A DNA stretch of 40,217 nt from Acidimicrobiales bacterium (GTDB taxonomy: Bacteria; Actinomycetota; Acidimicrobiia; Acidimicrobiales; Iamiaceae): assembly GCA_025463365.1 (NCBI GenBank), contig JAOBWM010000046.1, forward strand, positions 1-40,217, written 5' to 3'. The notes beneath the pieces were generated by a model that made no database searches, had not been told where the DNA came from, and saw only the letters and a program-made list of their open reading frames with translations. Both the position numbers and the translations under genes were made by a program. The first letter of the stretch is position 1. Each line of letters starts with the position of its first letter. Shown piece by piece: positions 1 to 40,217 of this stretch.

Positions 1-76
1 CGTGGTCGATCTCGATCACCGGGCGCCCGGTCGAGGCCGTCACCGGATCGGACTCGGGTGCTGCGGTGGTGGTCAA
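1..76 (-). CDS. 5' end of a probable ABC transporter ATP-binding protein (partial)
   Basis: A minus-strand reading frame begins with TTG at 76-74 and runs off the left edge after 25 codons. An AGGA motif lies 5 nt upstream of the TTG, at good ribosome-binding distance. The visible protein is a polar, Thr/Ala/Pro-rich lead followed by GRPVIEIDH, which resembles the first beta strand of an ABC ATPase such as the spermidine/putrescine importer PotA. No Walker A motif is inside the window, so the family call rests on this short stretch and on context: the next gene upstream on the same strand is a PuuB-like amine oxidase, a common neighbour of polyamine importers. It could equally be the start of another protein. 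The 202-bp gap to that neighbour suggests its own promoter. Confidence 0.4.
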   Translation of the reverse strand, partial: MTTTAAPESDPVTASTGRPVIEIDH

Positions 77-164
77 GGGCGTCCTCGCTCCAGCGATGTC
101 GTGACGTCGATCACGTCGTTGGGTGACCAGCGCACGTTCGCGCGGATCGGACGGCTCGACAAGA

Positions 165-178
165 GAAACCATTGTTTC
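165..178. promoter_or_regulatory. Inverted repeat GAAAC-N4-GTTTC, possible operator
   Basis: A perfect 5-bp inverted repeat, GAAAC-CATT-GTTTC, lies in the only A/T-rich patch of the 77-278 intergenic region, about 90 bp upstream of the TTG start at 76. Position and symmetry suit a repressor-binding site for the leftward gene. No regulator is identified and the arms are short, so chance is possible. Confidence 0.25.
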
Positions 179-250
179 GGCACTCTTTCACGACGGAATC
201 ACGCGTGCAGCGGCGAAGCCCGACCGGTTCCCGGATCGACCCCGGGTCGT

Positions 251-290
251 CACGGCGGTCACGGGCGGTCACATGCGGTCACGGGCGGTC
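251..290. repeat. Four tandem copies of a 10-nt unit (ACGGGCGGTC-like)
   Basis: Four imperfect head-to-tail copies of a 10-nt unit, all ending GCGGTC, span the last codons and the stop codon of the amine oxidase gene (stop at 279-281) and continue into the intergenic DNA. Nothing about the repeat suggests a protein function; it looks like local slippage in GC-rich sequence. Confidence 0.5.
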
Positions 291-1547
291 CTGGTACCGG
301 AACCACTGGCCGACGAGGGGCAGGTACGCCCGGCGGAACCGGTGCAGCGGGATGGGCCGGTGGCGCAGCGCGGCGAACGAGGGCGCCGCGGCCTCGTCCA
401 GCACGACCAGCGCGAGCCGGTGGCCGAGCCACGTGTTCAGCGCGACGCCGGACCCGTTGCAGCCGGTGGCGTACCAGGCGCCGCGCAGGCGGCCGACGTG
501 GGGCAGCCGATCGAGGGTGATCGCCACCTGGCCACCCCACCGATGGGTGACGGCCGCGTCGGCGAGCTGCGGGTGGATCTGGCGCATGGACGCTTCGAGG
601 TACGCGGCGGCGTCGGCCACGGTGGCGTGCGACAGGCTCCGCCGCCCGCCGAACAGCACCCGGCCGTCCGGCGTCGTCCGCCAGTAGAAGAGCAGGTTCT
701 TGGTGTCGACGAACATCCGTCGGCGCGGGCTGATCTCGTCGACCAGATCCGGCGGCAGCGGCTCGGTCGCCACGATGAACGACCCGATCGGGAGCACTCG
801 ACGGGCCAGCTCGGGCAGGAGCGCGTCGGCGTAGGCGTTGGTCGCGACGATCACGTGGTCGGCCTGCACCGTCCCGTGGTCGGTGTGCACGCGGTGCCCG
901 CCACCGATCGCCTCCAAGCTGCGGGCCGGCGTCCGCTCGCGCACGTCGGCCCCGGCCGCGAGCGCGAGGCGCGCCAGGCCGGCGTGGAGGCGCGCAGGGT
1001 GCAGCGAGCCGGTGCGGTCGTACACGACGCCGCCATGGAACGAGGAGGAGCCGATCTCGGCGCCCAGGTCGTCGCGCTCGACGAACCGCACCGGCTCGCC
1101 GATCTCGGTGTGCTCCCGGACGAGGTCGCGCAGGTGGGGCACAAGCCGGGGGGTGTGGGCCAGGTAGAGCTGGCCGGTGCGCTGGTAGTCGCACGCGATC
1201 GCTTCGTCGGCGATCAGCGATTCGAGGTGGTCGAATGCTTCGTTGACCTCGGCGTGCATCCGCGTCCCGAGCTCGCCGTACGTGGTGCGCAGCGAGGCGG
1301 GGCCGGCCTTCAGCTCCGGGATCGCCATGCCGCCGTTGCGGGCGTGGGCGCCCCAGCCGAGCGCCTCCTTCTCGAGGACGAGGACCTCGTGCCCGGCCCG
1401 CGCCAGCGTGCGGGCCGCAGCCATCCCGGCGTAGCCACCGCCGACCACGACGGTGTGCACGTGCTCGGGGAGCGGGCCCGGCTCGGCGGGGTGCGGGACG
1501 TCGACCTGCTCCTGCCAGAGGACGGCGTCGGCTGGTGCTGGCGGCAT
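279..1547 (-). CDS. FAD-dependent amine oxidoreductase, PuuB/OrdL-like (DAO family)
   Basis: A 422-residue cytoplasmic flavoenzyme of the D-amino-acid oxidase (DAO) fold, closest in appearance to gamma-glutamylputrescine oxidoreductases, which oxidise an amine to an aldehyde using FAD. The FAD-binding Rossmann motif VVVGGGYAGMAAARTL is at about residues 33-48 and is followed by an acidic end of strand 2 (VLVLEK). GWGAHARNGGM is the flavin-contacting loop typical of this subgroup. HRWGGQVAITLDRLPHVGR and GCNGSGVAL near the C terminus are the second FAD-contacting region. The early LWQEQ is also typical. Length is normal. The ATG at 1547 is only 3 nt after the stop of the secreted DUF4214 gene upstream, with no good Shine-Dalgarno, so it may depend on read-through or coupling. 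The exact amine substrate cannot be read from the sequence. Confidence 0.8.
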   Translation of the reverse strand: MPPAPADAVLWQEQVDVPHPAEPGPLPEHVHTVVVGGGYAGMAAARTLARAGHEVLVLEKEALGWGAHARNGGMAIPELKAGPASLRTTYGELGTRMHAEVNEAFDHLESLIADEAIACDYQRTGQLYLAHTPRLVPHLRDLVREHTEIGEPVRFVERDDLGAEIGSSSFHGGVVYDRTGSLHPARLHAGLARLALAAGADVRERTPARSLEAIGGGHRVHTDHGTVQADHVIVATNAYADALLPELARRVLPIGSFIVATEPLPPDLVDEISPRRRMFVDTKNLLFYWRTTPDGRVLFGGRRSLSHATVADAAAYLEASMRQIHPQLADAAVTHRWGGQVAITLDRLPHVGRLRGAWYATGCNGSGVALNTWLGHRLALVVLDEAAAPSFAALRHRPIPLHRFRRAYLPLVGQWFRYQDRP

Positions 1548-1550
1548 GGG

Positions 1551-3446
1551 CTACGAGGCGTTGTAGTAGCCGCCGCTCGCGGCGAGGAACGCGATCAGGT
1601 CCTGCTCGCCGGTCGGGCCGGCGAGCGTGTCGACCCACTGGTCGGCCTCGGCGGTGGTCGGGTACCGCAGCACGAAGCGGAGGAACTGGTCCTTGACGAT
1701 GGCGCGGCGGGCCTCGGTCGACACGAGGAACGAGTTGGCCACCGCCCCTCGCCCGGTCCCGGTGTTGATCTTGTTCACCCAGTAGGCCTGGCCCGATGGG
1801 TCGGGCAGCCGGCCGAGCACGTCGAAGTACGCGTTCTTCACGAACTGGGTGACGTCGCTGTAGGAGTTGGCGAAGTACTCGTTGCTCCCGAAGAGCTGGG
1901 CGCGGAACTTGCGGAGCGTGCGGCCGTTGCGCAGCGCGTCGATCCAGTAGGTGCGGCCGCCCGAGTCCGAGGTCCGGTGCAGGAACTGCACGAACACCCG
2001 ATCCACGTCCAGGCCCCGGTACTCGTCGGTCTGCATCAGCGCGGCGATCACCTGGGGGCGGGTCTTGACGCCGCTGGTGAGCGAAGCGGCGACCGCCTCG
2101 CGGTCGGGTTGCGAGAGGAAGCGGAACATGAGGTCGCGGGTGACCCGGTGGGCGAAGCCCTGGTTCTTGTTCGCCCAGGGCCCGTGGACCGAGACGCTGC
2201 CCACGCCCTGGGCCGAGACGTTGCCGAGGCTCGCGTCGTCGGGGTTGACCGTGAACGACGTGGCGGGGGTGCCGCTCGAAACCCAGGTGCCCGTGGACAC
2301 CGTGACGTCGACGAGGTCGTCGTGGGCGGTGTCGCCGTTGACGAGCACCGCCGTGTGGCCCGGGGTCACGACGTCCGCCAGGCCTCGGTTCGAGGTCGAG
2401 TCGCCGGCGCCCATCAGCTGCTCGACCTGGTTGAACGAGCTGTCGACGTCGACGATGCCCGGCCGGCAGAGGGCCGAGACGATCCGCGTGCCGCCTGCGG
2501 TGCCCGGTCGCACCCGGGTCTGGGCATCGCAGTTGCTGAGGTAGTCGTAGTAGCTGGCCAGCCCGTTGCCGTCGATCGTGCGCCCGCCCGACCTGCCGTT
2601 GTACTGGTCGAAGACCTCGTCGCCCCCGCCCCCGGCCTTGTGGATCACATCGGTCTCGCTCGACGTGTGGAACTGGTCCTGGCCGGCACCGCCGTGGAAC
2701 ACGTTCGTCCCGTCACCGCCGAGCATGACCATGCCGGTCGCGCCGGCGGTGAACGTGTCGTTGCCGTCGGCCCCGGACGCAAGGACGGTGACGACGGTGC
2801 TCGAGGCCGTCACCGCGGTCGAGGCGAACGTGTCCGCTCTCGTGCGGCCGATCATCTGGAGTCCCTCGACCGAGGTCGCGGTGGAGGTGGACGACCCTGA
2901 TGTGGTGGTCGTGACCACCTTGGCACTGGCGTTGGTCGAGGTGGCCACCATCGCGTTGGCCTCCTCCGTGCCGACCACGGCCATCGTGTCCGTCCCGGTG
3001 CCCAGGGCGACGGAGGTGTTGGTGACCCCGCCGGCGTGGAGGTTCACGACGTCGTTGCCCGGACCCACGTCGATGGAATCGGCACGGTCGGTCTCCGACG
3101 TGGTGTCGGCGCCACCGCCGAGCACGGCCACCAGGTTCGGGTGAGCCGAGAAGTCCGGGGCGTCGAGGGAGCTGCCGAAGATGTACTGGTTGCCGGCGTC
3201 GCCGTTGACGTGCACGGAGGTGACCGCGCCGCACGTGATCACCGGGGTCGTCACCGTCCCCGACACGACGAACTTGCCGGCGCTGTTGCAGCCGAACCCG
3301 ATGTTCTCGGTGCCGGTCAGCGTGACCGTGACGACGGTCCCCGCGACCGTCGCCGCGACGGTGGCACCGGCTGGTGCGGCGGTGATGGCGACGAACGAGC
3401 CGGCCAGCAGCGTCGTTCCCGCGGCGATCCGGAGGAATCGAGTCAT
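1551..3446 (-). CDS. Secreted beta-rich protein with RTX-like repeats and C-terminal DUF4214 domain
   Basis: A 631-residue exported protein. The N terminus MTRFLRIAAGTTLLAGSFVA, continuing to APAGA, is a Sec signal peptide with likely cleavage near residue 29. The middle is a Thr/Ser/Gly/Asp-rich beta region with degenerate calcium-binding nonapeptide-like stretches (DVGPGNDVVNLHAG, GADGNDTFTAG, GGDGTNVFHGGAGQDQF). The last roughly 160 residues are a DUF4214 domain, with repeated FxxxLxRxPDxxGxxYW motifs such as DVLGRLPDPSGQAYWVNKI and HRTSDSGGRTYW. DUF4214 occurs at the C termini of surface-layer and secreted proteins; its function is not settled. The ATG at 3446 was chosen because it opens the signal peptide; in-frame sequence further upstream lies opposite the dehydrogenase gene and is spurious. 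It is transcribed divergently from that gene. Confidence 0.75.
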   Translation of the reverse strand: MTRFLRIAAGTTLLAGSFVAITAAPAGATVAATVAGTVVTVTLTGTENIGFGCNSAGKFVVSGTVTTPVITCGAVTSVHVNGDAGNQYIFGSSLDAPDFSAHPNLVAVLGGGADTTSETDRADSIDVGPGNDVVNLHAGGVTNTSVALGTGTDTMAVVGTEEANAMVATSTNASAKVVTTTTSGSSTSTATSVEGLQMIGRTRADTFASTAVTASSTVVTVLASGADGNDTFTAGATGMVMLGGDGTNVFHGGAGQDQFHTSSETDVIHKAGGGGDEVFDQYNGRSGGRTIDGNGLASYYDYLSNCDAQTRVRPGTAGGTRIVSALCRPGIVDVDSSFNQVEQLMGAGDSTSNRGLADVVTPGHTAVLVNGDTAHDDLVDVTVSTGTWVSSGTPATSFTVNPDDASLGNVSAQGVGSVSVHGPWANKNQGFAHRVTRDLMFRFLSQPDREAVAASLTSGVKTRPQVIAALMQTDEYRGLDVDRVFVQFLHRTSDSGGRTYWIDALRNGRTLRKFRAQLFGSNEYFANSYSDVTQFVKNAYFDVLGRLPDPSGQAYWVNKINTGTGRGAVANSFLVSTEARRAIVKDQFLRFVLRYPTTAEADQWVDTLAGPTGEQDLIAFLAASGGYYNAS

Positions 3447-3644
3447 CGGGCAGCTCCCGCGGTGCCTATCCGATGCCCGGGCCGGGCTCCGGGTGCCACC
3501 GACCCGTCGGTCGCACGGAGGGGAACGTAGCCCGACCTGCCTGGTTCCGTCGGGTTGCTCGGATGCTCGGATGCTCTCTGCGGTCCGACCGTGTACAAGT
3601 GGGTTCGTCGCCATCGACGAACCACCCCCGCGAACGGAGCCTCC
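3447..3644. other. Divergent promoter region between the DUF4214 gene and the aldehyde dehydrogenase
   Basis: 198 bp of non-coding DNA separate two divergently transcribed genes, so it must hold both promoters. A direct repeat GCTCGGAT-GCTCGGAT lies near 3555-3575 and GTACAAG near 3592 is -10-like for the rightward gene. I could not fix either promoter with confidence. Confidence 0.4.
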
Positions 3645-5141
3645 ATGCGCACCATCGGCCACTTCATCGACGGCAGCCGCACCGCTGGTTCGAGTGGGGT
3701 CACCGGCGAGGTGTTCGCGCCCGACACGGGCGAGGTGCAGGCCGAGGTCGCGCTGGCCGACGCGGCCGAGACGGCGGCCGCCGTGCAGGGCGCGCACCGC
3801 GCCCAAGCGGCGTGGGCGGCCTGGAACCCCCAGCGCCGCAGCCGCGTGCTCACCCGCTTCATCGACCTGGTGGAGGCCGAGGCCGACGACCTCGCCCGCC
3901 TCCTGTCGTCCGAGCACGGCAAGACCGTGGCCGACGCGCACGGCGACATCCAGCGAGGCCTCGAGGTGGCCGAGTTCTGCACCGGCATCCCGCACCTGCT
4001 CAAGGGCGAGTTCACCGAAGGCGCGGGCACGGGCATCGACGTCCACTCGGTCCGCCAGCCGATCGGGGTGGTGGCCGGGATCACGCCGTTCAACTTCCCG
4101 GCGATGATCCCGCTCTGGCAGGCGGCGCCGGCGATCGCCAGCGGCAACGCCTTCGTCCTCAAGCCGTCCGAGCGAGATCCCTCGGTGCCGATCCGCCTGG
4201 CCGAGCTGTTCGTCGAGGCCGGCCTGCCGCCGGGCGTGTTCAACGTGGTGAACGGTGACGCCGTCGCCGCCAACGCCCTCATCACCGACCCACGGGTCGC
4301 GGCGGTGACCTTCGTCGGCTCGTCCGATCTCGCGCACCACGTGTACAAGACGGCCGCCGAGCACGGGAAGCGGGCCCAGTGCTTCGGTGGCGCCAAGAAC
4401 CACCTCGTGGTCCTGCCCGACGCCGATCTCGACCTGGTGGTCGACGGCCTCGTCGGGGCCGCCTACGGCTCGGCCGGCGAGCGGTGCATGGCCGTGTCGG
4501 TCGCGGTTCCGGTCGGCGATGCGATCGCCGAGGAGCTGGTCGGCCGGCTGGCCGAGCGGGTGGCCGGGCTCAGGGTCGGGCCGTCCTCGGACCCGGCATC
4601 GGACTTCGGCCCGCTCGTCTCGGCCGCCGCCCAGAAGCGGGTGCTCGACTACATCGACCTGGGCGTGGCCGAGGGCGCCGAGCTGGTGGTCGACGGCCGC
4701 GACCTCAAGGTGGCCGACCACGAGAACGGCTTCTTCGTGGGCGGCTGCCTGTTCGACCACGTCACCCCCGACATGCGGATCTACCGCGAGGAGATCTTCG
4801 GCCCCGTGCTGTCGGTGGTGCGCGCCGCCGACTACGAGGCCGCGCTGCGGCTCCCCACCGAGCACGAGTACGGCAACGGCGTGGCGATCTTCACCCGCGA
4901 TGGCCAGGCCGCCCGCGACTTCGCGGCCCGGGTCCAGGTCGGGATGGTCGGCATCAACGTCCCCATCCCGGTTCCGGTCGGGTACCACTCGTTCGGCGGG
5001 TGGAAGCGCTCCGGGTTCGGCGACCTCAACCAGTACGGCTCCGACGCCATCCGCTTCAACACCCGCCCGAAGCTGATCACCACCCGGTGGTCCGGCGCCC
5101 CCGGCGGCGCCAGCGACTTCGTGATCCCCACGATGAGCTGA
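3645..5141 (+). CDS. mmsA: CoA-acylating methylmalonate-semialdehyde dehydrogenase
   Basis: A 498-residue aldehyde dehydrogenase of the MMSDH group, which converts methylmalonate or malonate semialdehyde with NAD+ and CoA to propionyl-CoA or acetyl-CoA in valine, inositol, beta-alanine or polyamine breakdown. Diagnostic features: ITPFNFPAMIPLW (about 146-158), VLKPSE (171-176), the catalytic cysteine in GSAGERCMA (Cys281), and FGGAKNH in place of the ELGGK segment. Loss of that general-base glutamate is characteristic of CoA-dependent MMSDH and separates it from hydrolytic aldehyde dehydrogenases. YREEIFGPVL and GGWKRSGFGD are also intact. The ATG at 3645 has GGAG 6 nt upstream; the in-frame extension upstream does not look coding. 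Nearby amine oxidase and possible ABC transporter genes suggest amine or polyamine catabolism; inositol or valine breakdown is the alternative. Confidence 0.88.
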   Translation: MRTIGHFIDGSRTAGSSGVTGEVFAPDTGEVQAEVALADAAETAAAVQGAHRAQAAWAAWNPQRRSRVLTRFIDLVEAEADDLARLLSSEHGKTVADAHGDIQRGLEVAEFCTGIPHLLKGEFTEGAGTGIDVHSVRQPIGVVAGITPFNFPAMIPLWQAAPAIASGNAFVLKPSERDPSVPIRLAELFVEAGLPPGVFNVVNGDAVAANALITDPRVAAVTFVGSSDLAHHVYKTAAEHGKRAQCFGGAKNHLVVLPDADLDLVVDGLVGAAYGSAGERCMAVSVAVPVGDAIAEELVGRLAERVAGLRVGPSSDPASDFGPLVSAAAQKRVLDYIDLGVAEGAELVVDGRDLKVADHENGFFVGGCLFDHVTPDMRIYREEIFGPVLSVVRAADYEAALRLPTEHEYGNGVAIFTRDGQAARDFAARVQVGMVGINVPIPVPVGYHSFGGWKRSGFGDLNQYGSDAIRFNTRPKLITTRWSGAPGGASDFVIPTMS

Positions 5142-5158
5142 CCAGCGCGGGTCGGTCG

Positions 5159-5173
5159 GCGGGCTTCGCCTGC
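5159..5173. terminator. Short GC hairpin between mmsA and tRNA-Thr
   Basis: GCGGGC-TTC-GCCTGC can form a 6-bp stem (one G-U pair) with a 3-nt loop, 18 nt after the mmsA stop and 12 nt beyond the 3' end of the oppositely oriented tRNA. The convergent setting suits a bidirectional terminator, but there is no T-tract. Confidence 0.3.
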
Positions 5174-5185
5174 GCTGATCGTCGG

Positions 5186-5258
5186 AGCCGGTGAAGAGAA
5201 TCGAACTCTTGACATCTGACTTACAAGGTCAGCGCTCTGCCATCTGAGCTACACCGGC
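5186..5258 (-). tRNA. tRNA-Thr (anticodon UGU)
   Basis: A 73-nt cloverleaf on the minus strand. The acceptor stem pairs GCCGGTG with CACCGGC. The D arm is GCTC...GAGC, and the anticodon stem CTGAC/GTCAG encloses the loop CTTGTAA, giving anticodon TGT (5225-5223), which reads ACA. The variable loop is ATGTC and the T arm is AAGAG-TTCGATT-CTCTT. The discriminator base is T. CCA is not encoded (CCG follows), so it must be added after transcription. No integrase gene or direct repeat is seen beside it, so there is no sign of use as an attachment site. Confidence 0.96.
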
Positions 5259-5419
5259 GGCGCGCCGAGATTAGGCGTCGCCATCGTCGGATCCGGCCTG
5301 AGTAGCGGGAGGTGGTCCCGCGATCGGCGCGCTGAGCGGGGGCGATGACAGTTCCACGACAGGAGATGTTCACCCGCTCACGCTCCCCGCAGCCATGTCG
5401 GCGCCGAAGGAGCGTGGTC

Positions 5420-7630
5420 ATGGATGCATCGCGCGCTCGGCGCCTCGTCGGGCCCGAGGAGGGCCACCGCCTGCTCGACCGGCTGGTCGCGCCAGGCGGG
5501 ATGCGGGCCGTCTTCCAGCCGATCGTGCGGGTGGGCGACGGCGAGGTCGTCGGCTACGAGGCGCTGTGCCGCTCGTCTGACCCCGAGGCGTCGACGCCGT
5601 CGGAGTGGTTCGAGGCCGCGTCCCGCCTCGATCGCCGGGTCGAGCTGGAGCGGGCGTGCGTCCGGGTGGTGGCCGAGCACGGCGCACCGCCGAACGATGC
5701 GCTGCTGTTCGTCAACGTGAGCCCGGCGCTGCTGGCCCACCCCGATTCGGTGGCGCTGCGCGACCTGCTTCCGGGCCGGCTCGTGCTCGAGCTGACCGAG
5801 CGCGAGGAGGTCGACGACGTCGACGCCCTGCGCCTCACCCTGGACCCGTGGCTCCGAACGGGCGCCCGCCTGGCGATCGACGACGCCGGGGCCGGCTACT
5901 CGAGCTTGAAGCAGGTGGTGGCGCTCCTGCCCGAGTTCGTGAAGATCGATCGGTCGCTGATCATCGACATCCACTTGGATCGCCACCGGCAGGCCCTGGT
6001 CGCGGCGTTGGCCGCCTTCTCGGCCGAGATCGGTGCCAACCTCATCGCCGAGGGCGTCGAGTCCCGGGCCGAGCTGGCCTGGCTCCGCGACGCCGACGTC
6101 GGCCTGGCCCAGGGCTTCCTCCTCGGCCGTCCTGGCGAGCCGTGGCCCGAGGCCCGCCACGTCGGCCGCCGCATCACGCGCCAGCCGAGGCTCGAACGCC
6201 TCGCGGTGCGGGTCGACGCGGCGCGAAGCCAGCGCGAGGCCTGCGAGGCCGTTGCCGTCCACCTGTTCCGCCAGGGCGGGCTCATGCCGTCGGTCTACCT
6301 CGAGATGGGGGGCCGACTGCGCTGCCAGGCCCAGCGCGGCCTGTGGCAGGTCCTCGATGGGATGGTGCCCAGCGCCGGCATCACCGGCCGCACGTACCGC
6401 ACCGGCGAGGAGCACTACCTCGACGACATCACCACCGCGGTGGACTACCTCGAAGCGATCCCCGGCGTCGTGGCCGAGTTCTGCGTGCCGTTGCGCACGG
6501 ACGGCGTCACGGTTGGCGCGCTCAACGTGGAATCGCTGGTCCCGCTGAGCGAGGCGGTGCGCGAGGAGGTACGGGCGTGCGCGGCGCTGCTCGGCCATCG
6601 CCTCGGCGACCTGCAACCCGAACAGTCGCGGGTCCCGCTCCGGCGGCTGGCGCGGACGGCGGCCTCGCTCGTCGCGGTCGAGGACACGAGCCGCACGATC
6701 GATGCCGTCCTCGTGGCCGCCCGCGAGCTGAGCGGCATGGACTCGGCCATGCTCGTCCTGCACGCCGGCCACACCGGCGAGGACGAACGCAACGCGGTCG
6801 GGCCGCTGCGCGAGGCGCTGCACGACATGGCAGCGGGCGAGGTCGAGCACCTTCGCAACGTCCTCGAGCCGTTGACGTCCTGCTACACCGCGGGCGAGGC
6901 GACGGGCCGCAGCGTCACGGCGAGCGAGACCCTCCGCAACGCGGGTGCTCGCTCGCTCGTGGTGCTGCCGATCGCCGCCCTCGGCCGTCGCACCGGCCTG
7001 CTCGTGCTCACCAACCGAGATCCGGTCGCCCTCGGCCCCGAGCAGATCGAGCCGCTCGAGCTCCTGGCGGTGCTCGCCGGCAGCTGCCTCGAGATGGCCT
7101 CGACCGTGGAGGCGCTCCGCCACCAGGCCCGGCGGGACCCGCTCACGGGGCTTGGCAACCACTCGACGTTCCACGAGCTGCTCCGCGACGCCGACGAGGA
7201 CGAGGCGGCCGTGCTGGTGCTCGACATCGACGACTTCAAGCGGGTCAACGACACGGGCGGCCACCTGTTGGGCGACGAGGTCCTGCGGGCGACGAGCAGC
7301 GCCCTGCGCGAGGTGCTCGACACCCCCGAGACGGCGTTCCGCATCGGCGGCGACGAGTTCGCCGTGCTCCTGCGGGGGCCCGCGGCACGAGCCGCGCCGC
7401 AGATCGAGGCCGACATCCTCGCGACCGTCGGCACCATGTTGCGGTCCCATGGGGCGGGCCTCTCGATCGGAACGGCGCATCGCCGCGACGGCGAGCCCCT
7501 GATCGACACCCTCCAGCGCGCCGACGCCCGGCTGTACCGGGCCAAGGACTGGAAGATCGACCACCGCCTCCCCTCCGACGTGCCGAGCACCCCCAGGCGC
7601 GACCACCGTCCTGCCCGCTTGGCCCGCTGA
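5420..7630 (+). CDS. Bifunctional-type c-di-GMP protein: EAL - GAF - GAF-like - GGDEF
   Basis: A 736-residue cytoplasmic signalling protein with the unusual order EAL first, GGDEF last. The EAL domain (about 10-265) keeps every residue expected for c-di-GMP hydrolysis: GYEALCR (Glu47), FVNVSP, LELTE, IDDAGAGYSSL, VKIDRS, IAEGVES and AQGFLLGR. A GAF domain (about 285-410) and a weaker GAF-like region (about 420-560) follow. The C-terminal GGDEF domain opens with DPLTGLGN near 573 and has an intact RIGGDEF at about 641-647, predicting diguanylate cyclase activity. The RxxD inhibitory site is absent (DTPE at that place), so simple product inhibition is not expected. The ATG at 5420 has AAGGAG 7 nt upstream; an in-frame ATG at 5345 adds an arginine-rich stretch and lacks that support. 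Which activity dominates cannot be read from sequence. Confidence 0.88.
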   Translation: MDASRARRLVGPEEGHRLLDRLVAPGGMRAVFQPIVRVGDGEVVGYEALCRSSDPEASTPSEWFEAASRLDRRVELERACVRVVAEHGAPPNDALLFVNVSPALLAHPDSVALRDLLPGRLVLELTEREEVDDVDALRLTLDPWLRTGARLAIDDAGAGYSSLKQVVALLPEFVKIDRSLIIDIHLDRHRQALVAALAAFSAEIGANLIAEGVESRAELAWLRDADVGLAQGFLLGRPGEPWPEARHVGRRITRQPRLERLAVRVDAARSQREACEAVAVHLFRQGGLMPSVYLEMGGRLRCQAQRGLWQVLDGMVPSAGITGRTYRTGEEHYLDDITTAVDYLEAIPGVVAEFCVPLRTDGVTVGALNVESLVPLSEAVREEVRACAALLGHRLGDLQPEQSRVPLRRLARTAASLVAVEDTSRTIDAVLVAARELSGMDSAMLVLHAGHTGEDERNAVGPLREALHDMAAGEVEHLRNVLEPLTSCYTAGEATGRSVTASETLRNAGARSLVVLPIAALGRRTGLLVLTNRDPVALGPEQIEPLELLAVLAGSCLEMASTVEALRHQARRDPLTGLGNHSTFHELLRDADEDEAAVLVLDIDDFKRVNDTGGHLLGDEVLRATSSALREVLDTPETAFRIGGDEFAVLLRGPAARAAPQIEADILATVGTMLRSHGAGLSIGTAHRRDGEPLIDTLQRADARLYRAKDWKIDHRLPSDVPSTPRRDHRPARLAR

Positions 7631-7724
7631 CCCGGTCGCGAGTTCACGATTCCTTCACGACGGTTCGCCCAAGGTGTGCCTCAAGCCCGAAGCAGCCTGG
7701 GCGACGCGACCGGGAGGGTGTTCC

Positions 7725-8921
7725 ATGAGGTTCGAGACGTTGACGGCCCGCCAGGTCGAGCGCGAGGCGCGCGCCGCGACGATCGATCCGGAGCAGGTCG
7801 TCCCGCTCTCGGAGGCCGTGATCGTCGCCGACCACTCGTTCACGGTGCAGGCAGCCAACCGGGCCGCGTCGGATCTGCTCGGGTGGACCGAGCCCCGGCA
7901 CCTGGTGCGCGACCTCAACCAGGTGAGCTGGTCGATCCTCGGTGCCGCCAAGCTCCGCGAGATCCAGGTGGCCCTCGTCATGCGAGGCCGTTGGTCGGGC
8001 AGCGCCGTGCTGGAACGGCGCGACGGCTCGATGTTCGAGGCCTTCGTGACCGCGTGCAGCCTGCACGCCGCTCGCGACATCCCGTCAGGGGTCGTGGTCA
8101 CGATCCGCTCGCGGGTCGTCGGCAACGGGTCCAGCGGACTCCCCGCCGATGCCGAGTCCTTCGGGGTCACGGGCCTCCCCGGCAGCTTCTGCCTGCACTA
8201 CCAACCCGAGGTCGACCTGCGGGACGGCTCGGTGACGGGGTGCGAAGCCCTGCTGCGCTGGTGGCACCCGGGCCTCGGCATGGTCTCGCCCGGCCCGGCG
8301 CTGGCCCACCCCAAGTGGGCTGCCCGCCTCGCCGGCCTCGAGACTTGGTCGGTGTTCGCGGCCTGCCGCCAGGCCGCGGCCTGGGCCGAGAAGGGTCGCC
8401 CGGCGCGCATCGCCCTCAACGTGTCCGAGCAGCACATGAACGATCCCGAGCTGTTGCACCGGGTGCGCCAGGCCGTCGTCATCACGGGCGTCGACCCGTC
8501 CTGGCTGGCGATCGACCTGCCGGTGGCGGCCCTCGTCGGCACACCCGCCCTGGCCCGCCGGGTGGCTGCCGGCCTTGCCGAGCTGGGCGTCGTGGTGGTG
8601 GTCGACAGCGTCTACGGCGCCGTCCCGCCCGAGACGTTCGACGGGATCCCGGCCTCGGTCCTCAAGATCATCCCGGGCAACGTCGGTCGCTCCAGCGCCG
8701 GGTCGGTCGACCGTCCCGCGGAGGCTGCCATCGAGCTGGCCCGCTCGATCGGCGCCACCTCGGTGGCCAAGTCGGTGGAGACGGCGGCCGACCTGCGGGC
8801 CGTGCGGGGCATCGGCTTCGACCGCGCCTTCGGACACGTGTTCAGCCCGGCCGTCGGCCCCGCCGAGCTCTTCCGGACGCTCGTCGGGCCGGCGGCCCCC
8901 GATGGCGTCGCGTCGATGTGA
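7725..8921 (+). CDS. PAS-like domain plus degenerate EAL domain protein (probable non-catalytic)
   Basis: A 398-residue protein beginning 94 bp after the previous gene; the ATG at 7725 is preceded by GGGAGGGTG. Residues about 20-135 look like a PAS sensor (PLSEAVIVADHSFTVQAANRA, then RDGSMFEAFVTA). Residues about 150-390 have the EAL fold but most catalytic positions are changed. CEALLRW and LNVSEQ survive. The second metal-binding glutamate (ELTE) is IDLPV, the DDFGTGYSSL loop is VDSVYGAVPPE, the KIDRS lysine segment is KIIPGN, and AEGVE is AKSVE. It should not hydrolyse c-di-GMP. Family precedent is that such EAL proteins bind c-di-GMP or protein partners. It lies between two proteins whose EAL sites are intact, suggesting a receptor or scaffold in the same circuit. 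Confidence 0.82.
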   Translation: MRFETLTARQVEREARAATIDPEQVVPLSEAVIVADHSFTVQAANRAASDLLGWTEPRHLVRDLNQVSWSILGAAKLREIQVALVMRGRWSGSAVLERRDGSMFEAFVTACSLHAARDIPSGVVVTIRSRVVGNGSSGLPADAESFGVTGLPGSFCLHYQPEVDLRDGSVTGCEALLRWWHPGLGMVSPGPALAHPKWAARLAGLETWSVFAACRQAAAWAEKGRPARIALNVSEQHMNDPELLHRVRQAVVITGVDPSWLAIDLPVAALVGTPALARRVAAGLAELGVVVVVDSVYGAVPPETFDGIPASVLKIIPGNVGRSSAGSVDRPAEAAIELARSIGATSVAKSVETAADLRAVRGIGFDRAFGHVFSPAVGPAELFRTLVGPAAPDGVASM

Positions 8922-9114
8922 CCCCGGTCGACGGGCCCAAGGCACCGTCGACCGCCTTCCCCACCACCTGTTGGACCGCTCGCCTGGCGGCCGCGAGCAA
9001 GGCCACAACCCGTTGAGAACCGATGATCTGGGCAGGCCAGGGCGCTCGCGCCTAGAACTTCTGGCCGTGACGCTTCGGCGACCAGGGCTGTCCTTCTCTG
9101 GGATTCTGTCCGAC
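8922..9114. other. Intergenic region upstream of the PDE-kinase fusion gene
   Basis: 193 bp with no gene. TAGAAC at 9053-9058 is a -10-like box 8 nt before an in-frame GTG at 9067, so a leaderless start there is possible. I found no c-di-GMP riboswitch-like fold. Confidence 0.3.
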
Positions 9115-12100
9115 ATGGACTCGGTTGAGGTCCGTGCCATCGGATCGGTCGTTCGCCGGGCCCACGCGTTCGACGGATTGGCCGAAGCGGCGGCCGTGCT
9201 CGACGCCTCCGGGATCATCGTCGAGACCAACGAGGCCTGGCGCCTCTTCTCGCAGCTGAACGACGGCGTGCCGGGGACCACGGGTGTCGGCGTCGACTAC
9301 GTCGCGGTCTGCGAGCGGGCCGCCGAGGCCGGTGCGGCCCCTGAGGCGAGACGGATCGCGGAGGGCCTGCAGGCCATCTTGGCGGGCGAGCGGCGCCACC
9401 TCGACCTCGAGTACCGCGCCGATTCCGCGAGCGAGGATCGGTGGTACCTGATCCAGGCATCGGCCCTGCCCGGCACCGATGGGGCCGGCGCCGTCGTCGT
9501 CCACCAGAACATCACGGCGCGCAAGCTCCTCGAGCTGGGCGTGGTCAGCCAGTCCGACGTGGATCCTGTCTCCGGTCTTCCGGACTGGCCGGCGGCGGTG
9601 GAGTTCCTCAGCGAACGACTGGTCGCGGCGACCACGACGGGCGGTCGGGTCACGGCGATGCTCGTCGACGTCGACCGGTTCGCCACGATCAACGACCGTC
9701 TCGGGTGGGCGGCCGGCAATGCCGTCCTCGTCCAGCTGGGCGCGCGGGCGCGCCGGGTGGTGCGCCCGGGCGACCTGTTGTGCCGGGTCGGGGGCGATCG
9801 CTTCCTCATCGCGTTCCGGGACCTGCGGGTGGTGGACGTGGATCCGATCCGCGCCCGGCTGCGCGACACCCTCAGCCAACCCTTCCAGGTGGGTACCACC
9901 GAGATCGACCTCGTCGCGTCGCTCGGGGTCGTGGCGAGCAGCGAGAACGACACCGTGGACTCCCTGCTCGCCCGGGTCACCAGCGAGGTCCGTCGCCAGA
10001 AGGCCGCCGATCGGCCGGAGCCGGTGTGCACCGACAGCACCTACCTGTTGGATCGAGCCGAGACCGCCGCGGAGCAGGTCATCGAGGACCGCCTGGCCGC
10101 CGGGCGGGCCGCCGCGCCGCCCACGGCCGACGACGAACGGACGCCCGAGCGCGTCGACGAGCAGTCGCTCGCCTCTCAAGCCCTGCACGTGGCGCTCAGC
10201 GTGCTGCCCGACCGCCGCATCCTCGTGGACGGGATGGACGAGGTGATGCGGGGGCTGACCGCCGAAGACCCGCCGTCGTCCGTCCTGCTCGTCGACATCG
10301 GCAGCATCGACCGGGTGAAGGAGGCGTTCGGCCACGAGGTCGGCGACCGCCTGATCCTGCGCTGCGCCCATTCGCTCCAGCTCGCCGCCCACGGGGACGA
10401 TCTGCTCGCCCGCTTCTCCGATCGGACCTTCGGGATCTTCTGCACCCACCTGGGCACCGACGAGCTCGCCATGGAGTACGCCGCTCGCCTGCGCGAGATG
10501 GTGTCTCGGCCCGTCACCATCGACGGCCGGGACCTGGAGGTGACCGCATCGATCGGCATGGCCGCCACCGACTCGGGCGCCACCGGCGCGCTCGACCTCC
10601 TCCAGCAGGCCGACACCGCGCTGGCATCGGTCCGAGGGGTCAGCGGCGGGGCGTCGCGCGTGTACGACCAGGCGCTGCGTCGACAGGTCCTGCGCCAGCT
10701 CGACGTCGAGGCCGTCGTCCGCCAGACCCTCGACGCGGGCACGGTCGAGCTCGCGTACCAGCCGATCATCCGCCTCGAGGACGATGCGATCCGGGGCGCC
10801 GAAGCCCTGCTGCGGCTGCACGACGCGTCCGGCGCCGCCATCGATGCCCTCGAGGTCATCGCGGCCGCCGAGCGCACGGGGACCATCGGCCAGCTCAGCG
10901 ACCTGATCTTGCGGGTCGCATGCCGCGACGCCGTGTCCTGGGGCGGCATCGCCCCGGGTCGCACCGTCGTGCTCTCGATCAACCTTCCCGGCTCGGCGCT
11001 GGCCCGCCCCGAGTTCCCGGCCGAGGCCAGCGCGATCGCGGCCCACACCGGCATCGACCCCGTCCACGTCTGCTTCGAGCTGAACGAGAGCGTCCTGATG
11101 GAGGACGCGGTGCGGGCGTCGCGCCAGCTCGTGGACCTCAAGGTGCGCGGCTTCCGACTGGCCGCTGACGACTTCGGCACCGGCTACAGCTCGCTCGCCC
11201 ATCTCAAGCGGTTCCCCCTCGACGACATCAAGATCGACGGGAGCCTGGTGCACGGCCTGGCCCACAGCCTCGAGGACACGGCGATCGTGCGGGCGATCAT
11301 GGGGGTGTGCGACGCCCTTGGCCTGGCCGTGGTGGCCGAGGGCGTGGAGGACGTCGACCAGCTCCGGGAGCTGCGGCGCCTCGGCGTGAGCTACGGCCAG
11401 GGCTACCTGTGGAGCCGCGCCGTGCCGGTCTCGGACTTCGCGGAGCTCCTGGTCGCGGATCGTGAGCGGCTCGACGTCGGCATCGACCTGCCGGCTCGGC
11501 CGCCGCACACGCCTCACCTGCCCGCGGCCGGTCCGGCACCGGGGGCCCAGGAGGGCCTCGATACCGTCCTGAGCGTGCTGGCGCACGAGCTGCGCACGCC
11601 CCTCAGCGTCGTCACCGGCTATGCCTCGCTGCTCGAGTCCTCGCTCGAGCCGGAGCAGGCGGAGGCGGCCGCGACCATCGGCCGTGCCGGGCTGCGGATC
11701 AATCGGATCCTCACCGACATCGTCGACGCCGGCACCGTGAACGACGGGTCCCTTCGCCTCCAGGTCCGCGAGCTCGACCTGGCCGACCTGGTCGGTCGGC
11801 TCGTGGCCGACCTGGCATCGCCCTTCGCCCAGGTGGTCACCTACACGCCGCCCATCGCCCGGTACCCCAGGGTCCTCGCCGACCAGTCGCGCATCGAGCA
11901 GACCTTGAACAACCTCGTCACCAACGCGGTCAAGTTCTCGCCGTCGGGGTCCCCCGTCGACGTGTCCGTGCAGGTGGAGGCCGACTGGATCGACGTCTCG
12001 GTGACGGACGAAGGCCCCGGCGTCCCGCCTGAGCAGATCGGGCTGATCTTCCGCAAGTACGGCCGGGCCAACTCGCGGGTGGCCGGGACCGGGTTGGGTC

Positions 12101-12216
12101 TCTACCTCGCCCGCAGCATCGCCCGGGCCCACGGCGGCGAGGTGCTGTACCGGCGCCGGACCGATCGCATCGGATCGGTGTTCGTCCTACGGCTGCCCCG
12201 CGTCGCCACCGACTGA
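9115..12216 (+). CDS. PAS - two pseudo-GGDEF - EAL - histidine kinase fusion protein
   Basis: A 1033-residue six-domain signalling protein. A PAS domain (about 15-135) is followed by a GGDEF-like domain with the altered signature RVGGDRF (about 224-230) and a second in which the signature has decayed to RFSDRTF (about 432-438). Neither should make c-di-GMP, though nucleotide binding is possible. The EAL domain (about 535-785) keeps all catalytic motifs: GAEALLR, SINLPG, FELNES, ADDFGTGYSSL, IKIDGS, VAEGVED, GQGYLWSR. The C terminus is a complete histidine kinase: LAHELRTPLS (His824), N box LNNLVTNAVKF (about 928), DEGPGVP, a FRKYGRAN F box and GTGLGLYLARS. No receiver is attached; two response-regulator genes follow. 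ATG 9115 is called, but its Shine-Dalgarno is poor and an in-frame GTG at 9067 (adding 16 residues) is possible. No transmembrane segment is visible, so it is probably cytoplasmic. Confidence 0.88.
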   Translation: MDSVEVRAIGSVVRRAHAFDGLAEAAAVLDASGIIVETNEAWRLFSQLNDGVPGTTGVGVDYVAVCERAAEAGAAPEARRIAEGLQAILAGERRHLDLEYRADSASEDRWYLIQASALPGTDGAGAVVVHQNITARKLLELGVVSQSDVDPVSGLPDWPAAVEFLSERLVAATTTGGRVTAMLVDVDRFATINDRLGWAAGNAVLVQLGARARRVVRPGDLLCRVGGDRFLIAFRDLRVVDVDPIRARLRDTLSQPFQVGTTEIDLVASLGVVASSENDTVDSLLARVTSEVRRQKAADRPEPVCTDSTYLLDRAETAAEQVIEDRLAAGRAAAPPTADDERTPERVDEQSLASQALHVALSVLPDRRILVDGMDEVMRGLTAEDPPSSVLLVDIGSIDRVKEAFGHEVGDRLILRCAHSLQLAAHGDDLLARFSDRTFGIFCTHLGTDELAMEYAARLREMVSRPVTIDGRDLEVTASIGMAATDSGATGALDLLQQADTALASVRGVSGGASRVYDQALRRQVLRQLDVEAVVRQTLDAGTVELAYQPIIRLEDDAIRGAEALLRLHDASGAAIDALEVIAAAERTGTIGQLSDLILRVACRDAVSWGGIAPGRTVVLSINLPGSALARPEFPAEASAIAAHTGIDPVHVCFELNESVLMEDAVRASRQLVDLKVRGFRLAADDFGTGYSSLAHLKRFPLDDIKIDGSLVHGLAHSLEDTAIVRAIMGVCDALGLAVVAEGVEDVDQLRELRRLGVSYGQGYLWSRAVPVSDFAELLVADRERLDVGIDLPARPPHTPHLPAAGPAPGAQEGLDTVLSVLAHELRTPLSVVTGYASLLESSLEPEQAEAAATIGRAGLRINRILTDIVDAGTVNDGSLRLQVRELDLADLVGRLVADLASPFAQVVTYTPPIARYPRVLADQSRIEQTLNNLVTNAVKFSPSGSPVDVSVQVEADWIDVSVTDEGPGVPPEQIGLIFRKYGRANSRVAGTGLGLYLARSIARAHGGEVLYRRRTDRIGSVFVLRLPRVATD

Positions 12217-12233
12217 TTCCCTCGAGCGGGTCG

Positions 12234-12252
12234 GGCCGCCGGGCCCGCGGCC
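12234..12252. other. GC-rich nested palindrome between kinase and response-regulator genes
   Basis: GGCCG-CCGGGCCCG-CGGCC has perfect 5-bp arms around a loop that contains its own 8-bp palindrome CGGGCCCG. It starts 18 nt after the kinase stop. It could attenuate transcription into the regulators, but there is no T-tract, so it may equally be an RNA-processing or chance GC hairpin. Confidence 0.3.
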
Positions 12253-12332
12253 TCCCGGCACCTCAAGTTCCGACCCCCCGGGTCCGATTGAGGGGTGCCG
12301 CCCTCGTCTGCTCGAGGGGCGCGTCTCCGCCT

Positions 12333-12743
12333 GTGACCTCTGAACCCACGCTCCGCATCCTCGTCGTCGAGGACGATCCACCGCTCTTGGCACTGGCCAA
12401 GGCCATCTTGAAGCGCGCCGGGTACGAGGTGATCGCAGCCTCCAGCGCCGAACAGGCCCGCACCCAGGTTCCCGACCTCGCGACGATCGATGCGCTGTTC
12501 TCCGACGTGGTGCTCCCGCAAGCTTCGGGCATGGACCTGGCCGAGCAACTGACCCGTGAACGGCCCGACCTTCCCGTCCTGCTGACCACCGGGCAGACCG
12601 ACCCGAGCCGGCACCAGGAGATCCGGGCGACCGGCCATCAGCTCCTGCTGAAGCCCTACTCGCCGGAGCACCTGTGCGACGCGCTGCGCGCCGTGCTCCC
12701 GGGCGGCTCGGGCATCGTCGGCCGGGCAGGTGATCGACCGTGA
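12333..12743 (+). CDS. Single-domain response regulator (CheY-like receiver)
   Basis: A stand-alone receiver of 136 residues with no output domain. The acidic pocket is in LVVEDD (Glu13, Asp14, Asp15), the phosphoacceptor is Asp58 in LFSDVVLP, TT is at 85-86 and the conserved lysine is Lys107 in LLLKPY. Such proteins act as phosphate shuttles or bind partners directly. GTG at 12333 begins closest to the fold; an in-frame TTG at 12288 would add 15 residues and is the alternative. Its stop overlaps the GTG of the next regulator by 4 nt (GTGA, 12740-12743), so the two are translationally coupled. The upstream histidine kinase with no receiver of its own is the obvious phosphodonor, by inference only. 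Confidence 0.85.
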   Translation: MTSEPTLRILVVEDDPPLLALAKAILKRAGYEVIAASSAEQARTQVPDLATIDALFSDVVLPQASGMDLAEQLTRERPDLPVLLTTGQTDPSRHQEIRATGHQLLLKPYSPEHLCDALRAVLPGGSGIVGRAGDRP

Positions 12744-13411
12744 GGATCCTCGTGGTGGAGGACGACCGCGACACCCTCGAGCTCGTGCGCATCGTGCTGC
12801 AGCGCGACGGCCACATCGTGGAGACGGCGTCGTCGGGCTCCGACGGCCTCTGGATGGCCACCGAGTTCGACTTCGACGTCGTCGTGCTCGACCGAGGGCT
12901 GCCCGCGCCCGACGGGCTCACCGTGTGCGAGGACCTGCGCGAGCGCGGTCGCTGGATGCCGATCCTCATGTTGACCGGCCTGGCCGAGACGGCGATGCGC
13001 GTCGAGGGGCTCCGGGCGGGCGCCGACGACTACCTCGTGAAACCCTTCGCGCCCGACGAGCTCGTGGCCCGGGTCCAGGCGCTCGCCCGGCGGGCTCCCG
13101 TCGAGCGGCCCAGCGTGCTGACCGCCGGCGACATCAGCCTCGACCCGGCGAGCCACGACGTCCGCCGCGGCGCCACCCAGATCGCCCTGCGGCCCAAGGA
13201 GTTCTCCCTCCTGGAGCTGTTCATGCGCCGCCAGGGCGAGGTGCTGCCCCGAGCAGAGATCCTCGATCGCGTCTGGGACATGAACTTCGACGGCATGTCG
13301 AACGTGGTCGACGTCCACGTGAAGTCGCTGCGCGCCAAGATCGACAAGCCGTTCGACCGCCAGTCGATCGAGACGATCTGGCGCGTCGGCTACCGCTTCT
13401 GCAACACCTGA
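12740..13411 (+). CDS. OmpR/PhoB-family response regulator (receiver + winged helix)
   Basis: A 223-residue DNA-binding response regulator. The receiver (1-120) has Glu7, Asp8 and Asp9 in VVEDD, phosphoacceptor Asp51 in VVVLDRGLP, Thr79 and Lys101 in YLVKPF. The C-terminal winged helix-turn-helix (about 130-223) shows the PhoB-type pattern: LRPKEFSLLELFMRRQGEVLPRAE split by its usual turn, then DVHVKSLRAKID and the closing WRVGYRF hairpin. It starts at a GTG overlapping the stop of the single-domain receiver, so both are made from one mRNA. It is likely the transcriptional output of the kinase encoded at 9115-12216. Targets are unknown. Confidence 0.9.
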   Translation: MRILVVEDDRDTLELVRIVLQRDGHIVETASSGSDGLWMATEFDFDVVVLDRGLPAPDGLTVCEDLRERGRWMPILMLTGLAETAMRVEGLRAGADDYLVKPFAPDELVARVQALARRAPVERPSVLTAGDISLDPASHDVRRGATQIALRPKEFSLLELFMRRQGEVLPRAEILDRVWDMNFDGMSNVVDVHVKSLRAKIDKPFDRQSIETIWRVGYRFCNT

Positions 13412-13417
13412 CGCCGG

Positions 13418-13423
13418 TAGCAT
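13418..13423 (+). promoter_or_regulatory. TAGCAT -10 box for the glutathione peroxidase gene (leaderless type)
   Basis: TAGCAT fits TAnnnT and ends 7 nt before the GTG at 13431, placing the transcription start at or beside the start codon. There is no Shine-Dalgarno before that GTG, which supports a leaderless transcript. The box begins 6 nt after the preceding stop codon. Confidence 0.5.
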
Positions 13424-13430
13424 CCGCTCC

Positions 13431-13913
13431 GTGACCTCCCTCTCCGACTTCTCCGCCACGACGATCGGCGGCCAGGAGACCGATCTGTCGCAGTACGCCG
13501 GCAAGGCGGTCCTCGTGGTCAACACCGCCTCGAAGTGCGGGTTCACGCCGCAGTACAAGGGCCTCGAGGAGCTGTACGGCCAGTACAAGGATCAGGGTCT
13601 CGTGATCCTCGGGTTCCCGTGCGACCAGTTCGGCCACCAAGAGCCCGGCACCGAGGACGAGATCCAGGAGTTCTGCGAGCTGAACTACGGCGTCAGCTTC
13701 CCGATGTTCGCCAAGGTCGACGTCAACGGCGACGAGGCGCACCCGCTGTACAAGTGGTTGCGCTCGGAGAAGGGCGGGATCCTCGGCGACCGGATCAAGT
13801 GGAACTTCACCAAGTTCCTCCTGGGCAAGGACGGCAGGGTCATCGATCGCTACGCCTCCATCACGAAGCCCGAGAAGCTCGCCGCCGACGTCGAGAAGGC
13901 CCTCGCCGACTGA
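13431..13913 (+). CDS. Thioredoxin-dependent glutathione peroxidase family protein
   Basis: A 160-residue cytoplasmic peroxidase of the GPx family, which reduces hydrogen or organic peroxides. The peroxidatic residue is a cysteine, not selenocysteine: Cys36 in NTASKCGFT. The rest of the catalytic tetrad is present (Gln70 in FGHQEPG, Trp124 and Asn125 in KWNFTKFL). Cys82 in EFCELNYGVSFP sits where thioredoxin-dependent members carry the resolving cysteine, so thioredoxin or mycothiol-linked reduction is more likely than glutathione. Length is normal for the bacterial BsaA/BtuE group. The GTG at 13431 is 20 nt after the response regulator stop but has its own -10 box. It converges on a universal stress protein gene. 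Confidence 0.9.
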   Translation: MTSLSDFSATTIGGQETDLSQYAGKAVLVVNTASKCGFTPQYKGLEELYGQYKDQGLVILGFPCDQFGHQEPGTEDEIQEFCELNYGVSFPMFAKVDVNGDEAHPLYKWLRSEKGGILGDRIKWNFTKFLLGKDGRVIDRYASITKPEKLAADVEKALAD

Positions 13914-13931
13914 CGAGTGAACCGTCAGTCG
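13907..13931. terminator. Hairpin spanning both stop codons of the convergent gpx and usp genes
   Basis: CGACTGACG (13907-13915) and CGTCAGTCG (13923-13931) are perfect 9-nt complements around a 7-nt loop. Each arm contains the stop codon of one gene: gpx TGA at 13911-13913 and usp TGA at 13927-13925. Placement between convergent genes suggests a bidirectional terminator, although T-tracts are lacking. Confidence 0.55.
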
Positions 13932-14392
13932 TCGGGGCGGTGGTGGCCGACGATCAACAGGGGGCACTCGACGTGGTGGAGCAGCCGGTCCTCCAGCGCG
14001 CCGTGCAGGAACCGGTCGAACCAGTTCGGCTGGTTGGAGCCGAGCACCAACAGGTCGGGCTGCTCGTCGTGGACCAGGTCGCGCAGGGCCCGGTCGACCG
14101 ACGTGTCGGAGGGAACGAGCTGGGTCTCGGTGGCGACCGCCAGCGCTTCGGCGGTGCGGGCCAGGGCGGCTCGGCCCTCGGCGACGGACTGCGTCCACTC
14201 CTTGTCGGCCTCGTCGTCGGTCATGACCGGCCCTTCGATGCCGCCGGCATCCTCCATCGGATCGTGGCGGGCCTCGATCACCGTCACGAGCTCGATCCTC
14301 GCATCGGGGTGGAGCAGGCCCACGGCTCGGGTGGCCGCCTCGATGGCGGCGTCGGATCCGTCGGTGGCGATCATGACCTTGGGCGCATGCAC
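13925..14392 (-). CDS. Universal stress protein (UspA family)
   Basis: A 155-residue single-domain UspA-like protein. The N-terminal strand and loop PKVMIATDGSDAAIEAATRA are typical. The C-terminal half carries DLLVLGSNQ, then RFLHGALEDRLLHHVECPLLIVGHH, matching the usual fold. The ATP-binding G-x2-G-x9-G-S/T motif is imperfect: the final GS/T is GAL, so nucleotide binding is uncertain. GTG at 14392 places the first strand at the usual distance; an in-frame GTG at 14410 adds 6 residues and cannot be excluded. A TAGGGC box ends 7 nt before the 14392 GTG, compatible with a leaderless message. It lies between stress (GPx) and lipoprotein genes; a general stress role is inferred from family only. 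Confidence 0.82.
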   Translation of the reverse strand: MHAPKVMIATDGSDAAIEAATRAVGLLHPDARIELVTVIEARHDPMEDAGGIEGPVMTDDEADKEWTQSVAEGRAALARTAEALAVATETQLVPSDTSVDRALRDLVHDEQPDLLVLGSNQPNWFDRFLHGALEDRLLHHVECPLLIVGHHRPDD

Positions 14393-14420
14393 GGCTCTCG
14401 CCCTACCCACGGGCAGCGCG

Positions 14421-14456
14421 CACCATCCGCGCCATCCGCACCATCCGCGCCATCCG
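14421..14456. repeat. Four copies of a 9-nt tandem repeat upstream of usp
   Basis: The 18-mer CACCATCCGCGCCATCCG occurs twice in perfect tandem, i.e. four 9-nt units CRCCATCCG. It lies between the lipoprotein stop (14462) and the universal stress protein start, in the likely promoter or leader of the latter. Copy-number variation could alter expression; nothing else suggests function. Confidence 0.7.
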
Positions 14457-14461
14457 CGCGG

Positions 14462-15340
14462 TCAGCGTGCGGCGTGGGCCAGGTCGAGGTAGTGGTAGAG
14501 GAAGTTCGAGGTCTCGGCGAGGATCTGGTCGCGATGGGCCACGTACGGGACGTGGCCCGTGCCGTCCCATGCGGTGAGCTCGGTGATGGCCCCGACTCGT
14601 TTCGCCTTGGTGATCGTCGACGTCGCCCATGCGTAGGGAACCGTGTGATCACCGGTGCTGTGCATGAAGAGCGCCGGGGCCTCGCCCTTGTTCGGGTCGG
14701 TGAGGATGGCGGCACCCGAGAGCGACACCGCGGCCTGCACCTTCGAGGATTCGCCCGGGGTGCCGCTCTTGCCGACGTCGCTGCTGGCGTACCCGACGTT
14801 GACGGCGGTGATGGCGCCGGCTGACGAACCGGCGATGGCGATGCGGTTCACGTCGATGCCGTAGGTGTTGTCCTTCAGCCGCATGAACCGGATCGCCCCC
14901 TGCGCGTCGTGCCAGGCGGCGCGGATCGCGGACAGGCACTCGTCGCTGTAGGAGGTGCAGCCATCCGGCGCGAGGCGGTAGTCGATCGACACGGCGACGT
15001 AGCCCTGCTTCACGAGCGTGTTGGCCTCGTCGACGAGCTCGGGCGAGGTCTTGTCGAGGCTCGAGAACGACCCGCCGTGGACGAACACGACCAGCGGCCG
15101 CTTCTTGACGGTGTCACCGGCCGGGCGGTACAGGTCCAGCTTCAAGGCCTCGGTCTGGCCATCGAACCCCGGCGCGCTGCCGTAGGTGATGTCCGCGGTC
15201 TTGGTGACCTCGGTGAAGATCGCATCCCGATAGCGGAGCGGGGCCTTGCCCGTCGGAACGACGTCCTTGAAGTCGCACGCCGACGCCACGAGGCAGAGGA
15301 GCGCGGCGAGCGCGGCGGCGACGATGAGGCGGTGGCGCAT
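14462..15340 (-). CDS. Lipoprotein alpha/beta-hydrolase (carboxylesterase-like)
   Basis: A 292-residue exported hydrolase. The N terminus MRHRLIVAAALAALLCLVAS ends in a lipobox-like ASAC with Cys22 as the lipidation site, so it is probably membrane-anchored; the -3 position is Ala instead of Leu, so a plain signal peptide is possible. The alpha/beta-hydrolase fold shows the oxyanion motif FVHGGSF (near residue 91), the nucleophile elbow GSSAGA (about 170), acid Asp in STGDHTVP and the histidine in GTGHVPY. This is the HSL/carboxylesterase-type arrangement that hydrolyses short esters. Paired cysteines in GCTSYSDEC could form a disulfide outside the cell. ATG 15340 has GGGGGAA upstream. It is co-directional with usp but separated by the 9-nt repeat. 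Confidence 0.82.
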   Translation of the reverse strand: MRHRLIVAAALAALLCLVASACDFKDVVPTGKAPLRYRDAIFTEVTKTADITYGSAPGFDGQTEALKLDLYRPAGDTVKKRPLVVFVHGGSFSSLDKTSPELVDEANTLVKQGYVAVSIDYRLAPDGCTSYSDECLSAIRAAWHDAQGAIRFMRLKDNTYGIDVNRIAIAGSSAGAITAVNVGYASSDVGKSGTPGESSKVQAAVSLSGAAILTDPNKGEAPALFMHSTGDHTVPYAWATSTITKAKRVGAITELTAWDGTGHVPYVAHRDQILAETSNFLYHYLDLAHAAR

Positions 15341-15388
15341 GTGGTTCCCCCGTGGAGCTGGCGGCCACGGACGGCGGCGCCGGGGCGC

Positions 15389-15394
15389 AACCTA
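15389..15394 (-). promoter_or_regulatory. TAGGTT -10-like box upstream of the lipoprotein esterase
   Basis: Reading leftward, TAGGTT (TAnnnT) lies about 50 bp upstream of the ATG at 15340, in the 70-bp gap after the propeller gene. It would give a leader of roughly 40 nt containing the GGGGGAA Shine-Dalgarno. No convincing -35 was identified. Confidence 0.3.
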
Positions 15395-15410
15395 GTGCTG
15401 GGCTCGGGAT

Positions 15411-17342
15411 TCAGAGGGTCGCCCCGTAGGAGTTGCTGTCGAGGAAGAAGGCGGCGACACCATCGGGGCCGTCGGCATCGAAGGCCGCGACGGCATCGCT
15501 GAAGTCGGGCTTGGTGGGCATCGTCTCGAGCATCCCGAGGCCGATCAGGGTCGCGTCCACCGGCGGAGCGAGGACGCGCTTGCCCTCGCTCGATTCGGAG
15601 AACTGCACCATCAGCTGGCCCCGGCTCATGCCGCCGGCGAGCTTCGCCGTCCAGTGGGCGAGGCCCGGGCCATCGGGCTTGCGCTGGAGGACGTTGCCGT
15701 ACACCAGCTTCACGAAGTCCGAGTTGGCGGGGCTGCCGTACTTCGTCTTGAACTCCGAGGACTTGGCGAACTCGGTGGCGATGGGGCCGAGGTTCGTGCC
15801 GGTGGCGTGCTTCTTGACCCAGTGGTTCAGGCCGGCGAGGTCGGCCTCTCGCAGGAAGAACGCGGTGTACAGCCGAGCCACCGGCTCACGATCCTTGGCC
15901 CACGCCGGATCGTGGGCGAGCGTCGCGATGACGTGGACGGTCGTCGCCCGACCTCCGTTGATGGCCGAGATCCGGCCGGCGACCGCGCTCGGAGGCTGGC
16001 CGAAGCGGCTGACGAGGGTCGAGGCGAAGTCCTGCAGCGACGGATGCGGGCCGATCGACTCGGGCAGCCGGACGAACACGTCGTCGTGGCCGTTGGTGTC
16101 GGTGGGGACGAGGTTCGTGCCCTCCGAGCCGAACGCGATCACCGAGCCGTCCCCACTGATCGTGAGCGCGTTCGCGCTTCCGTTCGACAAGGTGCCCGAC
16201 GTCGAGCGGTCCACCGCCGCCAGCGAACCACCGATCACCTTGCGGGCGAACACGTTGGTCTGGGCGCCGTTGGCGCCGGCGACGAGGTTCGTGGCGTCCG
16301 ACAGGAACGCGATCCACGTGCCGTCGTTGCTGATCACCGGCGCGAAGGAATCGTCATCGGGCTTCGTGGAGCCGGCGCCCAGGCTCATCCGCACCGTGGT
16401 GACGGTCTGGAGATCCTCCACGAACACGTCCTCATGGTTGTTCGCGTCGCTCGGCGCCAGGTTCGTCGCCGCGCTCGTGAAGGCGACGTGGCGACCATCC
16501 GCGCTGGGGCGGCCCTCGTTGCTGACGCTGTTGGGCTGGACCCCTCCGGTACCGGTGATGCGGACCGTCGTCCCGAGGGTGAGGTTCCGTTCGAAGACGT
16601 CGTCGATGTTGTTGGTGTCCTGGGCGACGAGGTTGCCGCCCTGCGACGTGAACACGACGTGCTTGCCGTCGGCGCTGATGTGCGAAGCATGGCTGTCGCC
16701 GTTGGCGCCCACCTCGGCGCTCGAGACGTCGACGCGTTGCGTCGCCGCGGGGGCGAGCGTGCGGGCCCAGATCCGGCCGCTCTGGCCGGTCCACGCCACG
16801 ACCTTTCCGTCCGCGCTCATGCTCGCCTCGTGGCCGAAGACGTTGTCCAGCGTGGTGCCGGTCAGGACGTTCACGCGGGTGGTGGTGTCGGCGACCTGGT
16901 CGCGCACGTACAGCTCGGGCCCGGTGTGAGGGGCCGGTGCCAGGTTGGTCGCGATCGTCACGAACGCGACCCGGTTCCCGTCGTCGCTGACGCCCACCGG
17001 CACGGCCTGGTTGTTCGCGAACTCGCCTTGGGGCGTCCACGATGCCGGCGTGCTCTTGCCGGTGAGCAGGTCCTGGACGAACACGTTGGCCGAGTTGGCG
17101 ACGTTCTCGAAGGCGACGTAGCGGCCGTTGGCCGAGAGCACGGGAGCGAGCGCGCCATTGGTCAGTTGGCCGCCGTTCCCGTCCTGGGCGACGCGGACGG
17201 TGAACGTGCGGGTGTTGCCGACGCCTCCGGCCCATGCCGGTGCCGTGGCGACGGGCGCGATGGCCGCGACGGCCGCGACGGTCGCGGCGACGGCGAGGGC
17301 GAGGCTGGTGGAGGCGGTGCGACGAAGGGGCGTGGTGGCCAT
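15411..17342 (-). CDS. Secreted seven-bladed PD40/TolB-like beta-propeller with DUF4214 domain
   Basis: A 643-residue exported protein. A signal peptide of about 38 residues ends in APAWA. Seven copies of the PD40 strand motif follow: SANGRYVAF, SDDGNRVAF, SADGKVVAW, SADGKHVVF, SADGRHVAF, SNDGTWIAF and SGDGSVIAF, each trailed by a TNLxxxDxNxxxDVFV-like segment. That number fits a closed seven-bladed propeller (about 45-430), as in TolB-type binding scaffolds. The C-terminal part (about 445-615) is a DUF4214 domain, with RLYTAFFLREADLAGLNHW and YGNVLQRKPDGPGLAHWTAK as its paired helical units. It shares this domain with the protein at 1551-3446 but not the N-terminal half. ATG 17342 opens the signal peptide. 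The upstream region contains two inverted repeats. Binding partner unknown. Confidence 0.82.
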   Translation of the reverse strand: MATTPLRRTASTSLALAVAATVAAVAAIAPVATAPAWAGGVGNTRTFTVRVAQDGNGGQLTNGALAPVLSANGRYVAFENVANSANVFVQDLLTGKSTPASWTPQGEFANNQAVPVGVSDDGNRVAFVTIATNLAPAPHTGPELYVRDQVADTTTRVNVLTGTTLDNVFGHEASMSADGKVVAWTGQSGRIWARTLAPAATQRVDVSSAEVGANGDSHASHISADGKHVVFTSQGGNLVAQDTNNIDDVFERNLTLGTTVRITGTGGVQPNSVSNEGRPSADGRHVAFTSAATNLAPSDANNHEDVFVEDLQTVTTVRMSLGAGSTKPDDDSFAPVISNDGTWIAFLSDATNLVAGANGAQTNVFARKVIGGSLAAVDRSTSGTLSNGSANALTISGDGSVIAFGSEGTNLVPTDTNGHDDVFVRLPESIGPHPSLQDFASTLVSRFGQPPSAVAGRISAINGGRATTVHVIATLAHDPAWAKDREPVARLYTAFFLREADLAGLNHWVKKHATGTNLGPIATEFAKSSEFKTKYGSPANSDFVKLVYGNVLQRKPDGPGLAHWTAKLAGGMSRGQLMVQFSESSEGKRVLAPPVDATLIGLGMLETMPTKPDFSDAVAAFDADGPDGVAAFFLDSNSYGATL

Positions 17343-17375
17343 GGTTCGAGCATGTGACCTTCCGGCCCGAGGGTC

Positions 17376-17394
17376 TTGAGCACCACCTGCTCAA
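17376..17394. promoter_or_regulatory. Perfect inverted repeat TTGAGCA-N5-TGCTCAA, candidate operator
   Basis: Arms of 7 bp around CCACC form a 19-bp dyad whose near edge is 34 bp upstream of the ATG at 17342. Size and position are typical of a dimeric repressor or activator site controlling the propeller-DUF4214 gene. The cognate regulator is not apparent in the window. Confidence 0.5.
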
Positions 17395-17449
17395 TTCCCG
17401 GTCGGGCGGTCCACGGGCCGCCTGAGCAACGGCGCGCGGCCGGCAAGCA

Positions 17450-17497
17450 CATCGGCCGGCCGCGGTCGGGGCGGGATACCGACGCGGCCGGCCGATG
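17450..17497. repeat. 15-bp perfect inverted repeat in a divergent promoter region
   Basis: CATCGGCCGGCCGCG (17450-17464) is exactly complementary to CGCGGCCGGCCGATG (17483-17497), with an 18-nt spacer that can itself extend the stem after a bulge. It lies between two divergently transcribed genes, where no terminator is expected. Possible roles are a regulator-binding site, a cruciform, or a leader hairpin of the rightward gene, which starts 124 bp further on. Confidence 0.75.
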
Positions 17498-17620
17498 GCG
17501 ACACCCGTTCTATCCAGTTGCCCCGAACCTTCCCAAACCGCCCATCCGAAGGGCCTGACCAGGCGCCGATCAGGGGATCGAGCCGGTCTGCTGGGGAGCC
17601 GGGACGGGGAGGGAACCGCC

Positions 17621-18238
17621 ATGACCGATTCCCCCACCCTGACGGCCGTCGCCCTCAACTGCACCCTCAAGCGCAGTCCGGCCCCGTCGAGCACCGACCG
17701 CCTCGTCGGCCTGCTGGTCGAGGCCCTCGGCGAGCACGAGATCCCGACCGAGGTGATCCGAGTCGTGGATCACGACGTCCGTGAGGGGGTCTCCTCCGAC
17801 GAGGGGGACGGCGACGAATGGCCCGCCATCCGCCGGAAGATCCTCGATGCCCGGATCTTCCTGCTCGCCGGCCCGATCTGGCTCGGCAACCCCTCGAGCG
17901 TCACGCGCAAGGTGCTCGAACGCCTCGATGCGTTCCTCTCCGAGGAGGACGACGACGGCCGACCCATCGCGTCAGGTCGGGTCGCCATCAACGCGGTGGT
18001 GGGGAACGAGGACGGCGCGCACAACGTCGGCGCCCAGGTGTTCCAGGCCCTGGCCGACGTGGGCTTCACCATCCCGGCCGGCGGCCAGGCCTACTGGGTC
18101 GGCGAGGCCATGGGATCGGTGGACTTCAAGGATCTCGACGAGGTTCCCGACGCGGTGGCCGAGACGGTGAAGACCGCGGCCGCCAACGCCGCCCACCTCG
18201 CTCGCCTGCTCCACACCAGCAACTACCCGGCGGCTTGA
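17621..18238 (+). CDS. Flavodoxin-like NAD(P)H-dependent FMN reductase family protein
   Basis: A 205-residue cytoplasmic protein with a flavodoxin-type fold. After the first strand (TAVALNCTLK) comes the FMN phosphate-binding loop with Ser/Thr residues (KRSPAPSST). AGPIWLGNPSSVTRKVLERLD (about 82-102, in two parts) is the second FMN-contacting loop and helix of the NADPH-dependent FMN reductase and WrbA-like group. The third loop is VVGNEDGAHN. It probably transfers two electrons from NAD(P)H to a quinone, azo compound or flavin; the substrate is unknown. ATG 17621 is preceded by a strong GGGGAGGG. It is transcribed away from the propeller gene, and the 278-bp divergent gap holds the two inverted repeats described. 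Confidence 0.8.
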   Translation: MTDSPTLTAVALNCTLKRSPAPSSTDRLVGLLVEALGEHEIPTEVIRVVDHDVREGVSSDEGDGDEWPAIRRKILDARIFLLAGPIWLGNPSSVTRKVLERLDAFLSEEDDDGRPIASGRVAINAVVGNEDGAHNVGAQVFQALADVGFTIPAGGQAYWVGEAMGSVDFKDLDEVPDAVAETVKTAAANAAHLARLLHTSNYPAA

Positions 18239-18249
18239 GGGGCCCGTCC

Positions 18250-18255
18250 TAAGGT
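18250..18255 (+). promoter_or_regulatory. TAAGGT -10-like box upstream of the lyase-glycosyltransferase gene
   Basis: TAAGGT fits TAnnnT and lies 24 nt before the GTG at 18280; transcription would begin near 18262 and give a short leader holding the GGGAGGG Shine-Dalgarno. No clear -35 was assigned. Confidence 0.35.
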
Positions 18256-18279
18256 CGCGTCGATGGGAGGGCGAGCGAC

Positions 18280-20940
18280 GTGACGACGGCGGGCGAGCTG
18301 GCGCGGCGGTTGGTCGAGGCCACGGTGGGGGCCCTCGAGGCCGCCGAGGCCTCCCACCTCGGGGGCTGGCGGATCCCACGGACCTTCGCCGGGCACGCGG
18401 TGCTCGCCGACGTCCGCGCCGACGTGTGCTTCACGTTGCACCACCTGGCCGAGGCGGGCGTGGCCGAGGTGGCGGGCCGGCCGGTGGACGACGTGCTGCG
18501 CACCGTGCTCGCCGAGGTCGACGGGCGTTCGACGCACACCTTCTTCTCGTACCGGATCGCCGAGACGCTCGGACGGTTCGGCGCCCTCGCCGGCAACCCG
18601 CTCACCGACGGCTTCACCGACGAGCAGGTGCGACAGCTCGTCCTCGCCGTCGACAGCTCGGACTGGCTGGAGCTCCTCGATGCCGCGGTGCTCCCGCGCA
18701 ACTACGCCGCGGTGCTGGCGCGCTGCGAGCTGGGCCGGGTCTCGCTCGGGTTGGCCGACGACGAGTCCCGACTCGACGACCTCGTCGGCCGCATCGCCGC
18801 CGTCCTCGGCGGCAACCCCCGCTTCGCCCTCGACGACTCGAACGACCGCATCGGCCGCTACGACATCTACTCGGCCGACGTCTGGCTGTTCTGCGAGCCC
18901 CTGGCGTCGCGCATCGGCCCGCTGTGGGGCGCCGGCCTCGACGCCGCCCTCGAGCTGGTGGCCTCGGTCGGTGCCCGCGACGGCACGGCGGTGGCATGGG
19001 GCCGATCCACGGGGGATCTCGGCGCAGCTGTGACGTTGGAGCTGGCGGCCTTGGCACTGTCGACGGGCCGGACCGGCTCGCTCCCGCCGGCGGCCTGGTT
19101 GCGCCGAGCCGCCGATGCGACCGAGACGCTGGTCCGGGGCTTCGACGCCGACGGCGTGGCCAACGCCCATCGCCACCGCGCCCAGGACGCGTACCGCGGC
19201 CCGGAACGCCGGCTGCAGTTGACCTTCGACCTGCTCGGGAAGATGGCGTGGGCGGCGGGGGCCTTGCAGCACACCGATCCCGAGCTGGTCGCGAGCGGTG
19301 TCGCCGAGGCGTACCCGGCGGGCGACCGGTGGGTGTCGTTCGAGGACGAGCGGCCCGGCGGCGCGTGGGCGCACCGGTCGGCCGGCGCCGACTTCGTCGT
19401 CCCCTTCGTCGGCACCACGCGGAGCCACTACCTGCCGGCGCTCCACCAGCCCGGCACGTGGGAGGTGCCGGTCGACCGCGACCTCCCGACGTGGACGCCG
19501 CTCGTCATCGCCGGGCTCGGCCGCTACACCGCGGGTGGCCTGCCCGTCTCGCTCGACCATGAGGCCGGCTCGGTGACCGCTCGGTGGGACGGCTTTCCTG
19601 TCTCGGGCCGGGGGCTCGACGGCGACGACCCCGGGCCACCCCTCGCCGGCTCCCGCACCGCCCGGCTGTCGGTCGACCGGCGCACGATCGTGCTCGACGA
19701 TCACCTGACGTTCGAGCGCAGCCCTCATGCCGTGAGCCTCGCCATCGGCGAGGTGGCCGACCGGCCGCTCCACGTCGAGTGGGTGTGCGGCAGCGGCCAC
19801 GCCGCCACGACCGTCACCGTCGACGGCCTCGCCGAGTGGCGCACGCCGTGGTCCGAGCTCGCCCGGGCCCACCAGCTCGATCTCGACCCGGCCATCGAGC
19901 TTCGCTACCAGGCCAGGGTCACGCCGTTGCTGCGGGCCGCGTCCACCGCCTTCGGCCACCACTACCACGAGTCGCTCTACGGTCCGATGGCCGATCGCGT
20001 CGTCGGCCGCCCCACCCCCGTCGGCTGGGATGCCGTACCCGACCCGGGGTATCGCCACCTCGACCTGCTCCACCTCCACTGGCCGGAATGGGTGGCGTTC
20101 GACGACCTCGACGCCCACCGCCGGATCATCGGCGACCTCGCCGACCATGCGATCCCGGTGGTCTGGACGGCCCACAACCTCACGCCGCACGACAAGCGCG
20201 CCGAGGTGTACGAGCCGATCTACGCGGCATGGGCCGCATCGGTCGACGCCGTGATCCACCACTCCGCATGGGGGGAGCGGGTGCTACGGGAGCGCTACGA
20301 CTTCGGTCCGCGCTGCCGCCACGAGGTCATCCCCCACGGCCACTTCGGCGACCTCTGGACCCGGGCCGGCCTCCCCGATCGAAGCGGGGCCGAGGCCGGG
20401 CTCGGCCTCGAACCGGCGCCGCTGCGGATCGGCATCGTCGGGGCACCGCGCACCGAGAAGCTGGTCCAGGTGGTCCTCGACGCCGTCGCGGCCAGCAGCC
20501 GCACCGACGTCCAACTCGTCTGCTGGTCCCTCGGCCCGCACGACGTGGTGCCCGACGACCCGCGCATCGCCATCGCCGAGCGGTACCGCATGGTCGACCG
20601 CGCGGCCTACGCCGTGCGGCTCGCGGCGTGCGACGTCCTCGCGCTCGTCTTCGACCCGGACGGCGAGATGCTCGCCACCGGTGCTGCCGCCGATGCGATC
20701 GGCCTGGCCCAGCCGGTGCTGCGATCCGACTGGGGCTACCTCGTCGAGACCCTCGGCGATGCCGGGATCGCGGCCGGCCACAGCGTGGCATCGGTGGCCG
20801 CGGCGATCGACGCCCTCACCCCGGAACGCCTCGCGGCGGCGCGGGCCGCAGCCGAGCGCCGCCGCCGGGAGCTGGCCTGGGAGACCCTGGCGACGCGGAC
20901 CGCCGATCTCTTCGAACGAGTGGTGCTCGGTGAGCCCTGA
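18280..20940 (+). CDS. Two-part protein: DUF2264/heparinase-like half fused to a GT-B glycosyltransferase
   Basis: An 886-residue protein without signal peptide or membrane segment. The first half (about 1-400) is alpha-helical and Trp/Tyr-rich, with GRYDIYSADVWLFCEPL and DGTAVAWGRS, resembling the alpha/alpha-toroid DUF2264 family related to polysaccharide lyases and hydrolases. A beta-rich stretch (about 400-560) follows, as in the sandwich domain behind such toroids. From about residue 590 the sequence is a GT-B glycosyltransferase: DLLHLHWPEW, VVWTAHNLTPH, then VIPHGHFGDLW, a nucleotide-sugar half starting LRIGIVGAPRTEK, and the acidic DPDGEMLATGAAADAIG near the donor site. It may trim and extend the same glycan or bind it through the toroid. 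GTG 18280 is supported by GGGAGGG 7 nt upstream. The domain call for the first half is moderate; the glycosyltransferase call is firm. Confidence 0.7.
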   Translation: MTTAGELARRLVEATVGALEAAEASHLGGWRIPRTFAGHAVLADVRADVCFTLHHLAEAGVAEVAGRPVDDVLRTVLAEVDGRSTHTFFSYRIAETLGRFGALAGNPLTDGFTDEQVRQLVLAVDSSDWLELLDAAVLPRNYAAVLARCELGRVSLGLADDESRLDDLVGRIAAVLGGNPRFALDDSNDRIGRYDIYSADVWLFCEPLASRIGPLWGAGLDAALELVASVGARDGTAVAWGRSTGDLGAAVTLELAALALSTGRTGSLPPAAWLRRAADATETLVRGFDADGVANAHRHRAQDAYRGPERRLQLTFDLLGKMAWAAGALQHTDPELVASGVAEAYPAGDRWVSFEDERPGGAWAHRSAGADFVVPFVGTTRSHYLPALHQPGTWEVPVDRDLPTWTPLVIAGLGRYTAGGLPVSLDHEAGSVTARWDGFPVSGRGLDGDDPGPPLAGSRTARLSVDRRTIVLDDHLTFERSPHAVSLAIGEVADRPLHVEWVCGSGHAATTVTVDGLAEWRTPWSELARAHQLDLDPAIELRYQARVTPLLRAASTAFGHHYHESLYGPMADRVVGRPTPVGWDAVPDPGYRHLDLLHLHWPEWVAFDDLDAHRRIIGDLADHAIPVVWTAHNLTPHDKRAEVYEPIYAAWAASVDAVIHHSAWGERVLRERYDFGPRCRHEVIPHGHFGDLWTRAGLPDRSGAEAGLGLEPAPLRIGIVGAPRTEKLVQVVLDAVAASSRTDVQLVCWSLGPHDVVPDDPRIAIAERYRMVDRAAYAVRLAACDVLALVFDPDGEMLATGAAADAIGLAQPVLRSDWGYLVETLGDAGIAAGHSVASVAAAIDALTPERLAAARAAAERRRRELAWETLATRTADLFERVVLGEP

Positions 20941-20980
20941 GCGCCCCGAGTCTCCCCGAGCCTTGTGTGGCCTTGCGCGG

Positions 20981-20986
20981 TAGCCT
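20981..20986 (+). promoter_or_regulatory. TAGCCT -10 box for the membrane hydroxylase gene
   Basis: TAGCCT (TAnnnT) ends 8 nt before the ATG at 20995, and no Shine-Dalgarno precedes that ATG. A leaderless or near-leaderless transcript is likely. Confidence 0.45.
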
Positions 20987-20994
20987 GCGCGGCC

Positions 20995-21624
20995 ATGACG
21001 GGAGTCGGGATCGTCGGCGGGTTCGTGGCCGGGTTCTTCTTGTGGGGGTTCGCCGAGTACCTGCTCCACCGCTTCGCCATGCACCACCTCCGGGGCAAGG
21101 GGATGATGAGCCGGGAACACCTGGAGCACCACGTTCGAGCGTCGTGGACGTGGTCCTCGGTGTTCCTGTTGAGCTGGTCGGGGATGTTGCTGGTGGGGTT
21201 CGCCCTGTGGGCGCCGCTCGGCTGGGCGCTGGTCGACACCTGGTTCGGGCTGTCGGTCGCGATCGGCTGGACCGCGGGTTACTTCTTCTACGAGTACCAG
21301 CACGCCATGGCGCACCTCCAGGCTCCCAAGGGCCGGTACGGCACCTGGCTGCGCCACCACCACTTCCACCACCACTTCGGCCACCCGATGGCGAACCACG
21401 GCGTGAGCTGGCCGCTGTGGGACCACGTGTTCGGCACGTTCGAGGATCCGGGCCTGGTGCGGGTGCCGCGCCGCCTCGCGATGACGTGGCTGGTCGACGA
21501 CGACGGCGAGATCCTGCCCGAGTACGCCGATCGCTACGCGCTGGTCGGCCGAGCCGCGACCGACGAGCGGCTGGCCGCGCTGGACCGGGCACGGGCGTTC
21601 GCGTCGGTCGCCCCGACCGAGTAG
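20995..21624 (+). CDS. Fatty acid hydroxylase / sterol desaturase superfamily membrane protein
   Basis: A 209-residue integral membrane di-iron protein. Hydrophobic helices lie at about 3-22, 55-75 and 80-100. The histidine clusters of the superfamily are all present: HRFAMHH (His25, 30, 31), HLEHH (42, 45, 46), HAMAH (103, 107), the dense HHHFHHHFGH run (121-130), NHGVS (135) and WDHVFGT (144). These ligate a di-iron centre that hydroxylates or desaturates fatty acids, sterols or carotenoids with O2. Length and the C-terminal soluble tail fit small bacterial members. The ATG at 20995 follows a TAGCCT box by 8 nt. The substrate is not predictable; it may modify a membrane lipid, and the glycan gene upstream gives no firm link. 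Confidence 0.82.
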   Translation: MTGVGIVGGFVAGFFLWGFAEYLLHRFAMHHLRGKGMMSREHLEHHVRASWTWSSVFLLSWSGMLLVGFALWAPLGWALVDTWFGLSVAIGWTAGYFFYEYQHAMAHLQAPKGRYGTWLRHHHFHHHFGHPMANHGVSWPLWDHVFGTFEDPGLVRVPRRLAMTWLVDDDGEILPEYADRYALVGRAATDERLAALDRARAFASVAPTE

Positions 21625-21642
21625 CGCGCCCAGCCGGTCGAG

Positions 21643-21657
21643 GTCACCTCAGGTGAC
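21643..21657. terminator. Hairpin at the junction of two convergent genes
   Basis: GTCACC-TCA-GGTGAC forms a perfect 6-bp stem with a 3-nt loop. The loop (21649-21651) is the stop codon of the leftward response regulator, and the hydroxylase stop is 19 nt to the left. It could serve as a bidirectional terminator, though without T-tracts. Confidence 0.45.
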
Positions 21658-22089
21658 GGGCAGGCGCACGACCGAGATGTAGAAGCTGTCGATCTGGCGG
21701 ATCACGTCGAGGAAGCGGTCGAAGTCGACCGGCTTGGAGATGAAGGCGTTGGCGTGGAGGTCGTAGCTGCGGAGGATGTCCTCCTCGGCCTGGGAGGTGG
21801 TGAGCACCACGATCGGGATGCGGCGGAGGTCCGGGTCCGACTTGACCGCGGCAAGGACCTCCCGCCCGTCGAGGCGCGGGAGGTTCAGGTCGAGCAGCAC
21901 CAGGCCGGGCCGCGGCGCCTCGGTGAACTCCCCCTCCTGGCGGAAGAAGCGCAGCGCCGCCTCCCCGTCGGAGACCACGTGCAGCTCGTTGAGGACCTTG
22001 CTCTCGGCCAAGGCCTCGCGGGTCATGAGGACGTCGCCGGGATCGTCTTCCACCAGGAGGACCTCGATGGGCTTGGTGGTCGTGGTCAT
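21649..22089 (-). CDS. Rcp1-like single-domain response regulator
   Basis: A 146-residue receiver of the Rcp1 type, the partner class of phytochrome-like and CHASE3 histidine kinases. The acidic cluster is Glu14, Asp15, Asp16 in LLVEDDPGD, the phosphoacceptor is Asp67 in LVLLDLNLP, and Lys119 lies in FISKPV. The [10 protein letters not shown] helix and the [20 protein letters not shown] segment are characteristic of this subgroup. There is no output domain, so it acts by protein contact. Its ATG overlaps the kinase stop by 4 nt (ATGA, 22089-22086), so the two are translationally coupled and surely functional partners. It is the last gene of a three-gene signalling operon. Confidence 0.9.
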
Positions 22090-23711
22090 GGGATGGTCCC
22101 TGCGCTCTCGGTGGGGGTGCCGGTGGGGGTGCCGGTGGGTGTAGCGGTGGGGGTTTCGGTGGGGGTTTCGGTGGGTGTAGCGGGGAGGGTTTCGGTGGGC
22201 GTGGCGGGGAGGGTCCAGCGGATCGTGGTGCCCGGTCGATCGGGGTCGAGGTCGACGTGGATGTGGCCGCCGTGGAACTCCACGATCTTGCGGCACATGG
22301 CCAAGCCGATGCCGGTCCCCTCGTAGGTCTCGCGCGTGTGGAGGCGCTGGAAGATCACGAAGACCCGTTCGGCGTAGTCGGGTTCGATTCCTATCCCGTT
22401 GTCGGAGCAGGTGAACTGCCACAGATCCCCGTCCGGCTCGGCGCGGATCGCGACCACCGTCGGATCGTCCCCGCGGAACTTGATGGCGTTGCCGATGAGG
22501 TTCTGGATCAACACCTCGAGGAGCGTCGGGTCGCCCGGAACGGTGGGCAGCGGGCCGATGTCGACCCGCGCGCCCGATTCCTCGATCTGCTCGCGCATGG
22601 TGTGCACGGCGATGGCGGCGATGGCCGCGAGGTCGACGGGAAGGAACGACGCCGTGGTGCGGCCGACCCGCGAGAAGGCCAGCAGGTCGTTGATCAGCCG
22701 CTGCATCCGCTTGGCGCCGTCGACTGCGAACCCGATGTACTCGTCGGCCCGGTCGTCCAGTTGGCCCTTGTACCGCCGCTCGAGGAGCTGACAGAACCCG
22801 GAGATCTTTCGCAGCGGCTCCTGGAGGTCGTGCGATGCCACGTAGGCGAACTGCTCGAGCTCCTGGTTGGACCGCTCCAGGTCGGCTGCCTGCTCCATGA
22901 GCCGAACGCGGGCCGTGTCCACCACCGCGACCTCGGCGAGGATCCGTTGGCGCATCGACTCCATGTCGCGCCCGAGCGCAGCGATCTCCGGCGCGCCCAG
23001 GACCGAGACCTCGTGGTCCAGGTCGCCGTCGGCCACGATCCGGGCGTCGGCACCGAGCCGGGCGAGCGGCAAGAGCACCCAGCGGTTCAGCATCACCCAG
23101 GTCCCCGCCACGCCGAATCCGAGCAGCGCCACCGCGCTCGACGAGAAGATGGCGAGGTCGCGCGAGCGGGCCGCGAGGCGGTCGCGCGTGGCCCGCCGGG
23201 CGGCGTCGAGACGAGACGCGAGCCGGAGGTACGCGGCCCGCACGCCGTCGAACGCGACCTTGCTCTCCCGCAGCCGCTTGTCGGACACCTGGGTGGCGCC
23301 GTTGGTGCTCGTCTGGCCGATGAGGGGCCGGGCCTGGTCGAGCTGCCAGTGCGTGGCCCGGGCGTCGAAGGTGTCGACCAGCTTCCGCAACGCCGGTTCC
23401 CCCACCAGCAGCCGGCGGACCTCACGCTCCTCCTTGGCCGCGGTGATCTCCCCGCTCCGGTACGGGCCGAGGAACGACGGCTCGGCGGACAGCACGTAGC
23501 CCCGTACGCCGCTCTCCTGGTTCAGGTAGGCGCCGAGCCATCGCTGGGCGGCAAGGGCCGCCGGGTCGATGTGGTCGGCCAGGGCGCGGCGCTGCTCGAG
23601 CAGGCGCTCGAACGTGCTGGCGGAGAGGAGCACCCCCAAGATGCCGATCACCGCGACTGTGCCGTAGACGACCCGGGCCCGGGTCTTGAGGCTCGAGCGG
23701 TCGAGCCTCAC
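22086..23711 (-). CDS. Membrane histidine kinase, CHASE3-like sensor - HAMP - HisKA - HATPase
   Basis: A 541-residue sensor kinase. Transmembrane helix 1 is at about 12-34 ([19 protein letters not shown]) and helix 2 near 190-212. Between them is a helical extracytoplasmic domain with [21 protein letters not shown], the hallmark of CHASE3. A HAMP region, a short coiled coil and HisKA follow, with [12 protein letters not shown] (phosphoacceptor His294), as in phytochrome-type kinases. ATP-binding motifs are intact: [34 protein letters not shown]. The final 35-40 residues are a Pro/Thr repeat ([20 protein letters not shown]) encoded by 12-nt tandem DNA repeats, which is odd for a kinase. It begins at a GTG overlapping the upstream phosphatase stop (GTGA, 23711-23708) and ends overlapping the receiver start, so all three genes are coupled. 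Confidence 0.9.
22110..22217. repeat. Nine tandem copies of a 12-nt unit encoding the kinase Pro/Thr tail
   Basis: Nine head-to-tail units resembling GGTGGGGGTGCC fill 22110-22217; units 1-2 are identical, as are 4-5 and 3 and 6, and the last is degenerate. On the coding strand they give Pro/Thr-rich tetrapeptides such as PTGT and PTET. Because 12 is a multiple of 3, copy-number change would lengthen or shorten the tail without a frameshift. Confidence 0.9.
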
Positions 23712-24910
23712 GTGGTCGCGACGAGCAGACCCAGCACCGCCAGGTCGTCGGTGTGCCCGGCATCGAGATGCGGTTGCTGGACGAGGTCGAGGAGGCGGTG
23801 CAGGTCGGTGCCGTCGGCCGGGAACGGTTCGCGGGCGGTGATCTCGAGGAGGCCTTCGAGATCGAGGCGGCCGCCCGTGGGGACGGTCGGTTCGTACACC
23901 CCGTCGGTGAACACGAGGAGTCCCCAGGCTTCGGGCAGCTCCGTGGTGGCGATGGCCCAACCGCGGTCCGACCGCACCCCGATGGGCACACCGCGATGGG
24001 AGTAGTCGAGGTAGCGCGGCGGGGCGCCCAGCAGGATCGGCGGCGGGTGCCCGGCCAGGCGCCAGGTGAGGCTGCGGCGATCGGCGGCGATCACCACGTC
24101 GCAGACCGTGCAGAACTGCCCGTCTTGGCGCTCCGCGGTCAACATGTCGTCGAGGGCCGGGAAGATCTCCTCGTGCGGGACGCCGCGCAGGATCAGCGTC
24201 CGCCAGGCGATCCGCATGCACACACCGAGGGCGGCCTCGTCCGGGCCGTGGCCCGACACGTCGCCGACCACGAGGTGGATCGAGCCGTCCGGGCACTCGA
24301 TCATGTCGAAGAAGTCGCCACCGAGGACGCTCGTGCCGGCGCCGGGGCGGTAGCGCAGGGCCCACGTCATGTCGGGCGACGTGAGGATCGGGCGGGGAAG
24401 GAGGCCCCGTTCGAGGCGCATGTTCTCGGCCCGGGCCAGCTCGGTCTCGCGGAGCCGGGCCCGGGTGGACTCGGCGTGGCTGCGCTCGACGGCGTAGCCG
24501 ATGGCCCGGGCCAAGCCGTCGCCGTCGTGGTCGCCCTTCACGAGGTAGTCGGCCGCGCCCTGGGCCACCGCTCGCATGCCGATGGTCCGGTCGTCGAGTC
24601 CGGTGAGCACGATCACCGGCACGTCGCCGGTGACCGTCAGCATCTCGTCCAAGGTGTCGAGCCCGGCCGAACCCGGCAGGCCGAGGTCGACGAGGATGCA
24701 GTCGGGTTGGTCACGGACCAGGTCAAGGGCGGTCGGGATCGACATGTGCCACGAGAGCGTGATGCCCGGGAGCTGCTCCTCGAGGGCGGCCTGCACCAGC
24801 ACGGCGTCGCCACGGTCGTCCTCGACCAGCACCACCCGGTACGGGCGGTTGGTGCCCGGCGGGGGTTCCTGGGCGGCGGTCGACAACGGAATCGGGGGGG
24901 TGGTGGTGAT
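23708..24910 (-). CDS. Receiver - PP2C (RsbU/SpoIIE-type) serine phosphatase
   Basis: About 400 residues. A receiver domain (LVEDD; phosphoacceptor Asp in CILVDLGLP; lysine in YLVKGD) is joined by a helical linker (ERSHAESTRARLRETELARA) to a PP2C-type phosphatase with metal-binding motifs GGDFFDM, VVGDVSGHG, LLVFTDGVYEP and TDDLAVLGL. Such proteins dephosphorylate anti-anti-sigma factors in partner-switching pathways; no anti-sigma gene is in the window. The start is uncertain: a strong AGGAGGG lies 5 nt before an in-frame ATC at 24910, after which the protein reads TTTPP, like the MTTTTKP of its partner receiver. Alternatives are TTG at 24886 (no Shine-Dalgarno) and GTG at 25021, which would translate the G-rich repeat. 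The coding end overlaps the kinase start, so receiver, kinase and phosphatase form one relay. Confidence 0.85.
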   Translation of the reverse strand: MTTTPPIPLSTAAQEPPPGTNRPYRVVLVEDDRGDAVLVQAALEEQLPGITLSWHMSIPTALDLVRDQPDCILVDLGLPGSAGLDTLDEMLTVTGDVPVIVLTGLDDRTIGMRAVAQGAADYLVKGDHDGDGLARAIGYAVERSHAESTRARLRETELARAENMRLERGLLPRPILTSPDMTWALRYRPGAGTSVLGGDFFDMIECPDGSIHLVVGDVSGHGPDEAALGVCMRIAWRTLILRGVPHEEIFPALDDMLTAERQDGQFCTVCDVVIAADRRSLTWRLAGHPPPILLGAPPRYLDYSHRGVPIGVRSDRGWAIATTELPEAWGLLVFTDGVYEPTVPTGGRLDLEGLLEITAREPFPADGTDLHRLLDLVQQPHLDAGHTDDLAVLGLLVATT

Positions 24911-25158
24911 GACGACCCTCCTGGTCCTGGCCGGCGGGGGTGAGCGGGTGGGGCGTGGGGCGTGGGGCGTGGGGCCGAAGGTGCGGTGGCGGGACCACCC
25001 GCCTGGGCGACCGCTGCCCACAATGCCACCTTCTGGGCGCGCGGGTTTCGATCTCCTGGCCGATATCACCCGATTGGCCCGGACCGCCCGTTCACGGCCT
25101 CGGTTCGCCGTGGCGAGGTTTCGTGGTCAGGTTCTCGTCCCGCGCTCGCCGGCGTGGG
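24911..25158. other. Promoter/leader region of the phosphatase-kinase-receiver operon
   Basis: 248 bp between the stop of the SMC-like ATPase gene and the phosphatase gene, both leftward. It contains the AGGAGGG Shine-Dalgarno (around 24916-24921), the G-quadruplex-type repeat at 24948-24975 and an AT-containing patch with a CCGAT direct repeat near 25058-25076. No promoter could be fixed and no other gene is seen. Confidence 0.4.
24948..24975. repeat. Four GTGGGGC repeats forming a canonical G-quadruplex motif
   Basis: Four exact 7-nt copies of GTGGGGC give four runs of GGGG separated by identical CGT loops on the plus strand, the template strand for the leftward operon. It lies 38 bp upstream of the probable start at 24910, inside the promoter or leader. 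Confidence 0.85.
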
Positions 25159-27831
25159 TCAGCTGGCGCTGAGGCCGTCGACGATCGTCATCCGGGGCGG
25201 CCCGGCCATGCGGATGGTGGTGGCGGCGCCCACGCCGGCGAAGCGGCCGGGCGTGCAGGTCAACACGATGATCTGGCACTCGCGACCGGCGAGGGCGATG
25301 GCCGCACCCATCTGCGGAAGGCGGCCCGGGTCGGTCCAGCCGAGCGCGTCGTCGAACACGACCGGCGCGCCCCCGTCCGACGAGACGATCGACGCACACG
25401 CCAGGCGGGCGAGGAGGCCGAGCTGCTCGCGGGCGCCAGTGCTCAACTGGTCGAACTCGACGGTGATGCCGTCGACCGTGCGCCGTTCGATGCGGAGATC
25501 GGCGTCGAGCTCGATCTCGAGCGATTGGCCGAAGACGATCCGACCGAAGCGTTCGATGCGTTCCCGGAACGGCGCCAGGTAGCGGTTGCGGGTCTCGCTG
25601 CGGCGGGCATCGAAGGTCTCGTACAGCAGGCGGGCGGCGGCGGCACGGGCCTCGATGGCGGCGAGTGCTCGCTGGAGGTGGTCGCGGGCCGTCAGGGCGT
25701 CGTCGAGCTCGCGGGCGAGGCCCTTCTCGCCGTCGTGCTCGAGGCCGAGCTGGACCCGCTGGATGGCGAGGCGGTTGCGGGCGATGGCGTCCGCGCCTCG
25801 CTGGCGCGCCTCGGCGGCGTTGGTGACCTGCGCGTCGAGGCTCTCGGGATCCTCGGCGGCGAGCGCCGACTCGGCTGACGCGAGGGCCCGGGTGGCCTCG
25901 CCCCGGGCCGCCTCGGCCCCCGTGAGCGCGGTGGCGAGGGCGTCGTCGGACAGTTGGGCCTGGTCGCGCTCGAGGGCGGCGAGGTCGCCGGCGAGGGTGG
26001 CGGCCTCGTGCTCGACCGTGGTGGCGAGGCCCTTGTCGTCGATCTCGGCGGCGTTGCGTTCGGTGGCGCGGGCCGTGATGGCGGCCGCGGCTTCGGCCAG
26101 GCGGGCGCGGCAGGCACCGAGCGCGGCTTCTGCCTCGCGAGCGGCGGCTTGGGCCAGGTCGTGATCGGCCGGGATCGAGGGCTCGGGTGCTCGCTCGGAT
26201 GCGTAGCCCGCGACCTTGGTGGCCAGCCGCTCGGCCTTCTGGGCGAGGGCCTCGATGGTGAGATCCCGCAGGTTGTCGCGGATCCGGGCGGCCGCTTCTT
26301 GGGTGGTCCGCTCGGCCTCGGCCCGGGCTGCGGCGACGTGGCGCGCCTGGGCGAGGTCCGCGACCCCGGCGGTGGCGCACAGGTGGGCCAGCTCGGCGCG
26401 CGCCGCCAGCACGCGCTCGGCCCGGGCGCGGTCCTCGGCGCCGGCCTGGATCGAGAGCGACACCACGCCGGGCACGACCAGGTCGGTCGAGGACGTGAGG
26501 CGCACCTCGTGGGCGTCGCCCTCGGCGAGCGCCACGGCGACGCCATCGATCTCGACCTTGGTGGGGGCCAGCGCGCTGATCGACACGCTGGCGGCGCCAG
26601 CTTCGGCGGCGGCCTCGGCCCGCACGACCTCGAGCTCGGCCTGCTCGATGCGGGCCAGGAGTGGGCCATCGACATGGGCGCCATCGAGGACCGCGGCCGC
26701 GACCCGGAGGGCCTCTTCGTCGGTGACGACCCGCTCGTGGCGCTCCCGGAGCTGCGCGACCTCGATCTCCTGGCGGCGGTGCTCGCTGTCGCGGCTGGCC
26801 CGCAGGTGCACGGCTTCGGCCTCGACGACGGCCGCCAGGTCCGCGTCATGCGCGGCGATGGCGTCTCGGTGGTGCGCCTCAGCCGCGGCGCGGGCGGGGG
26901 CGGCCTGGGACACGGCGCGCTCGGCGGCGGCGAGCCGGTCGCGGCTCCGGGTGAGCCGCCCGGCCAGTTCGAGGCGGCGCTCGGCCACGCTGCACCACTT
27001 CTCGTGCTCGGATGCCGCCACCTGGTGGCGGGAGGCGAGCTGCTCGCGCTCGGCTCGCAGGGTGGCGACGACCTGCGCCCGCGACCGGAGGTCGGCGGCG
27101 GCGCGCTCGAGGCCCTCCTGGCGGGCGGCCAGTTCGGTGGTCTCGGTCGCGAGGCGGGCGGCCTCGACCACCTGCTGATCCAGCACGGCGATCGCCGCGG
27201 TGGCTGCCGCGGCCCGTTCCTCGGCTGCGACGAGGCGCTCGGCCAGGTCCACGCGCAGGCCGCGCGGCCGCCAGGTGGCCGTGAAGTACTGGTCCCGTTC
27301 CGCGCTGATCCGGTCCCACAGGGCATCTTCCCGGTCGCCGGTGAGGTCCCCGCCGGCGGCCAGGTCGAGGGCTCGTCCGAGGGACGGGAGGGCGAAGCTC
27401 GCCTGGTTGAGGCCACCGCCCTGCTCGAGGCGCAGGGCCTGCCAGAGGCCGCGGTCCAGCGTCTCGTCCAAGATGGCGTCGACCCGGTCGTGAGCATCGC
27501 GCCCGGTCAGCTGCACACGCTCGGGCTCGAGGATCGTGAGCTCGGTGCTCGGCCGCTTGAGCCACCGCTTGGCGTACACGAGGCGGTACGGGCCGGTGCT
27601 GAACTCGAGGCTGACCTCGGGCCCGACGTCTCGACCCACGGGCTGGAGGGCGCGGATCCGGGCCTTCTTGCTCGAGTCCGTCTCCTCGAGGATGAGGCGG
27701 ACCGCGTCCGCGACCGAGGACTTCCCGACCTCGTTGTCGCCCTCGATGATCGTGACGCCCGTGGGATCGAGGGCGATGTCAGCCTGCTGCACGCCGCGGA
27801 AGTTGCGGATCGCGATGCGGTGGATCCTCAT
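25159..27831 (-). CDS. SMC/Rad50-like AAA ATPase (SbcC/YhaN-type)
   Basis: An 890-residue partner of the adjoining phosphoesterase, expected to form an Mre11-Rad50/SbcDC-like complex acting on DNA ends. The N terminus IHRIAIRNFRGVQQ leads to Walker A GDNEVGKSS (31-39). Two long Ala/Glu/Arg-rich coiled coils (about 170-400 and 480-750) flank a compact insert with beta character (ASVSISALAPTKVEIDGVAV onward). The C-terminal head has the ABC signature LSTGAREQLGLLARLA, Walker B PVVFDDALGW and ECQIIVLTCTPGRF. No CxxC zinc hook is present at the coiled-coil apex, unlike SbcC or Rad50; dimerisation may use the insert, as in YhaN-like proteins. ATG 27831 overlaps the phosphoesterase stop (ATGA). In-frame upstream sequence belongs to a shadow of that gene. 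Confidence 0.87.
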   Translation of the reverse strand: MRIHRIAIRNFRGVQQADIALDPTGVTIIEGDNEVGKSSVADAVRLILEETDSSKKARIRALQPVGRDVGPEVSLEFSTGPYRLVYAKRWLKRPSTELTILEPERVQLTGRDAHDRVDAILDETLDRGLWQALRLEQGGGLNQASFALPSLGRALDLAAGGDLTGDREDALWDRISAERDQYFTATWRPRGLRVDLAERLVAAEERAAAATAAIAVLDQQVVEAARLATETTELAARQEGLERAAADLRSRAQVVATLRAEREQLASRHQVAASEHEKWCSVAERRLELAGRLTRSRDRLAAAERAVSQAAPARAAAEAHHRDAIAAHDADLAAVVEAEAVHLRASRDSEHRRQEIEVAQLRERHERVVTDEEALRVAAAVLDGAHVDGPLLARIEQAELEVVRAEAAAEAGAASVSISALAPTKVEIDGVAVALAEGDAHEVRLTSSTDLVVPGVVSLSIQAGAEDRARAERVLAARAELAHLCATAGVADLAQARHVAAARAEAERTTQEAAARIRDNLRDLTIEALAQKAERLATKVAGYASERAPEPSIPADHDLAQAAAREAEAALGACRARLAEAAAAITARATERNAAEIDDKGLATTVEHEAATLAGDLAALERDQAQLSDDALATALTGAEAARGEATRALASAESALAAEDPESLDAQVTNAAEARQRGADAIARNRLAIQRVQLGLEHDGEKGLARELDDALTARDHLQRALAAIEARAAAARLLYETFDARRSETRNRYLAPFRERIERFGRIVFGQSLEIELDADLRIERRTVDGITVEFDQLSTGAREQLGLLARLACASIVSSDGGAPVVFDDALGWTDPGRLPQMGAAIALAGRECQIIVLTCTPGRFAGVGAATTIRMAGPPRMTIVDGLSAS

Positions 27832-28955
27832 GCCGCACCTCCGACAAGGCGGTACAGGAGCGCGAGGGCGTCCTGGGCGACGCGGCCGGCGGCGCCGTGG
27901 GCCTGGGCTTCCAGATCGGCGAGACCATCGCGGGCGAAGCCGGCGAGCTGCAACGCACCGAAGTCCCCGTCGGCGGGGAGGACCACGAGCTCGGAGCCAC
28001 GCTCCCATCGCTCGAGCGACGCGAAGAGCTGGGTGTGGTGGTCGAGCACCTCGTCGAGGGTGACCATGTCGACCAGGCCGAGCTGGCCGACGAGGCACAG
28101 GCGCACGATGGTGCGGGCCTTGTCGGCGAACCCGTCGAGGAACGTGTGGAGCGCCCCGACGTCGGCCGAGCCCGCCAGCTGGGCCTCGTGGGCGACGAAG
28201 TGCCAGGTGCCGACGGCGCGGGGCTCGGTGGTGACGGTCTCGTCCGCCAGGTCGACCAGCACCGCGTTGCCCGGATCGATCTCGCGGAAGTCGGTGGGCT
28301 CGGGAGCGCCGGCGTACCAGATGCGCCCGGTCGACCCGACCGACGTGGTGGAGTGCCGATCGCCGAGCGCCACGTAGGCGATCCGCCCGTCGGCCAGTGC
28401 GGCTTCGAGCGGTGCGGCGGCGATGGCGGCAGGGTTGGCGCGGTCCGCCGACAGCCAATCGATCGCGCCGTGGGCGACGACGATGCGAGCCGTGCCGTCG
28501 GCGGTGAGGCCGGCCATGGCATCGGCGACGAGGTCGCTGAGGGGGTGCTTGTGGTGCCAGGGGACGGCGAGCAGCTCGACCCCCGGGGCGACAGGCACGG
28601 GGCCGGGCGCGTCGAGCACCACGACGTTGGCCGGACGGTGGCGCAGGAACGTCGGTGACCGGAACACCGAGGCGGCATCGAGCGGGTCGTGGTTGCCGGG
28701 CAGGAGGTAGAAGGTCACCGCCGGTGTGGCCGCCATGGCATCGAGCGCCCGTTCCACGACCTGGCGCTCGACGTGGTTCGTCTCGAACACATCTCCCGCC
28801 ACGACCACGAAGCCGCAGCCCTCGGCGGCGGCCAGGGCCCCGATCGTGCGGATGACCTCCACGCGGGCCGCGGCGAACCGCGGCTGCGACTCGGACCCGA
28901 GGAAGTGCCGGGTCATGCCGAGTTGCCAGTCGGCGGTGTGGAGGAACCGAACCAT
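27828..28955 (-). CDS. SbcD/Mre11-like metallophosphoesterase (DNA-end nuclease subunit)
   Basis: A 375-residue calcineurin-fold phosphoesterase. Metal-binding motifs run in the usual order: FLHTADWQLG (His6, Asp9), VVAGDVFE, LLPGNHDP, VVAHGAID and LGDRHS, the last standing where GHxH is usual. Together with the coupled SMC-like ATPase it resembles SbcCD/Mre11-Rad50, which processes hairpins and blocked double-strand ends; the C-terminal third would carry the ATPase-contacting helices. The ATG at 28955 is 6 nt downstream of a TACTGT -10 box and lacks a Shine-Dalgarno, indicating leaderless translation. The upstream element is nearly identical to that before recC. The gene stands 74 bp after recD on the same strand, so DNA repair is supported by sequence and setting alike. 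Confidence 0.88.
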   Translation of the reverse strand: MVRFLHTADWQLGMTRHFLGSESQPRFAAARVEVIRTIGALAAAEGCGFVVVAGDVFETNHVERQVVERALDAMAATPAVTFYLLPGNHDPLDAASVFRSPTFLRHRPANVVVLDAPGPVPVAPGVELLAVPWHHKHPLSDLVADAMAGLTADGTARIVVAHGAIDWLSADRANPAAIAAAPLEAALADGRIAYVALGDRHSTTSVGSTGRIWYAGAPEPTDFREIDPGNAVLVDLADETVTTEPRAVGTWHFVAHEAQLAGSADVGALHTFLDGFADKARTIVRLCLVGQLGLVDMVTLDEVLDHHTQLFASLERWERGSELVVLPADGDFGALQLAGFARDGLADLEAQAHGAAGRVAQDALALLYRLVGGAA

Positions 28956-28961
28956 GGTTGG

Positions 28962-28994
28962 ACAGTACCGAGGGGGGGTGACAGCGAAGCTGGA
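28962..28994 (-). promoter_or_regulatory. RecA-NDp/PafBC-like promoter of the SbcD-Rad50-like operon
   Basis: Reading leftward: GCTTCGCTGTCACCC, an 8-nt spacer, then TACTGT (28967-28962), then 6 nt to the ATG at 28955. The 22 bp at 28973-28994 match the element before recC at 21 positions. CTGTCA-N-N8-TAnnnT resembles the mycobacterial LexA-independent damage promoter consensus TTGTCRGTG-N8-TAnnnT; the GTG part differs (CCC). Confidence 0.6.
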
Positions 28995-29029
28995 CCCCCG
29001 GTCAGGTCGGGCCGGTCAGGTGGGGGCGG

Positions 29030-30898
29030 TCAGCTCGACCACAGGCGCGGGCCCAGCCCCGACGCCCGGGCGACCGGTCGACCGACGGCGGTGCGCAGCG
29101 CCCCTTCGTCGGCCACCACGGTCAGGTGGGTCCGGGCCCGGGTCGCGGCGGTGTACAGGAGCTCGCGGGTGAGGATGGGTGACTCCCGGTGGGGCAGGGC
29201 CACGACCACGTGGGGGAACTCCGACCCCTGGCTCTTGTGGATGGTCATCGCCCACCACGTCTCGACCTCCCGGAGCCGCGCCGGCGCCAGGTACCGGACG
29301 CCGCCCGGATCCGGGAGGGCGACGACCATCGGAGCGCCGTCGGCACCGGCGACGGTGAGCCCGATGTCGCCGTTCGCCACCTTGTTGATCCGGTCGTTCA
29401 TCGTGACCAGGACGGGTCGCCCGACGTGCCAGGCGCGGCCTCGGTTGCCGTCGTAGAGCGGGACGCGGTCGGCGAGCGACCGCTCGATCCGCGTGGTCCA
29501 GTCGATCAGGCCGTTGGCACCCAGCCGGGTGGCCGCCAGCACCTTCACGCGGGTGGCGGCGTCCAGGCCGCGTTCGGCGTCCCCGGCGCGTGCCGCCTCG
29601 ACCACCTCCGCCGCCGTCCCCACGACGACGTCCTCCAGCGCGGCCATGGCCGACGCGTCGTCGGGCGCGACCCAGGTGAGGTCCGCCGCCGAGCCGCGCA
29701 GCAGCTCGATGGCCTCGTCGACGTGGCCGTCGCGGATCGCGTCGGCCAGCGCCTCGATGCCGGATCCGGCACCGAACCGATGGACACGACGCAGCACCGT
29801 GACCCGTCCGGCGAGGGGCCCGTCGACCACGGGCGCCAGGGGGAGCTGGCCGACCGGGGTCGGCGCGCCCGCCGGACCCACGACATCGCCCAGGACGGTG
29901 CCGGCCTCCACGCTCGCCAGCTGGTTCGGGTCCCCGACGAGCACCACCCGGGCCTGGGGGCGCACCGCATCGAGCAGGCGGGCCATGAGCGGGAGCGACA
30001 CCATGGACGTCTCGTCGACGACCACGAGGTCGTGCACGAGCGGGTCGCGGTGGTCGTGGCGGAACCGGCCACCGGGCCGCCAGCCGAGGAGGCGATGGAT
30101 CGTGGTGGCTTCGGCGCTCCGGAGGACCTCGGCCAGCCAGGGCTCGACCGCCCCCTCGGCCTCGGCATCGACGACGGCTTGGTGCACCGCCTCGGTCATG
30201 CGCGCCGCGGCCTTCCCGGTGGGGGCGGCCAGGGCGACGCTGAAGGATCGGCCCTCGGCCCTCGCCAGCTGGTGGGACGCGGCGACGAGGCGTGCGATCG
30301 TGCGGGTCTTGCCGGTTCCCGGCCCGCCGGCGATGACGGCGAGCGGGTGGCCCAGGGCCGATTCGGCGGCGCGCCGCTGGAGGTCCGGCCCGCCGGGCCC
30401 GTCGCGGGGAGGGAACAGCAAGTCGAGCACCGCACCGGTCCCCTCGCCGGGTGGCGCGGCGGCGGCCTCGGCTCGGGCCCGCAGCTGGTCGGCGACGGCC
30501 AGCTCGTACGCGAAGTACCGCTGCAGGTAGATGCGCGTGCCATCCCACACGAGCGGACGCACGGGACGGTGGTCCCAGGTGTCGGGCGCGGCCACGGCCG
30601 GGCTGGCGGCCAGGGTCCGGGCCCAGGCCTTCGGCTCGGGCCAGGGGAGGGTGGGAAGGTCCTCTTGGTGGCGGTCGAGCATGCGGAGCGCGACCTCCGC
30701 GAGCTCGATGCCGACGTGGCCGAGCCGCGGGGCGCGCGCCGCCACCGCCAGCGCGAGCAGCACGTCGGGATGCAGGCCCGGTTCGAGCCGGGCCACGGTT
30801 GCCGCGACCTGGATCTCGGTCGGCCCGAACACGCCCGCGCTGACGAAGGGGTCCAGCCCGGCGGTGGCCGCGGGGACCAGCGGCGCGAACGCCGTCAT
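29030..30898 (-). CDS. recD: Exodeoxyribonuclease V alpha subunit
   Basis: A 622-residue superfamily 1B helicase, the 5'-3' motor of RecBCD. The N-terminal 160 residues are the regulatory domain that contacts RecC. Motif I (Walker A) is GGPGTGKTRT (191-200), Ia-type SVALAAPTGKAAARM follows, Walker B is LVVVDETSMVSL, motif III VLVGDPNQLASVEAG and motif VI near the end is TRELLYTAATRAR. WAMTIHKSQGSEFPHVV is motif V. All are intact, so an active translocase is expected. ATG 30898 overlaps the recB stop by 4 nt (ATGA). It is the last gene of a recC-recB-recD operon, an order shared with other actinobacteria. Length is typical. Confidence 0.95.
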   Translation of the reverse strand: MTAFAPLVPAATAGLDPFVSAGVFGPTEIQVAATVARLEPGLHPDVLLALAVAARAPRLGHVGIELAEVALRMLDRHQEDLPTLPWPEPKAWARTLAASPAVAAPDTWDHRPVRPLVWDGTRIYLQRYFAYELAVADQLRARAEAAAAPPGEGTGAVLDLLFPPRDGPGGPDLQRRAAESALGHPLAVIAGGPGTGKTRTIARLVAASHQLARAEGRSFSVALAAPTGKAAARMTEAVHQAVVDAEAEGAVEPWLAEVLRSAEATTIHRLLGWRPGGRFRHDHRDPLVHDLVVVDETSMVSLPLMARLLDAVRPQARVVLVGDPNQLASVEAGTVLGDVVGPAGAPTPVGQLPLAPVVDGPLAGRVTVLRRVHRFGAGSGIEALADAIRDGHVDEAIELLRGSAADLTWVAPDDASAMAALEDVVVGTAAEVVEAARAGDAERGLDAATRVKVLAATRLGANGLIDWTTRIERSLADRVPLYDGNRGRAWHVGRPVLVTMNDRINKVANGDIGLTVAGADGAPMVVALPDPGGVRYLAPARLREVETWWAMTIHKSQGSEFPHVVVALPHRESPILTRELLYTAATRARTHLTVVADEGALRTAVGRPVARASGLGPRLWSS

Positions 30899-33800
30899 GC
30901 CGGTGCCTCTGCGAGCAGCTGACCGTCGAGGAGGGCGCTGAGGGCATCGACGGCTCCGGCCGGGATCGGCCAGGAGCACACGCCGTGCGGCACGTCGCCG
31001 GCGACGGCGACCTTCGGCCCGGCCATGCCCCGCAGGAAGAGGTAGGCGGCGCCGCCGAGGTGCACCTCGGGGCGATAGTCGGGAAGGCGCCATCGCAGGT
31101 AGCGGTGGAGGGCGACCGAGTACAGCAGGGCCTGGAGCGGGTAGTGGTGGTGGGCCATGGCCTCGGCGATGCGGGCCGGCGAGTAGTCGTCGGGGCCGGG
31201 GACGCGGCCGCGCTCGTGCAGCCGGTTGGTCTTGTAGTCGACGATCACGAAGCGCGGCTCGCCCGACGGCGTCTGCACCCGCAGGACCACGTCGATCGAC
31301 CCGGTGAGGTGGCCGGCCAGGTCGACGCCGAACGCGCCGGCGGCCAGCTCGGTCGCCCAGGGCCGGAACGGATCCGTGGGATCGAGGTGGTCGAGCAGGA
31401 CCCGCCCGATGTCGCGGTCGGTGGCGACGTGACCGGCCTGGCCGAGGTGCAGCTCGAAGGAGAGCTCGTCGAGCCGGTCGCGGCGGCCGAGGTCACGGAG
31501 GCGCCGACCCTCGAACAGGGGACCGAGGGGAGATTCGACGGCCGTGCGCAGGCCGTCGACCAGCAGGGCGCGACCGGATTCGCGGGGCTCATCGGGGGCG
31601 GATCCCTCCCGGATCGGCGTCAGGTCGAACGCGCGCCACGACAGCTGACGCCCGATCTCGTCGGAGATGGTGGTTGCGAGGTCCGCCACGGTGAAGTCGA
31701 CGTGCTCGAGCACGGCGTGGACCATCGTGCCGAAGTCGGCTCCGGCCGGGAGCCAGACGAGCGGAGAGACCGCTCCGGTCGCCCCGCTGACCTCGGCCGC
31801 GGCGCGGTCGAGGTCGATCTCGACGCCTTCGTCGTCGTCGGGTTGGTCGACGGGTGCCTGCTCGTCCGCGCCTCCCGGGACGTCTTCGTCAGCCGGCTCG
31901 TCGACGTCGTGGCGGTGCGACTGGTCGGCCTGCGCCGTGATGGCGGTGAACGACCAGCGGCGGTGGCTGCGATCGAACTCCCGCGTGAGCTCGGCGGCGA
32001 CGAGCGCCGCGTCCTCGGGTGCCTTGCGGGGATCCAGCCAGGGCGCCGGCTTCGGTCCCGGGCGGCCGATGGTGGCCACCGCGAGCCGGCCGTCGCCCGC
32101 GTCGGCGACCAGCGGGGCCAGCGCCGCGGCGGCGTCGGCATCGCTCGGCAGCCCGATCGCGGCGGCCGTGAACCGATCGGGGTCGATGGTCCCGTCGCCT
32201 CCACGAGCGAACAGGACCTTGGCCAGTGCGCTCTTCTCGCTGCCCGTGCAGCGGCTCCACCACACGATGGTCTGGTGCTTGGCCCGGGTGAGGGCCACGT
32301 AGAGGACCCGGAGGTCCTCGCCCGCCCGCTCGCGGTGGGCCAGTGCCTTGCGGGCCTTGGCCTGTGCCGGATCGGGCCACCGGTCACCCGCGGCCAGGTC
32401 GTAGGCCCGCTCCTGGAGATCGGGGTGTTGGTACACGACCGGTGTGTCGGCCTTTGGTTGGCGCCACAGCGTGGGACAGCACGTGATCGGGAACTCGAGG
32501 CCCTTCGCCACCCACACGGTCATCAGCTGGACCGCCTCGGCCTCGGACTCGACGCGGCGCGACGCGACGTTGCCGTCGAACTCGGTCTCCGGGTCGGCAT
32601 CGGGGTCGACGTCGAGCACGGCCTGCAACGCCGCGATGCCCACCCGCGGGCTGGCGACCTCGGTCTGGAACAGCTCGGCGATGTGCTCGATGTCGGTGAG
32701 GCACCGGTCGCCGTCGGGCCGGGCGAGGACGGTTGCCACCACGTCGGTGTCGGCCCACACCCGCCGCAGCAGGTCGCCGACGGTGCCGCGGGCGAGCTCG
32801 TCGGCCCAGCTGTGCAGCCGGTCCTGGAGGTCGGCGAGGTCGGTGTCGGCGGCGGCGGCCACCCACGCCGCGGACCGACCGCCGAACCACGAGAGCGCGA
32901 AGGTCCGCGCCCGTGCCGGATCCGACGGGAGGGCGACGGCTTCGAGCAGCCAGCGCCACTGGGTGGCGGCGGGCGACGCCAGGACGCTCGAACCGCGGCG
33001 GAGCACGGCGGGCACGCCCTGCTCGAGGAGCCGGGCGTGGATGGCGTCGGCCTCGTTGGCGTTCTTGACCAGGACGGCGATGTCCGATGGGCGCACGGCC
33101 CGATCGGTGGCCCCGTCGGCATCGGGGTCGGTGGGGATCCGTCCGGCATCCAGGAGGCCCCGGACCTCGCGCACGAGGTCCGCGTAGATCGCTGCCTCAG
33201 CCGCGGCCACGACGATCTGGCCGGACTTGATGCGGTTGAGGTCCGGGTCCAGCGCGAGTCGCAACGACAGCGCCGGCAGGGGGCCGTCGGCCCCGACCAG
33301 CCGGCGATCCGCCTGCGCGCTCCCGGCCTCGACCGGCGTGAACGCGATCGACCCGTCTCCGAACGTGGCCCCCCGCAAGAACGTGTCGAGCGCCCGGAGG
33401 GCCGCGCCGTCCGATCGGTAGTTGGTGCCCAACGAGCGGATGTCGGCATCGCCGGACACGGCCTCGAGGTAGGTGTGGATGTTGGCGCCTCGGAAGGCGT
33501 AGATGGCCTGCTTGGGGTCGCCGACGAGCACCAGCGATGGCGACGGGGCGAGGGCGGTCCCCGGTTCGGCGAACAGGGTGCGGAAGATCGCCCACTGCAC
33601 CGGGTCGGTGTCCTGGAACTCGTCGATCAGCGCCACGCGGAACCGGTCGCGGAGGCCCGCCACCGCCCCGCCGCTCCCGGGTCCCTGCAAGGCGTCGCGC
33701 AGGTGCGTCAGGAGGTCGGCGAACGAGCGGGTCCCGCTGCGGCGGCGTTGCAGGTGGATCTGGCGGACGGATCGCTCGACGAGCTCGCGCAAGATGCCGT

Positions 33801-34431
33801 CGGCCTCGGACTGCCCGGGTTCGGCGGGGCCCGGCACCAGGACGAGGTCAGGCATGCCGAGCACCGCGTTGGTGGCAGCCACGAGGTCCTTGAGCTTCGG
33901 GAGCACCTCCGGGGCGGTTCCGGCCACCGCCTCGGCTGCGAGGGCGTCGGCGCAGATCTCCCGGGCGAGGTCCCAGTCGTCGTTGGCCAACGTGAGGTCG
34001 GGGTCGGCCCCGGCGGCCGCGCCCAGGGTGCCGAGCACCTGGCCGGCGAACCCGTGGATGGTCGCGATCGTGGCGGCATCGAACTCGGTGACCGCCCGCT
34101 CCAGGCGGAGACGGCGCTCCGACACCACGGCCGGCGACGCCGCGGCCAGGTGGACGAGGAGGGGATCGGAGGTGGCGGGCGGTGCCGTCGAGGCCAGGTG
34201 GGCGGCGGCTTCGACGAACCGGTCGCGGACCCGGGCCCGCAGCTCGGTGGTGGCGGCCCGGGTGAAGGTGACGACGAGCAGCTGGCTCGGGCTGATGCCG
34301 GCCTCGGCGACGTAGCGCGTGGCGAGCGCGGCGAGCGTGAAGGTCTTGCCCGTCCCGGCGGATGCCTCGATGGCCATGCGGCCTCGAGGGAGGGGATCGA
34401 GCAGCCGGAACGGGGTTGGGGCGGTGCTCAT
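30895..34431 (-). CDS. recB: Exodeoxyribonuclease V beta subunit (helicase-nuclease)
   Basis: An 1178-residue superfamily 1A helicase with a C-terminal nuclease domain, the 3'-5' motor and only nuclease of RecBCD. Walker A is ASAGTGKTF (23-31), TFTRAATTELRARV is motif Ia, ALIDEFQDTDPVQW motif II, LVGDPKQAIYAFRGA motif III, and RVLYVALTRAKHQTI motif VI. The nuclease domain from about 900 shows GADFGTMVHAVLEH, then GSIDVVLRVQ and VIVDYKTN, i.e. the metal-binding Asp, Asp-Tyr-Lys catalytic set, so cleavage should be active. An acidic linker (DEPADEDVPGGADEQAPVD) separates motor and nuclease. ATG 34431 overlaps the recC stop (ATGA) and its own stop overlaps recD, so the three subunits are translationally coupled. 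Confidence 0.95.
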   Translation of the reverse strand: MSTAPTPFRLLDPLPRGRMAIEASAGTGKTFTLAALATRYVAEAGISPSQLLVVTFTRAATTELRARVRDRFVEAAAHLASTAPPATSDPLLVHLAAASPAVVSERRLRLERAVTEFDAATIATIHGFAGQVLGTLGAAAGADPDLTLANDDWDLAREICADALAAEAVAGTAPEVLPKLKDLVAATNAVLGMPDLVLVPGPAEPGQSEADGILRELVERSVRQIHLQRRRSGTRSFADLLTHLRDALQGPGSGGAVAGLRDRFRVALIDEFQDTDPVQWAIFRTLFAEPGTALAPSPSLVLVGDPKQAIYAFRGANIHTYLEAVSGDADIRSLGTNYRSDGAALRALDTFLRGATFGDGSIAFTPVEAGSAQADRRLVGADGPLPALSLRLALDPDLNRIKSGQIVVAAAEAAIYADLVREVRGLLDAGRIPTDPDADGATDRAVRPSDIAVLVKNANEADAIHARLLEQGVPAVLRRGSSVLASPAATQWRWLLEAVALPSDPARARTFALSWFGGRSAAWVAAAADTDLADLQDRLHSWADELARGTVGDLLRRVWADTDVVATVLARPDGDRCLTDIEHIAELFQTEVASPRVGIAALQAVLDVDPDADPETEFDGNVASRRVESEAEAVQLMTVWVAKGLEFPITCCPTLWRQPKADTPVVYQHPDLQERAYDLAAGDRWPDPAQAKARKALAHRERAGEDLRVLYVALTRAKHQTIVWWSRCTGSEKSALAKVLFARGGDGTIDPDRFTAAAIGLPSDADAAAALAPLVADAGDGRLAVATIGRPGPKPAPWLDPRKAPEDAALVAAELTREFDRSHRRWSFTAITAQADQSHRHDVDEPADEDVPGGADEQAPVDQPDDDEGVEIDLDRAAAEVSGATGAVSPLVWLPAGADFGTMVHAVLEHVDFTVADLATTISDEIGRQLSWRAFDLTPIREGSAPDEPRESGRALLVDGLRTAVESPLGPLFEGRRLRDLGRRDRLDELSFELHLGQAGHVATDRDIGRVLLDHLDPTDPFRPWATELAAGAFGVDLAGHLTGSIDVVLRVQTPSGEPRFVIVDYKTNRLHERGRVPGPDDYSPARIAEAMAHHHYPLQALLYSVALHRYLRWRLPDYRPEVHLGGAAYLFLRGMAGPKVAVAGDVPHGVCSWPIPAGAVDALSALLDGQLLAEAPA

Positions 34432-37400
34432 GTGGAGGCTCGATCCCGGTCGGCGTCGATCGACGCGAGGTCCAGCGACGTCTCGTTGACGGTGCCCCAG
34501 AGGTGGTGCGCGTAGCGCTCGGCCCGGCCACCCGGTCCAGGTGGATCGTGCGGTTCGGCGGGGATCGCCAGCACGTCGTCGTAGTCGAGGTCGCCGTAGG
34601 CCACGGCGACGTGGCGGTCCTCGCGGTCCGCGGGGAACTTGAAGCCGACCCAGCAGCTGGGTGCGGCCTTGCCGAGGAACAGCGCCTCGGTGAGCGTGGG
34701 GAAGATCGGCAGGGCTTCCGTCCGGCTGCGGCGGAGCAGGTCGGCGGCCAGCGTCAAGCCGTCGGCTGCCGCGGCGGCGCGCTCCGCGGCGCTCGTCCCT
34801 GCGACGACCAGGTCCCGCGTCACCGGACCGCGGGTGTCGTGGTTCACCACCACGGATCGCCACGAGCCCGTCGGGTCCTGGGCCGTCAGCGCCAGAAGGT
34901 CGAGCCACGCGGCGAGGTGGTACTTGGCCTTGATGCGTCCGAAGCCGATGCGCGCCGGTCCGTGGTCCGGGCCGCCGAGGCGACCGGAGACGGTGCCGAC
35001 GACCCGGGTGCCGTCGGGGAGGATGACGTCGATGGGGTGGAGGTCGGGCCGGCCGCGCCGCACCCCGAGCGAATCCGCCGCGGCCAGGAGGCCCGCCACC
35101 CGCTCGTCGAGCTCGCGGGCCTTCGCGGTGCCGAGCGTCCCCGGTGGCAGGGCGCCCAGGGCGGCCTCCATGGCGAGCTGGTCGTGGAGATCGGCTCCGT
35201 CCTGCGTGGCGTGGAGCAGCCGATCACCGATCTTCCACTGCTCGAGCTCGACGACCTCGACCGGCAGGCGGGTGGCCGGCGCCTCCTCGGTGAACGGCAA
35301 CCTGATCTGCAGGCGCGCGTCGAGGAATGCCTTGATCGGGTGGGCGATGGTGGCGTGGAGGTCGCTGAGGTCGATGACCTCCTCCCGGGTGCCGGCCAGC
35401 GGCGCGGCCAGGAACGGTTCGCGGTGCCGGGTCCGCGACCGGCGGGCCGCGGCACCGGCTCGGGCCCGTGGATCGAAGCTCCACGGCCCGCTCCCGACCA
35501 AGGCGGCCGGGACGAAGCAGCGGTCGTCGAACGCTTGGCGCGGGTGGGCGACCTCGATCGGTTGGTCCCCCTCGGCGAACGTGCCTGGGAGGACGGTGGC
35601 GGCGACCGCGTCTTGGAGCTCGGCGACGACCACGGCCGGCGGGATCACCTGGTTGGTGCGGAGGTCGTGGCCCTCTCGCACCACCACCAGGTGCGAGCCC
35701 GCCGCCAGCACGGCTTCGAGCACGGCCTGGCGTCCCTCGCCCCGAGGGTCGCGGTCGCCGATCTGGGGCGACGCGGCCGCGAGGTCGTCCCCGTCGACCG
35801 AGCCCGTGGCGAAGGCCGCCTGGTCCATGCCCAGGAGGCAGACGACCCGGTGCGGAACCCATCGCAGGGATTCGAGCGAGGTGAAGGTGATGCCGCCCCG
35901 GAAGAAGTCGGGTCGTCCTGGCGCGCTCACCAGGCGCGGGGCCAGGAGCCGCCGCAGGTCGGCGAAGGTGAGCGGTACCTCCGAGGGCTTCCCCTCGGCT
36001 CCGGCCTCGGCCACGACATCGACGAGGACCTTGGCCAGCACCTCGGCATGCCACGCGTCGGCAGGTGCCGGCGCGAGGACGGCGGTGGCCAGCTCGGCGA
36101 GCAGCGCGATCCACTCGGCGACCGGTCGCGCTTGGGCGGTGGCATCGGCCAGACCGCCGAGGCGCGCCATGACGTCGGCGAGCCGTCCCACCAGGTCGGC
36201 CTCGTCTCCCTCGACGCCGAGCGGGACGACCCCGCCGACGCTGAAGGCGAGCTCGTCGTCGGCGACGGCGATCCCGATCAGGAGCCGATCCAGCCCCGCC
36301 TGCCAGGTGTTGGTGGCGAGGGACGCCGGCACGCCGAACGGCTCTCGGCCCGCGGCATCGAGCCCCCAGCGGATGTTCAGCGCCGATGTCCAGGTGCCGA
36401 TCCGGGCGAGGTCGTCGTCATCGAACCGGTACCGACGGCGCAGCGCGGGCAGGGCCAGCAGATCCAACGTGGTCGGCGCGTCGAACCGCCCCGTCACCGC
36501 GTCCAGGATCGTGGCCAGACCGGCGATCACGGTGTTCGCCCCACGGATCGAGCGGTCGGCCACCCGGTAGCGAAGGGGCGGCGCTCCCCCCGCCGGTGGC
36601 CCGGGCCGGCCCGCACTGGGGCCGAAGGCGGATTCGATGAGCGTGGTGAACCGCTCGACCCGCGGGCAGGCGACGAGGATGTCCTCCTCGCGCAGCGATG
36701 GGTCGGCCTCCAGCAGGTGCAGCACCGCGTCGCGGAGCACCTCGACCTGCCGGGCCGGGCCGTGGGTGGCGTGGAACTGGATGGTCCGGTCGCCCGGCTG
36801 GAGGGCGTGCCCGCCGCTCGGCGCCCGCCCGGCCCGCAGGTCGGATTGCAGGCGCTCGAGGAGCGTGGGTGCGGCCGGTTCCTCCGGTGATGGGCACCAC
36901 GAGGCCGGCGGGATCCCGGCTCCGGCCAGCAGCACGGCCGTCTCGCGGGGGAGCCGGCCCCACGAGCGCAGGAGGGGATGGGTCACGACCTCCGCCGGCG
37001 GGTCCTCGATGGCGCCCACCCGCGTCCGCTCGCGGACCCGGCGGCTCGTCGCCGGCGAGGGATCGAGCAGGCACAGGTGCACGTCTCGCGACACCGCGAC
37101 CGCCTGCACGAGGTCCAAGAAGGACTGCCCGCCCGGCAGGACCGGGAAGCCGAACAGCGAGAGGCGCGACGGAAGGTCGGGGATTGCGAGGGTCCCTGCG
37201 GCGAGGCCGGCCAAGATGCCGGGAAGTGCCTCGGGCGGGCTCGCGACCCCGATGTGGCGCCGCGCCGTTCGCCACAGCTCGGGCTGCCATCGGTGGTGCG
37301 CCGCGAGCGGCGCGCCGATGCCATCGACGTCACGGCCCGCGGCCCAGGCCCGCACCATGTCGGGCCGGTGCACGTGGTAGCGGTCGAACAGGTCGGCGAT

Positions 37401-37787
37401 CCGGCGGGCCCTCGCGAACGCCGGGACGTCTGGCGACGGGTGGCCGGCCCCGGCCGCGGGCTGGGAGGCCAGGACCTCGAGGATGGGCCACGCCAGCCGC
37501 TCGACCGACCAGGGATCGCCGTCGACCTCGGGGCGGCCAGCGGCCAGCACCGACGTGCGCAGGGTTCCCGGGAACGCGTAGGTCAGGTTGGCCGCGACGC
37601 CGTCGCCTGATCCCGGTCCCGCCGCTCCGAGGCGGCGGGCGAGCTCCAGCGACAGCCACCGGCCCATCCCGAGCGTGGGGACGGCGATCCATTCGGGCTC
37701 GAGCGGATCGGCCGGGACCTCGGCCAGGACCGCGGCCAGGCGCTCAGCGAGGGGCAGGGCCCGATCGGCGGCGTGGAGGTGCAACAC
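34428..37787 (-). CDS. recC: Exodeoxyribonuclease V gamma subunit
   Basis: A 1119-residue scaffold subunit of RecBCD that splits the duplex and scans for the recombination hotspot. It has a degenerate SF1 helicase fold without Walker motifs, typical of RecC: N-terminal VPTLGMGRWLSLELARRLG, FGFPVLPGGQSFLDLVQAV, and a C-terminal inactive nuclease-like domain with RIGFGRIKAKYHLAAWLDLL. The start is reassigned here to GTG 37787. This gives LHLHAADRALPL right after the initiator, matching the MLxxxHSN-like N termini of RecC, and lies 7 nt after a TAGCTT -10 box. The upstream in-frame TTG at 37796 overlaps that -10 box and is unlikely to be in the mRNA. No Shine-Dalgarno is visible, so the message is probably leaderless. 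Confidence 0.92.
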   Translation of the reverse strand: MLHLHAADRALPLAERLAAVLAEVPADPLEPEWIAVPTLGMGRWLSLELARRLGAAGPGSGDGVAANLTYAFPGTLRTSVLAAGRPEVDGDPWSVERLAWPILEVLASQPAAGAGHPSPDVPAFARARRIADLFDRYHVHRPDMVRAWAAGRDVDGIGAPLAAHHRWQPELWRTARRHIGVASPPEALPGILAGLAAGTLAIPDLPSRLSLFGFPVLPGGQSFLDLVQAVAVSRDVHLCLLDPSPATSRRVRERTRVGAIEDPPAEVVTHPLLRSWGRLPRETAVLLAGAGIPPASWCPSPEEPAAPTLLERLQSDLRAGRAPSGGHALQPGDRTIQFHATHGPARQVEVLRDAVLHLLEADPSLREEDILVACPRVERFTTLIESAFGPSAGRPGPPAGGAPPLRYRVADRSIRGANTVIAGLATILDAVTGRFDAPTTLDLLALPALRRRYRFDDDDLARIGTWTSALNIRWGLDAAGREPFGVPASLATNTWQAGLDRLLIGIAVADDELAFSVGGVVPLGVEGDEADLVGRLADVMARLGGLADATAQARPVAEWIALLAELATAVLAPAPADAWHAEVLAKVLVDVVAEAGAEGKPSEVPLTFADLRRLLAPRLVSAPGRPDFFRGGITFTSLESLRWVPHRVVCLLGMDQAAFATGSVDGDDLAAASPQIGDRDPRGEGRQAVLEAVLAAGSHLVVVREGHDLRTNQVIPPAVVVAELQDAVAATVLPGTFAEGDQPIEVAHPRQAFDDRCFVPAALVGSGPWSFDPRARAGAAARRSRTRHREPFLAAPLAGTREEVIDLSDLHATIAHPIKAFLDARLQIRLPFTEEAPATRLPVEVVELEQWKIGDRLLHATQDGADLHDQLAMEAALGALPPGTLGTAKARELDERVAGLLAAADSLGVRRGRPDLHPIDVILPDGTRVVGTVSGRLGGPDHGPARIGFGRIKAKYHLAAWLDLLALTAQDPTGSWRSVVVNHDTRGPVTRDLVVAGTSAAERAAAAADGLTLAADLLRRSRTEALPIFPTLTEALFLGKAAPSCWVGFKFPADREDRHVAVAYGDLDYDDVLAIPAEPHDPPGPGGRAERYAHHLWGTVNETSLDLASIDADRDRAST

Positions 37788-37794
37788 GCTGCGC

Positions 37795-37827
37795 AAGCTA
37801 CCGGTGGGGGGTGACAGCGAAGCCGGA
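37795..37827 (-). promoter_or_regulatory. RecA-NDp/PafBC-like promoter of the recCBD operon
   Basis: Leftward: GCTTCGCTGTCACCC, an 8-nt spacer, TAGCTT (37800-37795), then 7 nt to the GTG at 37787. The stretch 37806-37827 differs from the element before the SbcD-like gene at one of 22 positions, although the -10 hexamers and spacers differ. Near-identity at two DNA-repair operons points to common regulation. Confidence 0.6.
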
Positions 37828-37853
37828 AGCCCAGCTGGCCGAGTTGCCGCGTC

Positions 37854-38207
37854 CTAGGTGTGATGGACCTGTGGTCCGCTGATCCGCCGGACCGTCATGC
37901 GGTTGCTCGTCAGGAAGAACCCGAGCGAGGCGGCCACGAGGACGGCGCACACCGTGAGGATCCGCCCGGTGGCGTTGACGATCAGCTGATCGCTCTTGCA
38001 GGTGAGCTCGATGCTGTTCGTGGTGTCGGGGTTGGCGTCCGACGGGACCGCACCGCGGTTGTCGAGGTGCTGGCCCGGGTCGCAGATCGGCTCGTTCAGG
38101 AACTGCACGCCGCGTGGCGCGAAGAAGCCGCAGACGAGGATGTACGGGACGGCGAGCAGCAGGAGCCGGCCGATCCACTTGGTGCTGGTCGCGCCGTACT
38201 TGCGCAT
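37854..38207 (-). CDS. Small membrane protein with two transmembrane helices (unknown function)
   Basis: A 117-residue protein I do not recognise. A positively charged start (MRKYGATSTKWIGR) leads into helix 1 (LLLLAVPYILVCGFFA, about 15-30). An extracytoplasmic loop of about 50 residues contains two cysteines (ICDPGQ, LTCKSD) that could form a disulfide. Helix 2 (ILTVCAVLVAASLGFFLTS, about 83-101) is followed by a short basic tail. By the positive-inside rule both ends are cytoplasmic. ATG 38207 lies 6 nt after TATCGT with no Shine-Dalgarno, suggesting a leaderless message. It precedes recC by 66 bp on the same strand, but recC has its own promoter, so a functional link is not implied. Confidence 0.7.
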   Translation of the reverse strand: MRKYGATSTKWIGRLLLLAVPYILVCGFFAPRGVQFLNEPICDPGQHLDNRGAVPSDANPDTTNSIELTCKSDQLIVNATGRILTVCAVLVAASLGFFLTSNRMTVRRISGPQVHHT

Positions 38208-38213
38208 CGGCCC

Positions 38214-38219
38214 ACGATA
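38214..38219 (-). promoter_or_regulatory. TATCGT -10 box for the small membrane protein (leaderless type)
   Basis: Leftward TATCGT (TAnnnT) ends 6 nt before the ATG at 38207, the same spacing as at the SbcD-like gene. It occupies the 138-bp divergent region shared with the subtilase-fold gene. Confidence 0.5.
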
Positions 38220-38283
38220 CGGCGCCGTTGTGGGCCTTCCGCGGGATCCCCTGTCCGGAAAAGCCGACTTGTCGGGTCCGGTG

Positions 38284-38298
38284 TAGCGTCGGCCGACG
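38284..38298 (+). promoter_or_regulatory. TAGCGT -10 box overlapping a 12-bp palindrome
   Basis: TAGCGT (38284-38289) is a -10-like box about 57 bp before the ATG at 38346. The perfect palindrome CGTCGGCCGACG (38287-38298) overlaps its end and covers the predicted start of transcription, a position where a bound protein would block initiation. Both calls are by inspection only. Confidence 0.35.
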
Positions 38299-38345
38299 AG
38301 CGGTCGGGCGCGCGGATGGGGCGCGCCGAACAGGAGGGATGGGCC

Positions 38346-40217
38346 ATGTCGAACACCATCGAGGTCCGGCGTGGTCCGCGTCGGCGGAAGGTTGCGGCGG
38401 CCGCCGCGGTCCTCGCGGCGATCGGCCTGTTGCCCCTCGCCACCGGAGCCCAGGCGAAGCCGACCGCATCGTCGAGCCCGTCGAGCAGCGCGGGCGATGC
38501 ACCGCTGACCGCCTCGGCCCAGCGCCAGATCGCCGCCATCGTGGCCGACAAGGACGCGCGGACCCCGACGGAGCAGAAGGTGGATTCCAACCTGCTCTAC
38601 GCCACTCGTGAGGCGAAGGGCGAGCGGGCGGTGCCCGGCGGACCGGACCTCGACACCGGCCTCGAGCCCGACAAGGCCGGCCAGGTCGTCGTCGACATCG
38701 ACGCGACCGTGACCAAATCCGTGCTCCGCCACATCGAGGCCTCCGGAGGCACGGTGGTGAACGCCGTCCCCGGCTTCGATTCCGTGCGGGCCCGCCTGCC
38801 GCTCGACGCCGTCCTCGCGGTGGCCGCAGACCCCGATGTGCGCAACGTCCGCCCGGGTGACGAGTTCCAGACCTCGCAGGCCGATGCCCCTGCCGTTCCC
38901 GCGGCTCCCGCCGGTGGTGGCAGCGATGCCGCCGCGTCGAGCATCGGTGCCGGCGAGAACGAGGCCGACACGACCCAGAACGCGGTCGCGGCGCGCGCGA
39001 CCTACGGCGTCGACGGAACCGGCGTCAAGGCGTGCGCCATCTCGAACGGCATCGCCACGCTGGCCGCTCGCCAGGCCTCCGGCGACCTCCCCGCAGTCGA
39101 CGTCCTGGCCGGCCAGGCCGGGACCGGTGACGAGGGCACAGCGATGCTCGAGCTCATCCACGACATCGCCCCCGGGGCCGCGCTCGGGTACGCCACCGCC
39201 AACCCGACGAGCGCCCAGTTCGCCCAGAACATCCTCGACCTGCAGGCCAGCGGGTGCGACGTGATCGTCGACGACATCAACTACTTCTCCGAGCGCACGT
39301 TCCAGGACGGCAACATCGCCCAGGCCATCAGCACGGTGAAGGCGTTGGGCACCATCTACTTCACCGCCGCGACCAACAGCGGCAACCTCCCTGACGGGAC
39401 GTCAGGCACGTGGCAGGGCGACTTCGCCGATGGCGGCACCCCCGCCTCCCCGCTCCCCACCGTCGGCTACAAGCTCCACCAGTGGGCGGCCGGGGTCACC
39501 CAGGACACGATCACCTCGGGCAGCGGCTCGCAGATCAACCTCGAGTGGGCCGATCCCACCGGTGCTTCGTCGAACGACTACGACCTCTACGTCTTGAACT
39601 CCGCCGGGACGAGCGTGGTCGCGTCGTCCACCAACATCCAGAACGGCAACGACAACCCGCAGGAGTCGACGGGCACGCAGAACACCACCGGCAACCGCGT
39701 CGTGGTCCTGAAGGCCACCGCGGCCGCCCCGCGCTACCTCGCCCTCTACACGAACCGGGCAAGGCTGACCGTCGCCACCGGAGGATCGTCGCGCGGCCAC
39801 AACGGCAGCGCCGACGCCGTCTCGGTCTCGGCCACCCCCGCTCGGACGAAGTGGTCGGGCGCCAGCCCCGCCGGCCCCTACGTGAGCCCGGGCGTCGGTC
39901 AACACTCCGGCTCGAACCTCTCGGAGCTCTTCACCAGCGACGGCCCGATCCGCAAGTTCTTCTTGAGCAACGGCACCGCCATCACCCCCGGCAACTTCAC
40001 CCACACCGGCGGGACCCCCCTCAACGGCCCCGATGTGACGGGCGCCGACGGTGTGGGCTCGACGACACCCGGATTCATCCCGTTCTTCGGGACGTCAGCG
40101 GCATCGCCCAACGTCGCAGCCATCGCCGCGCTGGCCCTGCAGGCGAAGCCGACGCTGACCCCGGCGCAGCTCGAGTCGGCCATGAAGAGCTCCGCCATCG
40201 ACATCGAGGCGGCCGGC
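38346..40217 (+). CDS. Secreted subtilase-fold (S8-like) protein with altered catalytic triad (3' end beyond window)
   Basis: 624 codons are open to the window edge without a stop. ATG 38346 is preceded by AGGAGG about 9 nt upstream. The signal peptide has an arginine-rich start (EVRRGPRRRK) and likely cleaves after GAQA (37). A Ser-rich linker and a propeptide-like region (to about 180, with VVVDIDATVTKSVLRHIEASG) precede the S8-like domain. The serine nucleophile is present (Ser584 in FGTSAASPNVAAIAAL), as is the oxyanion asparagine (Asn344 in AATNSGN). The usual aspartate is replaced (ISNG, Ser233) and HGT reads EGT (Glu263 in GDEGTAMLELIHDIAPGA). It may work through a Ser-Glu arrangement recalling sedolisins, or be a non-peptidase. 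Promoter-like TAGCGT lies upstream. Confidence 0.8.
   Translation, partial: MSNTIEVRRGPRRRKVAAAAAVLAAIGLLPLATGAQAKPTASSSPSSSAGDAPLTASAQRQIAAIVADKDARTPTEQKVDSNLLYATREAKGERAVPGGPDLDTGLEPDKAGQVVVDIDATVTKSVLRHIEASGGTVVNAVPGFDSVRARLPLDAVLAVAADPDVRNVRPGDEFQTSQADAPAVPAAPAGGGSDAAASSIGAGENEADTTQNAVAARATYGVDGTGVKACAISNGIATLAARQASGDLPAVDVLAGQAGTGDEGTAMLELIHDIAPGAALGYATANPTSAQFAQNILDLQASGCDVIVDDINYFSERTFQDGNIAQAISTVKALGTIYFTAATNSGNLPDGTSGTWQGDFADGGTPASPLPTVGYKLHQWAAGVTQDTITSGSGSQINLEWADPTGASSNDYDLYVLNSAGTSVVASSTNIQNGNDNPQESTGTQNTTGNRVVVLKATAAAPRYLALYTNRARLTVATGGSSRGHNGSADAVSVSATPARTKWSGASPAGPYVSPGVGQHSGSNLSELFTSDGPIRKFFLSNGTAITPGNFTHTGGTPLNGPDVTGADGVGSTTPGFIPFFGTSAASPNVAAIAALALQAKPTLTPAQLESAMKSSAIDIEAAG

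Follow-up and report, generated by a model that had tools for sequence, protein, structure and literature searches.

Matched putative PafBC-type promoters precede recC and sbcD in an uncultured Acidimicrobiia lineage

Results

Two DNA-repair operons of the window, i.e. the whole 40,217-nt stretch of DNA analysed, possess matched promoter elements, one before sbcD and one before recC. Both are very probably PafBC-dependent promoters of the RecA-NDp type, which would induce the repair genes behind them after DNA damage. This assignment, put forward in the initial annotation, is borne out by the geometry of the elements, a genome-wide enrichment of repair genes, a pafBC pair next to pafA, conservation at recC and SbcD orthologs and the classic form of the element in mycobacteria. 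Homology and context strongly suggest the regulator and the induction by damage, and from the same sources PafBC binding and the transcription starts are predicted. As judged from sequence, the element is no new signal but the form that the known PafBC promoter of mycobacteria takes in this lineage. So far examined almost exclusively in mycobacteria, the PafBC damage response would thereby extend to an uncultured lineage of Acidimicrobiia with a defined gene set.

Promoter elements and genes in the window

25159..27831, minus strand: SMC/Rad50-like ATPase, 890 aa; its start overlaps the sbcD stop
27828..28955, minus strand: SbcD-like calcineurin phosphoesterase, 375 aa; ATG 6 nt after the -10 box
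28962..28984, minus strand: putative RecA-NDp/PafBC-type promoter of the sbcD-SMC operon, CTGTCACCCCCCCTCGGTACTGT; TGTCA at about -26, TACTGT as -10
28985..28989, minus strand: CTTCG immediately 5' of CTGTC, within a weak TT-rich upstream preference
29030..31093, minus strand: recD; TIGR01447 above cut-off, frame as listed
30895..34908, minus strand: recB, UvrD-type helicase and PD-(D/E)XK nuclease; frame as listed, start provisional
34428..37787, minus strand: recC; GTG 7 nt after the -10 box, or TTG 3 nt later
37795..37817, minus strand: putative RecA-NDp/PafBC-type promoter of recC, CTGTCACCCCCCACCGGTAGCTT

The 22-mers TCCAGCTTCGCTGTCACCCCCC (minus strand, 28994-28973, before sbcD) and TCCGGCTTCGCTGTCACCCCCC (minus strand, 37827-37806, before recC) are identical at 21 of 22 positions with one mismatch, as initially annotated, and the geometry claimed for them, CTGTCACCC-N8-TAnnnT with a start codon 6-7 nt further on, is present at both promoters. 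The sbcD element reads CTGTCACCC-N8-TACTGT (28984-28962, minus strand), followed after 6 nt by the ATG at 28955, and the recC element CTGTCACCC-N8-TAGCTT (37817-37795, minus strand), followed after 7 nt by the GTG at 37787, with a TTG 3 nt beyond this GTG as alternative start. At both elements the TGTCR core lies about 26 nt before the predicted start and is connected to TAnnnT by a fixed spacing of 11 nt, which the orthologs keep exactly. Both lack the GTG that follows TGTCR in the original mycobacterial consensus and carry CCC instead; GTG is not defining for the wider promoter class, because this position varies among orthologs and a TGTCAC form has been published (PMC8151990). Both are true promoter elements. 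The TT-rich preference upstream is weak, with T in 22 of 38 genomic sites three bases before the base preceding TGTC.

The sbcD/recC pair is the only 22-mer pair with at most one mismatch in the window, and 3 of 20 Markov shuffles hold such a pair somewhere. The earlier view that chance is a poor explanation stands on the genome-wide and comparative data, whereas the 22-mer pair by itself is weak evidence. The argument is built on the position at repair promoters, the common geometry and those data. The 21/22 match could also stem from chance or from a promoter segment copied locally not long ago. This reading would fit the shuffles, and we consider it extremely improbable: the flanks outside the 22-mer differ, each element is separately conserved at the orthologous gene in relatives, and seven such elements occur genome-wide. 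Recent duplication was ruled out on the differing flanks and the separate conservation, and the orthologous promoters appear already largely to refute the duplication or chance reading as a whole.

The recC promoter occupies the interval that separates recC from the upstream open frame, which stops at 37854. RecD scores above its NCBIfam cut-off, RecC just below and RecB below. The 75 nt from the end of recD to the start of sbcD hold the sbcD promoter, which is thus internal to a cluster of five genes on the same strand. The sbcD mRNA is probably leaderless, since its ATG lies 6 nt after the -10 box. An SMC partner gene accompanies sbcD at 83 of 85 loci, and the SbcD-SMC pair may correspond to M. 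tuberculosis Rv1277-Rv1278. A literature search for Rv1277/Rv1278 with DNA damage or mitomycin returned nothing useful.

Proposed mechanism and known systems

TAnnnT would be the -10 box of the housekeeping sigma factor, and TGTCR, about 26 nt before the transcription start, the PafBC -26 element. Counting back from TAnnnT as -10 places TGTCR at about -28 to -24, which would agree with the published position. Once single-stranded DNA has activated it, mycobacterial PafBC becomes placed between the promoter DNA and sigma domain 4, the HTH of PafB binding the -26 motif and that of PafC binding sigma domain 4, and RNA polymerase initiates at this promoter (PMC11804915). Upon damage, PafBC would turn on recCBD and sbcD-SMC together with recA, radA, uvrB, ligA and others; in M. 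smegmatis, recBCD is already known to belong to the PafBC regulon (PMC8223512). Because the start codon is at or beside the predicted transcription start, leaderless mRNAs would result. A canonical -35/-10 promoter was ruled out, as a -35 element would have to lie much farther from the -10 box than TGTC does.

The mycobacterial RecA-independent consensus is tTGTCRgtg-N8-TAnnnT (PMC5656591), and the PafBC motifs of M. tuberculosis include TGTCGG, TGTCAG and TGTCAC-N10-TAnnnT (PMC8151990). The present elements share with the RecA-NDp/PafBC promoters of Mycobacterium the TGTCR, the fixed 11 nt to TAnnnT, the set of repair genes and the location of pafBC by pafA. They differ in mostly having two bases and a C- or G-run after TGTCR instead of GTG, in a G before TA, and in the usually leaderless arrangement, whereas in many mycobacteria the sbcD promoter lies 60-79 nt upstream of the gene. 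DriD-type activators of Caulobacter likewise comprise a WYL protein activated by single-stranded DNA (PMC12340889), but belong to another lineage and are single-gene regulators.

Conservation in relatives

The recC gene is patchy: 7 of 26 genomes possess it, this one among them. TGTCR-N11-TAnnnT occurs just before the recC start in five of the six other recC-bearing relatives (TGTCACAGGG, TGTCAGACCC, TGTCACAGGGG, TGTCACTCTCC and TGTCAGACCCCC), and the recC of the sixth (G019) is without the element. The SbcD orthologs of G001, G002 and G011 possess TGTCACCCCC or TGTCACAGGG. Among 80 SbcD loci from a scan of named genomes, 59 have a sense-strand element at most 130 nt upstream, compared with 11 matches on both strands in the rest of the 1.05 Mb searched. 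Mycobacterial SbcD orthologs carry the classic TTGTCGG...TACACT. The sbcD-SMC pair would thus be part of the regulon in mycobacteria and Acidimicrobiia alike. No element precedes sbcD in records named Chloroflexota, Dehalococcoidia, Nitrospirota and Zixibacteria; one record named Planctomycetota has it, and names of metagenome bins can be wrong.

A close SbcD ortholog is present in 6 of 26 genomes of the genus and order. The patchy distribution of recC and the SbcD-like gene suggests gain and loss of both repair modules.

Genome-wide distribution

The 4.31-Mb genome was scanned by motif search, with the reversed motif as control, and the stretches around matches were then fetched. CTGTCACCC-N8-TAnnnT gives seven matches in the whole genome (none with the reversed control) and TGTCR-N11-TAnnnT 40 (11 with the control). 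According to the gene following each of the 38 distinct sites, at least 13 precede genes for repair, recombination, nucleases or DNA translocases, namely recA, radA, uvrB, ligA, ftsK, recC, sbcD, three UvrD-type helicases, two RecB-like nucleases and a DUF222 protein. To these may be added, as candidates, a DNA methylase, an HD phosphohydrolase and a Uma2 nuclease; other sites precede genes with no evident repair link (leuS, tkt, a Band-7 protein). The TGTCACCC subset comprises nine sites by our own count, five of them at recC, sbcD, ligA, a RecB-like nuclease and the methylase. At 22 of the 38 sites a start codon follows 6-9 nt after the box; of random positions within these loci, 5.3% have one at that distance.

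The genome-wide check proposed in the initial annotation thus turned out in favour of repair genes, recA included. Neither ruvC nor uvrA, which it had named among the expected matches, has an element, even with one mismatch. The proposal of one damage regulon formed by recCBD and the SMC/phosphoesterase pair is sustained in that both would belong to it, but the regulon appears much wider than two operons.

The absence of the element from ruvC (L221) and uvrA (L222) is unlike the expectation from mycobacteria. Some loci behind elements possess features of their own. A UvrD-type helicase (L069:1-1824) probably contains an intein, because a Hint domain match (E 7e-8) lies right after the N-terminal helicase domain. 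Three contig ends (G000:C31, C67 and C88) hold near-identical copies of one promoter with the beginning of its gene, TGTCAGACCCCCTGGGTACGGT. They probably belong to a repeated gene family at which the assembly broke; it resembles DUF222/HNH by eye, and Pfam gave no confirmation. A small protein (L070:1424-2155) consists of near-perfect repeats of about 22 residues (DHSGALAAAQEMAKAMAFVDTV) and has no Pfam match.

LexA/SOS boxes

Perfect actinobacterial SOS boxes are located at most 80 nt from five element sites (L004, L009, L019, L066 and L072), the genes there being a RecB-like nuclease, radA, recA, a DUF222 gene and a probable HNH gene, the last assigned by eye. Dual LexA/PafBC control is suggested for these five sites by the proximity of box and element. 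The LexA operator palindrome CGAACRNRYGTTYG is absent from both the recC and the sbcD promoter of the window; the sbcD promoter has only a one-mismatch SOS half-site of the kind expected by chance. SOS control of the recC and sbcD operons was ruled out for lack of a LexA box. The LexA/SOS regulon of Actinobacteria is alike in that it controls, in this genome, recA and part of the same gene set, and differs in its palindromic operator and in acting by repression, whereas the PafBC type acts by activation.

The element might also be a strong constitutive promoter of the lineage, a housekeeping type with a TGTC element unrelated to DNA damage or PafBC. Several matches precede housekeeping genes such as leuS and tkt, and the start-codon spacing attests promoter status alone. 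We nevertheless regard a constitutive promoter as unlikely, in view of the strong enrichment for recA, uvrB, radA, ligA, recC and sbcD, the SOS boxes beside five sites, and the mycobacterial sbcD orthologs, which carry the same element in the form known to be PafBC-controlled.

The PafBC regulator

A search for pafBC, called for in the initial annotation, located a pafB-pafC pair beside pafA. The two genes overlap by one base and lie downstream of pafA, whose product passes its NCBIfam cut-off. The best solved matches of PafB and PafC are the M. smegmatis PafBC-polymerase structures and the PafBC of A. aurescens, and the PafB HTH residues FERDK are invariant across relatives. In a comparison of 60 genomes spread through the phylum, the motif excess over control is higher with PafC (median log2 ratio 0.98 in 38 genomes, against -0.30 in 14 without; p about 1e-4). 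This value takes no account of phylogeny or base composition, and in some PafC-positive genomes (G020, G074, G062) the excess is absent. Literature searches combining Acidimicrobi- with PafBC gave nothing useful.

The genome also contains two further WYL loci, and ClgR has been reported to recognise the mycobacterial P1 promoter (PMC5656591), so that ClgR or another WYL protein could read the element in place of PafBC. There is little probability of this, given that PafBC is the demonstrated activator of the promoter class in mycobacteria, that the pafB-pafC pair with its conserved HTH lies beside pafA, and that pafB stands head to head with sbcD in an Acidimicrobiaceae genome.

In that genome (Acidimicrobiaceae bacterium BP_115, G021:C6, L166:1973-4119) pafB and sbcD are about 95 nt apart, and the gap carries TGTTACACCCCC-TCGGTACCGT, one base off the element.

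Variation after TGTCR

The change of GTG to CCC had been proposed as a variant motif of the lineage or of the two operons. This does not hold: recC and sbcD orthologs alternate between CCC, CAG, GAC and CTC, and in the same genome recA has GAC after TGTCR and other sites GTG, GGG or CAC. CCC as a separate regulatory class was ruled out on the same exchanges at orthologous promoters. The published M. tuberculosis variant TGTCAC-N10-TAnnnT covers the present sites exactly (PMC8151990). The bases after TGTCR evidently drift among orthologs of the same gene, and CCC is, from these comparisons, not lineage-specific.

Among 148 distinct sites of relatives, positions 8-10 are CCC in 50 and GGG in 32; this total of 82 compares with 27.9 +/- 4.4 when columns are shuffled independently, a count inflated by shared ancestry. 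The test within this genome alone, which is not inflated in this way, gives CCC/GGG at 22 of 37 distinct sites against 9.2, reached in none of 20,000 shuffles. In mycobacterial sbcD promoters the excess does not reach significance (7 of 39 against 4.4), and neither does a run excess at positions 12-14. C-run and G-run look equivalent, because orthologous recC and sbcD promoters flip between them.

The PafBC promoter of Acidimicrobiia may, tentatively and with somewhat less than even probability, have a relaxed second half, in which TGTCR is followed by two bases and a G:C run of at least three in either direction, with PafB or the polymerase reading shape or stiffness. An interchangeable C-run and G-run after TGTCRNN is not reported in the literature searched. 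If true, the CCC/GGG interchange would suggest that DNA shape or stiffness is read and not base identity, which makes it a testable hint on how the activator reads its promoter.
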